Shown piece after piece: positions 1 to 42,330 of a stretch of DNA of 42,330 nucleotides. The stretch lies in IMG/VR virus record IMGVR_UViG_3300010397_000027, positions 1-42,330 of that record; one strand, given 5' to 3'. The position numbers and the translations under genes are program-made. Below the pieces are notes generated by a model. That model was not told where the DNA came from. It saw only the letters and a list, made by a program, of their open reading frames with translations, and did no database searches. How positions within the stretch are numbered: the first letter of the stretch is position 1; each line of letters begins with the position of its first letter. This DNA is from a virus.

Positions 1-123
1 ATCGACCTGTTTTTCGGATCGTTCAACAAGATTTCCACAAGCCTTGCACCTATATCGTAATCCAGTAGGGAGTTTTTCTTCCGAGATCTTAACTGCATCT
101 CTATAGGCGGTGCTCCATCGAAA
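1..123. repeat. terminal direct repeat, left copy (assembly overlap)
   Basis: These 123 bases are identical to 42208-42330, the very end of the window. The HNH gene reads through the join in frame, so the simplest reading is a circular or circularly permuted genome of 42,207 bp whose contig ends overlap. A genuine short terminal repeat is possible but less likely, because the repeat lies wholly inside a gene. Confidence 0.95.
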
Positions 124-192
124 AACTTTGCGACAAAATGCAATAAAGTAGCCATCGAGTTTCTTCCTCCAATCTTTCTGTACTTTAGCCAT
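1..192 (-). CDS. HNH endonuclease, N-terminal part (continues at 42034)
   Basis: The ATG is at 190-192 and begins MAKVQKDWRKK. The frame runs off base 1 and continues at 42207 down to the stop at 42034; joined across the circle it gives 121 residues. The joined protein has a CKAC zinc-knuckle pair (C49, C52), a core VDHIEPV (D64, H65) and a second pair LCKGCHRSK (C98, C101, H102), the order seen in phage HNH nucleases. Such proteins nick or cut DNA; some assist terminase, others are homing elements. It overlaps the upstream 67-aa gene by 8 bp, so translation is probably coupled. It sits far from the terminase genes, and its exact role is not known. Confidence 0.85.
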   Translation of the reverse strand, partial: MAKVQKDWRKKLDGYFIAFCRKVFRWSTAYRDAVKISEEKLPTGLRYRCKACGNLVERSEKQVD

Positions 193-388
193 ATCTCTGT
201 AGAGTAAGCCTATTGGCACATTTTTTCTTTTTACAGTGACATCCACATTCTTTAATTATAGTCATTTCATTTTTTAATTGCCTAAGTTTGGAAATCTCTA
301 AAGCACTTAATGTTGCGGCTTTAAAACGTTCTACTAATTCAGGAGCAATTAATTTAGCTAGGTTGTGTCGGAGATTCTGTAGAATCAC
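185..388 (-). CDS. hypothetical protein, 67 aa, Cys/Lys-rich C-terminus
   Basis: The start is GTG at 386-388, preceded by a strong GAGGAGG site 6 bases upstream, so the GTG is favoured over internal ATGs. The N-terminal half is predicted helical. The C-terminal part carries ECGCHCKKKKC, a compact cysteine cluster that could bind metal. It overlaps the upstream 95-aa gene by 35 bp and the downstream HNH gene by 8 bp, consistent with one leftward transcript. I do not recognise the family. Confidence 0.65.
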   Translation of the reverse strand: MILQNLRHNLAKLIAPELVERFKAATLSALEISKLRQLKNEMTIIKECGCHCKKKKCANRLTLQRYG

Positions 389-641
389 TTTTGACCTCCT
401 CTATCTTCGTTTCTTCAGAAATCTTAACTTCGGGTTGCGGCTGTTGTGTGGGATATTCTCTCGGTTGACTAAAATCAATAGAAACTAATCGTGGAGGAGC
501 AAGAGTTAATTCAGCACTTGAGATAAATTCTGGTCCTGCAAATATCCCTTTTCTTCCATCAGCTAGGATTATTGACACATACTGAATTTTAGGAATTTTT
601 TTCTCCATCACTTCCGGTACGACTGGTTGTTCATCACTCAC
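354..641 (-). CDS. hypothetical protein, 95 aa, Pro/Glu-rich tail
   Basis: The GTG start at 639-641 lies 5 bases after AAAGGAGAT, which also overlaps the end of the DNA polymerase gene. An upstream in-frame ATG exists but has no ribosome site and would overlap the polymerase more deeply. The middle (YVSIILADGRKGIFAGPE) looks like a small beta-fold, followed by a low-complexity Pro/Gln/Glu/Ser tail. Its position immediately after the polymerase suggests co-expression. Function unknown. Confidence 0.65.
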   Translation of the reverse strand: MSDEQPVVPEVMEKKIPKIQYVSIILADGRKGIFAGPEFISSAELTLAPPRLVSIDFSQPREYPTQQPQPEVKISEETKIEEVKSDSTESPTQPS

Positions 642-642
642 T

Positions 643-2430
643 TTAATCTCCTTTAGCATTAGCCCAATTATCACCAATTTCAATATCGGCAATTAATGGT
701 ACATCAAGTTTAACTACTGATTCCATTATCTCTTTTATAATTAAATGATACTGTGCTCCAAATAATTCATTCTGATAATCTTTTGGTACTTCAAAAATAA
801 ATTCATCATGAACTGTCAAAACTGGTAAATATCCATTTTCTTTTAGTTTAATTAAAGCTAGTTTCATGACTTCCGCTGCACTCCCTTGGATCACGTAGTT
901 TACCGCAGCTCTTTCCCAATGCATCCTTTCAAATCGGTTTTGAGAGGATATACCTGGTAACGGTATCCATCTGCGTAAAAGTGTAAAGATGCCCTTCTTA
1001 GCCCTCGCTTCAAATTTAACGCGATTGATCCAAGCAGTAACTCTTGGCAAAACTTTCCAGTAAGTCCCAAGAAATTTCTCTGCTTCTTGTTCAGAGACTT
1101 TAGCAGTTTTCGCAATCTTAGCAGCTTGCGCCCCGTAAATGGAGGCGAAATTAAGTGTTTTCCCCACGTCACGCGAGCATCCAAGAAGTCTTCCTGTTTC
1201 TTCATGAACATCTTTTTCCTCCATAAATGCTTGAATTAGTCTAGGTTCTTTAGAAAAGTGTGCGAGTAATCTGTATTCGATTTGAGAATAATCTGCGTCA
1301 ATGAATACTTTTCCATTAGACGGTATAAAGGCTCTGCGGATAAGACCGCCTTCTTTAGACCTAACTGGAATGTTTTGTAAGTTTGGGGTCGAAGAAGAGA
1401 GTCTACCAGTGGATATACCACTCTCATAACCTTTTTCGTTTTTCGTGATTTGGTTGAACGACGCATAGATTTTACCATTTTGTTGTTTCTCCAAAAGACT
1501 TGTAGTATATGTGGAAATTAACTTTTCAAGTTTATTGTACTCTAGGAGCAAAGCGACACTTGGTAATTGTTTCCATTGCTCAAGAGTTCCTTTATCAACT
1601 TTTTTATTGCCTTTTTGCGTTAATGGAAGAACCGCACCTTGAGCTTCTAGTAATTCCGCGATTTGACGATTAGAATTAACATTTAATGGTTTATCTTCTT
1701 TATTGTCTTCTCCCTTAATAACAAACCATTGATCTTCTAGTTGATGAGTTAGATTAACAATTTTTGCTTTAAAATCAAAATCTAATTGTTTAAGATACTC
1801 AGTATCGATAGTAATCCCATTTAACTCCATTTCCATCAAAATTCTGGAAATAGGCAATTCAACATGATTTAACAAGTGTCGTTGCGTTGGGTTCATTATT
1901 CGCATAAAATATTGATAAAGTTTGAATGTGGCTAAGCAATCCATTCCATTATAGGCAAAAACTTTATCTACAGGTTGTTTATCAAGAGTTTCCTTTTTTC
2001 TCCCAGAACCCACCATTTCGCGATATGTAGGCCATGACATTTCGAGTATTTCTTTTCCAAGATCTTTTAGATGATGCGATTCTTTGGTGGTGTTTACTAC
2101 ATAAGAAGCTAAACAAGTATCAAAATATAGTTGTTCAGGTTTTATTTTAGCTCCCCATTTAATTAGTAATTTTAAGTCGAATTTTACATTGTGGCCAATT
2201 AAAAGAACTTTTTCTAATAAATCTTTTAAACCATCCGTAAATCTATTAAAGCAATATATTTTATAGCCATCTTGAGTAATTGCCAAAGTTACAAAATTAT
2301 CCTTTTCATCCGTTTCTACGTCTATCGTTGTTGGAAATCCCCAAACTAAAGAAGGTTTACTAAAATCATAGTCTGTTATGATAGTACCACCATATAACTG
2401 AGGTCCAAATGGTAAAATTGCTATTTCCAT
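643..2430 (-). CDS. polA: DNA polymerase I family, 3'-5' exonuclease plus polymerase
   Basis: At 595 aa this is a family A replicative polymerase without a 5'-3' nuclease domain. The proofreading domain shows D37-V-E39 (Exo I), NVKFD with D85 (Exo II) and Y160-NGMD164 (Exo III). The polymerase domain has motif A DADYSQIEYR (catalytic D380), O-helix motif B with R420, K424, F428 and Y432, QGSAAEVMK near 515, and motif C HDE at 541-543. The O-helix position that controls ddNTP discrimination is Phe. The protein should copy the phage genome with the nearby primase-helicase and ssDNA-binding-like protein. Its start overlaps the end of the LAGLIDADG gene by 10 bp. All catalytic residues appear present. 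Confidence 0.95.
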   Translation of the reverse strand: MEIAILPFGPQLYGGTIITDYDFSKPSLVWGFPTTIDVETDEKDNFVTLAITQDGYKIYCFNRFTDGLKDLLEKVLLIGHNVKFDLKLLIKWGAKIKPEQLYFDTCLASYVVNTTKESHHLKDLGKEILEMSWPTYREMVGSGRKKETLDKQPVDKVFAYNGMDCLATFKLYQYFMRIMNPTQRHLLNHVELPISRILMEMELNGITIDTEYLKQLDFDFKAKIVNLTHQLEDQWFVIKGEDNKEDKPLNVNSNRQIAELLEAQGAVLPLTQKGNKKVDKGTLEQWKQLPSVALLLEYNKLEKLISTYTTSLLEKQQNGKIYASFNQITKNEKGYESGISTGRLSSSTPNLQNIPVRSKEGGLIRRAFIPSNGKVFIDADYSQIEYRLLAHFSKEPRLIQAFMEEKDVHEETGRLLGCSRDVGKTLNFASIYGAQAAKIAKTAKVSEQEAEKFLGTYWKVLPRVTAWINRVKFEARAKKGIFTLLRRWIPLPGISSQNRFERMHWERAAVNYVIQGSAAEVMKLALIKLKENGYLPVLTVHDEFIFEVPKDYQNELFGAQYHLIIKEIMESVVKLDVPLIADIEIGDNWANAKGD

Positions 2431-2810
2431 GCTCTAACATACCTTTTATCTAAATTTAAAGCCTTTTTAATTTGTTTAACTCTTCGTTTTGATTTAACAA
2501 AGGGCAGAATTGTATTTAAAAACATTCTTGCAGCTCTTGCGTTTGATTTCCATTTAAACATTTTAATCGGTTCTTTTTCATTAAACCCTTTATTATACTT
2601 AACTACTTCAACTCTTCCAAAACCTATCATTTTAGTTACATTTTCAATAAAAGACTTTTCTTTCTGTGATATTTCAGCAGCTAAAATATATCGAGTTCCC
2701 CAATGAATACCTCTGTTTTGATATTTCATTTTATAGCATCCACAAGAACCCTCACCTTCCCAAACTCCAATGAGCCATCCTAAATCAAATTTACTTAGTT
2801 GGTCTATCAT
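2421..2810 (-). CDS. LAGLIDADG-type homing endonuclease
   Basis: This 129-aa protein has the signature LGWLIGVWEGEGS near residues 10-22, where the acidic residue at the end of the helix is the expected metal ligand. One motif per chain implies a homodimer. The KSKRRVKQIKKAL tail is basic. It is free-standing, with no intron or intein visible, and is inserted between the dATP/dGTP pyrophosphohydrolase (20-bp overlap) and polA (10-bp overlap). The SD AAGGA lies inside the upstream gene. Homing endonucleases of this kind spread by cutting alleles that lack them. Confidence 0.85.
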   Translation of the reverse strand: MIDQLSKFDLGWLIGVWEGEGSCGCYKMKYQNRGIHWGTRYILAAEISQKEKSFIENVTKMIGFGRVEVVKYNKGFNEKEPIKMFKWKSNARAARMFLNTILPFVKSKRRVKQIKKALNLDKRYVRAWK

Positions 2811-3243
2811 CGAAATCCTTTAGCCCTCTCTTCTCATAGGCACTTAAAAAGATTAATTCGGTGATGGCATGGTCAATATGCGACTCACTTCCATCAGCGT
2901 GGTTGATACCATCTTTTCCTTCCAATCGAGCGTTCCACCAGTCAGCAAGATGACGTTGAGCTGCCCCAAACACACGTCCATAACTGATACCTTTCTCCCA
3001 ATTGCGATCTGCGTACTTTTCAGCACCTTTAGTGAGGATTCTAGATACGGCGTATAGTACTTCATAAGCCAGTAATTCAAAACGAGCTTTTCCTTCATCT
3101 TTCTTAACCCCTGTTTTCAAAATTTGTCCATCCATTTCTTTCTCCAATTTATGATAAATTCTATCGTCTATTTTTTTGTGCGCAGACCAAGTTCCAAATG
3201 TTGGTTCAGTATTACAAGAGCAGTCTTGATTTATACAAGCCAT
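2791..3243 (-). CDS. dATP/dGTP pyrophosphohydrolase (MazG-like, PF18909 type)
   Basis: The 150-aa protein has the pattern KKDEGKARFELLAYE, then KGAEKYADRNWEKG, AAQRHLADWW and HIDHAITELIFL, which I recognise as the phage dATP/dGTP diphosphohydrolase family. The glutamates and aspartates in these helices bind Mg2+. The enzyme hydrolyses a dNTP to dNMP and pyrophosphate, trimming the nucleotide pool. The N-terminal CINQDCSC is an unusual Cys-rich extension. In some phages related enzymes support 2-aminoadenine DNA, but no PurZ-like gene is present here, so a general pool-control role is more likely. Confidence 0.8.
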   Translation of the reverse strand: MACINQDCSCNTEPTFGTWSAHKKIDDRIYHKLEKEMDGQILKTGVKKDEGKARFELLAYEVLYAVSRILTKGAEKYADRNWEKGISYGRVFGAAQRHLADWWNARLEGKDGINHADGSESHIDHAITELIFLSAYEKRGLKDFDDRPTK

Positions 3244-3357
3244 TTAAGCCGCCAATAACAAACCCAAAGTAAATAAAAACCCTTTCCACCCCCACATCTG
3301 ATAAGCCATTGAAAGAGAAAGTATAGCTCCGCTAAGACTAAATAATGCCTTAAACAC
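3244..3357 (-). CDS. tiny hydrophobic protein, 37 aa
   Basis: It starts with GTG at 3355-3357 after GAGGTGAAAA, overlapping the stop of the 118-aa gene by 8 bp, and ends directly before the ATG of the pyrophosphohydrolase gene (TAAATG). The product is almost entirely hydrophobic, with two segments (LFSLSGAILSLSMAY and GFLFTLGLLLAA) that could be membrane helices. The tight junctions on both sides support a real gene. Function unknown. Confidence 0.6.
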   Translation of the reverse strand: MFKALFSLSGAILSLSMAYQMWGWKGFLFTLGLLLAA

Positions 3358-3706
3358 TTTTCACCTCTTCGACAAAAACATCTCCATTAGCGACTTTCTT
3401 ACCATTCTCATAATTGCGGATAATTCTCCATGCAAATTCATCGAGAGCGAGTTCGGCCGCAATTTGCAAATCAAGATGACGAAAATAAATAGATTTACTC
3501 AATTGACTTATCAGTGTTTCATATCTACTATTGCTACTTGGTTCTCTAATCACTTTACGAAAATTATGGTATGTAGTCCAAGATGGATTTAGATTCCATT
3601 CTTTATAAAAAAACCTAGCAAATAAATATGCTAAATCTCCTGGAACTTTAGCTTTAAGTGGATTCTCTTCTAATTCAGCTCTATTCTCTTTCGTTATGTA
3701 CGGCAT
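3350..3706 (-). CDS. conserved phage protein, DUF6899-like
   Basis: This 118-aa protein begins MPYITKENR and continues with GDLAYLFARFF and ELALDEFAWRIIRNYENGK. That order resembles a small all-helical phage family (DUF6899) of unknown function. The ATG is preceded by AAAGGAGAT at about 9 bases. It sits among nucleotide-metabolism genes and overlaps its neighbours at both ends. The family name is from memory and should be checked. Confidence 0.7.
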   Translation of the reverse strand: MPYITKENRAELEENPLKAKVPGDLAYLFARFFYKEWNLNPSWTTYHNFRKVIREPSSNSRYETLISQLSKSIYFRHLDLQIAAELALDEFAWRIIRNYENGKKVANGDVFVEEVKSV

Positions 3707-3869
3707 CGTTTTTATCTCCTTTAATACTAAAACTTAAAAGTATTGCTGCTATAAATAATATCAATCCCATCCAGTAATTATGGGCTAAAAAATGTAATGT
3801 TCCCAAAAATATATCTACCAAAGCTAATAAGAAAAATACGTAATTCTTTTGTTGAATAAAATTATCCAT
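3681..3869 (-). CDS. small membrane protein, 62 aa, two TM helices
   Basis: I start this at the ATG at 3867-3869, which forms TAATG with the stop of the upstream gene and has AAGGA about 8 bases upstream. A longer frame starting at 3938 lacks such support. Two hydrophobic stretches (YVFFLLALVDIFLGTLHF and WMGLILFIAAILLSF) predict a hairpin inner-membrane protein with a charged C-terminus. It could be a holin-like or host-membrane protein, but there is no specific evidence. Confidence 0.65.
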   Translation of the reverse strand: MDNFIQQKNYVFFLLALVDIFLGTLHFLAHNYWMGLILFIAAILLSFSIKGDKNDAVHNERE

Positions 3870-4384
3870 TATTTCCATTCCTTTAACCGATTCCAGATGG
3901 CTTTTAACCAACACCGCCTGTAGAGGTGGAATCTCCATTTAAGTCTATTCCATAATGTTCCATGCGTTCGATATGCTTCACCAATTGCATTTAATAAAGA
4001 ATCAGTCACATAATCATCTTCATAGTAGCAAACCGCACCTTCTTTTGGTAGTTGATTCATAGGAAATACTGTTATAACCTTTTTCCACAAATGATAACGA
4101 GCGTATCCATATTCTCTAATACATCCTAATGAACCAACATTAGGAGACATAATAAATACAATATTTGCTTCCCTAATCATAGCTTTATCTCTAGGCCAAA
4201 ATGAATCCATCATCTGCTTGGATGCGCAGAGAGTTTCTTTTTTCGCTTCAACACCTTCAGCGGTAACAGGATCAAGAACAGTAAATCCAGCACTTTCGAG
4301 GAGTTGTTTATCCGAGATTGCTTCTCTAACCACATCTTCTTTAATCCGACCACTCATAGCCCTAGCAACATAAACTTTTAGCAT
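3869..4384 (-). CDS. nucleoside 2-deoxyribosyltransferase-like protein (DUF4406)
   Basis: The 171-aa protein starts MLKVYVARAMSG, the phosphate-binding start typical of the DUF4406/nucleoside deoxyribosyltransferase fold. It continues with GFTVLDPVT, a DKAMIREANIVFIMSP strand-helix unit and GCIREYGYARY, which carries the expected acidic residue. Family members move deoxyribose between bases or act on nucleotides. The location beside the dNTP pyrophosphohydrolase and polymerase suggests a role in pool salvage or base modification. The C-terminal 35 residues are rich in Trp, Arg and Lys and are unusual. Start and upstream stop share TAATG. Confidence 0.7.
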   Translation of the reverse strand: MLKVYVARAMSGRIKEDVVREAISDKQLLESAGFTVLDPVTAEGVEAKKETLCASKQMMDSFWPRDKAMIREANIVFIMSPNVGSLGCIREYGYARYHLWKKVITVFPMNQLPKEGAVCYYEDDYVTDSLLNAIGEAYRTHGTLWNRLKWRFHLYRRCWLKAIWNRLKEWK

Positions 4385-5832
4385 TAATATGCCTCTACAC
4401 TAATTTTAGATTTTGATTCATCTAAATCCAACACTTTAACCAAAAAAGGCGAGATAGTAGAAGCAAGAGTAGATTTAGTATGATATACAAAACTGGATTC
4501 CGCATCTTGGCGACGTACAGTAAGTACAAATTCGGCAACGGCAGGAATAGCAACAGATCCAGACATTTCAGCAATTGAAGGTTCACGATCTTCCTCCTTC
4601 CCTCTAAATGCAAATTTATTCTCATGGTGAATAAATACAAACGCACAACCAAATTCATTTCTTAATTGTTTAACTCGCTCAAGAACCTCTTGGATACTTT
4701 GTCTATTATTCTCTTCGGCTGTATGAAAAGCTGCGAATGAGTCAATAATCACCAAATCAGGTCTAATTTCAGATAGTTCCTTTCGGAACGCATCAAATGA
4801 TTGAGGTAAATTGAGCCGTGTCGTGGTGCCACATCTTATAAAAAGACTTCCTCGAAGGTCTTTTGGTTGTAAGTTTTTGGCTGCGATTACGGCTTTAAAT
4901 CTGCGTTGCGTCTCACCTTTGAAACGTTCTTGATCTATAAACAATACTTTTGCAGGTTTACAGAGGAATCTATTTAGCCACATTCCCCCACCTTTAGCAC
5001 TTTCTACAGCAAGATCAATAAGAATCCAAGTTTTCATGGTTTCCGGCAATCCTGCAGTAAAACCAATTGTTTTCTTGGCTATAATTGGTTCACAAATCCA
5101 TTCTACTTGTTCAATATCTTCTAAGAAAGATTCAATAGAACTAGCATTTTCGCTGACCGAACCTCGTTCGTATCTTCCCACACTTTCACAAATGGTTTTA
5201 AGTTCGTTTCCATCAAAGTCAACTTCTGTAGCGCGGGATTTAAGTAAACTAAAGATGTCCTCCACGGAGTATCCTCTAGCACGTAATGATCCGGCGATAC
5301 GAGTAAAACTTGCATTTCTATTGCCCTCCTTAATATCATCTAAAGCATCTGATAACCACGATGTCTTATCTTCAGCAACTATAGTTTTTTCTCCATGCTT
5401 AGGGGGTAGCATGGTGATTAACCATTGTGGAGGATTAGCTAATGGTGCCGCTGATATAGGCTTTTCCCAGGGATATGCAACTACAAAACCGCCCTCTCCT
5501 CTTACATCGACTTTATCGAATATACCAGTTTTAGTAGTTACTTTATTTTCAAGTTCTGGAATCCATTTAAAGTAATAGTGTCTACCGCCTCTAGGAGTTT
5601 TAGTGGTCCATGTTGAAGGAATTTTATATTCTTTTGAATCTAATCCTCCGTCATCATCAAGAACAAATATACGCGATATTTTACCGCACACAATTCCCCG
5701 TTGACTATTAGGATAAGACTTTTCCCATTGGAGTTTTTCTTCAGAAGTAGCTAAACGATTTTGATAATCTTCCCATTTAACTAATGGTTTTTTATCTTTA
5801 ACAGGAAATATACTAAAGTAAGCTGGAACCAC
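4384..5832 (-). CDS. primase-polymerase / RepA-like helicase fusion
   Basis: This 482-aa protein combines three parts. Residues 1-125 look like a prim-pol domain (GIVCG at 46-50, FVLDDDGG at 56-63, TPRGGRHYYFKW at 79-90, DVRGEGGFVVAYP at 109-121). Residues about 160-225 look like a PriCT linker. Residues 240-482 are a RecA/RepA-like ATPase with Walker A GLPETMKT (261-268), VLFIDQE (296-302), PDLVIIDSF (358-366) and FIHHENK. It should lay down primers and unwind DNA for the family A polymerase. Translation starts at GTG within TAGTG, after GGAGG, coupled to the exonuclease gene. The Walker A Gly-Lys spacing is as in RepA/DnaB-type ATPases. Confidence 0.85.
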   Translation of the reverse strand: MVPAYFSIFPVKDKKPLVKWEDYQNRLATSEEKLQWEKSYPNSQRGIVCGKISRIFVLDDDGGLDSKEYKIPSTWTTKTPRGGRHYYFKWIPELENKVTTKTGIFDKVDVRGEGGFVVAYPWEKPISAAPLANPPQWLITMLPPKHGEKTIVAEDKTSWLSDALDDIKEGNRNASFTRIAGSLRARGYSVEDIFSLLKSRATEVDFDGNELKTICESVGRYERGSVSENASSIESFLEDIEQVEWICEPIIAKKTIGFTAGLPETMKTWILIDLAVESAKGGGMWLNRFLCKPAKVLFIDQERFKGETQRRFKAVIAAKNLQPKDLRGSLFIRCGTTTRLNLPQSFDAFRKELSEIRPDLVIIDSFAAFHTAEENNRQSIQEVLERVKQLRNEFGCAFVFIHHENKFAFRGKEEDREPSIAEMSGSVAIPAVAEFVLTVRRQDAESSFVYHTKSTLASTISPFLVKVLDLDESKSKISVEAY

Positions 5833-6656
5833 TATTTGCCTCCAAAAGCAAACCGTTTATCTTTTCCCCAAACTTTACTAAACTCAAATGTTTTTCTACA
5901 TATAATAGCTTGTTCTTTTAAATAATCAATCTCTGATTCTTTATCTATTAATAAAGTTTCAAACTCTCCATTCTCTTTACCAAATCTAAGTATCTCTAAT
6001 CCCTCTACTTTAATTCCTTTCCACTCTTCAATCGCTATCGCGTATGCAGCCAATTGGATAAACTGATCAATATAGAATCCATTAGAAGTTTTATAGTCAG
6101 GAAGGATAACCCGACCATTACGATTGTCAAGGCGATCAAACTTCCCACCAAATTGGTAAATAGGTGAGGCAACAATCTCTTCAAGAGCAAGTATTTGACT
6201 TTCATTTTGTTTCTTCCATTCGTCAAACTTTTTAACTGCACTATTAATTCTATCCCATTGACTCGTATTTTCATGCTCAGCTAACAATAATAATGCTTCT
6301 CGTTGTTTACCAGTTTCTATTAAATAAGCATAGTCATGAACAACAGTACCAATTCCCGCTGCCTCTTCTGCCGCTTTCTTGTAAGCAACCTTAGCACTTT
6401 TAATGATTTCTTTTTTACCGTCATTGTCAGGCCACTCTATAAAGTTTCCTTCATGAGTAGATTCCTTAATAAGAGTTTCATAAGTATAATCAGCACCTTG
6501 ACCAATCATCCAATTAACTAATTGAAACGAAACAGGAAAACCACCTTTAATAAAAGTAGTAACTCCTGGTATTCCGTTACCATCGAGGATATATCTATGC
6601 TTTATATCATCGAAAGTTAATTGGTGTTCATCTTTTTTAGACTGTATAAGAGCCAT
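5832..6656 (-). CDS. PD-(D/E)XK exonuclease (RecB/Cas4-like)
   Basis: The start chosen is MALIQSKKDEH at 6654-6656; the upstream extension would overlap the 40-aa gene. The 274-aa protein has FGGKFDRL followed by VILPDYKTS and then QLAAYA, matching the D, D-x-K and Q of the RecB-like nuclease fold. An early histidine in GTVVHDY is also typical. It probably acts as a processive 5'-3' or flap nuclease in replication and recombination, next to the ssDNA-binding-like protein and primase-helicase. No cysteine cluster is visible, so it is not a Cas4-type FeS enzyme. Confidence 0.85.
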   Translation of the reverse strand: MALIQSKKDEHQLTFDDIKHRYILDGNGIPGVTTFIKGGFPVSFQLVNWMIGQGADYTYETLIKESTHEGNFIEWPDNDGKKEIIKSAKVAYKKAAEEAAGIGTVVHDYAYLIETGKQREALLLLAEHENTSQWDRINSAVKKFDEWKKQNESQILALEEIVASPIYQFGGKFDRLDNRNGRVILPDYKTSNGFYIDQFIQLAAYAIAIEEWKGIKVEGLEILRFGKENGEFETLLIDKESEIDYLKEQAIICRKTFEFSKVWGKDKRFAFGGK

Positions 6657-6657
6657 T

Positions 6658-6780
6658 TTACTTGTTTGATCCTGGTTTACGATATGCTTTAGAGTCTTTA
6701 CCTTTAGCATTTTGGGTTGTATTTTCCCAATCGCGAATACGAGTCTCCAACTTACGTTTTAATTTCTTAGAACGTTTCAT
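6658..6780 (-). CDS. tiny basic protein, 40 aa
   Basis: The ATG at 6778-6780 follows directly after the upstream stop, and the stop is one base from the exonuclease start. The product MKRSKKLKRKLETRIRDW... is very basic and ends in a Gly/Lys/Ser-rich tail. Short Lys/Arg-rich proteins often bind nucleic acid. The perfect packing between two replication genes supports a real coding sequence. Confidence 0.6.
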   Translation of the reverse strand: MKRSKKLKRKLETRIRDWENTTQNAKGKDSKAYRKPGSNK

Positions 6781-7215
6781 TTAGCCCTCAATAAAAGTAA
6801 TGACCTTTTCTGCGGTTGTTTTAACAAGTGCTAGGTATTCATCAGGTGTTGCCGCAAATCCAGCAAGTGCGGGACTTTGAAGCGTTGCTTGATAAACACC
6901 TTGGCGAAGGATACGAGTACCTTTCGCATCATTCACATTATTACTTTGACTTGAAGGTGCCGCCGATGTAGCGATTTTCGAGGCCGTTGTTGGCGTGTTC
7001 TCTCCCACAACTTGAGCAATATATTTCTTACCTTGTGGATACTTTTCACTCGGCTTACCACGTTTAACAAGTACATCATAAGTTTTACCACCAACAAAAT
7101 CAGAAGGTTCAAGAGGTTCATTTACTCCATACCATTCGTCACCAACTCTAATACCAAACTCTCCAACTTGTGCAACTGATAGTGTTTCTTTTTCTAATTC
7201 AACTGTTCTAGCCAT
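6781..7215 (-). CDS. putative ssDNA-binding-like protein
   Basis: The 144-aa protein starts after AAGGAGAAAAATA. Residues 10-70 form a beta-rich core (FGIRVGDEWYGVNEP, YDVLVKRGKPSEKYPQGKKY) that reads like an OB-fold. A Thr/Ala/Ser/Gln linker and a C-terminal helical segment ending TTAEKVITFIEG follow. The layout, small size and place upstream of the exonuclease and primase-helicase suggest a single-stranded DNA-binding or annealing accessory protein. The acidic tip usual in SSB proteins is short here (FIEG), so the call is tentative. Confidence 0.5.
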   Translation of the reverse strand: MARTVELEKETLSVAQVGEFGIRVGDEWYGVNEPLEPSDFVGGKTYDVLVKRGKPSEKYPQGKKYIAQVVGENTPTTASKIATSAAPSSQSNNVNDAKGTRILRQGVYQATLQSPALAGFAATPDEYLALVKTTAEKVITFIEG

Positions 7216-7633
7216 TATTTTTCTCCTTGATATAGTCTACTGCTTTTAATAAATTTGAAGTATTTTCTTTAAAATTCCCTATTCCCATATTACAACCTTT
7301 ACAAAGTAAGCCTCGTATTTTTCCTGTATTATGATTGTGATCAACAGCTAAACGATGACCCATATAACTATGAGAAATTCCACAAATTAAGCACTTATAA
7401 TTTTGTTGTTTCAATATACTTAAATACTCATCTAATGTAATTCCAAATCTAGCTTTTAATTTAGTATTTGCAGTTGATAGTCTACCACTTTCGCTTTTCC
7501 ACCATTTAGAGCGTCTAACTCTTGTACATTCTTTACATTCACTTTGATACTGAGTTAAACGTTTAGAATAAAAATGAACTAATTCTTTTTCTTGTTTACA
7601 AGAGCTGCAATTTTTAGTGGTTGCCTTGAGCAT
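7208..7633 (-). CDS. endonuclease VII-like Holliday junction nuclease
   Basis: The 141-aa protein has an N-terminal CSSC...CKEC zinc-binding set, then YKCLICG, and the signature LAVDHNHNTGKIRGLLCKGC followed by NMGIGNFKEN. This is the phage recombination endonuclease VII pattern (HNH-type catalytic DHxH). It would resolve branched DNA before packaging, or act as a free-standing homing nuclease. It overlaps the holin gene by 20 bp upstream and the ssDNA-binding-like gene by 8 bp downstream. Confidence 0.9.
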   Translation of the reverse strand: MLKATTKNCSSCKQEKELVHFYSKRLTQYQSECKECTRVRRSKWWKSESGRLSTANTKLKARFGITLDEYLSILKQQNYKCLICGISHSYMGHRLAVDHNHNTGKIRGLLCKGCNMGIGNFKENTSNLLKAVDYIKEKNNG

Positions 7634-8045
7634 TTTTTATCTTCTCATACGTTCTTAAACTACCGAGTCCTAAAACTCCCAATAAAACAGGCATTATTTC
7701 TCCCATTGAAAGACTTGGTAAATTAGTAACTGGATGATTAACTGCAAAAGAAATAAAAACTAAAAATGGTTGTAAAACGTATGTCCATGCAAAAGCAGAG
7801 GCACATACCCACATTATAAATGGCCTAGCACCAGCGACAAATAAACTTGAGGATTTTGCCTCTTCTTTGTTAATATCAATTTGACCTTGATCTATTTGAG
7901 TAAATAGTTTTAATAATTCAGTTTCATTTTCTGCAAGTTTTAGAGCTAATTCAGCCTTAGCCTTTTCTCGTTCTGCTGTATTAGGTATAATTTTGTCAAT
8001 GACATTTCCGAGTATTGGCAATAATGTTGTAATAAGTGGAATCAT
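7614..8045 (-). CDS. holin, GTA/3TM superfamily-like
   Basis: The 143-aa protein begins MIPLITTLLPILGNVIDKI, followed by a charged helix (EREKAKAELALKLAENETELL), then ARPFIMWVCASAFAWTYVL and a third hydrophobic segment EIMPVLLGVLGLGSLRTYEK. This order matches the three-TM holin family found in gene-transfer agents and many phages. It would permeabilise the inner membrane at lysis. The SD GGAGGATCTTACT is strong. The M15 peptidase lies 11 kb away on the same strand. Confidence 0.8.
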   Translation of the reverse strand: MIPLITTLLPILGNVIDKIIPNTAEREKAKAELALKLAENETELLKLFTQIDQGQIDINKEEAKSSSLFVAGARPFIMWVCASAFAWTYVLQPFLVFISFAVNHPVTNLPSLSMGEIMPVLLGVLGLGSLRTYEKIKNAQGNH

Positions 8046-8061
8046 AGTAAGATCCTCCTAC

Positions 8062-8478
8062 TTATATGTCCAATTCCGACCTTTTACTACCATATTTCTT
8101 GTAAACTTTTCGGCGTATTCGTTGCAATATAGCTGAAATTCGTTGCTGTGACACTTGCAATTTACTAGCAAGTTCAACCTCACTATAGGGATATCTTAGT
8201 AGCAACAAATAGACCTCGCGTTCTCGTCCTTTTAAACCCTCTCCGATTTCTTTAAGCGACTCTAGTCTTAAAGCCTTTTCATCACTATCGGAATCAGACC
8301 ACGGCGCATTAGCATCACTTAATGTATCAGGGTTAGCACGTCTAGACTCACTTGGGGCGTCATCTTTAGATACCGCACTATCCCAGTACTTAGATTTAGA
8401 AAACTTCTCATCTGATAGTTTATTAATTCCAAATTTATCTTTAATTATTTGATGTATATTTTTTGACTCTTTTTCCAT
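8062..8478 (-). CDS. sigma-70 region 4-like HTH protein
   Basis: Residues 85-130 of this 138-aa protein read EVELASKLQVSQQRISAILQRI, a helix-turn-helix of the sigma region 4 kind, preceded by GLKGREREVYLLLL. The N-terminal half is acidic and low in complexity (Ser/Asp/Glu). It lacks regions 2 and 3, so it is not a full sigma factor. It may redirect host RNA polymerase to late promoters or bind an operator. It is the best candidate for a transcription regulator in the window. Confidence 0.75.
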   Translation of the reverse strand: MEKESKNIHQIIKDKFGINKLSDEKFSKSKYWDSAVSKDDAPSESRRANPDTLSDANAPWSDSDSDEKALRLESLKEIGEGLKGREREVYLLLLRYPYSEVELASKLQVSQQRISAILQRIRRKVYKKYGSKRSELDI

Positions 8479-8839
8479 TTGATAATACCTCCATTTTAGG
8501 CATAAGTAACCATATCTTTACTTTTCTATTTCTAAAATTCTTATCAAATTCTTTTTCTTCCGCATAAGTTTGAACCCATACATCAATATGATCTTTATAC
8601 CGTTCGTGCATTGTATCATTAATTACTTTAAAACCAATACCTTCTATATAGACAAAATCACCATAGTTAAAAGGTCCACCCCATCGTTTAAGCAGATTCC
8701 GACTAACAGCGATACCATGAGGATGTACCCTTTCACCAATAGACGTAGTATAAGGGCTATCATCAGTTTGACTAGGAATGGATCTATAAGAAGTTATGGT
8801 CATCGTGCCTATTAAAACGATGGTTAAAATCAGATTCAT
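8441..8839 (-). CDS. secreted 3D (double-psi beta-barrel) domain protein
   Basis: The 132-aa protein has an N-terminal hydrophobic helix (MNLILTIVLIGTMTI) and then a small beta-barrel: GIAVSRNLLK, FNYGDFVYIEGIGFKVIND and DHIDVWV. This is the 3D/RlpA-like fold used in peptidoglycan-cleaving transglycosylases such as MltA. The aspartates in VIND and IDVWV fit the 3D signature. It may cut or bind the host wall in the periplasm during lysis or early infection. SD AGGAG is 10 bases upstream. The C-terminal region has many basic residues. Confidence 0.7.
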   Translation of the reverse strand: MNLILTIVLIGTMTITSYRSIPSQTDDSPYTTSIGERVHPHGIAVSRNLLKRWGGPFNYGDFVYIEGIGFKVINDTMHERYKDHIDVWVQTYAEEKEFDKNFRNRKVKIWLLMPKMEVLSNGKRVKKYTSNN

Positions 8840-8969
8840 ATAGAATAATCTCCTTTTGTAAGGCTTGAATAGCTTTTTGCATCAATTCTAAATAACTTAA
8901 ATTTGTATTATCAATATCTATTTCAACAGTCACATACCCTCTTTTACTTCTAAAAGATATATTAGTCAT
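8784..8969 (-). CDS. hypothetical protein, 61 aa
   Basis: The ATG at 8967-8969 follows AGGAG and overlaps the HExxH gene by ATGA. The sequence alternates beta (YVTVEIDID) and helix (YLELMQKAIQALQKEIILYE). The C-terminus is His/Asp-rich. It overlaps the 3D-domain gene by 56 bp, longer than most overlaps here, but the SD and coupled start support it. Confidence 0.6.
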   Translation of the reverse strand: MTNISFRSKRGYVTVEIDIDNTNLSYLELMQKAIQALQKEIILYESDFNHRFNRHDDHNFL

Positions 8970-9247
8970 TTTCGTCTCCTAAAAAAGGCGTTATATAAAT
9001 GCACTATTTCATCAACAGCACTATAAATAAATGGATGTTCTTTAGACTTTGGCTCGGCTAAGCCGTGTGTTTGTAGTATTGAGCACCAAAAATGCAGTAA
9101 TTCATGTAAAAGAGTCTCAGCAAATTCCGCAACTGTTTTATTTAATTCTTTTGATATACGAATCTCTGAATAGTTTTTAGATTTAATAATAAACTCACCA
9201 CGTCGCCGTTTAGGACATTCTTTAACTAACTTAATTTTAACTTGCAT
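8966..9247 (-). CDS. minimal HExxH zinc metallopeptidase
   Basis: The 93-aa protein has FAETLLHELLHFW, an exact HExxH motif near residue 50, on a predicted helix. A downstream HPFIYSAVDEIVHLY could supply the third ligand. The size and order resemble small SprT/ImmA-like phage metallopeptidases. What it cuts is unknown; a cytosolic host regulator is one option, since no signal peptide is present. The upstream RBS GCAGGAGGAC is good. Confidence 0.7.
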   Translation of the reverse strand: MQVKIKLVKECPKRRRGEFIIKSKNYSEIRISKELNKTVAEFAETLLHELLHFWCSILQTHGLAEPKSKEHPFIYSAVDEIVHLYNAFFRRRK

Positions 9248-9384
9248 TAGTCCTCCTGCCAGTTTCTATTACATCTATCACAGTAATATTTAGAAAAACT
9301 ACCTTCTTTGGATCTAACAACCCAATATAATCTATGTGACTGTCTATGAAATAACCAACAGTTAATTTTAAAAAGGAATCTCAT
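9247..9384 (-). CDS. small zinc-ribbon-like protein, 45 aa
   Basis: The ATG at 9382-9384 lies inside the upstream gene and the stop overlaps the next start by one base (TAATG). The product has one Cys near residue 9 (INCWLFHRQSHR) and then YYCDRCNRNW near its end, a likely half zinc ribbon. Its SD is weak, which suggests coupled translation. Confidence 0.6.
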   Translation of the reverse strand: MRFLFKINCWLFHRQSHRLYWVVRSKEGSFSKYYCDRCNRNWQED

Positions 9385-9532
9385 TTATTTTATCCCTCAC
9401 TTTTTGGTTGTCTATATAATCGACAAGCAAATCTATTAATTCTACTTTTAAGGTGCTATCAAAATCTTCTTTATTTTCTTCACATTTAATTCTAAATGAT
9501 TCTAATTGATTTAAAAATGATTCAAGTTTCAT
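9368..9532 (-). CDS. hypothetical helical protein, 54 aa
   Basis: I start at MKLESFLNQLESF (9530-9532), just after the upstream stop; a longer frame would overlap that gene by 50 bp. The protein is acidic and helical (KVELIDLLVDYIDNQK). No family recognised. Confidence 0.6.
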   Translation of the reverse strand: MKLESFLNQLESFRIKCEENKEDFDSTLKVELIDLLVDYIDNQKVRDKINEIPF

Positions 9533-9534
9533 AG

Positions 9535-9735
9535 TTATTCTTGATAATACTTTTGTTCTGCGAGTTTTCGAGCTACAAAGTTCCAAACATGAGCCAATAT
9601 AAGTAATTTTCGAGTGTGTGTTTTAACGGCATTAAAGTTATCAAATGGTCTTTTATCAGTTAATTGACAGTATAAGTTTACATGGGCTTCAGCTTGCTTT
9701 TGGTACTCTAGAAATATCTCTTTGGCTGTTTGCAC
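9535..9735 (-). CDS. hypothetical helical protein, 66 aa
   Basis: It starts with GTG at 9733-9735, 7 bases after AAGGAGGG. The protein is mostly helical, with HVNLYCQLTDKRPFDNFNAV in the middle and a C-terminal helix LILAHVWNFVARKLAEQ. Family unknown. It is part of the tiny-gene array. Confidence 0.65.
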   Translation of the reverse strand: MQTAKEIFLEYQKQAEAHVNLYCQLTDKRPFDNFNAVKTHTRKLLILAHVWNFVARKLAEQKYYQE

Positions 9736-9871
9736 TTAAATACCCTCCTTTACGATGATACTTACATACTAGATACTCTCTACCATTTATAGAAAGTAAC
9801 CATAGATTATCTGTTTTTCTACTAGCTTCATCTCTTTTTTCATCTACACATTTATTACACCGAAGTTTCAT
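9689..9871 (-). CDS. small Cys-containing protein, 60 aa
   Basis: The start is the ATG at 9869-9871 after ATAGGAGACACC, giving MKLRCNKCVDEKRDE. A CNKC pair and a later CKYH could bind zinc. It overlaps both neighbours. Function unknown. Confidence 0.6.
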   Translation of the reverse strand: MKLRCNKCVDEKRDEASRKTDNLWLLSINGREYLVCKYHRKGGYLSANSQRDISRVPKAS

Positions 9872-10037
9872 GGTGTCTCCTATAATATACTGCTTCAAAA
9901 CGATTATTTACAAATTCTTGAATAGCTGTCATTGCTTCTAACTCAGTTTCAAAAATTTCATTAACCAAATATCGTTTACCATTAAATATTTTAACTGTAA
10001 ATCCATTTGTAAATTCATCTAAGTTAATTTGCATCAT
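9855..10037 (-). CDS. hypothetical protein, 60 aa
   Basis: The ATG at 10035-10037 is coupled by ATGA to the 27-aa gene and preceded by AAGGAAAA. The sequence has a beta-beta-alpha pattern (FTVKIFNGKRYLVNE, then ELEAMTAIQEFVNN). No family recognised. Confidence 0.6.
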   Translation of the reverse strand: MMQINLDEFTNGFTVKIFNGKRYLVNEIFETELEAMTAIQEFVNNRFEAVYYRRHHETSV

Positions 10038-10117
10038 TTGATTTTCCTTAATTCATCTTGTAATTCTAACTCTAAAAAGTCCATATACATTAATAAAGCT
10101 ATTAGATCTTGAAACAT
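10034..10117 (-). CDS. micro-ORF, 27 aa
   Basis: This very short frame (MFQDLIALLMYMDFLELELQ...) has a strong SD, AAGGAGGATTATAAAA, and ends in an ATGA overlap with the next gene. It is hydrophobic and acidic. It is either a real micro-peptide or a leader that drives translation of the next gene. Confidence 0.5.
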   Translation of the reverse strand: MFQDLIALLMYMDFLELELQDELRKIK

Positions 10118-10154
10118 TTTTATAATCCTCCTTAATATTTAGTCTCGATAAATT

Positions 10155-10176
10155 GTTCCTCTACCCTTTCGGGAAC
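10155..10176 (-). other. hairpin in untranslated leader
   Basis: On the leftward RNA, GTTCC and GGAAC can pair, and inside them CCC-GAAA-GGG forms an alternative GNRA-type hairpin. These sit in the 104-bp gap between the collagen-like gene and the micro-ORF. There is no following T-run, so it looks like a leader structure or processing site rather than a terminator. Confidence 0.4.
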
Positions 10177-10200
10177 GATCTCTATAAAAGCTAAGAGACC

Positions 10201-10230
10201 TATATAGAGGATGTTTAGACTTTATTTCAA
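10201..10230 (-). promoter_or_regulatory. candidate sigma-70 promoter, leftward
   Basis: TTGAAA (10225-10230) and TATATA (10201-10206) are separated by 18 bases on the minus strand, overlapping the end of the collagen-like gene. It would feed the downstream tiny genes through the structured leader. Confidence 0.4.
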
Positions 10231-10917
10231 GTCTTTCAGTATTAATCTCGTTTCTGGTTTAGTAATTTTATCTGCTTTCAATGGTTTATCATTAGTTCGA
10301 TAAGCCCGAAGCAATGATTTTAATTCATCAATTTCTTTTTCTTCAAAACTCTTTCCAAGTTTGTAACCAACTAAAGCCCCGAAAGAATCATTATGTTTAT
10401 GTTTCACGTCATAATTATCAAACACATGAACTTCAAACTTTCTAGAATCCAATACACGAACTGTACCACCTAGAATAGCCTTTGTTTCGCCAAGTCTATG
10501 AACTTCATTTTCAAGATTATCAACCCGATTATTAGTAGTATTGATATTTTCTTGTAAGAGTTTATCAGCATCAATCCGACTATTTGTTTCATTAGTTTGA
10601 TTATTGCTAATGGTATTAAGAGTTTCTTGATCTATAACACCTGTTTCACCTTGATCTCCTTTATCACCTTTGTCTCCTTGTAGACCTTGCTCGCCTTGGA
10701 TTCCTTGCTCTCCCTGTTCTCCTTGTGCGCCTTGAAGTCCAGGAATGGAGCTAGGTTGCGCCCATGTACCAGCCGTATTTCCAGAGATACCATTATAGTA
10801 AAGGATATCGCCTTGCGCTGGTGATTCCCCTGAACTAAGAGTATCAGTCACATTGTTAGCGAATACGATACCGCTAAATCCGCCAAACAAACTAAGTATA
10901 AGTATTACTTTTCTCAT
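10222..10917 (-). CDS. secreted collagen-like protein
   Basis: The 231-aa protein has a clear signal peptide (MRKVILILSLFGGFSGIVFA, cleavage near residue 21). A region with a YYNGISGNTAGTW segment follows, then about a dozen Gly-X-Y triplets (GLQGAQGEQGEQGIQGEQG and on) at residues 58-92. A coiled coil (NNRVDNLENEVHRLGE) and a globular C-terminal part come next. Collagen-like repeats usually make trimeric shafts. Most phage collagen-like proteins are fibres, but this one is in the leftward non-structural block with a Sec-type signal, so export to the host envelope is inferred. SD AAAAGGAG is strong. Confidence 0.8.
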   Translation of the reverse strand: MRKVILILSLFGGFSGIVFANNVTDTLSSGESPAQGDILYYNGISGNTAGTWAQPSSIPGLQGAQGEQGEQGIQGEQGLQGDKGDKGDQGETGVIDQETLNTISNNQTNETNSRIDADKLLQENINTTNNRVDNLENEVHRLGETKAILGGTVRVLDSRKFEVHVFDNYDVKHKHNDSFGALVGYKLGKSFEEKEIDELKSLLRAYRTNDKPLKADKITKPETRLILKDLK

Positions 10918-10935
10918 TTGTTTCTCCTTTTATTT

Positions 10936-11127
10936 TTAATCAACCCACTCTTTTACAATATCTTCAAGTGGTTCTAGCTTTTCACTAAATATACGAGTAT
11001 TGCTATCATCTAAGTAAAAATATCTACCATTTGGTAGAGCGTTTAGTGCATCGCTTATTTCATCTTCAGGTATATTAAACATAACAATTTTTTGTTGACC
11101 ATCATTTGTTAATTTGTATATATCCAT
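10936..11127 (-). CDS. hypothetical acidic protein, 63 aa
   Basis: It starts after TTAGAGGATTAATA. The pattern MDIYKLTNDGQQKIVMFNI, then a helix (EISDALNALPNG), suggests a small alpha/beta domain. It is acidic throughout. No family recognised. Confidence 0.65.
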   Translation of the reverse strand: MDIYKLTNDGQQKIVMFNIPEDEISDALNALPNGRYFYLDDSNTRIFSEKLEPLEDIVKEWVD

Positions 11128-11129
11128 TA

Positions 11130-11213
11130 TTAATCCTCTAATGAGTCTAAATACAAGTAATGAATTCCTGCAAGTATTAAAACTAAATGTAACCCTAAAA
11201 TAAAGTTTATCAT
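11130..11213 (-). CDS. micro-protein, 27 aa, single TM helix
   Basis: GAGGAGATTAAG precedes the ATG at 11211-11213. The product is one hydrophobic helix (INFILGLHLVLILAGIHYLY) with an acidic tail. The stop lies just before the next ATG. The strong SD supports translation. Confidence 0.55.
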   Translation of the reverse strand: MINFILGLHLVLILAGIHYLYLDSLED

Positions 11214-11223
11214 CTTAATCTCC

Positions 11224-11352
11224 TCAATTAATTCCTACATTAAAGAATTTACGAACCAAGATAAGTATATATAGAGTTACATCAATTGTCAAGGCCAAAC
11301 TTGTAATAACTTTACCTGCTAGTAAGAAGTTTTCAAAGACTAGATTTTCCAT
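11224..11352 (-). CDS. small membrane protein, 42 aa
   Basis: The ATG at 11350-11352 follows GGAGGCAGGAAA and overlaps the upstream gene by 20 bp. A hydrophobic span (ITSLALTIDVTLYILILV) is followed by RKFF, consistent with one inner-membrane helix with a cytoplasmic basic end. Confidence 0.55.
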   Translation of the reverse strand: MENLVFENFLLAGKVITSLALTIDVTLYILILVRKFFNVGIN

Positions 11353-11554
11353 TTTCCTGCCTCCTTATATATCCTGCTTCTATTAAAGACTCAGCGACTC
11401 GCCCATAATGTCCCTGCAATTGCCATACAAGACCACTATCTAGTAAGTGTTGGAATAATTCTATAGTCTCTTCATCATTAAGATTGCCATTTTCATAATC
11501 TATAATAGCCCCGACTTTATCATAATTGTCTAAATTACTCTGTTTGTTTTTCAT
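11333..11554 (-). CDS. conserved phage protein, DUF7417-like
   Basis: The 73-aa sequence contains DYENGNLNDEETIELFQHLLDSGLVWQ then LQGHYGRVAESLIEAGYI. That motif is common in small proteins of unrelated phages (DUF7417 from memory). Function unknown; the fold is helical. Its SD overlaps the upstream zinc-finger gene's end. Confidence 0.75.
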   Translation of the reverse strand: MKNKQSNLDNYDKVGAIIDYENGNLNDEETIELFQHLLDSGLVWQLQGHYGRVAESLIEAGYIRRQENGKSSL

Positions 11555-11556
11555 AA

Positions 11557-11745
11557 TTAATCCTCCTCTTCATAACATCTTTGAGACTCTCCCCATCCAT
11601 AATCATTTGATTCATCCGTGGACCACGTAACATCATACCCTTTACACGTTAAGCAATAAGGTCTCATATCATAACCTTTTGGATAATTATGCCAGTGTGC
11701 ATCAAACGATCTTTGACACTTTCGACAGTATCCGTTTACTTCCAT
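11557..11745 (-). CDS. zinc-ribbon-like small protein, 62 aa
   Basis: Two CxxC pairs (CRKC near residue 7 and CLTC near 31) form a zinc ribbon. An acidic, Trp/Tyr-rich tail follows. The SD TTAGGAGGGCAATCAA is strong. Such proteins often bind nucleic acid or host proteins. Confidence 0.65.
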   Translation of the reverse strand: MEVNGYCRKCQRSFDAHWHNYPKGYDMRPYCLTCKGYDVTWSTDESNDYGWGESQRCYEEED

Positions 11746-11860
11746 TTGATTGCCCTCCTAACTTATACCACTTTCCACCTTGATAGAAATATGGCTGAAG
11801 ATACTTAACGACTTTTTTTGGTTGCTCTAAAACTGCAAAGAATCCTTTTTTACTTTTCAT
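11702..11860 (-). CDS. hypothetical basic protein, 52 aa
   Basis: The ATG at 11858-11860 follows AAGGGGATAATAAA. The product (MKSKKGFFAVLEQPKKVVKY...) is Lys-rich with a short beta pattern. It overlaps the zinc-ribbon gene by 44 bp in another frame, so its last third is constrained. Confidence 0.5.
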   Translation of the reverse strand: MKSKKGFFAVLEQPKKVVKYLQPYFYQGGKWYKLGGQSNGSKRILSKVSKIV

Positions 11861-11864
11861 TTTA

Positions 11865-12137
11865 TTATCCCCTTATGAGACGTTGAATATCATCAAGTTT
11901 TAAGTAATTAAGATTGTTAAAAGGTCTAGCTTGCGACTGATGTTTAGAAGTACTCACACTATATTTCTGAGAGTTACCATACCATGACCCATTAAGAAAA
12001 GCATAAATAGGAAAATGATAACCATAAGAATAAACAACATAAACACCTTCTCTACTATACTCTCCAAATAAATTGCTACCTTTAAATGGTTTACACTTTT
12101 CTACAAAACGTCTACAGTTTTTATTTGATACTCTCAT
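11865..12137 (-). CDS. conserved small phage protein, DUF8033-like
   Basis: The 90-aa protein has YVVYSYGYHFPIYAF, then W-Y-G-N and KYSVSTSKHQSQARP. This pattern recurs in many phage small proteins that carry a Tyr/His-rich beta core (DUF8033 from memory). Function unknown. SD AAGGAGGATTCA is strong. Confidence 0.7.
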   Translation of the reverse strand: MRVSNKNCRRFVEKCKPFKGSNLFGEYSREGVYVVYSYGYHFPIYAFLNGSWYGNSQKYSVSTSKHQSQARPFNNLNYLKLDDIQRLIRG

Positions 12138-12148
12138 TGAATCCTCCT

Positions 12149-12403
12149 TTATCTTAATTCTATTTTACAATTAGTTTCCGTGACTAAAACTGCATCTTGT
12201 TTATTCGTATGCTTAATCCTATCAGCCATTGCTTTTACAAGATAAGTATTATCCGTGTAAATGATAATTTCAAGGCTTTTCTCTTCAACACCTTTCCAGA
12301 ATCCGCGCCCCTTGATCAATGTGAACCCATCAAAACCTATTGATAATAACTCTTTAATCCATTTCTCATTCTTATCTTCTGTATGAATTGAGTAACGTTT
12401 CAT
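12149..12403 (-). CDS. conserved small alpha/beta protein, 84 aa
   Basis: The sequence shows a beta-alpha pattern (GFDGFTLIKGRGFWKG, EEKSLEIIIYTD, then TNKQDAVLVTE) seen in a widespread small phage protein of unknown role. It is coupled by ATGA to the upstream 49-aa gene. Confidence 0.65.
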   Translation of the reverse strand: MKRYSIHTEDKNEKWIKELLSIGFDGFTLIKGRGFWKGVEEKSLEIIIYTDNTYLVKAMADRIKHTNKQDAVLVTETNCKIELR

Positions 12404-12549
12404 ATAAAGTTACCTGAATCAATTGCACAATATCTATCATATATTTGACAGACTAAATAATATGCTTGAAGTCTATTAATGGCTTTTTTTGAGACAACGA
12501 AAACTTCATTAGTTATATAGTTAGTTACTCTAAATTTATAGGTTTTCAT
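12400..12549 (-). CDS. hypothetical protein, 49 aa
   Basis: ATG at 12547-12549 and a stop overlapping the next start (ATGA). The product reads MKTYKFRVTNYITNEVFVVS then a helix AINRLQAYYLVCQIYD. The ATGA chain on both sides supports it. No family recognised. Confidence 0.6.
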   Translation of the reverse strand: MKTYKFRVTNYITNEVFVVSKKAINRLQAYYLVCQIYDRYCAIDSGNFI

Positions 12550-12617
12550 AACAGCACCCATTCATAAGAACCATCTGGAAACTGCACTATTTCCCAACCA
12601 TGACGTTTAGGTTTCAT
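12546..12617 (-). CDS. micro-ORF, 23 aa
   Basis: It links the 52-aa and 49-aa genes with ATGA overlaps at both ends. The product (MKPKRHGWEIVQFPDGSYEW...) looks like a beta hairpin. Too short to be sure, but the exact coupling is suggestive. Confidence 0.45.
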   Translation of the reverse strand: MKPKRHGWEIVQFPDGSYEWVLL

Positions 12618-12772
12618 ATAATCTCTTTTGCTAATTTTTTAAGAAACGCTTTTAAGGCTTTAGTTGGTAAATAACCTTTATATCCACTCGGTGTTTCTAC
12701 ATACCATGTATCTTCTAAATTAGTTTCTTCTACTAAAAAGAATAATGATTTTATAATTTTTTCTTTATTCAT
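12614..12772 (-). CDS. hypothetical protein, 52 aa
   Basis: ATG at 12770-12772 after AAGGGG. The product has a helix (KIIKSLFFLVEETNLE), a central WYVETPSGYKGYL beta turn, and a basic helix (ALKAFLKKLAKE). Stop couples by ATGA. Confidence 0.6.
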   Translation of the reverse strand: MNKEKIIKSLFFLVEETNLEDTWYVETPSGYKGYLPTKALKAFLKKLAKEII

Positions 12773-12773
12773 A

Positions 12774-12935
12774 TTAATACCCCTTTTCAAGTATATTTTC
12801 TTTATTAAGTCTATTATTCATATCTTTTTGAATTTGTGGATTATCTAAAAAACATTGATAACAAAGTGTATATCCAAAATCACTAATATAAACTGAATCA
12901 TCATTACAAATATCACAATTATCTTCGTATTCCAT
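12774..12935 (-). CDS. zinc-finger-like small protein, 53 aa
   Basis: I start at MEYEDNCDIC (12933-12935), after GGAGGTTTTAAT. Two CxxC pairs (CDIC, CYQC) separated by 15 residues form a likely zinc ribbon, followed by a helix with NNRLNKEN. Function unknown. Confidence 0.65.
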   Translation of the reverse strand: MEYEDNCDICNDDSVYISDFGYTLCYQCFLDNPQIQKDMNNRLNKENILEKGY

Positions 12936-12936
12936 A

Positions 12937-13095
12937 TTAAAACCTCCGGTATCCCGTGATTCTCTCAAATAGATAGCCTATGACTTCAATTTGGCTTGTT
13001 CCTTCATCTAATGCCATATCAGCCCATCTAAGCGAAAGTTTAAGTGATTCATCCCAGTAATAATCTTTATTGATGATGTTTGCTATCTTTTCCAT
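12937..13095 (-). CDS. hypothetical protein, 52 aa
   Basis: The ATG is at 13093-13095. The product (MEKIANIINKDYYWDESLKL...) is helical, with the segment ADMALDEGTSQIEVIGYLFE. Its end contains the SD of the next gene (CGGAGGTTTTAA). No family recognised. Confidence 0.6.
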   Translation of the reverse strand: MEKIANIINKDYYWDESLKLSLRWADMALDEGTSQIEVIGYLFERITGYRRF

Positions 13096-13098
13096 AGT

Positions 13099-13167
13099 CT
13101 AGTATTGTCCCACAACCGTGTCGGGTTCATTCGTTTTGAAGCATCCAAACCAATAGAAGTTATTCAT
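13099..13167 (-). CDS. micro-ORF, 22 aa
   Basis: It starts at the ATG at 13165-13167, in an ATGA overlap with the previous gene, preceded by TAGGAAT. The product (MNNFYWFGCFKTNEPDTVVG...) is short. Weak call, based on packing. Confidence 0.4.
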   Translation of the reverse strand: MNNFYWFGCFKTNEPDTVVGQY

Positions 13168-13376
13168 ATTCCTAGCTCCTTTGCTATATTGTGGGGTGTT
13201 GGCTTTAAGTCTTCAAAGTCTACCATATTCCCGTAAACGTAGTCATAAATCCAACCGTGTCTAAGAATTTGTGAGACTATTTCGCCGTCCACTTCCTTTA
13301 CTTCAATCGGCCAACCTGTCAACGTCGCGCTGGTCTTTAAGATCTTCGCTTCATTCCATCCATTCGGCATTTTCAT
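13164..13376 (-). CDS. first gene of leftward block, 70 aa
   Basis: I start at MKMPNGWNEAKIL (13374-13376), after CGGGAGATAATCAA. The protein has WPIEVKEVDGEIVSQILRHGWIYDY, a beta-helix pattern. It follows the candidate leftward promoter by about 100 bases, so it should be among the first made. Function unknown. Confidence 0.65.
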   Translation of the reverse strand: MKMPNGWNEAKILKTSATLTGWPIEVKEVDGEIVSQILRHGWIYDYVYGNMVDFEDLKPTPHNIAKELGI

Positions 13377-13481
13377 TTGATTATCTCCCGTTTCTGACTT
13401 ACTACAGTTTAAGGGAGTTACCGATAATTTCAAGGGCTATTTTGTTTTGTTACAACTATTCACAGGTTTGTCACAATACGA

Positions 13482-13510
13482 TTTATACATTGATAGTCAA
13501 TCATTTACAA
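13482..13510 (-). promoter_or_regulatory. candidate early leftward promoter
   Basis: On the minus strand TTGTAA (13505-13510) and TATAAA (13482-13487) are 17 bases apart, a near-consensus sigma-70 promoter. It directs transcription to the tiny-gene array. A palindrome fills its spacer (see next entry). A second reading, TTGACT to TATTGT with 16 bases, overlaps it. Confidence 0.6.
13489..13501. promoter_or_regulatory. palindromic operator candidate in promoter spacer
   Basis: ATTGATAGTCAAT has 5-bp arms (ATTGA/TCAAT) around TAG. It lies wholly between the -35 and -10 of the leftward promoter, a classic repressor site position. A near-identical palindrome occurs at 36162-36174. Confidence 0.5.
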
Positions 13511-13549
13511 AATAGTTTAAAATAAATGGTAGTAGAATGGTTGTATTGA

Positions 13550-13567
13550 CCCCTATTAGTAGAGGGG
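13550..13567 (+). other. CCCCT/AGGGG hairpin in divergent region
   Basis: CCCCT (13550-13554) and AGGGG (13563-13567) can form a 5-bp stem with an 8-base loop. There is no T-run. It might protect the 5' end of the late transcript or be a protein-binding site. The stretch 13377-13699 has no convincing gene; it holds the promoter, this hairpin and the repeats below. Confidence 0.35.
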
Positions 13568-13578
13568 GATGAATGAGG

Positions 13579-13640
13579 AGCGAAGGATTAAGCGACGAAT
13601 CAAACCCATCAACCGTGAGCCGTTGCCGAGCGACTAGCGA
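13579..13640 (+). repeat. AGCGA repeat cluster upstream of small terminase
   Basis: AGCGA occurs at 13579, 13591, 13629 and 13636, within 62 bp, in an island clearly richer in G+C than its surroundings. It ends about 60 bases before the small terminase start. Short iterated sites next to this gene are often the packaging (pac/cos) recognition site; a replication origin is also possible. Confidence 0.4.
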
Positions 13641-13699
13641 AACGCACACGGCGAATGTAAACGTCACTAACATTAATCGTATATTGAGGTTCTGTCTAT

Positions 13700-14233
13700 A
13701 TGTCATCTGAAGCAACAGATAAGCCAATAATCAAGAATGAAGTCGCTAAGGTTGACTCTAGCAACACAAATACCTTGGCAGAACTTACAGATCAAAACTG
13801 GCTGTTTATTAAACATTTCTTAGAAACTAGTGATGTTCGTACTGCATACTCACGTGCTGGTTATACTGGTAAGGTTCAATCAGCACCTTATGAGCTATTT
13901 AGACGTTTAAAACCTGCAATTGAAGAAATGGTTAATGCTCAATTAACCTCTAAAATCAAATTTAGTGATGATTTAAATAAAGCTTTATCTATTCCTTTAA
14001 TTGATAAGGAGCATTTAACCGTATCTGAATGGTTACGATTAAGGAAGTTTGCAGCTAGCCTTATTCCTGAAGTAGCTAATAATAAACAAACACTTAGTGT
14101 ATTGGTAGTTAATCGCTTCGATAATCAAGAGGAAGCGGACAAGCATAATAGTGGTTTGGGTACTAAACCCACCCATCAACCTAGCAACAAAGATGTTATC
14201 GAAGCAACGATCATTCCTCCTAGCAACGAGTAG
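13700..14233 (+). CDS. terS: terminase small subunit
   Basis: The 177-aa protein has FIKHFLETSDVRTAYSRAGY followed by ELFRRLKPAIEEMVNAQL, the N-terminal helix-turn-helix of the Terminase_2-like small subunit. It has a middle helical oligomerisation part and a Pro/Ser/Asn-rich tail. It should recognise the packaging site and load the large subunit. It is the first gene of the rightward block; SD is GAGGT, 9 bases upstream. The large subunit lies 1 kb downstream, separated by tiny genes. Confidence 0.75.
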   Translation: MSSEATDKPIIKNEVAKVDSSNTNTLAELTDQNWLFIKHFLETSDVRTAYSRAGYTGKVQSAPYELFRRLKPAIEEMVNAQLTSKIKFSDDLNKALSIPLIDKEHLTVSEWLRLRKFAASLIPEVANNKQTLSVLVVNRFDNQEEADKHNSGLGTKPTHQPSNKDVIEATIIPPSNE

Positions 14234-14254
14234 TCCGGTATAAGTGTTGCATAG

Positions 14255-14280
14255 ACCCTCCAGGGGTAGGAACGGAGGGT
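14255..14280 (+). terminator. hairpin after terS (possible attenuator)
   Basis: ACCCTCC (14255-14261) and GGAGGGT (14274-14280) form a 7-bp GC-rich stem with a 12-base loop, 21 bases after the terS stop. An alternative pairing ATAGACC (14251-14257) with GGTCTAT (14298-14304) overlaps it. No T-run follows, so full termination is doubtful. The gap 14234-14353 holds no gene. Confidence 0.35.
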
Positions 14281-14353
14281 AAGTGGAATTGTGGAATGGT
14301 CTATTACCCCCCTATTATAGATTTAACTTAATTTACAGACAGAGGAGATGAAA

Positions 14354-14515
14354 GTGGCAAAAGACAAAAAACTAAAAGAAACGATATATCACGCTGATGG
14401 CCAATTTGAATCAGGTAGTCATAGTGACCTACTTGGTAACGAAGAGCTTTTCTCAGCAGACCAACTAACCGAAGAGGATTCCAAGAAAGGCTCTCCTCTG
14501 AAACGAAAGGACTAA
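14354..14515 (+). CDS. hypothetical protein, 53 aa
   Basis: It starts with GTG at 14354, 6 bases after GAGGAG; the in-frame ATG at 14348 is too close to that site. The product begins basic (VAKDKKLKETIYH), has an acidic middle (SDLLGNEELFSADQLTEED) and ends KGSPLKRKD. It sits in the terS-terL gap. No family recognised. Confidence 0.55.
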   Translation: MAKDKKLKETIYHADGQFESGSHSDLLGNEELFSADQLTEEDSKKGSPLKRKD

Positions 14516-14520
14516 TCGCG

Positions 14521-14679
14521 GTGCCTTACAATCCTCACGAACGACAGTTCGGGAATTTTAAAAAACTCAAAAAAGAAGTTAAGCTGCCCTCTAAGCCAAA
14601 AGTCCATGCAGCAAGGACATCTGTCACAAAATCGAAGAAACGACAGGCAATGGTTGCTAAGTCGTTTGCAGGTTATTAA
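14521..14679 (+). CDS. tiny basic protein, 52 aa
   Basis: GTG start at 14521 with AAAGGA upstream. The product (PYNPHERQFGNFKKLKKEVK..., then SKKRQAMVAKSFAGY) has many Lys and Arg residues. It may bind DNA or coat protein. It ends just before the next GTG start. Confidence 0.55.
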   Translation: MPYNPHERQFGNFKKLKKEVKLPSKPKVHAARTSVTKSKKRQAMVAKSFAGY

Positions 14680-14681
14680 TT

Positions 14682-14852
14682 GTGCCAGTTATGGCGAGAG
14701 GTAAAGAAATCGTGGAGAAGGCAACGGGGAGGGTCATTGGACACTCAAAAACAGCCGAGAAAGCTAAAGCAGCGGCGCGGGTACGAAATGCTATTCATTT
14801 CTCAACATGGCGACCTACCCAGGGGCCTAAGCGAAAGACTCGCGGATACTAA
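14682..14852 (+). CDS. tiny basic protein, 56 aa
   Basis: GTG at 14682 (or ATG at 14691). The product contains ARGKEIVEKATGRVIGHSKT, AEKAKAAARVRNAIHF and the tail KRKTRGY, and is highly basic. It ends in GY like the 52-aa neighbour, so the two may be distant relatives. Another reading frame on this stretch (MCQLWREVKKSW...) uses unlikely codons and is taken as a shadow until about 14852. Confidence 0.55.
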   Translation: MPVMARGKEIVEKATGRVIGHSKTAEKAKAAARVRNAIHFSTWRPTQGPKRKTRGY

Positions 14853-14999
14853 GTTCGTTACTGTAGTTTCAAATGATAGAAATACATTAGCTGAAGCCTT
14901 ACTTAAAAAGATTTACTTTTACCAATAGTTTTACCGTTCGTTAAACATTTTGTAGGTTCTGCCGCTATTGACGCCTTAAAGAACCTCCATCCCTAGGTG

Positions 15000-15221
15000 A
15001 TGAAGAAGGCGTCTCCATTTGTCAGAAATATGTATACGGATTTAAGACAAGAAAATATAAAGACTTGTTGCAACCCAACAGTCTATAATAGACTTCATAG
15101 ATATGACCTAAGTTGTTCTCAATGTTCTCCCAATCGTGATGAGAACAAAAAGAACCACAAGAAATATGGGGTAAGGCCACCTAAGAGTAAAAGGCCAAAA
15201 AGGGGCCGAAATTGGAAATAA
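15000..15221 (+). CDS. basic Cys-containing protein, 73 aa
   Basis: The start is ATG at 15000 or GTG at 14997, after CTAGGT. The protein has TCCNPTVYNRLHRYDLSCSQCSPN, a cysteine set that could bind zinc, and a very basic tail (RPPKSKRPKRGRNWK). The end overlaps the terL start by 10 bp. It resembles basic proteins encoded beside terminases, but no family is recognised. The preceding stretch 14853-14999 contains only the uncertain frame described in the findings. Confidence 0.6.
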   Translation: MKKASPFVRNMYTDLRQENIKTCCNPTVYNRLHRYDLSCSQCSPNRDENKKNHKKYGVRPPKSKRPKRGRNWK

Positions 15222-16495
15222 CTCTCCATAAATCACAAGATAAGGTTTTAGACTCAAAAGCAAGATTCATCGGTGTCGTATCCGGTATCCGTGGCGGTAA
15301 AACCACGATAGGAGCAATCTGGTTACTCCAGCAAATTCAGGCTGATTATCAAGCTGGTAGGTTTGGCGACTATTTAATATGCGCCCCCACAAACAAAATT
15401 TTAGATCAGTCAACGTTGCCAAAATTCAAAGAGTATTTCCCTAGTGATTGGGGAATTTGGAAAGAACAGAAGTCTTATTTTGAACTAGCATGGAAACGTC
15501 CTGGATCGCAAGAGCCTTGTCGAATCTTTGTTCGTTCTTTAGATGAACCTGATTCAATTGAAGGTATGGAATGTCTGGCTGCGTGGGTAGATGAGTGCGG
15601 CAAGATTAAGCAGCAAGGTTGGATTAACGTTCAGGGCCGTCTTTCCGTGACTCAAGGCCGCGCTATCCTAACCACAACTCCTTATGCAGTTAATTGGTTC
15701 TACCGCGATATCGTGGCGAGAGCAACTGCAGGAGATAAAGACTATGAATTGGTAACTTGGGCTTCAGCCGACAATCCTGCATTTCCAAAAGAAGAATTTG
15801 ATCGAGCGAAGCGGACCCTGCCTAAAGCTATATTTGAAAGGCGGTACCTAGGGCAGTTTACCCGACTTGAAGGATTGGTCTATCCAGAGTTTGATGAGAC
15901 TGAACATGTAGTTGACCAATTTGATATTCCTGCAAACTGGGTTAGATTTGGTGGACTCGACTTTGGTAAGTCAAATCCTAATGCGATTCTCTGTATCGCA
16001 GAAGATCCAGACACAAAGATTTTTTATGTTTATCGAGAGTTCTATCAAAGTGAAACTCTTCTTAAAACAATTTCTCAGTTCTTACATAATCAAGATTTAG
16101 CTTATGTGTATGCAGATACACAAGCTGCTCAGTTAATCATGGAACTAAATAGATTCTATGGTAATAGAAATGTAAGACCAGCAGATAAGGCTAAAGATAC
16201 TGGTATCCCTAGGATTAGAACTCTTCTTGCTGAGAATAGACTTAAATTTTTTAAAGGCATGACTCCAAGGACAGTTGATGAGATCTTGGAATATCATTAT
16301 GCTGCACCAGACTCAGATGGATTTAATAATGATAAAACAGTAGATAAAAATAATCATGCTATGGATGCGCTTAGATATGCATTTAGTCGCCCAATCTCAG
16401 GGCTATATTTAAATCATGTTGGTGCTGCTAGGGGCAAGCAACGTAAACAATATAGTAAACGCGCTTTTATTTTAGACCCACATACGGGTTACTAG
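15212..16495 (+). CDS. terL: terminase large subunit (ATPase and nuclease)
   Basis: At 427 aa the motor shows Walker A GIRGGKTT at residues 25-32, Walker B LAAWVDECG ending at 130 (D127, E128), and a coupling TTTPYAVNW motif near 155-163. The nuclease part begins VRFGGLDFGKSNPNAIL near residue 245 and ends NNHAMDALRYAFSR near 390, giving the RNase H-like acidic residues. It cuts and pumps DNA into the prohead through the portal. The start codon is TTG, 6 bases after AGGGG; no better start exists because the frame opens there. Translation overlaps the preceding gene. Confidence 0.93.
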   Translation: MEITLHKSQDKVLDSKARFIGVVSGIRGGKTTIGAIWLLQQIQADYQAGRFGDYLICAPTNKILDQSTLPKFKEYFPSDWGIWKEQKSYFELAWKRPGSQEPCRIFVRSLDEPDSIEGMECLAAWVDECGKIKQQGWINVQGRLSVTQGRAILTTTPYAVNWFYRDIVARATAGDKDYELVTWASADNPAFPKEEFDRAKRTLPKAIFERRYLGQFTRLEGLVYPEFDETEHVVDQFDIPANWVRFGGLDFGKSNPNAILCIAEDPDTKIFYVYREFYQSETLLKTISQFLHNQDLAYVYADTQAAQLIMELNRFYGNRNVRPADKAKDTGIPRIRTLLAENRLKFFKGMTPRTVDEILEYHYAAPDSDGFNNDKTVDKNNHAMDALRYAFSRPISGLYLNHVGAARGKQRKQYSKRAFILDPHTGY

Positions 16496-16506
16496 GAAAT
16501 ATAAAA

Positions 16507-18372
16507 ATGGCTGAAGAACAAACATCAGTTGGAACTATGCAAGATCAAAAGATGCAATCCGACTTCTCTCCAATTCAATTAGTAGCTACAGAAGGCATTG
16601 AAGGATTTGAAGCCCAAAAGAAAATTGTAGAAGCAATTGTCCCAATGTTTGAGAAATGGCAGAATTGGCGTCAATCTTATGAAAGAATTTGGGAAGAGAT
16701 TTATCGTCTTTACTTTTCTAGCCAAGATAAATTTAAAACTTCAACTCGTTCTTCTATCACTGTTCCTATAGTCTTTCAAGTTATTGAAGCTGCTGTTCCT
16801 AAAATTGTTAATACAATCTTTGGCTCAGGTGAAGAGTTCTTTGATATCGTGGCAACTGATCCTAATGATGATGCTTTTGCCACACAGATTAAAATGCTTT
16901 TGACTTATCAATTGGGTCAAGCTGATTTCATGATTAAGTTTGTGGATTTCTGTAAACAATTACTACTTTATGGGACTTCTTATTTTTATGTTTATTGGAA
17001 AACAAAAAGAGAATGGGTTTTTACAAGAGAACCTATTAGAGAAACGCCCACAATCAATGGATTCAGTTTGGGTGAACAAGTTCGTTGGGAAGAGAATCGA
17101 GTTTATAAGGTTACAGAACGACGACCAGAGATTGATGTTCTAGATATTCTAGATGTCTTTCCTGATCCTGAATCGCGGAATGAAAAAGATGCAAGAGGTT
17201 TATTTGTAAGATCTTGGATTCCTTTGTCTGATGTTAAAGAAATGGGTAAAGGACAGTATCCAATCTTTGCAAATACAGATTCTCAGGCTCTTCTTTCGGA
17301 TGATCATAATTATGCAGCTTCACGGCAACTTAGAAGTACAATCCGTGGTGTAACAAATATTTCTTCTGGTGATAAAGAAATTGTAGAAGTTATTACTTAT
17401 TGGGGATATTATGACTTGGATGGAGATGGAATCAAAGAAAAAGTTCAAATCGTTATTGGTAATCGTAATATCTTGTTTGTTGCTCGTCAAAATCCTTTTC
17501 ACCATCAGCAATGTCCTGTTATTCGATGTGTATTCTTTCCTGTCCCATTAGAGTGGTATGGACTTGGATTAGTTGAACCAGTTATTTCTAATGTCCATGA
17601 ACTATGGACTCTTCGGCGGCAGCGATTAGATAATATCAATTTAGTTATTAACAGAATGTGGAAGGTTAATAGTCTTGCTGATGTAGACTTAGATACCCTA
17701 ATCTCAACTCCTAATGGAATTGTTCTTACAGATCAGATGGATGGAGTTGAGGCTCTTGTAACTCCTGATGTAACAGGCAATGCCTATACTGAAGCCGCAA
17801 TTGTTCAAACAGATATTGAAAATGCAACTGCACCTAGATCTATTCAAGGCTCACCTGAGAACGGTAAACTTGGTAGAACAGCTAAAGGTGCTCAATTAAT
17901 CATAGGTCAGGCTCTAGAGAAGTTTGCTGTAGGAACCAAATTAGTTGAAGAATTAGGTATTAAACGAGTTCTTAAATTGGTTCATGCTTTAAATCTTCAG
18001 TTCATTGATGATGACGATATGCTTAATTCAGTATACGGAGTTATCTTTCCTGCTCCACTTAGAGTTGAGGATTTAAGAGCTGATATCAAATTTAAAATGA
18101 TTGGAATTAGTGACATGGTGGGAACAGAAGGTAAAGTTAATCAACTTACTTCATTCCTTGGAATTGGAGCACAATTCCTTGATCCTTCTTCAATTGAAGC
18201 AATTCTTAAAAAAATCTTTGAATTAATGGGTTTTAATAAAGATGAAATCAAATTAGTTGGTATGGCCAATCCACAAGGACAAGTTGCTCCTCAAATCATG
18301 CAATCAATTTTAGGTCAGGTAGCGAATCAAGGTGGACAAGCTGGACCACCTCAAATACCCCCACAGAGGTAA
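16507..18372 (+). CDS. portal protein
   Basis: The 621-aa protein lies directly after terL. It has TEGIEGFEAQKKIVEAI, then WRQSYERIWEEIYRLYFSS, VFQVIEAAVPKIVNTIFG, and a long region with AVETTIQ-type helices replaced by VEPVISNVHELWTLRRQR, typical of podovirus portals. A helical crown with ELMGFNKDEIKL is at the C-terminus. It forms the dodecameric channel at the vertex for packaging and tail attachment. The SD is TAGGAAAT. Confidence 0.88.
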   Translation: MAEEQTSVGTMQDQKMQSDFSPIQLVATEGIEGFEAQKKIVEAIVPMFEKWQNWRQSYERIWEEIYRLYFSSQDKFKTSTRSSITVPIVFQVIEAAVPKIVNTIFGSGEEFFDIVATDPNDDAFATQIKMLLTYQLGQADFMIKFVDFCKQLLLYGTSYFYVYWKTKREWVFTREPIRETPTINGFSLGEQVRWEENRVYKVTERRPEIDVLDILDVFPDPESRNEKDARGLFVRSWIPLSDVKEMGKGQYPIFANTDSQALLSDDHNYAASRQLRSTIRGVTNISSGDKEIVEVITYWGYYDLDGDGIKEKVQIVIGNRNILFVARQNPFHHQQCPVIRCVFFPVPLEWYGLGLVEPVISNVHELWTLRRQRLDNINLVINRMWKVNSLADVDLDTLISTPNGIVLTDQMDGVEALVTPDVTGNAYTEAAIVQTDIENATAPRSIQGSPENGKLGRTAKGAQLIIGQALEKFAVGTKLVEELGIKRVLKLVHALNLQFIDDDDMLNSVYGVIFPAPLRVEDLRADIKFKMIGISDMVGTEGKVNQLTSFLGIGAQFLDPSSIEAILKKIFELMGFNKDEIKLVGMANPQGQVAPQIMQSILGQVANQGGQAGPPQIPPQR

Positions 18373-18374
18373 CT

Positions 18375-18659
18375 ATGAGCGAATTAACTGATGAGCAAGT
18401 AGCCAGTTTAGATAGAGCAGCAGCACAAGGTGGAATGGTGCGCGATCTTTGTCAGCACCCTGGTTTTAAACTTTACCTTAAAACTTTAGAAGATATTAAA
18501 GCCAAGAAAGAAAAAGCATGGCTTCAAGGAACAGAAGAAGAAGCTAGAATAGCTAGAGCACATGCTCAAGGACTTGAATTAGCAATAACTGAACTTAAAA
18601 AATTTATTATCTCTGGTGATCGAGCTGGTAAGATGCTCGATAATAACAATTTAAAATAA
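18375..18659 (+). CDS. conserved helical protein next to portal, 94 aa
   Basis: The gene starts 2 bases after the portal stop. The protein is helical and charged (DIKAKKEKAWLQGTEEEARIARAHAQGLE). Small helical proteins between portal and scaffold are common in podoviruses with this capsid type. Function unknown; head assembly is inferred from position. Confidence 0.7.
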   Translation: MSELTDEQVASLDRAAAQGGMVRDLCQHPGFKLYLKTLEDIKAKKEKAWLQGTEEEARIARAHAQGLELAITELKKFIISGDRAGKMLDNNNLK

Positions 18660-18663
18660 GACC

Positions 18664-18680
18664 CCTGCACCAGAGGCAGG
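18664..18680 (+). other. hairpin before scaffold gene
   Basis: CCTGC (18664-18668) and GCAGG (18676-18680) can form a 5-bp stem with a 7-base loop in the 45-bp gap before the scaffold gene. Part of a set of hairpins around the head genes. Confidence 0.35.
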
Positions 18681-18704
18681 ACAAGTCTAATAGGAAGTAA
18701 AACA

Positions 18705-19511
18705 ATGGCCGACGATAATCCAGTAGCACCCGCAGCAATAGCGGATAATGCAGATAAGACCGTCCCAAATCAAAGTAGTGCAGCTAGTTCAGAACCAGCA
18801 CATCAAAGTCCCACCGACAATGGTGCAAACACTGAACCAGCTTTCGATCCTCGGACAAGTTATGATGGCTTGAAGTCGCAGTTCGAGAACCTTAATAAAA
18901 GCTATAGTGAGATTAGGCGAGCATATACCCAATCAACACAAGGTTATTCTGATCTAAAGAAACAAATGGATCAGATGGTTAAGGCTCTTCAAGAAGCAAC
19001 TCAAGAAGAAGTTAGCCCCGAAGATTTTATGAAGTCTTTACAGTCACAAGGAGTAAAAGCCTTTGATCCTCTTCGTCAGAAGTGGACCAGTGAAGTTAAA
19101 AGTGAATACGAAAAGGCATTAGAAGAACGAGATACGCAAATAACTCAAATACAGACTCAGTTTGAAGTTATGCGAAGAGAATTGGATGTTACAAACTATC
19201 CAGACTTTGCTAAACTAAAACCGATTATGAATGAACTTGCGAATAGTGAGAATTGCCCCGTAGACTTTAACCAACCAGTAGGCGTAATTTACGATGCCTT
19301 GTATAAACTAGCCAAGACTGTCAGCGCAGAGCAATCTGTCAAAGAAGCACATAGCCGAGGCACTAAAGAAGCTGAAGCTAGAATCGCAAAAGAAGCGGGA
19401 ACCGCAGTTGCGACTGGTGGGAAAGCTGGATCTATCAGTAATCCTGCTGACATTAAAGACATAAAGAAGTTAAGAGAATATTATGTCTCTCAGTTAGGGG
19501 AAGCTGACTAA
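18705..19511 (+). CDS. scaffolding protein
   Basis: At 268 aa it lies immediately before the major capsid gene. It opens with an acidic, disordered Ala/Asn/Pro/Ser region (1-50), then a long coiled-coil (YDGLKSQFENLNKSYSEIRR..., SDLKKQMDQMVKALQEA) and ends with a helix (DIKDIKKLREYYVSQLGE). This is the pattern of scaffold proteins that guide procapsid formation. SD AGGAAG. Confidence 0.75.
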   Translation: MADDNPVAPAAIADNADKTVPNQSSAASSEPAHQSPTDNGANTEPAFDPRTSYDGLKSQFENLNKSYSEIRRAYTQSTQGYSDLKKQMDQMVKALQEATQEEVSPEDFMKSLQSQGVKAFDPLRQKWTSEVKSEYEKALEERDTQITQIQTQFEVMRRELDVTNYPDFAKLKPIMNELANSENCPVDFNQPVGVIYDALYKLAKTVSAEQSVKEAHSRGTKEAEARIAKEAGTAVATGGKAGSISNPADIKDIKKLREYYVSQLGEAD

Positions 19512-19523
19512 GACCAGTATTCC

Positions 19524-19542
19524 TGAATGATAAACTCATTCA
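19524..19542 (+). other. hairpin just upstream of major capsid gene
   Basis: TGAATGA (19524-19530) and TCATTCA (19536-19542) form a perfect 7-bp stem with loop TAAAC, ending 21 bases before the capsid ATG and just before its SD (TAAGGA). Probably a mRNA-processing or stabilising structure. Confidence 0.5.
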
Positions 19543-19563
19543 CTCGTAAGGACACAAATTACA

Positions 19564-20502
19564 ATGGCTAATACAATAGGAACAAACGCATCACCTGGGA
19601 ATACATACGCAGACCCAGGGATTTATTATGACAGGCGATTCTTGGAACGGTTGACCCCGCAGTTGTATCTCAAACAATGTGGTGATATGAAACCCCTCCC
19701 AACTCGTTCTGGTACACTTATCAAATGGCATCGACTGAATAAACTAGTCGCCGCGACCACACCGCTTACGGAAAACACAACTCCGTCCGAGACGACTGTT
19801 GGCACGACCCCAGTTTCAGTTGAGCCTCTTACCTATGGATCTTGGGTTAAAGTTTCTACGGAACTAAACCTCAAATCTATTAACCCCATCGTCGAAGAAA
19901 TCCAAGATGAGCAAGCTGATCAAGCTGCTCTTACCTATGATACCGTTATTTTTAACGCGATTCATGGTAATTTTACGGATCAATTCGCTGGTGGCGCGGT
20001 TTCTGAAGTCACTGTGGCTGATACGTCAGTCCTCAATGCCTCTGAAATCCGTAAAGCTGTATACTCTCTCCGAAATGCCAGCGTTCCTGGCTTTGAAGGG
20101 AACCTGTATAAAGCTGTCATCCATCCTGCTCAACAGTTCGATCTTATGTCGGACGCTGCAATCGGTAGCTGGCTTGACATCCTGAAGTACACAACTCCTG
20201 ATCCTTTGATGAAAGGTGAAATCGGACAAATCTACGGGGTTCGTTTCCTCGTCTCTCCTAACCTGCAAACAGGTACGGGCGCGACTGATACGACCTATCG
20301 TGCATTTGTGTTCGGTCGTCAGGCGTTCGGTGTTACTGAGTTGTCTGGAAATGGTGTTAAAACCTTCCGGTTCAATGAAGGGAATACGGAGAACCCGTTG
20401 GTGCAGTATAGCACAATCGGTTGGAAGTTTATGATGGCTGCTGTTGCCTTGCAGGCAGAGCGCGCTGTCGAAATTTACACTGGTTCGGCTGCTGATAACT
20501 AA
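19564..20502 (+). CDS. major capsid protein, N4-gp56 family
   Basis: The 312-aa protein has the family pattern: YYDRRFLERLTPQLYLKQCG near the start, a beta region with PLPTRSGTLIKWHRLNKL, LTYGSWVKVSTELNLKS, YKAVIHPAQQFDLMSD and GQIYGVRFLVSPNL. It ends with a stable core (WKFMMAAVALQAERAVEIYTG). This is the HK97-fold coat protein. Codon use here is visibly richer in C- and G-ending codons than in neighbours, consistent with very high expression. It is flanked by hairpins on both sides. No cleavage site or fused protease is evident. Confidence 0.92.
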   Translation: MANTIGTNASPGNTYADPGIYYDRRFLERLTPQLYLKQCGDMKPLPTRSGTLIKWHRLNKLVAATTPLTENTTPSETTVGTTPVSVEPLTYGSWVKVSTELNLKSINPIVEEIQDEQADQAALTYDTVIFNAIHGNFTDQFAGGAVSEVTVADTSVLNASEIRKAVYSLRNASVPGFEGNLYKAVIHPAQQFDLMSDAAIGSWLDILKYTTPDPLMKGEIGQIYGVRFLVSPNLQTGTGATDTTYRAFVFGRQAFGVTELSGNGVKTFRFNEGNTENPLVQYSTIGWKFMMAAVALQAERAVEIYTGSAADN

Positions 20503-20504
20503 GC

Positions 20505-20569
20505 CTTATAGTTTTACTCTGCTCCTTGTTCTCCCCATTGGGGCCTTGGAGCAGGGCTAAGGCTATAAG
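20505..20569 (+). terminator. large hairpin after major capsid gene
   Basis: CTTATAG (20505-20511) pairs with CTATAAG (20563-20569), CTGCTCC (20519-20525) with GGAGCAG (20548-20554), and CCCC (20533-20536) with GGGG (20540-20543). This is a strong nested stem directly after the capsid stop. No long T-run follows, so it may be a partial terminator or a 3' stability element that raises capsid mRNA. A further TATTCG/CGAATA stem lies at about 20610-20628. The gap 20503-20638 otherwise holds only the next gene's SD (ATAGGAG). Confidence 0.65.
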
Positions 20570-20638
20570 CGTTCGCTAAAACTCACATTGTTCGTGAATT
20601 GCGAATATTTATTCGGAAAATACGAATAGGAGTCTAAA

Positions 20639-21001
20639 TTGCTTTCAGGTGAATTTGAAAGAAAGCTACGAAAATTAAATCGTGGCCTACAAATATGGTG
20701 TGGTAATGATAATTCCAAACCCGCAGGTCTTTTTATTATGAAAAATGGTGAGTATACTCAAATTTGCGGTGTTGATAAGAATTATATACCAAAAACTATA
20801 ATTAAAAATTCTGATGGATCAATTTTTAAAGCAGGATGGTTACGGACTTTAAAAATTCTTTTGAAGCAAGGTTATATAGAACGGTTTAAAGCAGAAAAGG
20901 TCTTTAACATCTATCTTGGAAATTTAGGGAGAAAAAATGTATCCACAAACAATCGGACAATGCCTCAAGTGTCACCAATTGAAAATTCAAGTCGAGGGTG
21001 A
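20639..21001 (+). CDS. conserved hypothetical virion-block protein, 120 aa
   Basis: It starts with TTG at 20639, 6 bases after AATAGGAG. The protein includes RKLNRGLQIWCGNDNSKPAG, then QICGVDKNYIPKTIIK and WLRTLKILLKQGYIERFKAEKVF, a layout I have seen in hypothetical phage proteins. Function unknown. Confidence 0.7.
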   Translation: MLSGEFERKLRKLNRGLQIWCGNDNSKPAGLFIMKNGEYTQICGVDKNYIPKTIIKNSDGSIFKAGWLRTLKILLKQGYIERFKAEKVFNIYLGNLGRKNVSTNNRTMPQVSPIENSSRG

Positions 21002-21338
21002 AATTAAATGCCTTCGTTGTGAGAGTCCTAAACCAGAAGGTTCTAAAAGAATCAATACACTAGAAGATCCAGGTGAGGAAGGACTTAAAAAAGTATTAAG
21101 TAATTCAGGGATTACACTACCAAAAGGTGAAAAGCCTAATCATATAAGTAAACCAGTTTTAGAGCATCCAGGAATAGGTGCCGCAAAGGAAATACAGCAA
21201 AATTTAAATCAAGCAAGATCAATTGATTCACTAAGTTTAGCTTTAGTTCATTTAAAAGCAATTCCAGTTCCAAAAGATTTAAAACAGTTTAAGAAAATTA
21301 GAAAAGCAATAGATTTACTTGAAAGTCTTGGAGAATAA
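20937..21338 (+). CDS. zinc-ribbon protein, 133 aa
   Basis: SD GGGAG precedes ATG 20937. The N-terminal part has CLKC and CLRC pairs (residues 9-28), a compact zinc ribbon. The rest is helical (GAAKEIQQNLNQARSIDSLSLALVHL, FKKIRKAIDLLESLG). It overlaps the previous gene by 65 bp. Function unknown. Confidence 0.7.
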   Translation: MYPQTIGQCLKCHQLKIQVEGEIKCLRCESPKPEGSKRINTLEDPGEEGLKKVLSNSGITLPKGEKPNHISKPVLEHPGIGAAKEIQQNLNQARSIDSLSLALVHLKAIPVPKDLKQFKKIRKAIDLLESLGE

Positions 21339-21339
21339 A

Positions 21340-21630
21340 ATGCCATCTACAAATATGGATACTAAAAATAATCAAGATGCCACAGAACCAGTTTTTGAAT
21401 TTACTTTACCACAAAATGAACTAGATGCTCCTTTAGCAGTTGGAGAATGCGGAGAAGTATCAATTCCAGTAGAAGTAGTGGCTGTTGGAAAAGACGGAGT
21501 AACCCTTCGTAAATATGGAAAAGCTAAAACAACTGAAGATTTTAAAGAAATGTCCTCAAGCCAAATACGTGAGAAAGTTGGTACTGTTGGGGATGAATAT
21601 GAGCCAAACTTAAAGAAAGAGGAAAAATAA
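21340..21630 (+). CDS. hypothetical virion-block protein, 96 aa
   Basis: The ATG at 21340 follows CTTGGAGAATAA; a TTG frame 21 bases upstream lacks a ribosome site. The protein has a beta barrel-like core (ECGEVSIPVEVVAVGKDGVTL) and charged ends. Possibly a small head or decoration protein; no firm family. Confidence 0.65.
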   Translation: MPSTNMDTKNNQDATEPVFEFTLPQNELDAPLAVGECGEVSIPVEVVAVGKDGVTLRKYGKAKTTEDFKEMSSSQIREKVGTVGDEYEPNLKKEEK

Positions 21631-23103
21631 ATGTACAGACTAATTAGACCAATAGATAATTCTCAAACAGAGATTGAAGTAAAAGAATTTATTACACGGG
21701 ATATTGCTCCTGAAAGTGGACTTATTGAAATTGATAGTGAAATTATTAAATATGGTAATTCGACGGCACATAAATTTATAGATTGTATAAGAGCATATTC
21801 TGGTACTTCTGCTGCTTCTCATACTAAAAATAGTGAAGTAGATGTTAAAGATATTAAAGATACTGGTTCTAATAATGTTAGTGTTAAAGTTTTTACTCTC
21901 AGTTTAGGTGAAACAGTAAATTATACCCTAGAAAATCCCACAAATCCTGGAAGAACTCAAGTTGTTAATATTAGTCATTCTGCCGATAGTCTTGGAACTT
22001 TAACTGTAAATGGTGGATTTATTGGAGTTGGAGAATCAAAAGAGTTTACTTGGGATACTGTTAGTTGGGTTGTTGAAACTGATGCAACTGGTGGAGGTGG
22101 AGTAACACAATTAACAGGCGACGTTATTGCCGGTCCTGGAAGTGGTTCTCAGGCTGCAACTGTTAGTTCTTTATTGAATGGTGAGATTACTCTTGCTAGT
22201 GGTCCAAATACTAAAATTTATGCTCAAGATCCTCAATTTGGTGGACTTACAAGTGTAACATTAGCTTCAAAAATTACTACTGGATTTTCTCCCGCTGTAA
22301 TTCTTTATCAAGATGATTTTGCTATTGATATGTATTCTGATCAAAGTGAAATAGTTTTTGATGATGTTACTAAATATATTCGTATTCTTCCTGAATTTAC
22401 TGAAGTTGCTTATTTTGATGTTTTAGGACTTAAAGTAATTAATGGCGGAACTGGAACACCTTCTATTTCTCCCTCAAGTGATCCTACAAGTGGATTATAT
22501 TTTAATGCAGCTTCAACTAATATTACATCAGCTACGCAACAAGTAGCCTCATTTGATGATGCAGCAATTGCTTTCGTAGTTGACGGTGCAAATGTTGAAG
22601 TAGATATTCTTCCGACAAAAGTTGAGTTTACAATTGGTAGTACAGTTGCCAATTTTAATCCAGCAGGATTAGCAATTATCCCTGGCTCAGCCTCTACCCC
22701 AACAATTTTCTCATTAACTGATCCTACAACTGGTATTTCTATTTCTGAATCTGATGGACCTTCGATAATTTATCAAGGTACTCAAGTAGCGGCATTCTCT
22801 TCAGTTCAAACTGATATTGCTGGTGATGCGGGCTTTAATTTTGAATTACAACTTAAATCTACTGGTGGAACTCAAGGAGCATTTCTTTTTACTCCAACAG
22901 CATCAATTCAAGCAGTTCATAGTTCTACAAGAGTTGATTTAAATTCCAATGGTACTACAGATTTACGAGTTGATAATGATTCAACTGCTGGTAATACACG
23001 CTTATTAGTTTATGATGTGGATAATGGAACACTTGAAAGAGTAAGTGTTGGTGTTGCAGACTCAGGTGGAGTTGGATTCAAAGTTTTAAGGATTCCTAAC
23101 TAA
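21631..23103 (+). CDS. beta-rich fibre or decoration protein, 490 aa
   Basis: Residues 1-75 form a module (VKEFITRDIAPESGLIEIDS then CIRAYSGTSAASHTKNSEV) that resembles residues 30-85 of the 251-aa protein at 27163. A motif typical of tail fibres follows (QLTGDVIAGPGSGSQAATV). Then come at least two repeats built around TPSISPSSDPTSGLYF and TPTIFSLTDPTTGISI. The C-terminus is RVDNDSTAGNTRLLVYDVDNG. This architecture suits a trimeric fibre or capsid-surface protein. No enzymatic motif is seen. Confidence 0.65.
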   Translation: MYRLIRPIDNSQTEIEVKEFITRDIAPESGLIEIDSEIIKYGNSTAHKFIDCIRAYSGTSAASHTKNSEVDVKDIKDTGSNNVSVKVFTLSLGETVNYTLENPTNPGRTQVVNISHSADSLGTLTVNGGFIGVGESKEFTWDTVSWVVETDATGGGGVTQLTGDVIAGPGSGSQAATVSSLLNGEITLASGPNTKIYAQDPQFGGLTSVTLASKITTGFSPAVILYQDDFAIDMYSDQSEIVFDDVTKYIRILPEFTEVAYFDVLGLKVINGGTGTPSISPSSDPTSGLYFNAASTNITSATQQVASFDDAAIAFVVDGANVEVDILPTKVEFTIGSTVANFNPAGLAIIPGSASTPTIFSLTDPTTGISISESDGPSIIYQGTQVAAFSSVQTDIAGDAGFNFELQLKSTGGTQGAFLFTPTASIQAVHSSTRVDLNSNGTTDLRVDNDSTAGNTRLLVYDVDNGTLERVSVGVADSGGVGFKVLRIPN

Positions 23104-23618
23104 TGGCATCAAATTGGCCTAATTATCCTAGTGAAACACAGAATGGTGATGAACCTACCCATTCACCAAATAAGTCTCAAAATTCATTATTAGTAGCTGA
23201 ACGTGGTTCACAAAGGACAAAGAGATTAGAGACAGATTCTCTTAATAATCTTTATGTTCGTATTGGTGGTGGAACATCTGGAATACCTGTATTTACAAGT
23301 ACAATTAATTCTTATTCAGAAACCTTAGTTGCTTTTGCTACTCCAACAACTATCTTAACTTATCTAGTACCACTTGGTCAAACTTTATATATAACTGAAG
23401 CAATAGGATGGGGAGATACTAATGGAGAATTTCTCATTAAAGTTAATGGAATTACCAAAGGTGGAGGACGAACTACTGCTGCAACTCCTAATTTTGCAGG
23501 AGACTATATCTCTGCTCCAATCATAGCAATGGCAGGAGATACTGTGACTATTGTAGCAGAACACTTTAATCCCTTGTCTAAGACTATGAAAGCTAATTTA
23601 CTTGCTGGAATAGTTTAA
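23103..23618 (+). CDS. beta-rich virion protein, 171 aa
   Basis: It starts within TAATG of the previous gene. An N-terminal linker (NKSQNSLLVAERGSQRTKRLE) is followed by a beta sandwich (GIPVFTSTINSY, LVPLGQTLYITEAIGWGDTN, then AGDTVTIVAEHF). Probably a fibre or decoration subunit, by context. Confidence 0.6.
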   Translation: MASNWPNYPSETQNGDEPTHSPNKSQNSLLVAERGSQRTKRLETDSLNNLYVRIGGGTSGIPVFTSTINSYSETLVAFATPTTILTYLVPLGQTLYITEAIGWGDTNGEFLIKVNGITKGGGRTTAATPNFAGDYISAPIIAMAGDTVTIVAEHFNPLSKTMKANLLAGIV

Positions 23619-23619
23619 C

Positions 23620-23808
23620 ATGGATATTAGATCTAGTTTAACTATAAGAAATAAACAACTAAAAGTTAGAAAACTTGAATTAGAGTTAAATATAGAACGT
23701 ATGAATTTAAGAAAAGATGAATTGGATGAAGAAAAAAGAAAAATTGATGAAAATCTTCAAGCAACAAATAAAGCAATTTTAGAATTAGATAAAGAAATAG
23801 GAAACTAA
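23620..23808 (+). CDS. coiled-coil protein, 62 aa
   Basis: The ATG at 23620 is one base after the upstream stop. The sequence is one long charged helix (RKLELELNIERMNLRKDELD, then EEKRKIDENLQATNKAI). It may trimerise fibres or bridge head parts. The next gene starts just one base after its stop. Confidence 0.6.
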   Translation: MDIRSSLTIRNKQLKVRKLELELNIERMNLRKDELDEEKRKIDENLQATNKAILELDKEIGN

Positions 23809-23809
23809 T

Positions 23810-24382
23810 ATGGCAGATTTCGATTCCCAATTACCAGTACGAGCAATAGCAACTCAATTTACTACAGAGGTTGCCGATTCAGCAGGAACTACAATTAATC
23901 CATCTCGTGAAGATGGTAATTTAGCTACAATTGCTGGTGACACCACAAGTATTGATAGCAAACTTAATACTCTTGGTCAGAAACCATCAGCAACATCAGT
24001 TCCAGTTGTTATTGCAAATGATCAATCTTCGATTCCATTTACAATTGATGAAGGTAATACAGATGAGGTTAGTTATGATACTCAAGCTGCGTTAGCAACA
24101 TCTGCATCAGATACTCATTCTTTTACTCCTGCAGCCGACCTTCGAGTTAAAAAAGTTCAAGCCTCGGCATCTGGTCAAATGAAAGTTGAGGTTAAATGGG
24201 GAACGACTGGTGGTGAAATAACTAAGCATATTAGTTTTACATCCAAAGGCAATTTAGATTTTCAAGTTGAATGGCCCGATGGAATCTTTTTAACGTCTGC
24301 TGATACTATTCAAGTTATTAGAACGAATACAGATAACCAAACAATGGATGTTTACTCAAGTATTGTTTATCAACTTGACTAA
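23810..24382 (+). CDS. virion protein with ASVPVVIA-type motif, 190 aa
   Basis: The N-terminal part (DSQLPVRA, TTINPSRED, and SATSVPVVIANDQSSIPF) is a motif widespread in phage virion proteins. A beta domain follows (MKVEVKWGTTGGEITK). It is placed in a row of similar beta proteins, so a head fibre or decoration role is likely. Confidence 0.65.
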   Translation: MADFDSQLPVRAIATQFTTEVADSAGTTINPSREDGNLATIAGDTTSIDSKLNTLGQKPSATSVPVVIANDQSSIPFTIDEGNTDEVSYDTQAALATSASDTHSFTPAADLRVKKVQASASGQMKVEVKWGTTGGEITKHISFTSKGNLDFQVEWPDGIFLTSADTIQVIRTNTDNQTMDVYSSIVYQLD

Positions 24383-24396
24383 AAGGAATTAGGCCA

Positions 24397-24975
24397 ATGG
24401 CCGATTTATCATTTACTCAAAGTGCTGATCCGGTAAGTATCTTTAATGATTCAACTGGAAACCAATTAGCTATAGAAGCACTAGGAAATCTTGCAGCACA
24501 AGATGTTTCTCGATTATTTACTATAAATAATAAAACATACACCAATGCTTTTGAAATTAATGCGGCAACTGGTGGTGCAGATAATACTCAAATACTAATA
24601 AGAAATCCGAATGGAAGCGGAAAGATTTTATATTTTTTCATGCTTTCAGTTGGAGTTGAAATAAATAACGTATTTGTTACGTATAAAGTGTTTGCGAATC
24701 CAACTATTACTACCAATGGAACAGCACAAACTCCTGTATCACTAAACTTAGGTGGAGGAGCTGGAGCAGCCGTAGCTCTTGTCAACACGCTTCCAACAGT
24801 TTCTGCGTCTGGAACACCTTTAATCTTCAAATTAATGAGTCAAAATGGAGATCAAGTAGAATTGACGAGTGATGGCATACTTGCAGTTAATCCAAATAAC
24901 TCTTTATTGATATCAGCAAATCCGCAATCTAATAATCGTGTATCAGCTTATACGTTACACTGGGCTGAAATTTAA
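24397..24975 (+). CDS. beta-rich virion protein, paralogue A
   Basis: The 192-aa protein has a short N-terminal segment with DPVSIFNDSTGNQLAIE. Its last 130 residues (ILIRNPNGSGKILYFFM ... YKVFANPTITTNG ... SNNRVSAYTLHWAEI) clearly match the 162-aa protein at 25355. It is a likely tandem paralogue, built on a jelly-roll-like beta fold. SD AAAAGGAAT. Confidence 0.65.
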   Translation: MADLSFTQSADPVSIFNDSTGNQLAIEALGNLAAQDVSRLFTINNKTYTNAFEINAATGGADNTQILIRNPNGSGKILYFFMLSVGVEINNVFVTYKVFANPTITTNGTAQTPVSLNLGGGAGAAVALVNTLPTVSASGTPLIFKLMSQNGDQVELTSDGILAVNPNNSLLISANPQSNNRVSAYTLHWAEI

Positions 24976-25355
24976 TGCCTAATTTTTTAGTTTTTTCAAA
25001 TACCGAAACTGTTCAAGTTGTACCAGTGCAGCATTTTTTTATTTCTCAGTCAGTTACTTTTACTGGAACATCTACAGGTACAGTTATAGACTTATCTACT
25101 AATCCATTATCAAGATTTTCTATCCAAGTTACAGGAACAGGAGCTTTACCCACACTATGGACAGTCTTAGTAGAAGGAAGTTTGGATAATTCTAGTTGGA
25201 CAACAATTTTAACTCATACTAATGTAACTGGTAATGGTCTTTCCTTATCGATGGGTGCAAGTAATTTTCCGGTGTTATATGTAAGATTGCGGTGTACGGG
25301 TTTAACTTTAGGACTAGCTTCAAATATAGTTGTTAAATTAGTTGGAGTTAATTAG
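24975..25355 (+). CDS. beta-rich virion protein, 126 aa
   Basis: It shares the TAATG junction with the previous gene. A short lead is followed by SVTFTGTSTGTVIDLSTNP and WTVLVEGSLDNSSWTTIL, a discoidin-like or fibre-knob type beta sandwich. No specific family; position suggests a virion component. Confidence 0.6.
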   Translation: MPNFLVFSNTETVQVVPVQHFFISQSVTFTGTSTGTVIDLSTNPLSRFSIQVTGTGALPTLWTVLVEGSLDNSSWTTILTHTNVTGNGLSLSMGASNFPVLYVRLRCTGLTLGLASNIVVKLVGVN

Positions 25356-25843
25356 TGCCAATAGATCAATCTAATCAATTTGACTTATACTCTACAGTTA
25401 ATACTTATAGCATTGCCGTAAGTGCTAATATGGTCTCGGCTGGAACTGATAATCCCCTTATTTTATTTAGAAATCCAGCTAACTCTGGAAAAACAATTAT
25501 AATTACGGATATATATGCTGGAACTCAAGTTTCAAACGTATCAGCAACATTTAAAGTATTTAGTACGCCAACTATAACAAGTAATGGAGCTAGTCAGACT
25601 CCAATTGTGAGAAATATAGGAAGCACCTGTCCTCCTTCAGTTTCTCTTGTAACATCATTACCAACTATTAGTTCAAATGGTTCAGCGGCTTGTAGTCGGG
25701 TTCAAGGACAAAACAGTAACTCGGCACACTTTAAAAATGAATATAATTTTATTTTAATGCCGAATACGGCACTTTTAATAACAGGCGATCCTCTTTCTAA
25801 TAATAGATTATCGCAAATAACTATCGTATGGGCAGAAATCTAG
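25355..25843 (+). CDS. beta-rich virion protein, paralogue B
   Basis: It starts with GTG in TAGTG. The 162-aa sequence matches the C-terminal domain of the protein at 24397: LILFRNPANSGKTIIITD, TFKVFSTPTITSNG, SNNRLSQITIVWAEI. It lacks the N-terminal segment of that paralogue. Two copies in tandem, separated by one gene, suggest duplication and divergence. Confidence 0.65.
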   Translation: MPIDQSNQFDLYSTVNTYSIAVSANMVSAGTDNPLILFRNPANSGKTIIITDIYAGTQVSNVSATFKVFSTPTITSNGASQTPIVRNIGSTCPPSVSLVTSLPTISSNGSAACSRVQGQNSNSAHFKNEYNFILMPNTALLITGDPLSNNRLSQITIVWAEI

Positions 25844-25844
25844 T

Positions 25845-25979
25845 ATGAATTTAAATATTATTGAAGTGACAGACCTAAAGAATCCGGTTGAATTACATAC
25901 TTGGTTAGAGAGTCACCCTTTAATAACTATTCACAGTATTGCACTTCAAGGGTACATTTTTTATATTTTTTACATCTAA
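25845..25979 (+). CDS. small protein, 44 aa
   Basis: A short frame fills the gap before the adaptor gene. The product (MNLNIIEVTDLKNPVELHTW...) ends in a hydrophobic run (GYIFYIFYI). No clear SD, but it begins 1 base after the upstream stop. Function unknown. Confidence 0.5.
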   Translation: MNLNIIEVTDLKNPVELHTWLESHPLITIHSIALQGYIFYIFYI

Positions 25980-25988
25980 GGATAAACT

Positions 25989-26690
25989 ATGCAAGCGAGT
26001 CAAATTTTAACTGATGTTCGTAGAGAGTTACTAGAAACATCGCCAATATTTTGGTCAGACGCAGAATTACTTCGCCATCTTAATCGTGGCGAATTAGATT
26101 TTGTTAATAAAACACGTATTTTAGAAGATACAGCTCAACTTTCTTTAGTTGAAGGCCGTTTAGACTATCCTCTCCCTCAAAACTGGTTATCTGCAAGAGC
26201 TGTTTTTCATAAGATTTTAAATGCAGATAATACATTCTCATGGAAACGAATCTATCCATCTAATCTAGAAAAGATGGCACAACAAAGACCTAATTTCTTA
26301 AATGTGGAAGGACCAAATAAAGGTAGACCAGTTAGATATTGGATTTGGGGAAAAGAACTTTGGTTAGATCGTGCTCCTGATACTACTTATGCAACAACTC
26401 TTTATCTTTTCTATAAATCTACTCCTATTCCAATTGTAAATACCAATCAATCTATCAGTATACATGATTCACTTAGTGAAGCTCTTAATGCTTATATCCT
26501 TTGGAAAGCATGGAAGAAAGAAAAAGAAACTGATTTAGCTGAAGAGCAAAGACAAATTTATACTCAATACGTTTCAGAAGGACGTAAGTGGGTTAAGAAG
26601 CAAAGTGGGGATCAACGTAATAGAATTGATATTGATTCACCAATAGCGATGGAATCAGCACCAAGTATGTTTGATCCATTAGCAGGCTAG
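25989..26690 (+). CDS. head-tail adaptor protein
   Basis: The 233-aa protein begins MQASQILTDVRRELLETSP, then WSDAELLRHLNRGELDFVN and LDYPLPQNWLSARAVFHK. This is the pattern of the phage adaptor family that closes the portal and joins the tail nozzle. It has a C-terminal helical extension with KAWKKEKETDLAEEQRQIY. SD TAAGGAT. Confidence 0.75.
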   Translation: MQASQILTDVRRELLETSPIFWSDAELLRHLNRGELDFVNKTRILEDTAQLSLVEGRLDYPLPQNWLSARAVFHKILNADNTFSWKRIYPSNLEKMAQQRPNFLNVEGPNKGRPVRYWIWGKELWLDRAPDTTYATTLYLFYKSTPIPIVNTNQSISIHDSLSEALNAYILWKAWKKEKETDLAEEQRQIYTQYVSEGRKWVKKQSGDQRNRIDIDSPIAMESAPSMFDPLAG

Positions 26691-26704
26691 TAAAGGAGAT
26701 TATA

Positions 26705-27148
26705 ATGAAAGAACAAGTAAAACTAACTGGTCATATCAATTTTAAATTATTTGATGAGACTGGAAAACTTAAGACTGAAAGAGATATTAAAAATGTGGTT
26801 GTAACTGTTGGTAAAGAATTTCTTGCCAGTTGGCTTACAGTTGCAACTCAAACTGATCCATTTATGTCATTTATTGGATTGGGAACTGGATCAACTGCTG
26901 CAACATCTAGTGATACAGATCTTGAAACTCCCCTTCCAACGAGAGTTCAAGGTACACTTACAAGTATTGGAGTTGTTTGGCAAAATCAAGTTACTTTTGG
27001 TCCCGGTGTAAATACGGGTACTGTGACTGAATCAGGAATTTTTTCAGACTCAAGTCTTGGAACAATGCTCGCTCGTCAAACTTTTACAGGAATCCCCAAG
27101 AACTCTTTAGATAGTCTTGAAGTTACTTGGCAAATTACATTCGCATAA
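26705..27148 (+). CDS. conserved virion protein, tail fibre-associated, 147 aa
   Basis: It has VVVTVGKEFLASWL and MSFIGLGTGSTAATSSDTDLETPL, a signature I associate with phage tail-fibre or baseplate-type proteins, then VTESGIFSDSSLGTMLARQTF. SD AAAGGAGATTATA is strong. Role in attachment is inferred. Confidence 0.6.
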   Translation: MKEQVKLTGHINFKLFDETGKLKTERDIKNVVVTVGKEFLASWLTVATQTDPFMSFIGLGTGSTAATSSDTDLETPLPTRVQGTLTSIGVVWQNQVTFGPGVNTGTVTESGIFSDSSLGTMLARQTFTGIPKNSLDSLEVTWQITFA

Positions 27149-27162
27149 ACTAGAGGTTAATT

Positions 27163-27918
27163 ATGGCTAACTTTCCTATATCAGTTTCAACAACTGATCA
27201 ACTACATACAGGGGTTAATAATTTAGCAACCTCTTTAAGTTCTGCAATTAATAGTGTTGTTACGACAATTCCTGTAGCTTCAACTACTGGGTTTCCTTCA
27301 GTTGGAGCTATAACTATTGATTCTGAACGAATAAGTTATACATCTATTAATCCAACTCAATTCCTTGGTTGTACAAGAGGATTTGGTGGTACTATAGCTG
27401 TGTCTCATTTAAATGCTAAACCTGTTGAATTTACTTATGGTGCTGAATTTCATAATGATCTTAGAGATGAAATTATAGCTATTGAACAAGATTTATCAGA
27501 CCGTTTAGGATTAAATACTGGATCAGATGAAGTTAATTTATCAGGACCATTGTATACAAATGGTCAAACAATGGCTGATAGTATTACACAAAGTACAGAT
27601 TTACGACTAACTTCATTTGGAGCTTTTTTGGAGTCTGATGCTGGTTTTATATCTGTAAATACTTTATCTAATGGAAAAAATATACACTTAGGAACAACTG
27701 GTTCAGGTGCAAGCGCAGGTAATATTTATTTACAGGATAGAAGTCATTTAACTACTGATACAGGAGGTTTTGTTTTAATGCCTGTAATTAATGGTACACC
27801 AACAGGTACTCCAACTTTTCCTAGTCAAGATTGGCCTTTTGTTTTTGATAAATCAGCAAATAAACTTTGGGTTTATAATGATGATACTAATACATGGGTT
27901 GGTGTGGTTTTAGCTTAA
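27163..27918 (+). CDS. tail fibre-like protein, 251 aa
   Basis: Residues about 30-85 (INSVVTTIPVASTTGFPSVG, DSERISY, GCTRGFGGTIAVSH) share a module with the start of the 490-aa protein at 21631. A long beta part follows, and the C-terminus ends DKSANKLWVYNDDTNTW. The layout fits a fibre with an N-terminal attachment module and a distal domain. Confidence 0.65.
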   Translation: MANFPISVSTTDQLHTGVNNLATSLSSAINSVVTTIPVASTTGFPSVGAITIDSERISYTSINPTQFLGCTRGFGGTIAVSHLNAKPVEFTYGAEFHNDLRDEIIAIEQDLSDRLGLNTGSDEVNLSGPLYTNGQTMADSITQSTDLRLTSFGAFLESDAGFISVNTLSNGKNIHLGTTGSGASAGNIYLQDRSHLTTDTGGFVLMPVINGTPTGTPTFPSQDWPFVFDKSANKLWVYNDDTNTWVGVVLA

Positions 27919-28181
27919 TGCAATTTAATACTCAACAATTTAATACGTCTCTTTTTAATGATGAAGAGTCTATTGGAAGTCTCTTAGTTTTACTACTAAC
28001 TGAATCTATTTCTTCTAGTGATGATGAAATTAATATTCCCAATAAAATTCTTCATGAAACTATATTACTTCTAGATGATTTAAGAGGGCGTCTTTCTTCT
28101 AAAGGCTGTCAAGATACACTTAGATTAGCTGATTGGCTTACGATTAAACGCAGTACAAATCAAAGTAGGTGGTTTGACTAA
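27918..28181 (+). CDS. hypothetical protein, 87 aa
   Basis: I start at the ATG at 27918 (MQFNTQQFNTSLFNDEE), which forms TAATG with the upstream stop. An FNT repeat is at the start and a helix (ILHETILLLDDLRGRLSSKG) in the middle. It ends at the ATG of the nozzle gene. Function unknown. Confidence 0.65.
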   Translation: MQFNTQQFNTSLFNDEESIGSLLVLLLTESISSSDDEINIPNKILHETILLLDDLRGRLSSKGCQDTLRLADWLTIKRSTNQSRWFD

Positions 28182-31100
28182 TGGACTCAGTTAAAATTAC
28201 AATAGCTCCTGAAGATTGGGGAAATTTAGTTACCAAGTATCCAGCTTACGCAAAACGTCTTAAAATTGGAGATTTTACAGCAGGAACTAAAAATATTGAT
28301 ACAGATGTTAAAGGTATTATTACTAAACGTAAAGGTTCAGTTCTTTATAATACAACTCCTTTATCTAATCCTATCCGCGATCAATATGAAGCTATCTTTA
28401 CTGATGGTGCAAGACATCTTTTAGTTGTTGAAGGTGGAAATCTTCACTATTCAACTGGTGATAATATATTTACTTTAGTAACTGCTGGATATTCACCATT
28501 TGGATATTTTGAATTTGCAACTACACAAAACCGGATATATTTTGGTAATGGTATTGATTCTCCACAGGTTTATGATCGTACTACAACTTATGGCGGAGTT
28601 TCTTATACAGCCCCACAAACTAAAGTTATGGGAGCACAAGCTCCATCATCTGCTCCAACAGCCGTAGTAGTTGCAGGTGGAAGTGTACCAGTTGGTTCTC
28701 ATACGTATAAAATTACTTTCATTTATTATGATGCTGAACAATCAAATGGTGGACCTGCTACAGGAGTTGTAACAACTACTTTAGGCAATCAGACTGTTAA
28801 TTTAAGTTCAATTCCTATTGGTGGATATGGAGTCGTTGGCCGGAATATTTATCGTGATGATAATGATGGTAATTACGTCCAGGTTGGAACACTGTTAAAT
28901 AATACAGCAACTACGTTTTCTGATACAGTAGCGGCAGGAACGTTTCCAATTCCAATAGATCATTTCACTCCTCCTAATTTCTCTATGATTACTCTTTGGT
29001 TAGACCGTCTTTGGGTTTCTAGAGTTTCAGGAGATCCTTATACTCTCTTTTTCTCTGACCCTGGTTTTCCTGATATCTATCCAGATACCAATTTTATTAT
29101 CTGCAATCAACAAGATCCAATTGAAGCAACTATTGTCTATTTTGATAGACTTATTGTTTTCAATAAGAAGAGTATGGGTCAAATTCTTGGTACTACAAAA
29201 GATACCTTTAGATATGCTGATATCCAAGGATCAGTTGGATGTGTAGATAATCGTTCTATTCAAATTCGTGTTGTTAATGGTGTTCCTATTATTGTTTGGT
29301 TAAGTGATCGCGGGTTTTATTCCTATGATGGAAATAGTGTAAATTATTTAAGTGACCCAATTGAAGATCAAGTAAATTTTAATATCCAGCAATCTAGTCA
29401 AAAACAAAATAAGAATACACAATCAACTCAAGCAGATTTTCAAGGAGGCACAGCCTCAACTGGAATTGATTTAGACTCAATCCCTGGATCAATTACTACT
29501 ATTAATCCAACTAAGACTTGGGATGATGAGGGAGATTGGGAAGGTGGAAGTTCACTAACTAATATCTCTACAAATGATGGAACTAATACCATTAAAGTTC
29601 CTACTCGATTTACTATTCCTTATTATCTTCAAGCAGCTCCATCAGGAACTACTAGTTACGGAACTTTTACTAATTTAACATTTGGTGATGATATAGAAAT
29701 TATTCCTCCAAGTACGATAAATTTTTTAGAAATTGGATTAAGTTCACATTCAACATCTACAGGTGCAAATAGTTTTTCGGCAACAAATGATAGTTCTTCT
29801 CCTCCTGTTCTTGGCTCACATTGGGTATCTAGATTTATAGTACCAGATAGAGCTGGAAATTTAACTAATATTAGGATTCGTATTAGAGATGTTGTTAATG
29901 ACGCTAATCCTTTTAACATGGGAACATTTATTGTCTATACTGATTTATTTGGCACTCCAAATGTTTCAATATTTGATGGTGGATCTTGGACAATGCCGAA
30001 TTTATCTTCGGGAACAACTATAGATAGTGGTGTAATTAGTGTGCCATTAGCAGCAAATACAACTTACTGGATTGGATTTAAAAATACTCTTTCTACAGCT
30101 CAACCATTATATAATGGATCAGGAAATCCAGTTGCACCAAATGGAATAAAGCGTAAGTCAGGGGCTAGTTGGATAAATGAGGCACCTGGTAACTATATGA
30201 ATATGTCATTTAGTTATTGTGCGAATCCGGTTTCTAAAACAGGACAATGGACAGGACCAGTTCATGACTCTTTTTCAGACTCAGTTTCTACAACATTAAA
30301 TATTGCACATACTGGATCATATCCAACAACTTCAACTTGTAGTGGTTCTACAATTACAGGAGCCTCAACTACTGTTGAAGGAAGTAATAGTCCTACATTT
30401 AATATTACTGAAGATGGATCACCAGTCTCAGAGTCAGTGGCTAATTTAAATGGAAATCAAAATTTAAGTATTTCAGGAAAACGTTATTGGCGAGTTAAAA
30501 TTGTTTTAACTACTAATGATGACCGAATTGTTCCACAAGCAGGTGTTCCAACTCTCACATTTTCAGTTACAGGTATTTGGATCAGTGAAACAATTGATGC
30601 TAGTGATGATGTAACTGATTTTACTGCATTAGATTCTATAACTTCAGTTCCTTCTGGAACTTCTATTATTTTTGAGGTTGCTACCTCAGCTAATGATATT
30701 ACTTATCCTGATGGTTTTGTGGCTTTTGGAACTGAAGTAGTTAGACGCTATATAAAAGTTCGAGTTACTTTAACTACAAATGGGATAAATTCTGTGACTC
30801 CTTCAGTAAGTTCTTTAACTTTAAAATGGACTATTACTTCAACTTTAACATCATCTATTATTGATACAGGTGTTGCACCTCCTGCAGGATGGGATATTTT
30901 TCAGTCTACTTTTCTTTTAAATGGGGGGTCAGTAACATTTGAAATGCGGTCTGCTTCTAGTGCATTAGGTATTCCAGCGGCTACTTTTTATCCCGTAACC
31001 CCTGGTACATTTCCAACTCTGGTACCAGTATTTCAATTTACTCAATGGCGTGTAACTCTTATTTCTACTGCTAATCAACTACCTAAAATTGATGACGTAA

Positions 31101-31729
31101 CAATTAGTTGGTTTGTTGAATTAACAAATTCAGTTAGAGTTAGTTCATTATTTTATAATGGACGGTACTATCTTTCTGCTGCAGAATTTAGTGAAGAGGT
31201 TAATAATATAATTTTTGTTCTCGATCTTGATAGTAAATGGAGAGTTTATAGAGGATTGGCGATTGCTACTTTTTCTTATTTTTTAAATTTACCTTATTGG
31301 GGTTCTGCGACCGAAGGGAGTATATTTAGATTTTTAGAAGGTGCTAATGATAATGGAATTAGTATTGCACTAGAAATCCATACAAAAGCATTTGATTATA
31401 GTACAGGCTATAAAGATAATTCAGATATGGTAAAAGTACCAATTGATTTAACTCTTCAAGGTAAAAACACTGGTGCTGCATTTGAAATTAGTTATTCAGT
31501 TGATGAAGGACAAACCTTTTTACCTATGTACTTAAATAATGGAAGTACAATTTTTACTTCTTCTTTGGCAAACACTAATTTTTATGCTTATTTTAGAGCT
31601 GCTAGTGATGAAGGTCAAGGAAGAACAGTAATGTATAGAATTACTTCAGATGATGATAATTTAGTTGAAATTCATTCAATGAAAGTTTCTTCTTTAATTA
31701 GAACTCAACTTCCTATAATTACAGGATAA
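28181..31729 (+). CDS. giant nozzle / tail hub protein, 1182 aa
   Basis: The N-terminal third (residues 1-400) is a beta-propeller-like region: RLKIGDFTAGTKNI, ITKRKGSVLYNTTPL, FTDGARHLLVVEGGNLHYS, FWFSDPGF-like turns, VWLSDRGFYSYDGNS. The last 200 residues (YYLSAAEFSEEVNNIIFVLD, GSIFRFLEGANDNG, STGYKDNSDMVKVPIDLTLQG) match the same kind of fold. That is the pattern of podovirus tail nozzle proteins (T7 gp12/P22 gp10-like). A roughly 550-residue beta-rich, Ser/Thr-rich section lies between them (about 400-950) and may be an insertion. It should form the tail tube under the adaptor. Confidence 0.65.
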   Translation: MDSVKITIAPEDWGNLVTKYPAYAKRLKIGDFTAGTKNIDTDVKGIITKRKGSVLYNTTPLSNPIRDQYEAIFTDGARHLLVVEGGNLHYSTGDNIFTLVTAGYSPFGYFEFATTQNRIYFGNGIDSPQVYDRTTTYGGVSYTAPQTKVMGAQAPSSAPTAVVVAGGSVPVGSHTYKITFIYYDAEQSNGGPATGVVTTTLGNQTVNLSSIPIGGYGVVGRNIYRDDNDGNYVQVGTLLNNTATTFSDTVAAGTFPIPIDHFTPPNFSMITLWLDRLWVSRVSGDPYTLFFSDPGFPDIYPDTNFIICNQQDPIEATIVYFDRLIVFNKKSMGQILGTTKDTFRYADIQGSVGCVDNRSIQIRVVNGVPIIVWLSDRGFYSYDGNSVNYLSDPIEDQVNFNIQQSSQKQNKNTQSTQADFQGGTASTGIDLDSIPGSITTINPTKTWDDEGDWEGGSSLTNISTNDGTNTIKVPTRFTIPYYLQAAPSGTTSYGTFTNLTFGDDIEIIPPSTINFLEIGLSSHSTSTGANSFSATNDSSSPPVLGSHWVSRFIVPDRAGNLTNIRIRIRDVVNDANPFNMGTFIVYTDLFGTPNVSIFDGGSWTMPNLSSGTTIDSGVISVPLAANTTYWIGFKNTLSTAQPLYNGSGNPVAPNGIKRKSGASWINEAPGNYMNMSFSYCANPVSKTGQWTGPVHDSFSDSVSTTLNIAHTGSYPTTSTCSGSTITGASTTVEGSNSPTFNITEDGSPVSESVANLNGNQNLSISGKRYWRVKIVLTTNDDRIVPQAGVPTLTFSVTGIWISETIDASDDVTDFTALDSITSVPSGTSIIFEVATSANDITYPDGFVAFGTEVVRRYIKVRVTLTTNGINSVTPSVSSLTLKWTITSTLTSSIIDTGVAPPAGWDIFQSTFLLNGGSVTFEMRSASSALGIPAATFYPVTPGTFPTLVPVFQFTQWRVTLISTANQLPKIDDVTISWFVELTNSVRVSSLFYNGRYYLSAAEFSEEVNNIIFVLDLDSKWRVYRGLAIATFSYFLNLPYWGSATEGSIFRFLEGANDNGISIALEIHTKAFDYSTGYKDNSDMVKVPIDLTLQGKNTGAAFEISYSVDEGQTFLPMYLNNGSTIFTSSLANTNFYAYFRAASDEGQGRTVMYRITSDDDNLVEIHSMKVSSLIRTQLPIITG

Positions 31730-31733
31730 GTAA

Positions 31734-31958
31734 ATGATTACACAAAAGAATCCATTAGGAAATGAACCAAAACCAGAAGTTGTTCAAGAGAATTTTCGTC
31801 AATTATTTGAAGTTGGTCATACACATCTAGGCCGTACTTCAGCCCCATCAGCATCAGAAGGCTCAAACTGGGATGTTATTCCAGTTGAACTAGCTGGATC
31901 TGCATATTTATATGTAAAGTTTCCATCATTAGGATGGAAAAGTGTTTTGTTAAGTTAA
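31734..31958 (+). CDS. hypothetical protein, 74 aa
   Basis: It starts 4 bases after the nozzle gene. The protein has PEVVQENFRQLFEVGHTHLG and VIPVELAGSAYLYVKFPS. Possibly a small tail component. No family recognised. Confidence 0.6.
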   Translation: MITQKNPLGNEPKPEVVQENFRQLFEVGHTHLGRTSAPSASEGSNWDVIPVELAGSAYLYVKFPSLGWKSVLLS

Positions 31959-31970
31959 GGAGATTTTATC

Positions 31971-32813
31971 ATGTTTGAAATTTTACAAGTTGTTTGGGAT
32001 TTTTTAAGCCGAGATGTTTCAGGTGGGGCTTCATTAGCAATTGCTCCTGCTTTAATATTTGCTGCAGGTGCCGCGACAAGTATGTTAGGAAAGAAAAGTA
32101 AAGGACCAAAAGTTAATATTGCAGGTTTAAATGATTTAGTTCAAGGAAATGCTCAAAAGAAACGTGAAATAATTGGTGGGTTAAACCCAATGTTGCAACC
32201 TTTAAGCCAACAATATGAACGAAAACAAGGTCAAATAGGATCTGATTTTGTTAGTAATGTTGCAGGACAAGGACAACAGTATCTCAAAGATGTTGAAGAA
32301 ACTGGAAAAGCTAAAGATACAGCAAGATTTAACTTAGCACAAGAGCAAACTTTTAGACAACTTCCTCAAGTGCAGCAAGCTATTCGAGAATCCTTAGCTG
32401 GAACTGGTGGATTAGGACGTGGATATGCTATAACTGAACTTGCTAAAGCTCCTTTACAGGCCGCTCAAAATCTTTCTGATCTTACAAAAGAATTGACCAT
32501 TAGTGGTGCTGAACGAAGAGGTCAAGCCTTAGATCGAGTCTATCAAACTAATACAGGTGCTCAGCTTAATAAACTTGGTATTGATAAAGATACGGCTAAT
32601 ACTCTTTTAGAAACAGGACGATCTGACGTTCTAACTCAGGCTGCTCAATTACTTGGTGTTGAAGATCAACTTACTGAAGATCTTCTAGGAATCCAACAAT
32701 TAGCTGTGGGTAATGAATTTGCTAGATCTGGTGCCGCTAATCAGAATCAAAACTCAATAATTCAAGCATTAGGACAATTAATAGGTTCTTATGCTGGAAA
32801 AGGAGCAAGCTAA
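31971..32813 (+). CDS. internal virion / ejection protein 1, 280 aa
   Basis: A hydrophobic segment near residues 20-37 (GGASLAIAPALIFAAGAATS) is followed by helical, Gln/Gly/Ala-rich sequence, with SLAGTGGLGRGYAITELAKAP. A membrane-active helical protein after the nozzle gene fits the ejectosome proteins of podoviruses (P22 gp7/T7 gp14 type). SD AAGGAGATTTTATC. Confidence 0.6.
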   Translation: MFEILQVVWDFLSRDVSGGASLAIAPALIFAAGAATSMLGKKSKGPKVNIAGLNDLVQGNAQKKREIIGGLNPMLQPLSQQYERKQGQIGSDFVSNVAGQGQQYLKDVEETGKAKDTARFNLAQEQTFRQLPQVQQAIRESLAGTGGLGRGYAITELAKAPLQAAQNLSDLTKELTISGAERRGQALDRVYQTNTGAQLNKLGIDKDTANTLLETGRSDVLTQAAQLLGVEDQLTEDLLGIQQLAVGNEFARSGAANQNQNSIIQALGQLIGSYAGKGAS

Positions 32814-33853
32814 TGGCTAGACGAGTCCCTCAATTTTCTATTGATGAAATTCAAAAGGCTATTCAAGGTCCAGATGTAGGTAAAGCTATTTCTGGTGGAT
32901 TAAATGCTTATAATGATCAAAGAACTCTCGAAGAAACTATTGCCGATAAACAAGTTGCTAGACAACGTGCTCTTCAAGTAATTCAAGCTGAGATTGCTAA
33001 AGCCAAAGAAGAAAAAGCCCAAAAAGATAAAGAACAACAGTTCGCTCAAACTTTACAGGGTCCAGTTGTGGCTACTCCTGGTGGACAGGAAATTCGAGCT
33101 GCTGAAACACAGGCTCTTGCCCCTGAATTTGCTACAGGTGGAACTCTTGCTAAAGCATTTCCTAAAGAAACTGCTGAATCTTTACTTAAATCTAAACTAT
33201 TGGCTCAATCAGAAGAAGGTAAAACTGAACGAGCTTCGATGAAGAAAGATCAACCTGGAAGAGCAGATAATGTTAAAAGTGTATTTGAAGTAAATGGCCA
33301 ACCTTATATGCTCAAATATAGTGGTACAATTGAACCATTTAATGTTCCTGGAAAAGCGGAACCATTTGTTAAACCAACACTTCCTGCTGCTGAGTCAGAA
33401 AAACTTGGTGATTTTGATACAATTAGTAAACAACTTGAATTAGTAAAAACAAATAAAGAAGCAGGATCAACGGGACCAATTCAAGGACCACTTGGTAAAC
33501 TTAAACAAAAAACAGGAGTTGGGGCTACGTCTAAACGGGCTTTATTTTTAGGTAATCTTAATAGCATCCGAAATGCTCTTATCTATCTTCGATCTGGTAA
33601 ACAGATTAATGAAAATGAATATGAACGTTTAAAAGCTGAATTACCAAATGAGGATTCTTCAGATATTGATTTTGATGCTAAACTTGGTAACTTTGAAAAT
33701 GTCTTTAATATAATCAAAGCCAATAAACGAGCCGCATTTTCTAAAGGATATTCAGGAGTTCCAGAAGGTCAACCAGAAGCTCCTACAGGACTTCCTCAGG
33801 TCGGAGAAATGTTTCAAGGGTCAAAAGTTAAAAGTATAAGAAGGATTCAATAA
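32813..33853 (+). CDS. internal virion / ejection protein 2, 346 aa
   Basis: It starts within TAATG. The N-terminal half is a long basic coiled coil (EIAKAKEEKAQKDKEQQFAQ). The rest is helical with LFLGNLNSIRNALIYLRSGKQ. The place and composition suit an ejected internal protein. No enzymatic motif. Confidence 0.55.
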   Translation: MARRVPQFSIDEIQKAIQGPDVGKAISGGLNAYNDQRTLEETIADKQVARQRALQVIQAEIAKAKEEKAQKDKEQQFAQTLQGPVVATPGGQEIRAAETQALAPEFATGGTLAKAFPKETAESLLKSKLLAQSEEGKTERASMKKDQPGRADNVKSVFEVNGQPYMLKYSGTIEPFNVPGKAEPFVKPTLPAAESEKLGDFDTISKQLELVKTNKEAGSTGPIQGPLGKLKQKTGVGATSKRALFLGNLNSIRNALIYLRSGKQINENEYERLKAELPNEDSSDIDFDAKLGNFENVFNIIKANKRAAFSKGYSGVPEGQPEAPTGLPQVGEMFQGSKVKSIRRIQ

Positions 33854-33854
33854 C

Positions 33855-35051
33855 GTGGCTAAATATCAAATTGAAACTGAAAATGGTACATACGAAATAG
33901 AAACAGAAGAGCCAGCGGCTAAATTTCCTCTTGATCCGAGTGTTATGAATGAACCTGGTTTACAGGATGTAAGTTTAACTCCTATTACTAAACCTGATTT
34001 TGAACAAGCAGGAGAAAATATTGCTACATCTAAATTTGGTCAGAAACATCCAGTTTTAGGAGCCGCAATAGGAACTCCTGTTTCAATGCCTGAAGAGTTT
34101 ATTAGCGCAGCGACAGGATTAAAAGCTGTTCCTGAAATGGCTGCAGGAGTTAGGGGAGCTGGATCTTTAGTTAAACGGCTTGGTAAAAGTTTACTTAGTG
34201 GACCTAATGCTGAAGAAATTTCTGCGGCTCAACAAGCCCTTAAAAATTTACCTATTAAAGAACGTGGAATAAGAAATAGTTTAGAAGAATTAAATACTGC
34301 AGCACAAAAAGGTTTTGAAACTTTTGATCCAGAAATTGAAGCTGCTAAGCAAAAACTCAAAGACCTACCTTTAAAATATAAACAAAAACAATCAATTATT
34401 GAAGAACTCGATAAGGCAATTAGACCTCAAATAGGAAAAGCCGAATCTGAAGCAGGATTAGCGATGAATAAAATTCCTGAAGCAGCTAAAGATACCACTG
34501 ATTTTGCTAATACAATGAAAGCCATTTCTGAAAAATCATCCGAGGAACTTTTAACTTCAATGGAAACTAGTGGACTTCAAAACCTCAAAAAAATTGCACA
34601 AGTTACAAAACGCGGAAATTTGCTTCCAGAAGAAGAAGCTTTTATTAATAAAGGTGTAGCTAAAATTGATGAAGCAATAGCTAAAGCACATCCAAAAGTT
34701 GCAGAAGAACTAAGTAAGTTTAGAGAAATTCAAGATGTAAAAACAGGACTTCCAAAAGAAGCAAAGGCTGAGAAAGAAAGACTAATCAGTTTAATTAATA
34801 AACTAAAGTCCACACCAAAACGTGCGCCAGTTGGAGAAGAATTACAAAAATTTAATGAGATTCAGGACGCCCTTAAATCCTTACCAGAAGAGACAAAAGC
34901 TAAGAAAGAAGCTTTAATGAGTCTTGTACAACGTCTAAAAACTGAGGCTAAAGGTAGCACATCTGGTAAAGTTAGAAACCTGATTGGAACTGCATTGAGA
35001 TATGGCACAATTGGTGCTGGTCTTGGTGGGATTCATAAGTTGATGAAGTAG
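33855..35051 (+). CDS. internal virion / ejection protein 3 with helical repeats, 398 aa
   Basis: GTG start at 33855, 1 base after the previous stop. Two paired helical repeats are visible: residues 121-149 with 160-189 (QALKNLPIKER, QKLKDLPLKYK), and 284-319 with 328-363 (KFREIQDVKTGLPKEAKAEK, KFNEIQDALKSLPEETKAKK). The C-terminus is Gly-rich (YGTIGAGLGGIHKLMK). A long alpha-helical protein in this position is probably ejected with the DNA. Confidence 0.6.
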   Translation: MAKYQIETENGTYEIETEEPAAKFPLDPSVMNEPGLQDVSLTPITKPDFEQAGENIATSKFGQKHPVLGAAIGTPVSMPEEFISAATGLKAVPEMAAGVRGAGSLVKRLGKSLLSGPNAEEISAAQQALKNLPIKERGIRNSLEELNTAAQKGFETFDPEIEAAKQKLKDLPLKYKQKQSIIEELDKAIRPQIGKAESEAGLAMNKIPEAAKDTTDFANTMKAISEKSSEELLTSMETSGLQNLKKIAQVTKRGNLLPEEEAFINKGVAKIDEAIAKAHPKVAEELSKFREIQDVKTGLPKEAKAEKERLISLINKLKSTPKRAPVGEELQKFNEIQDALKSLPEETKAKKEALMSLVQRLKTEAKGSTSGKVRNLIGTALRYGTIGAGLGGIHKLMK

Positions 35052-35061
35052 GAGAGATACT

Positions 35062-35298
35062 ATGGCTAGACAAACAGTTCAAGGATTGATTTTAGAGAAA
35101 TTAACGAGTTTGGAGAGAAAAGTTGATTTGATTACTACGGAGAAGATTCCCAATCTCTTAATTCAAGTGGCAACTTTAAATCAAGAAACTAAAGACGAAA
35201 CGAAGCAATCCATTACGATTAGATCTATGATATGGGGAGGAATTACGTTACTGGTTTCTATAACAGGCGTAGCAGTAGCGTATTTTAAACATAACTAG
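35062..35298 (+). CDS. XhlA-like coiled-coil membrane protein
   Basis: The 78-aa protein has a coiled-coil N-terminal part (LEKLTSLERKVDLITTEKIP) and a C-terminal membrane helix (IWGGITLLVSITGVAVAYF). This is the arrangement of XhlA/hemolysin-associated lysis proteins. It would work with the holin. SD GTAGGAGAGATACT. Confidence 0.65.
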   Translation: MARQTVQGLILEKLTSLERKVDLITTEKIPNLLIQVATLNQETKDETKQSITIRSMIWGGITLLVSITGVAVAYFKHN

Positions 35299-35309
35299 GA
35301 TATGAAATC

Positions 35310-35561
35310 GTGTGGTATTCCCCAGATAATGAACCCAAAGATAAGAATTTTGATAATCTTGAACAAGCATCTTGTCCTGTCTGTAAAGTTGCGTTCGGAA
35401 AACGCGATTTAGGTGAGATTTATACGGCACATTGCTATGAGTGCCGAGCTACATTTACTTGGTTTCCTTGGAAGTTAGAACCGAGAGCCGTTTTAGATAA
35501 AGACGAAGAACGTAAACGATGTGGTTGTTCTAGTTGTGAAGCTAAACGAAAATCTATTTAG
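35310..35561 (+). CDS. zinc-ribbon protein, 83 aa, last rightward gene
   Basis: It starts with GTG (35310), after CTAGGAT. Two zinc knuckles (CPVC..CYEC and CGCSSC) and FTWFPWKLEP are visible. It ends with its TAG at 35559-35561 overlapping the stop of the leftward gene. Function unknown. Confidence 0.65.
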   Translation: MWYSPDNEPKDKNFDNLEQASCPVCKVAFGKRDLGEIYTAHCYECRATFTWFPWKLEPRAVLDKDEERKRCGCSSCEAKRKSI

Positions 35562-35725
35562 TTCTCTTTCACCTTCACTGGTTTCCCATTTATCCACTTT
35601 CCCACTGTTTCAAGCATCAAGAAAATTTCACCTGATTTAAACACATAAACACCATTTCTCGTGGTGTCTTTTACCGCGACCTGATATCCATTCTCTACTT
35701 CTTTAATATTAATTTCTTTATTCAT
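35558..35725 (-). CDS. last leftward gene, 55 aa
   Basis: I start at MNKEINIKEVENGYQ (35723-35725), after ATGGAGGGAAT. The protein has VKDTTRNGVYVFKSGEIFLML. Its stop overlaps the converging stop by 3 bases. Function unknown. Confidence 0.65.
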   Translation of the reverse strand: MNKEINIKEVENGYQVAVKDTTRNGVYVFKSGEIFLMLETVGKWINGKPVKVKEN

Positions 35726-35987
35726 ATTCCCTCCATTTTTCCTTTCCAGGTTCACAATCACTCCAAATAAACTTATACCGATTGCCATAATTATCAATTA
35801 GTGTGTGATTGCGAGCTGTCGCGGCCATCTTACACATATCCTTGGTTCCTTCACTAAGACTAGGATTACAACAATCATAGGTCCATGTCTGTTTTATGGC
35901 ATTTCGATCAGCAGGAATTGGTCCCTGTAATCCTGAACATCCTGTCAAAACAGTTACAAATACACCAAAACTAATATAAGGTTTCAT
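35718..35987 (-). CDS. lipoprotein, 89 aa
   Basis: The N-terminal MKPYISFGVFVTVLTGC is a lipoprotein signal with lipobox LTGC (lipidated Cys at residue 17). The mature part has YDCCNPS, CKMAATARNHTLIDNYGNRYKF and EPGKEKWREYE. Three other Cys residues (39, 40, 52) may form disulfides. Periplasmic outer-membrane or inner-membrane localisation is expected. It could be an outer spanin or exclusion protein; no specific evidence. Start couples by ATGA to the gene above. Confidence 0.75.
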   Translation of the reverse strand: MKPYISFGVFVTVLTGCSGLQGPIPADRNAIKQTWTYDCCNPSLSEGTKDMCKMAATARNHTLIDNYGNRYKFIWSDCEPGKEKWREYE

Positions 35988-36121
35988 CCAATTAAAAGCC
36001 TTCGATCACAACCACTACAATATTGCCATTTAATGCCCTTTTTGTCAGCTTCAACAAATTGGTACTTATGGCCATTTTTACATGGTTTTGACTCTTTAAC
36101 GTCCTTAGCCTCGTATTTCAT
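35984..36121 (-). CDS. small Cys-containing protein, 45 aa
   Basis: ATG at 36119-36121 after GGTGGGTAAAAG. The product begins MKYEAKDVKESKPCKNGH and carries CSGC near its end, a likely zinc site. Stop couples by ATGA to the lipoprotein gene. Confidence 0.6.
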   Translation of the reverse strand: MKYEAKDVKESKPCKNGHKYQFVEADKKGIKWQYCSGCDRRLLIG

Positions 36122-36161
36122 CTTTTACCCACCTAGAAAACAATCTTGCCAAATGAAAACC

Positions 36162-36174
36162 ATTGATAATCAAT
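36162..36174. promoter_or_regulatory. second palindrome, like the early operator
   Basis: ATTGATAATCAAT (6-bp arms around A) differs by one base from ATTGATAGTCAAT at 13489. It lies in the 60-bp gap at 36122-36181 on the leftward strand, one of the few non-coding places in the block. No good -35/-10 pair is seen around it. Confidence 0.45.
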
Positions 36175-36181
36175 AATCAGA

Positions 36182-36415
36182 TTAGTCGAAAATAGGCTTT
36201 AACCCACCACGTTTCCATTGAACAAATCTATTAACATCATACCAGTAATAACCACATAGTCCATTAGAAAGAATTGGACAAGTTTGGCCTCCAATCCAAT
36301 CTATAAATTCTACTTCAGGAATATTGAAAAACTTTAATACTCCAAGGACTTCCGAGTAAGAAAGTCCCATGTGGTCGTCAAAAACCACTTTCCTGTGTGC
36401 TTTACGTCGTACCAT
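36182..36415 (-). CDS. hypothetical protein, 77 aa
   Basis: SD AAGGAGAACATC precedes ATG. The protein has VRRKAHRKVVFDD, then LKFFNIPEVEFIDWIGGQTCP and WYDVNRFVQWKRGG. No family recognised. It overlaps the next upstream frame by 82 bp. Confidence 0.65.
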   Translation of the reverse strand: MVRRKAHRKVVFDDHMGLSYSEVLGVLKFFNIPEVEFIDWIGGQTCPILSNGLCGYYWYDVNRFVQWKRGGLKPIFD

Positions 36416-36555
36416 GATGTTCTCCTTGTAAATTTAATATTAGTTTCAGGATTACTAGTTGTGTAAGTATACCACCAATTTGTATTACTTTCAAGGGGTT
36501 GTATTACAGTTGGTTTACACCAACATTTTTTATTTAATTTATGTTTTCTTTTCAT
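36334..36555 (-). CDS. hypothetical protein, 73 aa
   Basis: ATG at 36553-36555, overlapping the end of the phosphatase-like gene. The N-terminal half (KHKLNKKCWCKPTVIQP) resembles a small phage Cys-containing protein. The C-terminal third is inside the neighbouring gene, so it is less certain. Confidence 0.5.
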   Translation of the reverse strand: MKRKHKLNKKCWCKPTVIQPLESNTNWWYTYTTSNPETNIKFTRRTSWYDVKHTGKWFLTTTWDFLTRKSLEY

Positions 36556-36922
36556 TTAAAATCTCCTGATATCGCATCCGAATGATAGTAACTAACCCTT
36601 TATCGCGGTATTCAAAACTATCCCCAATTCTAAGATTGTGGACAGGCTTATTAGTTCTTTCTTTGAGTTTAAATTGTTGGTATTCATCCATACAAACAAT
36701 CTCATCAGCCCATTCTAAAAGAACATCATCAACTGGAATTAAGGCATGACCAACATCTATTCCTGCTGAACGAGTGTTAAAATTAAATGGTTCATTAGAA
36801 AGAATCCAAGCTGCGGTTGGAGAACGTAGTAGTCCTGCAGAGCAAACACAAAGAACTCGTTTATATTTACCTTGATATGGATTCTTGGTATTCCACTTTC
36901 TATTTAGATCATCTTCATTCAT
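36539..36922 (-). CDS. protein tyrosine phosphatase-like (COG4551-type)
   Basis: The 127-aa protein has VLCVCSAGLLRSPTAAWIL, where C27-x5-R33-S34 is the phosphatase loop. It continues with FNTRSAGIDVGHALIP, LEWADEIVCMDE, and VHNLRIGDSFEYRDKGLV, matching predicted low-molecular-weight tyrosine phosphatases of the COG4551 kind. It might dephosphorylate a host protein or act on nucleotides or arginine phosphate. Start couples by ATGA to the small membrane gene. Confidence 0.8.
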   Translation of the reverse strand: MNEDDLNRKWNTKNPYQGKYKRVLCVCSAGLLRSPTAAWILSNEPFNFNTRSAGIDVGHALIPVDDVLLEWADEIVCMDEYQQFKLKERTNKPVHNLRIGDSFEYRDKGLVTIIRMRYQEILNEKKT

Positions 36923-37059
36923 TTCTTTACCTTTCTTAATATTCGTCTAATTCGTTGCCTATCATATTCATATTTAAGTAAAACATAGCTTTTCCAACTA
37001 ATATATGCCTCAAACACGACTGCAAGGAGTATTGCGGCCTCCAAAATTGTGTCCAACAT
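36919..37059 (-). CDS. small membrane protein, 46 aa
   Basis: SD AAAGGAGATAAAT precedes ATG 37057-37059. An N-terminal hydrophobic helix (ILEAAILLAVVFEAYI) is followed by a basic tail (RQRIRRILRKVKK). The SD lies in the end of the previous gene. Confidence 0.6.
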   Translation of the reverse strand: MLDTILEAAILLAVVFEAYISWKSYVLLKYEYDRQRIRRILRKVKK

Positions 37060-37061
37060 AT

Positions 37062-37181
37062 TTATCTCCTTTGTAACCAGCTAAATAACTTATCAATTAG
37101 CAAATCGCAAATTCCCATAAATAAGACTACTCCTAGGAATCCTGCTCCAATAATGAGAAAGGGCCTTATTTGACTTCCCAT
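37062..37181 (-). CDS. small membrane protein, 39 aa
   Basis: ATG at 37179-37181 lies inside the upstream 46-aa gene. The product has one helix (FLIIGAGFLGVVLFMGIC) and ends WLQRR. Single-TM proteins like this occur repeatedly in the array. Confidence 0.55.
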   Translation of the reverse strand: MGSQIRPFLIIGAGFLGVVLFMGICDLLIDKLFSWLQRR

Positions 37182-37306
37182 ATCTCTTCTACCTTTTCAA
37201 ATGGCAAGACTTCTTTAAATTTCTTCTTTGCCTCTTTTTCATTTTCGGCTGTAACTTCAGTTTCATAAACAACTACGTGAGAATAAGACACGCTAAATTT
37301 TTTCAT
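37166..37306 (-). CDS. hypothetical protein, 46 aa
   Basis: SD GGAGGAATTAA precedes ATG 37304-37306. The sequence (MKKFSVSYSHVVVYETEV..., then EKEAKKKFKEVLPFE) has a small beta-alpha pattern seen in many phage micro-proteins. Confidence 0.6.
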   Translation of the reverse strand: MKKFSVSYSHVVVYETEVTAENEKEAKKKFKEVLPFEKVEEIWEVK

Positions 37307-37490
37307 TTAATTCCTCCACTTTGATAAATGTCCATCCTTTATTATCTATTAAAATTGCATTACAATTGGTTCGTAAAGCATGAAGTTCTAATGAATCCAT
37401 GATTGCATCAGTTAAACTCAAATCATCTGTTTCTAGATTAATAAGACCTTTGGGTGTAATTGAATAAGTTGGTTCTTTTTTCTTGCTCAT
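37293..37490 (-). CDS. hypothetical protein, 65 aa
   Basis: The 65-aa product has a beta segment (TYSITPKGLINLETDD), a helix (LTDAIMDSLELHALRTN) and a beta end. Start after the preceding stop with AAAGGAC. No family recognised. Confidence 0.6.
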   Translation of the reverse strand: MSKKKEPTYSITPKGLINLETDDLSLTDAIMDSLELHALRTNCNAILIDNKGWTFIKVEELNEKI

Positions 37491-37491
37491 T

Positions 37492-37893
37492 TTATAGTCC
37501 TTTTAGATACTCAGGATAATCAGAACAGCACAAAATTTCTTCTCGAAGATGCGGCCATTTTTTAACAGCTTTCTGATAAAAATATCGGTATCCTGATATT
37601 TGTATCGGAATTACGATACGGTTAAGTAAAGGCATTACATACTCAGAGATTTTCAGATCAAGACTCCAAGGCCACCATTTAGGAATCCAACAGTATCCAG
37701 GTCTAAAAATACAATGGAATGAACTCCATCCTAGATGACAGTAAACTCTAGCAGTACCAAATTTTTCCTTGGTTTGTGTGACTCCAACTCTAAACCATTT
37801 TCGGAGATTGTGACCTATAAATTCTGCAGCATCATCCACTTGGTTAAACAGTTCATCTGAAAAGTCCTTATCGCCCCAGGAGTGCATTATCAT
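37492..37893 (-). CDS. conserved phage protein, 133 aa
   Basis: The segment RVGVTQTKEKFGTARVYCHLGW recurs in hypothetical phage and bacterial proteins. The rest is Trp/Tyr-rich (GYCWIPKWWPWSLDL) with a helix near the end. Start couples by ATGA to the upstream gene. Function unknown. Confidence 0.7.
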   Translation of the reverse strand: MIMHSWGDKDFSDELFNQVDDAAEFIGHNLRKWFRVGVTQTKEKFGTARVYCHLGWSSFHCIFRPGYCWIPKWWPWSLDLKISEYVMPLLNRIVIPIQISGYRYFYQKAVKKWPHLREEILCCSDYPEYLKGL

Positions 37894-38123
37894 GGCCCCT
37901 TAGCTGATTCCCAACCATTTTTAACTTGATCGCGGCTAGGCAATTGAGTCTTAAATGGTCGCCAATCTGCATATTTATTTGTATTAAATTCATATCTATA
38001 ATTGTTACTAAAAACTCGACAAAGTAACTTACCATCTTTAATATCAACTAATTGGTAAACCCAACTTCCATCAGCTCCATGAACATCAAATAATTGTCCA
38101 ATGTGTTTTCTATTTAACCTCAT
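37890..38123 (-). CDS. hypothetical protein, 77 aa
   Basis: I start at MRLNRKHIGQLFDVH (38121-38123), after TTGAGGGAGTTAAAA. A beta-rich small domain (GSWVYQLVDIKDGKLLCRVF) is followed by a basic helix. No family recognised. Confidence 0.65.
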   Translation of the reverse strand: MRLNRKHIGQLFDVHGADGSWVYQLVDIKDGKLLCRVFSNNYRYEFNTNKYADWRPFKTQLPSRDQVKNGWESAKGP

Positions 38124-38271
38124 TTTTAACTCCCTCAATTCTAAAGGCTTGTTTCATTTTATCACTCAACTCGTTTCTCTCTCGTTGGGATGCTTCTGCA
38201 ATCGCAAGTAACTTCTCTTGTGTAGTAGCAAGACGTTCTAAAGCTAATATAGCTCGTTCTTCAAATGTCAT
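38110..38271 (-). CDS. helical protein, 53 aa
   Basis: ATG at 38269-38271 after TTAGGAGATATT. The product is one long helix (EERAILALERLATTQEKLLA, then SQRERNELSDKMKQA), probably a coiled coil. Confidence 0.6.
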   Translation of the reverse strand: MTFEERAILALERLATTQEKLLAIAEASQRERNELSDKMKQAFRIEGVKNEVK

Positions 38272-38279
38272 AATATCTC

Positions 38280-38399
38280 CTAATTTAATTTTAAAATGGT
38301 TTCTAAAGCCCATTTAAGACAAAATCCAACAGCCGCACCAACTCCTAAACACATTAAAAGTATTCCACCTATATCTACTGTTCTATCTAATCTACCCAC
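38280..38399 (-). CDS. small membrane protein, 39 aa
   Basis: GTG at 38397-38399 after CAGGAGATTAGT. One hydrophobic helix (IGGILLMCLGVGAAVGFCL) with a short basic end. The stop lies upstream of the next SD. Confidence 0.55.
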   Translation of the reverse strand: MGRLDRTVDIGGILLMCLGVGAAVGFCLKWALETILKLN

Positions 38400-38400
38400 A

Positions 38401-38559
38401 CTAATCTCCTGTATGTTCTACTAATTCTTTTAGTTTTTTGGTTATAATTAATTGAGATTCTAACATAGCAATTAAACAATCAAGAACATTTGGTACACCA
38501 CCAAATTTATACATATTTTGTGTATTAACTTTAAATTCTGCTTCATTTTGATAGTCCAT
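38401..38559 (-). CDS. hypothetical protein, 52 aa
   Basis: I start at MDYQNEAEFKVNTQNMYKF (38557-38559), after AGAGGTCTAAC. A helix (LDCLIAMLESQLIITKKLKEL) is at the end. No family recognised. Confidence 0.6.
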   Translation of the reverse strand: MDYQNEAEFKVNTQNMYKFGGVPNVLDCLIAMLESQLIITKKLKELVEHTGD

Positions 38560-38560
38560 G

Positions 38561-39001
38561 TTAGACCTCTTGATATTCTTTATATTTTGGTACTTCAAGA
38601 TGCGGAAAATCTTTAATTGATTTCCAATCGCCACCCCAAGTTAAACTATATCTTTTGGCTATTTCTCTAAGTGGATAATACCACTTTTCGTCCCAAAGAT
38701 ATTTGCCAGTTTGGTTATCAACTACCGCCACATCTATAGCTCGGCTAGGATAATAATTATGAGCACCGACCAACTCACTACCATTAACATTAGTAACAAT
38801 TTTTGCTTTATCTTGGACATACCATTTTCCATCCGTACCCATTGTTCGGCCTTGCTTATATAGTTCAAACTGCTCTCTTGGCGTTCGGTGTGTGGTAGTA
38901 AGCGCGAGATACTTTCCAGGACTCGCCTCAATAAAATCACGTTTTATCTCCTCCCATTTATCACGAATATATTTACATGAATCTTCAATTTCTCTACTCA
39001 T
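38561..39001 (-). CDS. M15-type peptidase, probable endolysin
   Basis: The 146-aa protein has THRTPREQFELYKQGRTMG, then GSELVGAHNYYPSRAIDVAV (H and D of the SxHxxGxAxD-type zinc site, in the form GAHNYYPSRAID) and GGDWKSIKDFPHLEVPK with the final HLE ligand. This is the peptidoglycan LD-/DD-carboxypeptidase fold of phage endolysins. There is no signal peptide, so a holin is needed. It would cut cell wall peptide stems at lysis. Confidence 0.82.
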   Translation of the reverse strand: MSREIEDSCKYIRDKWEEIKRDFIEASPGKYLALTTTHRTPREQFELYKQGRTMGTDGKWYVQDKAKIVTNVNGSELVGAHNYYPSRAIDVAVVDNQTGKYLWDEKWYYPLREIAKRYSLTWGGDWKSIKDFPHLEVPKYKEYQEV

Positions 39002-39096
39002 TATCGACCCCTTGTTAAAAAATTATACACATCTCGTCTAAAATCATTCCATAAAACTGAAATCAATGCCTTAATCCAACCTTTAGGACAAACCAT
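39001..39096 (-). CDS. tiny basic protein, 31 aa
   Basis: ATG (39094-39096) follows the previous stop directly, and the stop overlaps the endolysin start (TAATG). The product (VCPKGWIKALISVLWNDFRR...) is amphipathic and basic, like a short membrane-active peptide. Confidence 0.45.
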   Translation of the reverse strand: MVCPKGWIKALISVLWNDFRRDVYNFLTRGR

Positions 39097-39285
39097 TTAA
39101 GAACCTGTTTTCTTACTAAGAACATTAACTCTAGCTTCCATTAAACGAACTTCAGCCATTAGTCGGCCAATGCGCTCTTCATAGTCATGAGCGGCATCTT
39201 CCCATCCTTCAGTGTATCCAGTATTACGACCATCACTGAATCCTGCTTCATATCCAAGACCATAACTATCATCATCTATCATCAT
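39097..39285 (-). CDS. hypothetical protein, 62 aa
   Basis: The Gly/Asp/Glu-rich N-terminal part (YGLGYEAGFSDGRNTGYTEG) resembles small phage proteins with repeated GxxxG. The rest is a coiled coil (ERIGRLMAEVRLMEARVNVL). It overlaps the upstream gene by ATGA. Confidence 0.6.
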   Translation of the reverse strand: MMIDDDSYGLGYEAGFSDGRNTGYTEGWEDAAHDYEERIGRLMAEVRLMEARVNVLSKKTGS

Positions 39286-39497
39286 TGTGGTAATACTCCT
39301 GTTTGTTTATAGACTTTTTTAGCAAATTTAATTAATGATCGACCTTCATCACAAATATATTGAAAGTTATAACGAAGAAGAGGTTCACCAAATGGGTTTT
39401 TTAATGGTTTTGCGTGAGTCACAAAACGATATGATCGTTCTGCATTAGCCTCTTTCTTCATTACCCTTCTAATTTGTTTAATTTTACTTTGACGCAT
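39282..39497 (-). CDS. hypothetical basic protein, 71 aa
   Basis: The product (MRQSKIKQIRRVMKKEANAE... then CDEGRSLIKFAKKVYK) is basic with two helices and a short beta part. It may bind nucleic acid. No family recognised. Confidence 0.6.
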   Translation of the reverse strand: MRQSKIKQIRRVMKKEANAERSYRFVTHAKPLKNPFGEPLLRYNFQYICDEGRSLIKFAKKVYKQTGVLPQ

Positions 39498-39690
39498 CTT
39501 GAGTTTCTGGTAGCTCGTAATTAGACAATAAGTGCTTTGATAACGCCAAAACGCCTAACTGTTGTTGAATTTGAGCTTGTAATTTAACAACTTGTTCTTG
39601 TGCTTGTTTGATAATATCTTCAGCAGTTTTAACTTGTTTAACTAAAACAGCCTTATCAAATACTTCTAATACTTTATCCTTTTCGCCCAT
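39484..39690 (-). CDS. coiled-coil protein, 68 aa
   Basis: One long helix (EDIIKQAQEQVVKLQAQIQQ) with a short acidic end. It lies just after the serine protease gene and overlaps it by 17 bp. Confidence 0.6.
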   Translation of the reverse strand: MGEKDKVLEVFDKAVLVKQVKTAEDIIKQAQEQVVKLQAQIQQQLGVLALSKHLLSNYELPETQDASK

Positions 39691-40456
39691 AAGTCCTCCA
39701 ATATTTATAATTAAATTTAGGAAATGCTTTATCTAATCCTCGATAACGAGTTAAAAACTCAATAATCTGTCCCGATTGAACACTAAATCCTGCTCCCGTA
39801 AAAATTGGTGCATTAACGGGTGGAATAATAAAACTGTTAATTCCAACAAGTTCACCTTTAAGATTAAAGAGTGGTCCACCACTATTACCAGGATTAATAA
39901 AAGCATCACTTTGTGTGACATTATATCCTTCTTTAAAGTCGCGGTTTAAAGCACTAATAATACCATGAGTCACAGAAAAGTCTAAACCTAATGGGTTACC
40001 AACTGCAATAACCTCTTGACCAACTCGAAGTTTTCTTGGATCAGCAAGCCGAGCATAATTAGGAGTTAAATCATTTATATAAAGTAAGGCTAAATCTCTA
40101 CTAGTCTCACTAAAAAGAAGTTCAGCTCTATATGAGTATCCAGTATAAGTTTCAATATCAATAGCTTTAACAACTCCATGATTAAAAAGATGAGCACAAG
40201 TAAGAATGTGACCATTAGGACTAATAAATACACCGGCTCCAAGGTATCTGACTGTAGCAGTAGACTTTTTAATGTCTAATCCTTTTTGAGTAATAGTGAA
40301 TTGAAGTTCTTCAACAACTGCCGTAACTTGAACCATTGCTGTTTTTTGTACAGATTGTTCAGCAACTTTAACGAATCGTTCAGTTGAAGCACATCCCGAT
40401 AAAACTCCAACAATTAAACCCAATGCCGCTAATTTAAACCGCTTTGTAAGTGTCAT
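39674..40456 (-). CDS. lipoprotein trypsin-like serine protease (HtrA/DegP-like)
   Basis: I start at MTLTKRFKLAALGL (40454-40456), the second of two adjacent ATGs, because the first is too close to the GGAGA site. The signal has lipobox LSGC (lipidated Cys near 22). The catalytic triad reads ILTCAHLF (His89), SRDLALLY (Asp121) and NPGNSGGPLF (Ser182), with GNPLGLDFSVTHGIIS between. There is no PDZ domain. It is the HtrA fold, expected in the periplasm attached to a membrane. A phage-coded version could modify host envelope proteins, resist superinfection or aid lysis. Confidence 0.85.
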   Translation of the reverse strand: MTLTKRFKLAALGLIVGVLSGCASTERFVKVAEQSVQKTAMVQVTAVVEELQFTITQKGLDIKKSTATVRYLGAGVFISPNGHILTCAHLFNHGVVKAIDIETYTGYSYRAELLFSETSRDLALLYINDLTPNYARLADPRKLRVGQEVIAVGNPLGLDFSVTHGIISALNRDFKEGYNVTQSDAFINPGNSGGPLFNLKGELVGINSFIIPPVNAPIFTGAGFSVQSGQIIEFLTRYRGLDKAFPKFNYKYWRTYGRKG

Positions 40457-40667
40457 CATTCTCTCCTTTTCTCACTAACTTCCTATTTTTAATCCAGATT
40501 AATAAACTATTCAATACTCCAATGGCAATATAGAATTGAGTTCGTCGCCAAACTCTCCATTTAGAAGTTGACTCAAACTGATACCAATAGCCATTACGAA
40601 TTGCTAGCAAATCATGAACAGTAAGAACTTGATCATATTCAAATACAGGCCGTGGATCAATACTCAT
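40434..40667 (-). CDS. membrane-associated protein, 77 aa
   Basis: A soluble N-terminal half (FEYDQVLTVHDLLAIRNGYW) is followed by a hydrophobic segment (FYIAIGVLNSLLIWI) and a basic/acidic tail. It directly precedes the serine protease gene and overlaps it, so the two may act together at the envelope. Start shares one base with the previous stop. Confidence 0.65.
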   Translation of the reverse strand: MSIDPRPVFEYDQVLTVHDLLAIRNGYWYQFESTSKWRVWRRTQFYIAIGVLNSLLIWIKNRKLVRKGENDDTYKAV

Positions 40668-41347
40668 TATAGTCTACCTCCCTTCCAATTAAATCCGCAT
40701 TTAGTACAAACCATGCGTCTATATTGATTCTGTGCTGTAGCCCTAAGTCCTTTAGAATGAGCACGACCTCCACAAACTCTACACACTGATTCATCTCGAC
40801 TAACAATACTCCGAGGATGTTGATCCCAAACAGCCTTAATATGGTTATATACCCATTCAAGAACCAAAACATCCATTTTACAATGATGAGCAATATATTT
40901 TAGTGCTTTCCTGTCTCCTGCACTTGCATCAATCCATAAATTAAAGTCAATTGCAGTTTTCTCATAAGGACAATGTAAAGCCTTTAAAATGGCATCAAGT
41001 CGATTAGAGTGGAATTTAAGACGTTTCTTAGCAATACGCCAAGTATCAACTTGTTGTACAACTGGCATAGGTTTCATGCCATGAATTAATCGACGAGTTT
41101 GAAGAAATGGAATATCGTAATATTGACCAAAATGATGAACCACAATATCAGCCTCACTAAAAATTGGCTCGAAGGCTTTTAGTAATTCTCTGTCATCGGT
41201 AGTTTTAGATCCTGGATGGGTGCTTAAATCTAATACCTTTGCTGTTTTTTCATGCGCCCATTTATATCCAATTGCTAATGTATATCCAACTGATGCTGAA
41301 AGATTACTAGCTTCAATATCAAGGAAAAGTATCTTAAGCTGACTCAT
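40667..41347 (-). CDS. 3'-5' exonuclease (RNase H-like) with zinc ribbon
   Basis: I start at MSQLKILFLDIEASN (41345-41347), after AAAGGAGCCACAA. The 226-aa protein has D10-I-E12 (Exo I), HHFGQYYDIPFLQTRR (Exo II) and HHCKMDVLVLEWVY (Exo III), as in the YprB/DnaQ-like exonucleases. A C-terminal zinc ribbon has CRVCGG and CTKCGF. It may trim RNA or DNA ends, possibly with the RNA ligase gene it overlaps by 14 bp. Confidence 0.8.
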   Translation of the reverse strand: MSQLKILFLDIEASNLSASVGYTLAIGYKWAHEKTAKVLDLSTHPGSKTTDDRELLKAFEPIFSEADIVVHHFGQYYDIPFLQTRRLIHGMKPMPVVQQVDTWRIAKKRLKFHSNRLDAILKALHCPYEKTAIDFNLWIDASAGDRKALKYIAHHCKMDVLVLEWVYNHIKAVWDQHPRSIVSRDESVCRVCGGRAHSKGLRATAQNQYRRMVCTKCGFNWKGGRL

Positions 41348-41924
41348 TTGTGGCTCCTTTTGGTTTTTCATCTCCATCTATTGTCTTTTTAAACATAACT
41401 CCTGCGGCCTTATGATAAATTACAATACCTTCTGGTTTCATAAATCCAGGAGCAGCATAACTACCATTGCTTACCAGCCTTTGTAGAATTCTGTCAATTT
41501 CTCCTGTACCGAATTCTCCCTCCCATAATTTAGGGACAATAAATACGCATTGTGGCAATTCAACCAAATCTTTCGGAACTCGAAATAAACTAAACCGACG
41601 TTCAAATAATCCATATCCCCTCTGTATACCTAAACCCCACCACTCTCCAAAATGAGTACCGTCTCCAAGTTTAAGCAGCTCTTCTTTATTTTGATCCACC
41701 CAACGAGCAAATCCAAAATTATCACTTTGCAAATTGATAAACCGATTGCGACTCCCAACTGATACTATTTGGCCATCTTTGATTGTCAACTGAGCATTTG
41801 ACCCATCAATTTTTTCAGTAATTATACACTCTCTAGATAGTCTAGCAATTTTAGGAAATGATCTAAATTCTTGTACTTGAGGTAACTCAGATTCTATTCT
41901 TTCTGGTATATTTATTTCATTCAT
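41334..41924 (-). CDS. RNA ligase (Rnl2/DRB0094-like)
   Basis: The 196-aa protein has the adenylylation motif TEKIDGSNAQL (nucleotidyl Lys38), RNRF near 60, GEWWGLGIQRGYG (motif IIIa-like), EGIVIYHK (motif IV) and MFKKTID (motif V). This is the core nucleotidyltransferase fold of RNA ligases; no OB or C-terminal domain is present. It seals RNA breaks, perhaps made by host anticodon nucleases. No polynucleotide kinase was found, so 3'-end healing must come from elsewhere. Confidence 0.82.
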   Translation of the reverse strand: MNEINIPERIESELPQVQEFRSFPKIARLSRECIITEKIDGSNAQLTIKDGQIVSVGSRNRFINLQSDNFGFARWVDQNKEELLKLGDGTHFGEWWGLGIQRGYGLFERRFSLFRVPKDLVELPQCVFIVPKLWEGEFGTGEIDRILQRLVSNGSYAAPGFMKPEGIVIYHKAAGVMFKKTIDGDEKPKGATNESA

Positions 41925-42055
41925 GGTTGCGAGTCCTCCATCACATCTTCAATATAATCACACAAAATACAAGCGAAACATTGGTATCCATGCGCTGCAA
42001 GAACAAATTGAAGTTTATGCTCGATCCCTGGTGCTATACATTGTTCTTCTTGCAT
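41921..42055 (-). CDS. small Cys-rich protein, 44 aa
   Basis: ATG at 42053-42055 after AAAAGGAGAAAATC; the stop overlaps the RNA ligase start by ATGA. The product (MQEEQCIAPGIEHKLQFVL..., then CFACILCD) has four Cys residues that could form a zinc site. It starts inside the end of the HNH gene. Confidence 0.65.
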   Translation of the reverse strand: MQEEQCIAPGIEHKLQFVLAAHGYQCFACILCDYIEDVMEDSQP

Positions 42056-42330
42056 GATTTTCTCCTTTTATTCTCCTCAGCGGTCTTACTTCTATGACAC
42101 CCTTTACACAAGACTTGCAGTTTCTCCGTAGACACAAACAATCTGTCTCTATAATCATCCCAGGAACCCGACCACTTTTTTCCTGGTTCCACCACTGGCT
42201 CAATATGATCGACCTGTTTTTCGGATCGTTCAACAAGATTTCCACAAGCCTTGCACCTATATCGTAATCCAGTAGGGAGTTTTTCTTCCGAGATCTTAAC
42301 TGCATCTCTATAGGCGGTGCTCCATCGAAA
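42034..42330 (-). CDS. HNH endonuclease, C-terminal part (continues at 192)
   Basis: This is the downstream part of the gene that starts at 192. The reading frame leaves base 1 and re-enters at 42207 through the repeated 123 bases. It holds the CKAC, VDHIEPV and LCKGCHRSK motifs and ends with the TAG at 42034-42036. Joined length is 121 residues. The long minus-strand frame at 42015-42305 beginning MQLRSRKK is a different frame and is discarded. Confidence 0.85.
   Translation of the reverse strand, partial: FRWSTAYRDAVKISEEKLPTGLRYRCKACGNLVERSEKQVDHIEPVVEPGKKWSGSWDDYRDRLFVSTEKLQVLCKGCHRSKTAEENKRRKSCKKNNV
42208..42330. repeat. terminal direct repeat, right copy (assembly overlap)
   Basis: Identical to bases 1-123. 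Removing one copy gives a unique length of 42,207 bp and restores the HNH gene. Confidence 0.95.

Follow-up and report, generated by a model that had tools for sequence, protein, structure and literature searches.

A phage-encoded, HtrA-like serine protease with a lipoprotein signal and no PDZ domain is a near-constant gene of a phage family

Why would a phage carry, between its replication and endolysin genes, an HtrA-like protease with a lipoprotein signal? The question is raised by a locus in the window, by which we mean the whole stretch of 42,330 nt analysed here; it is an entire IMG/VR virus record (G000) with a podovirus-like gene complement according to its gene annotation. The earlier note had read the locus as a phage HtrA-like lipoprotein protease paired with a membrane protein. 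Sequence, predicted structure and conservation uphold the protease part of this reading but lend no support to the membrane-protein partner. The features concerned are listed in Table 1.

Table 1 Features of the window relevant to the protease locus (positions in nt)
Feature	Position	Strand	Evidence
261-aa HtrA-type serine protease lacking PDZ, with lipoprotein signal	39674..40459	-	Pfam, AF2 model, orthologues
Signal peptide (type II) with lipobox LSG/C23, residues 1-23	40391..40459	-	Sequence; Cys conservation
77-aa gene upstream of protease, 26-nt overlap; likely small soluble protein	40434..40667	-	Alignment A5, hydropathy, profile search
DNA polymerase exonuclease-subunit-like protein, same overlapping operon	40667..41377	-	PHROG 403 6.3e-40; RNase_H_2 2.1e-12
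68-aa helical (coiled-coil) gene downstream of protease, 17-nt overlap	39484..39690	-	Kept in G001, G021, G022, G023, G025
71-aa gene accompanying protease in G001, G021, G022, G023, G025	39282..39497	-	Gene-order comparison
M15 peptidase endolysin, downstream in protease block	38561..39001	-	PF13539 3.9e-09; PHROG 2649 endolysin 1.8e-17
Conventional holin	7614-8045		PF11351 2.9e-20
Replication genes	about 0.6-13.7 kb	-	
Structural genes	13.7-35.6 kb (13700-35561)	+	
Second minus-strand block, carrying protease	35.7-42.3 kb	-	

The protease matched the Trypsin_2 profile over its entire length (PF13365, E = 2.5e-29; 103.3 bits against a curated cut-off of 27.6; profile positions 1-144 of 144) and also the Pfam Trypsin model (E = 1e-11), as well as PHROG 11383 (9.9e-44) and PHROG 9683, annotated as "protease" (1.8e-20). 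The top NCBIfam model was of the Do/HtrA (TIGR02037) type, with a score far under the full-length cut-off. The start context of the gene is AAAAGGAGAGAATGATG, in which the AGGAG spacing fits the second ATG better. Alignment placed the catalytic triad at His90, Asp122 and Ser193 (in NPGNSGG), and these residues were unchanged in all rows of alignment A6. Thus, the intact Ser-His-Asp triad noticed earlier is real and kept in the family, with the nucleophile at Ser193; its former assignment to Ser182 was a miscount. The lack of a PDZ domain was likewise borne out: none was detected by Pfam in the 261-aa protein, and PF13180 (PDZ) matched 0 of 12 phage records, compared with 14 of 14 control genomes.

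Structure prediction and comparison with DegP and DegS, which the earlier note had suggested as a check, recovered the HtrA catalytic fold. The AlphaFold2 model, built from a 34-sequence alignment (mean pLDDT 87.6, pTM 0.80), matched the catalytic domains of DegP, DegQ, AlgW and DegS in Foldseek (E = 3.2e-18), with VIA-align Z values of 29.1 for AlgW, 28.8 for DegP, 28.7 for DegQ and about 27-28 for DegS, whether PDZ was present or not. Because the C-terminal PDZ is missing, we class the protein as HtrA-like rather than as a full member of the HtrA/Deg family.

Is such a protein likely to leave the cytoplasm? Its N-terminus, MMTLTKRFKLAALGLIVGVLSGC, has the classical form of a type II signal peptide, with a basic n-region, a hydrophobic h-region and L-S-G-C23, so that the lipobox signal reported previously holds; LSGC agrees with the strict consensus [LVI][ASTVI][GAS]C used in a survey of phage spanins, according to which the lipoboxes of phage lipoproteins can deviate (PMC6139136). 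Cys23 was present in all seven sequences of A6, each time preceded by a small residue, and an N-terminal Cys was found in 7 of the 8 long (at least 38 kb) family records, also in G025 (LLSC) and G029 (SIAC). Measured against the strict consensus, LSGC and LTAC fit, LGGC nearly fits, and FSGC, QTGC, FPSC and FQSC deviate; the N-terminus in G028 is hydrophobic without a Cys. Since a Cys or a hydrophobic N-terminus is kept across the relatives, export and anchoring look constant in the family, and lipid attachment nearly so. The proteases of G021, G022 and G023 contain a CX5C pair within the protease domain (A6), which fits an oxidising compartment. The residue at position +2 after the lipobox Cys is Ala in the window, which would direct the protein to the outer membrane under an enterobacterial sorting rule that may not be that of the host. 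A simple pattern scan, which can overlook spanins, revealed no other family-wide lipoprotein. A second small lipoprotein of 89 aa (35718-35987, minus strand, LTGC), a possible o-spanin or exclusion protein, occurs only in the window and G001.

A further question is whether the protease acts together with the gene immediately upstream, which the earlier note had described as encoding a single-TM protein. The overlap of the two genes is confirmed, and overlaps are frequent in this block (1 nt for exonuclease/77-aa, 17 nt for protease/68-aa and 14 nt for 68-aa/71-aa). The best 19-residue Kyte-Doolittle mean of the 77-aa protein was 1.16, under the usual TM cut-off of 1.6, and its five homologues also remained below this value (1.26, 0.77, 0.79, 1.48 and 1.03; the candidate segment in G021, for example, is RRFQFLVGVGVCNEMLHWLSHGKP). 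Hydropathy, the sole basis of this verdict, therefore lends no support to a TM protein; an amphipathic or re-entrant helix is conceivable. The arrangement of a two-component o-spanin, with an overlapping i-spanin bearing an N-terminal TM segment, was not found either, as neither the 77-aa protein nor any of its homologues reaches the TM threshold. No Pfam family was assigned to it. A profile built without G024 detected a homologue in that phage (E = 6.6e-5), and no Trypsin_2 match was found in its 43.9-kb record. With a partner that looks soluble and occurs without Trypsin_2, the proposed pairing lacks support; the 77-aa protein is probably a small soluble operon companion and not a membrane partner. 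The region of G024 matching the protease site (L089 3082-4188) encodes several small hydrophobic proteins, one of them PQ-loop-like by eye.

Comparison with relatives suggests that the window record is a circularly permuted genome: a single strand of G001 encodes, in this order, the DNA polymerase, the HNH protein, the exonuclease, the 77-aa protein, the protease and the endolysin. The promoter scan gave 28 sites against 26.5 in shuffles, without excess, so expression timing is not readable from promoter sites; terminator-like sites numbered 6 against 2.8 expected, including one within the 77-aa gene (40555-40538). The scan for tRNAs returned zero in the window. The earlier note took the phage to be lytic, which is not established: the window contains no PF00589 integrase, but tyrosine-recombinase genes with this domain are present in two relatives, G023 (L085 12441-13580) and G029 (34316-34750), so that a temperate lifestyle is possible for some members of the family.

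Is the protease a stray acquisition or a regular component of these genomes? To locate the family, capsid and terminase alignments served as independent seeds, and Trypsin_2 was sought afterwards. A trypsin-fold protease was found in all eight records of at least 38 kb with a terminase at least 44% identical (window, G001, G021, G022, G023, G025, G028 and G029); this set, in which record completeness is not certified, was drawn up once five carriers were known, the last three having entered via terminase or capsid alone. Since a census seeded without the protease found it in 8/8 long records, it is a near-constant family gene and not a stray one. Beyond this set, G026 (31 kb) encodes, immediately after an RNA ligase gene, a trypsin-like protein that is less closely related, contains GDSGGP and begins with a signal-like stretch, and Trypsin_2 had no match in G027 (29 kb), G030 (36 kb, terminase 43%) or G031 (41 kb, terminase 27%), nor in fragments of 9.6-16.6 kb, where absence says little. 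Between the window and G001, dN was 0.094 and dS 0.755 (dN/dS 0.125); the protease is under purifying selection. This ratio together with the Trypsin_2 E value excludes a chance ORF, and host contamination is excluded by the phage genes that flank the protease and by its presence in relatives.

The proteases of the window, G021, G022 and G023 are 45-57% identical. G025 stands apart, with a terminase 68% identical to that of the window and a protease just 31% identical, around which the 77-aa gene and the downstream coiled-coil gene are in place. These data suggest that the G025 protease was replaced or strongly accelerated; a tree test of replacement gave p-AU 0.070, short of proof, and its tail, DWQGLFDALGF, resembles the tail PWAGLLDALGF of G023. 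Because position, N-terminal Cys, triad and PDZ absence are all retained in G025 despite this divergence or replacement, the protease activity itself seems to be selected. At the endolysin position, close relatives carry unrelated enzymes (M15 in the window, G001 and G021, M23 in G022, DUF5675 in G023; sites compared: window 38561-39001, L084 9403-9822 and L085 9232-9630), while the upstream protease stays.

How far does this type of protease extend among phages? A profile search of IMG/VR yielded 70 loci, mostly in a group containing rhizobial phages, and isolates with annotated homologues include Rhizobium phage 16-3 and RHph_TM3_3_14B. These wider homologues are about 205-300 aa long and mostly possess an N-terminal signal or anchor, with a lipobox being rare. 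Among 60 loci examined, 26 had a lysozyme-family gene upstream of the protease, and in 46 the protease was followed by a conserved gene encoding about 430 aa; some rhizobial loci carry a small Rz1-like lipoprotein in addition to the protease. The tree set the window clade apart from both the rhizobial group and the bacterial HtrAs, which were also separate from each other, and a topology uniting all phage proteins in one clade was not rejected (p-AU 0.287). A comparable gene order exists in the distant phage G003 (28 kb), where HNH, exonuclease and RNA ligase genes are followed by one more gene, a small gene for a hydrophobic protein of 66 aa and the protease gene; no similarity was found between this 66-aa protein and the 77-aa protein of the window. 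Megablast of 36000-42330 against phages gave zero matches, and a scan of genome contigs with the protease returned just three Clostridia-type HtrAs and no host pointer. Several tblastn "phage" matches, namely those labelled Salmonella, Acinetobacter, Staphylococcus or Listeria and some from faecal records, probably represent bacterial DNA lying in phage records and were not counted as evidence from phages. In RHph_TM3_3_14B, the trypsin-like peptidase gene (L004 5887-6714) adjoins an annotated attL; lysogenic-conversion genes often sit beside att sites.

With the HtrA/Deg proteins (DegP, DegQ, DegS, AlgW; TIGR02037, PF13365), the window protease shares the catalytic fold, triad, GNSGG and, by prediction, export, and with DegS also a predicted membrane anchor. 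It differs in being phage-encoded, in lacking PDZ, in carrying a predicted lipid instead of a TM or soluble form and in scoring far under full-length cut-offs. The rhizobial phage peptidases (16-3 p036, RHph_TM3_3_14B, RHph_X2_25; PHROG 9683) are likewise small, phage-encoded and PDZ-less with an N-terminal signal or anchor; however, they are only 25-32% identical, form a separate tree group, rarely have a lipobox and have different neighbours. HtrA- or trypsin-like phage proteases have thus been annotated repeatedly, and the literature searched offered no explanation of their function. What is new is the PDZ-less lipoprotein form as a near-constant family gene persisting at one position despite divergence.

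What, then, could the enzyme do for the phage? We propose that an HtrA/Deg protease was domesticated by phages, cut down to its catalytic domain and given a lipoprotein signal. It would be expressed together with the replication enzymes from the overlapping operon upstream of the endolysin, exported and then tethered by lipid on the periplasmic face of the host envelope, where, without the PDZ brake, it would be active and cleave envelope proteins during infection. The likeliest gain would be that host outer-membrane or periplasmic proteins are removed or remodelled and the cell or its debris stops binding or admitting phages. The general mechanism, in which a protease anchored on the periplasmic side works on the envelope during infection, we consider probable; the explanation as a whole, including the removal of host envelope proteins against further phages, is evenly balanced in our judgement, and a specific role at the receptor or in superinfection is tentative. 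Nothing in the data points to a receptor as the substrate, and the small number of relatives with a strict lipobox and the missing Cys in G028 also weigh against the whole. Known exclusion lipoproteins are small, non-enzymatic blockers. The lipoprotein T5 Llp, a receptor blocker, is a precedent for superinfection exclusion by a lipoprotein; like T1 Cor, it is a phage envelope lipoprotein (PMC9586334), but both are small non-enzymatic receptor blockers without demonstrated homology to the protease. It is conceivable, if speculative, that the family uses envelope proteolysis as a standard infection step through a constitutively active PDZ-less HtrA lipoprotein, with receptor or envelope-tether proteins being destroyed in an enzymatic superinfection exclusion or a proteolytic disruption of the outer membrane.

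We rank the removal of envelope proteins, including superinfection exclusion, first, followed by an accessory function in lysis and by envelope quality control at a similar level, then by counter-defence and finally by virion processing. As a lysis accessory, which we regard as unlikely, the protease would act late in infection on the tethers between outer membrane and peptidoglycan, or on further envelope proteins, assisting or partly replacing spanins. It resembles spanins (Rz/Rz1 type) as a phage lipoprotein near lysis genes, and in every relative examined its gene precedes that of the endolysin by a few genes within one transcription unit, but it is a large folded enzyme for which no i-spanin partner was found, and its gene is coupled directly with those for replication enzymes, not with the holin gene. 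The association of rhizobial homologues with lysozyme genes speaks for a link to lysis; nevertheless, an Rz1-like lipoprotein coexists in some of those loci, where spanin replacement is thus not needed, and the window already encodes a conventional holin and endolysin. That the protease is the sole family-wide lipoprotein candidate adds to the case, which is lessened by a pattern scan able to miss spanins and by the 91 of 677 surveyed phages in which spanins were not found (PMC6139136).

We give a similarly low probability to envelope quality control or stress signalling, in which the enzyme would degrade misfolded exports or cut an anti-sigma factor, DegS-like without PDZ, until lysis. The structural likeness to DegP, DegQ, AlgW and DegS is suggestive, as is the predicted export of other phage proteins such as that encoded at 10222-10917; yet what is lacking is precisely PDZ, the substrate or signal recognition module of the HtrA family, and hosts usually possess HtrAs of their own. 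Cleavage of a host defence protein that sits in the periplasm or is bound to a membrane would suit a gene encoded with early/middle-type genes and recurring among unrelated phages, but no defence target was found and the PADLOC matches reflect the shared protease fold only; we consider counter-defence improbable. Maturation proteases are common in phages, but a head or tail maturation enzyme or particle-borne protease, an option raised by the earlier note as processing of a virion component, is the least credible reading, because the replication/lysis unit runs opposite to the structural genes and the protein has an export and lipidation signal.

The near-constant presence, throughout an uncultivated podovirus-like family, of a protease that keeps its position and its export/anchor signal even when strongly diverged argues that cutting of envelope proteins may be part of the normal phage cycle. 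If true, an enzyme would take on work that, among known phage lipoproteins, falls to stoichiometric blockers or to spanins.

Several minor observations concern neighbouring genes. The protein encoded at 10222-10917 (minus strand), sited among the replication genes, has collagen-like repeats (PF01391, 5.9e-07) and a signal peptide. Adjoining the holin gene, 8441-8839 (minus strand) encodes a 132-aa protein with a hydrophobic N-terminus and no Pfam match, which is present in 6/6 relatives compared, protease-less ones included. An RNA ligase gene (41334-41924 in the window) is shared with G021; at the corresponding site of G001 (L001 7759-8007) there is an unrelated 82-aa ORF in which similar terminal residues are kept (MNEINIP...KGATNESA).
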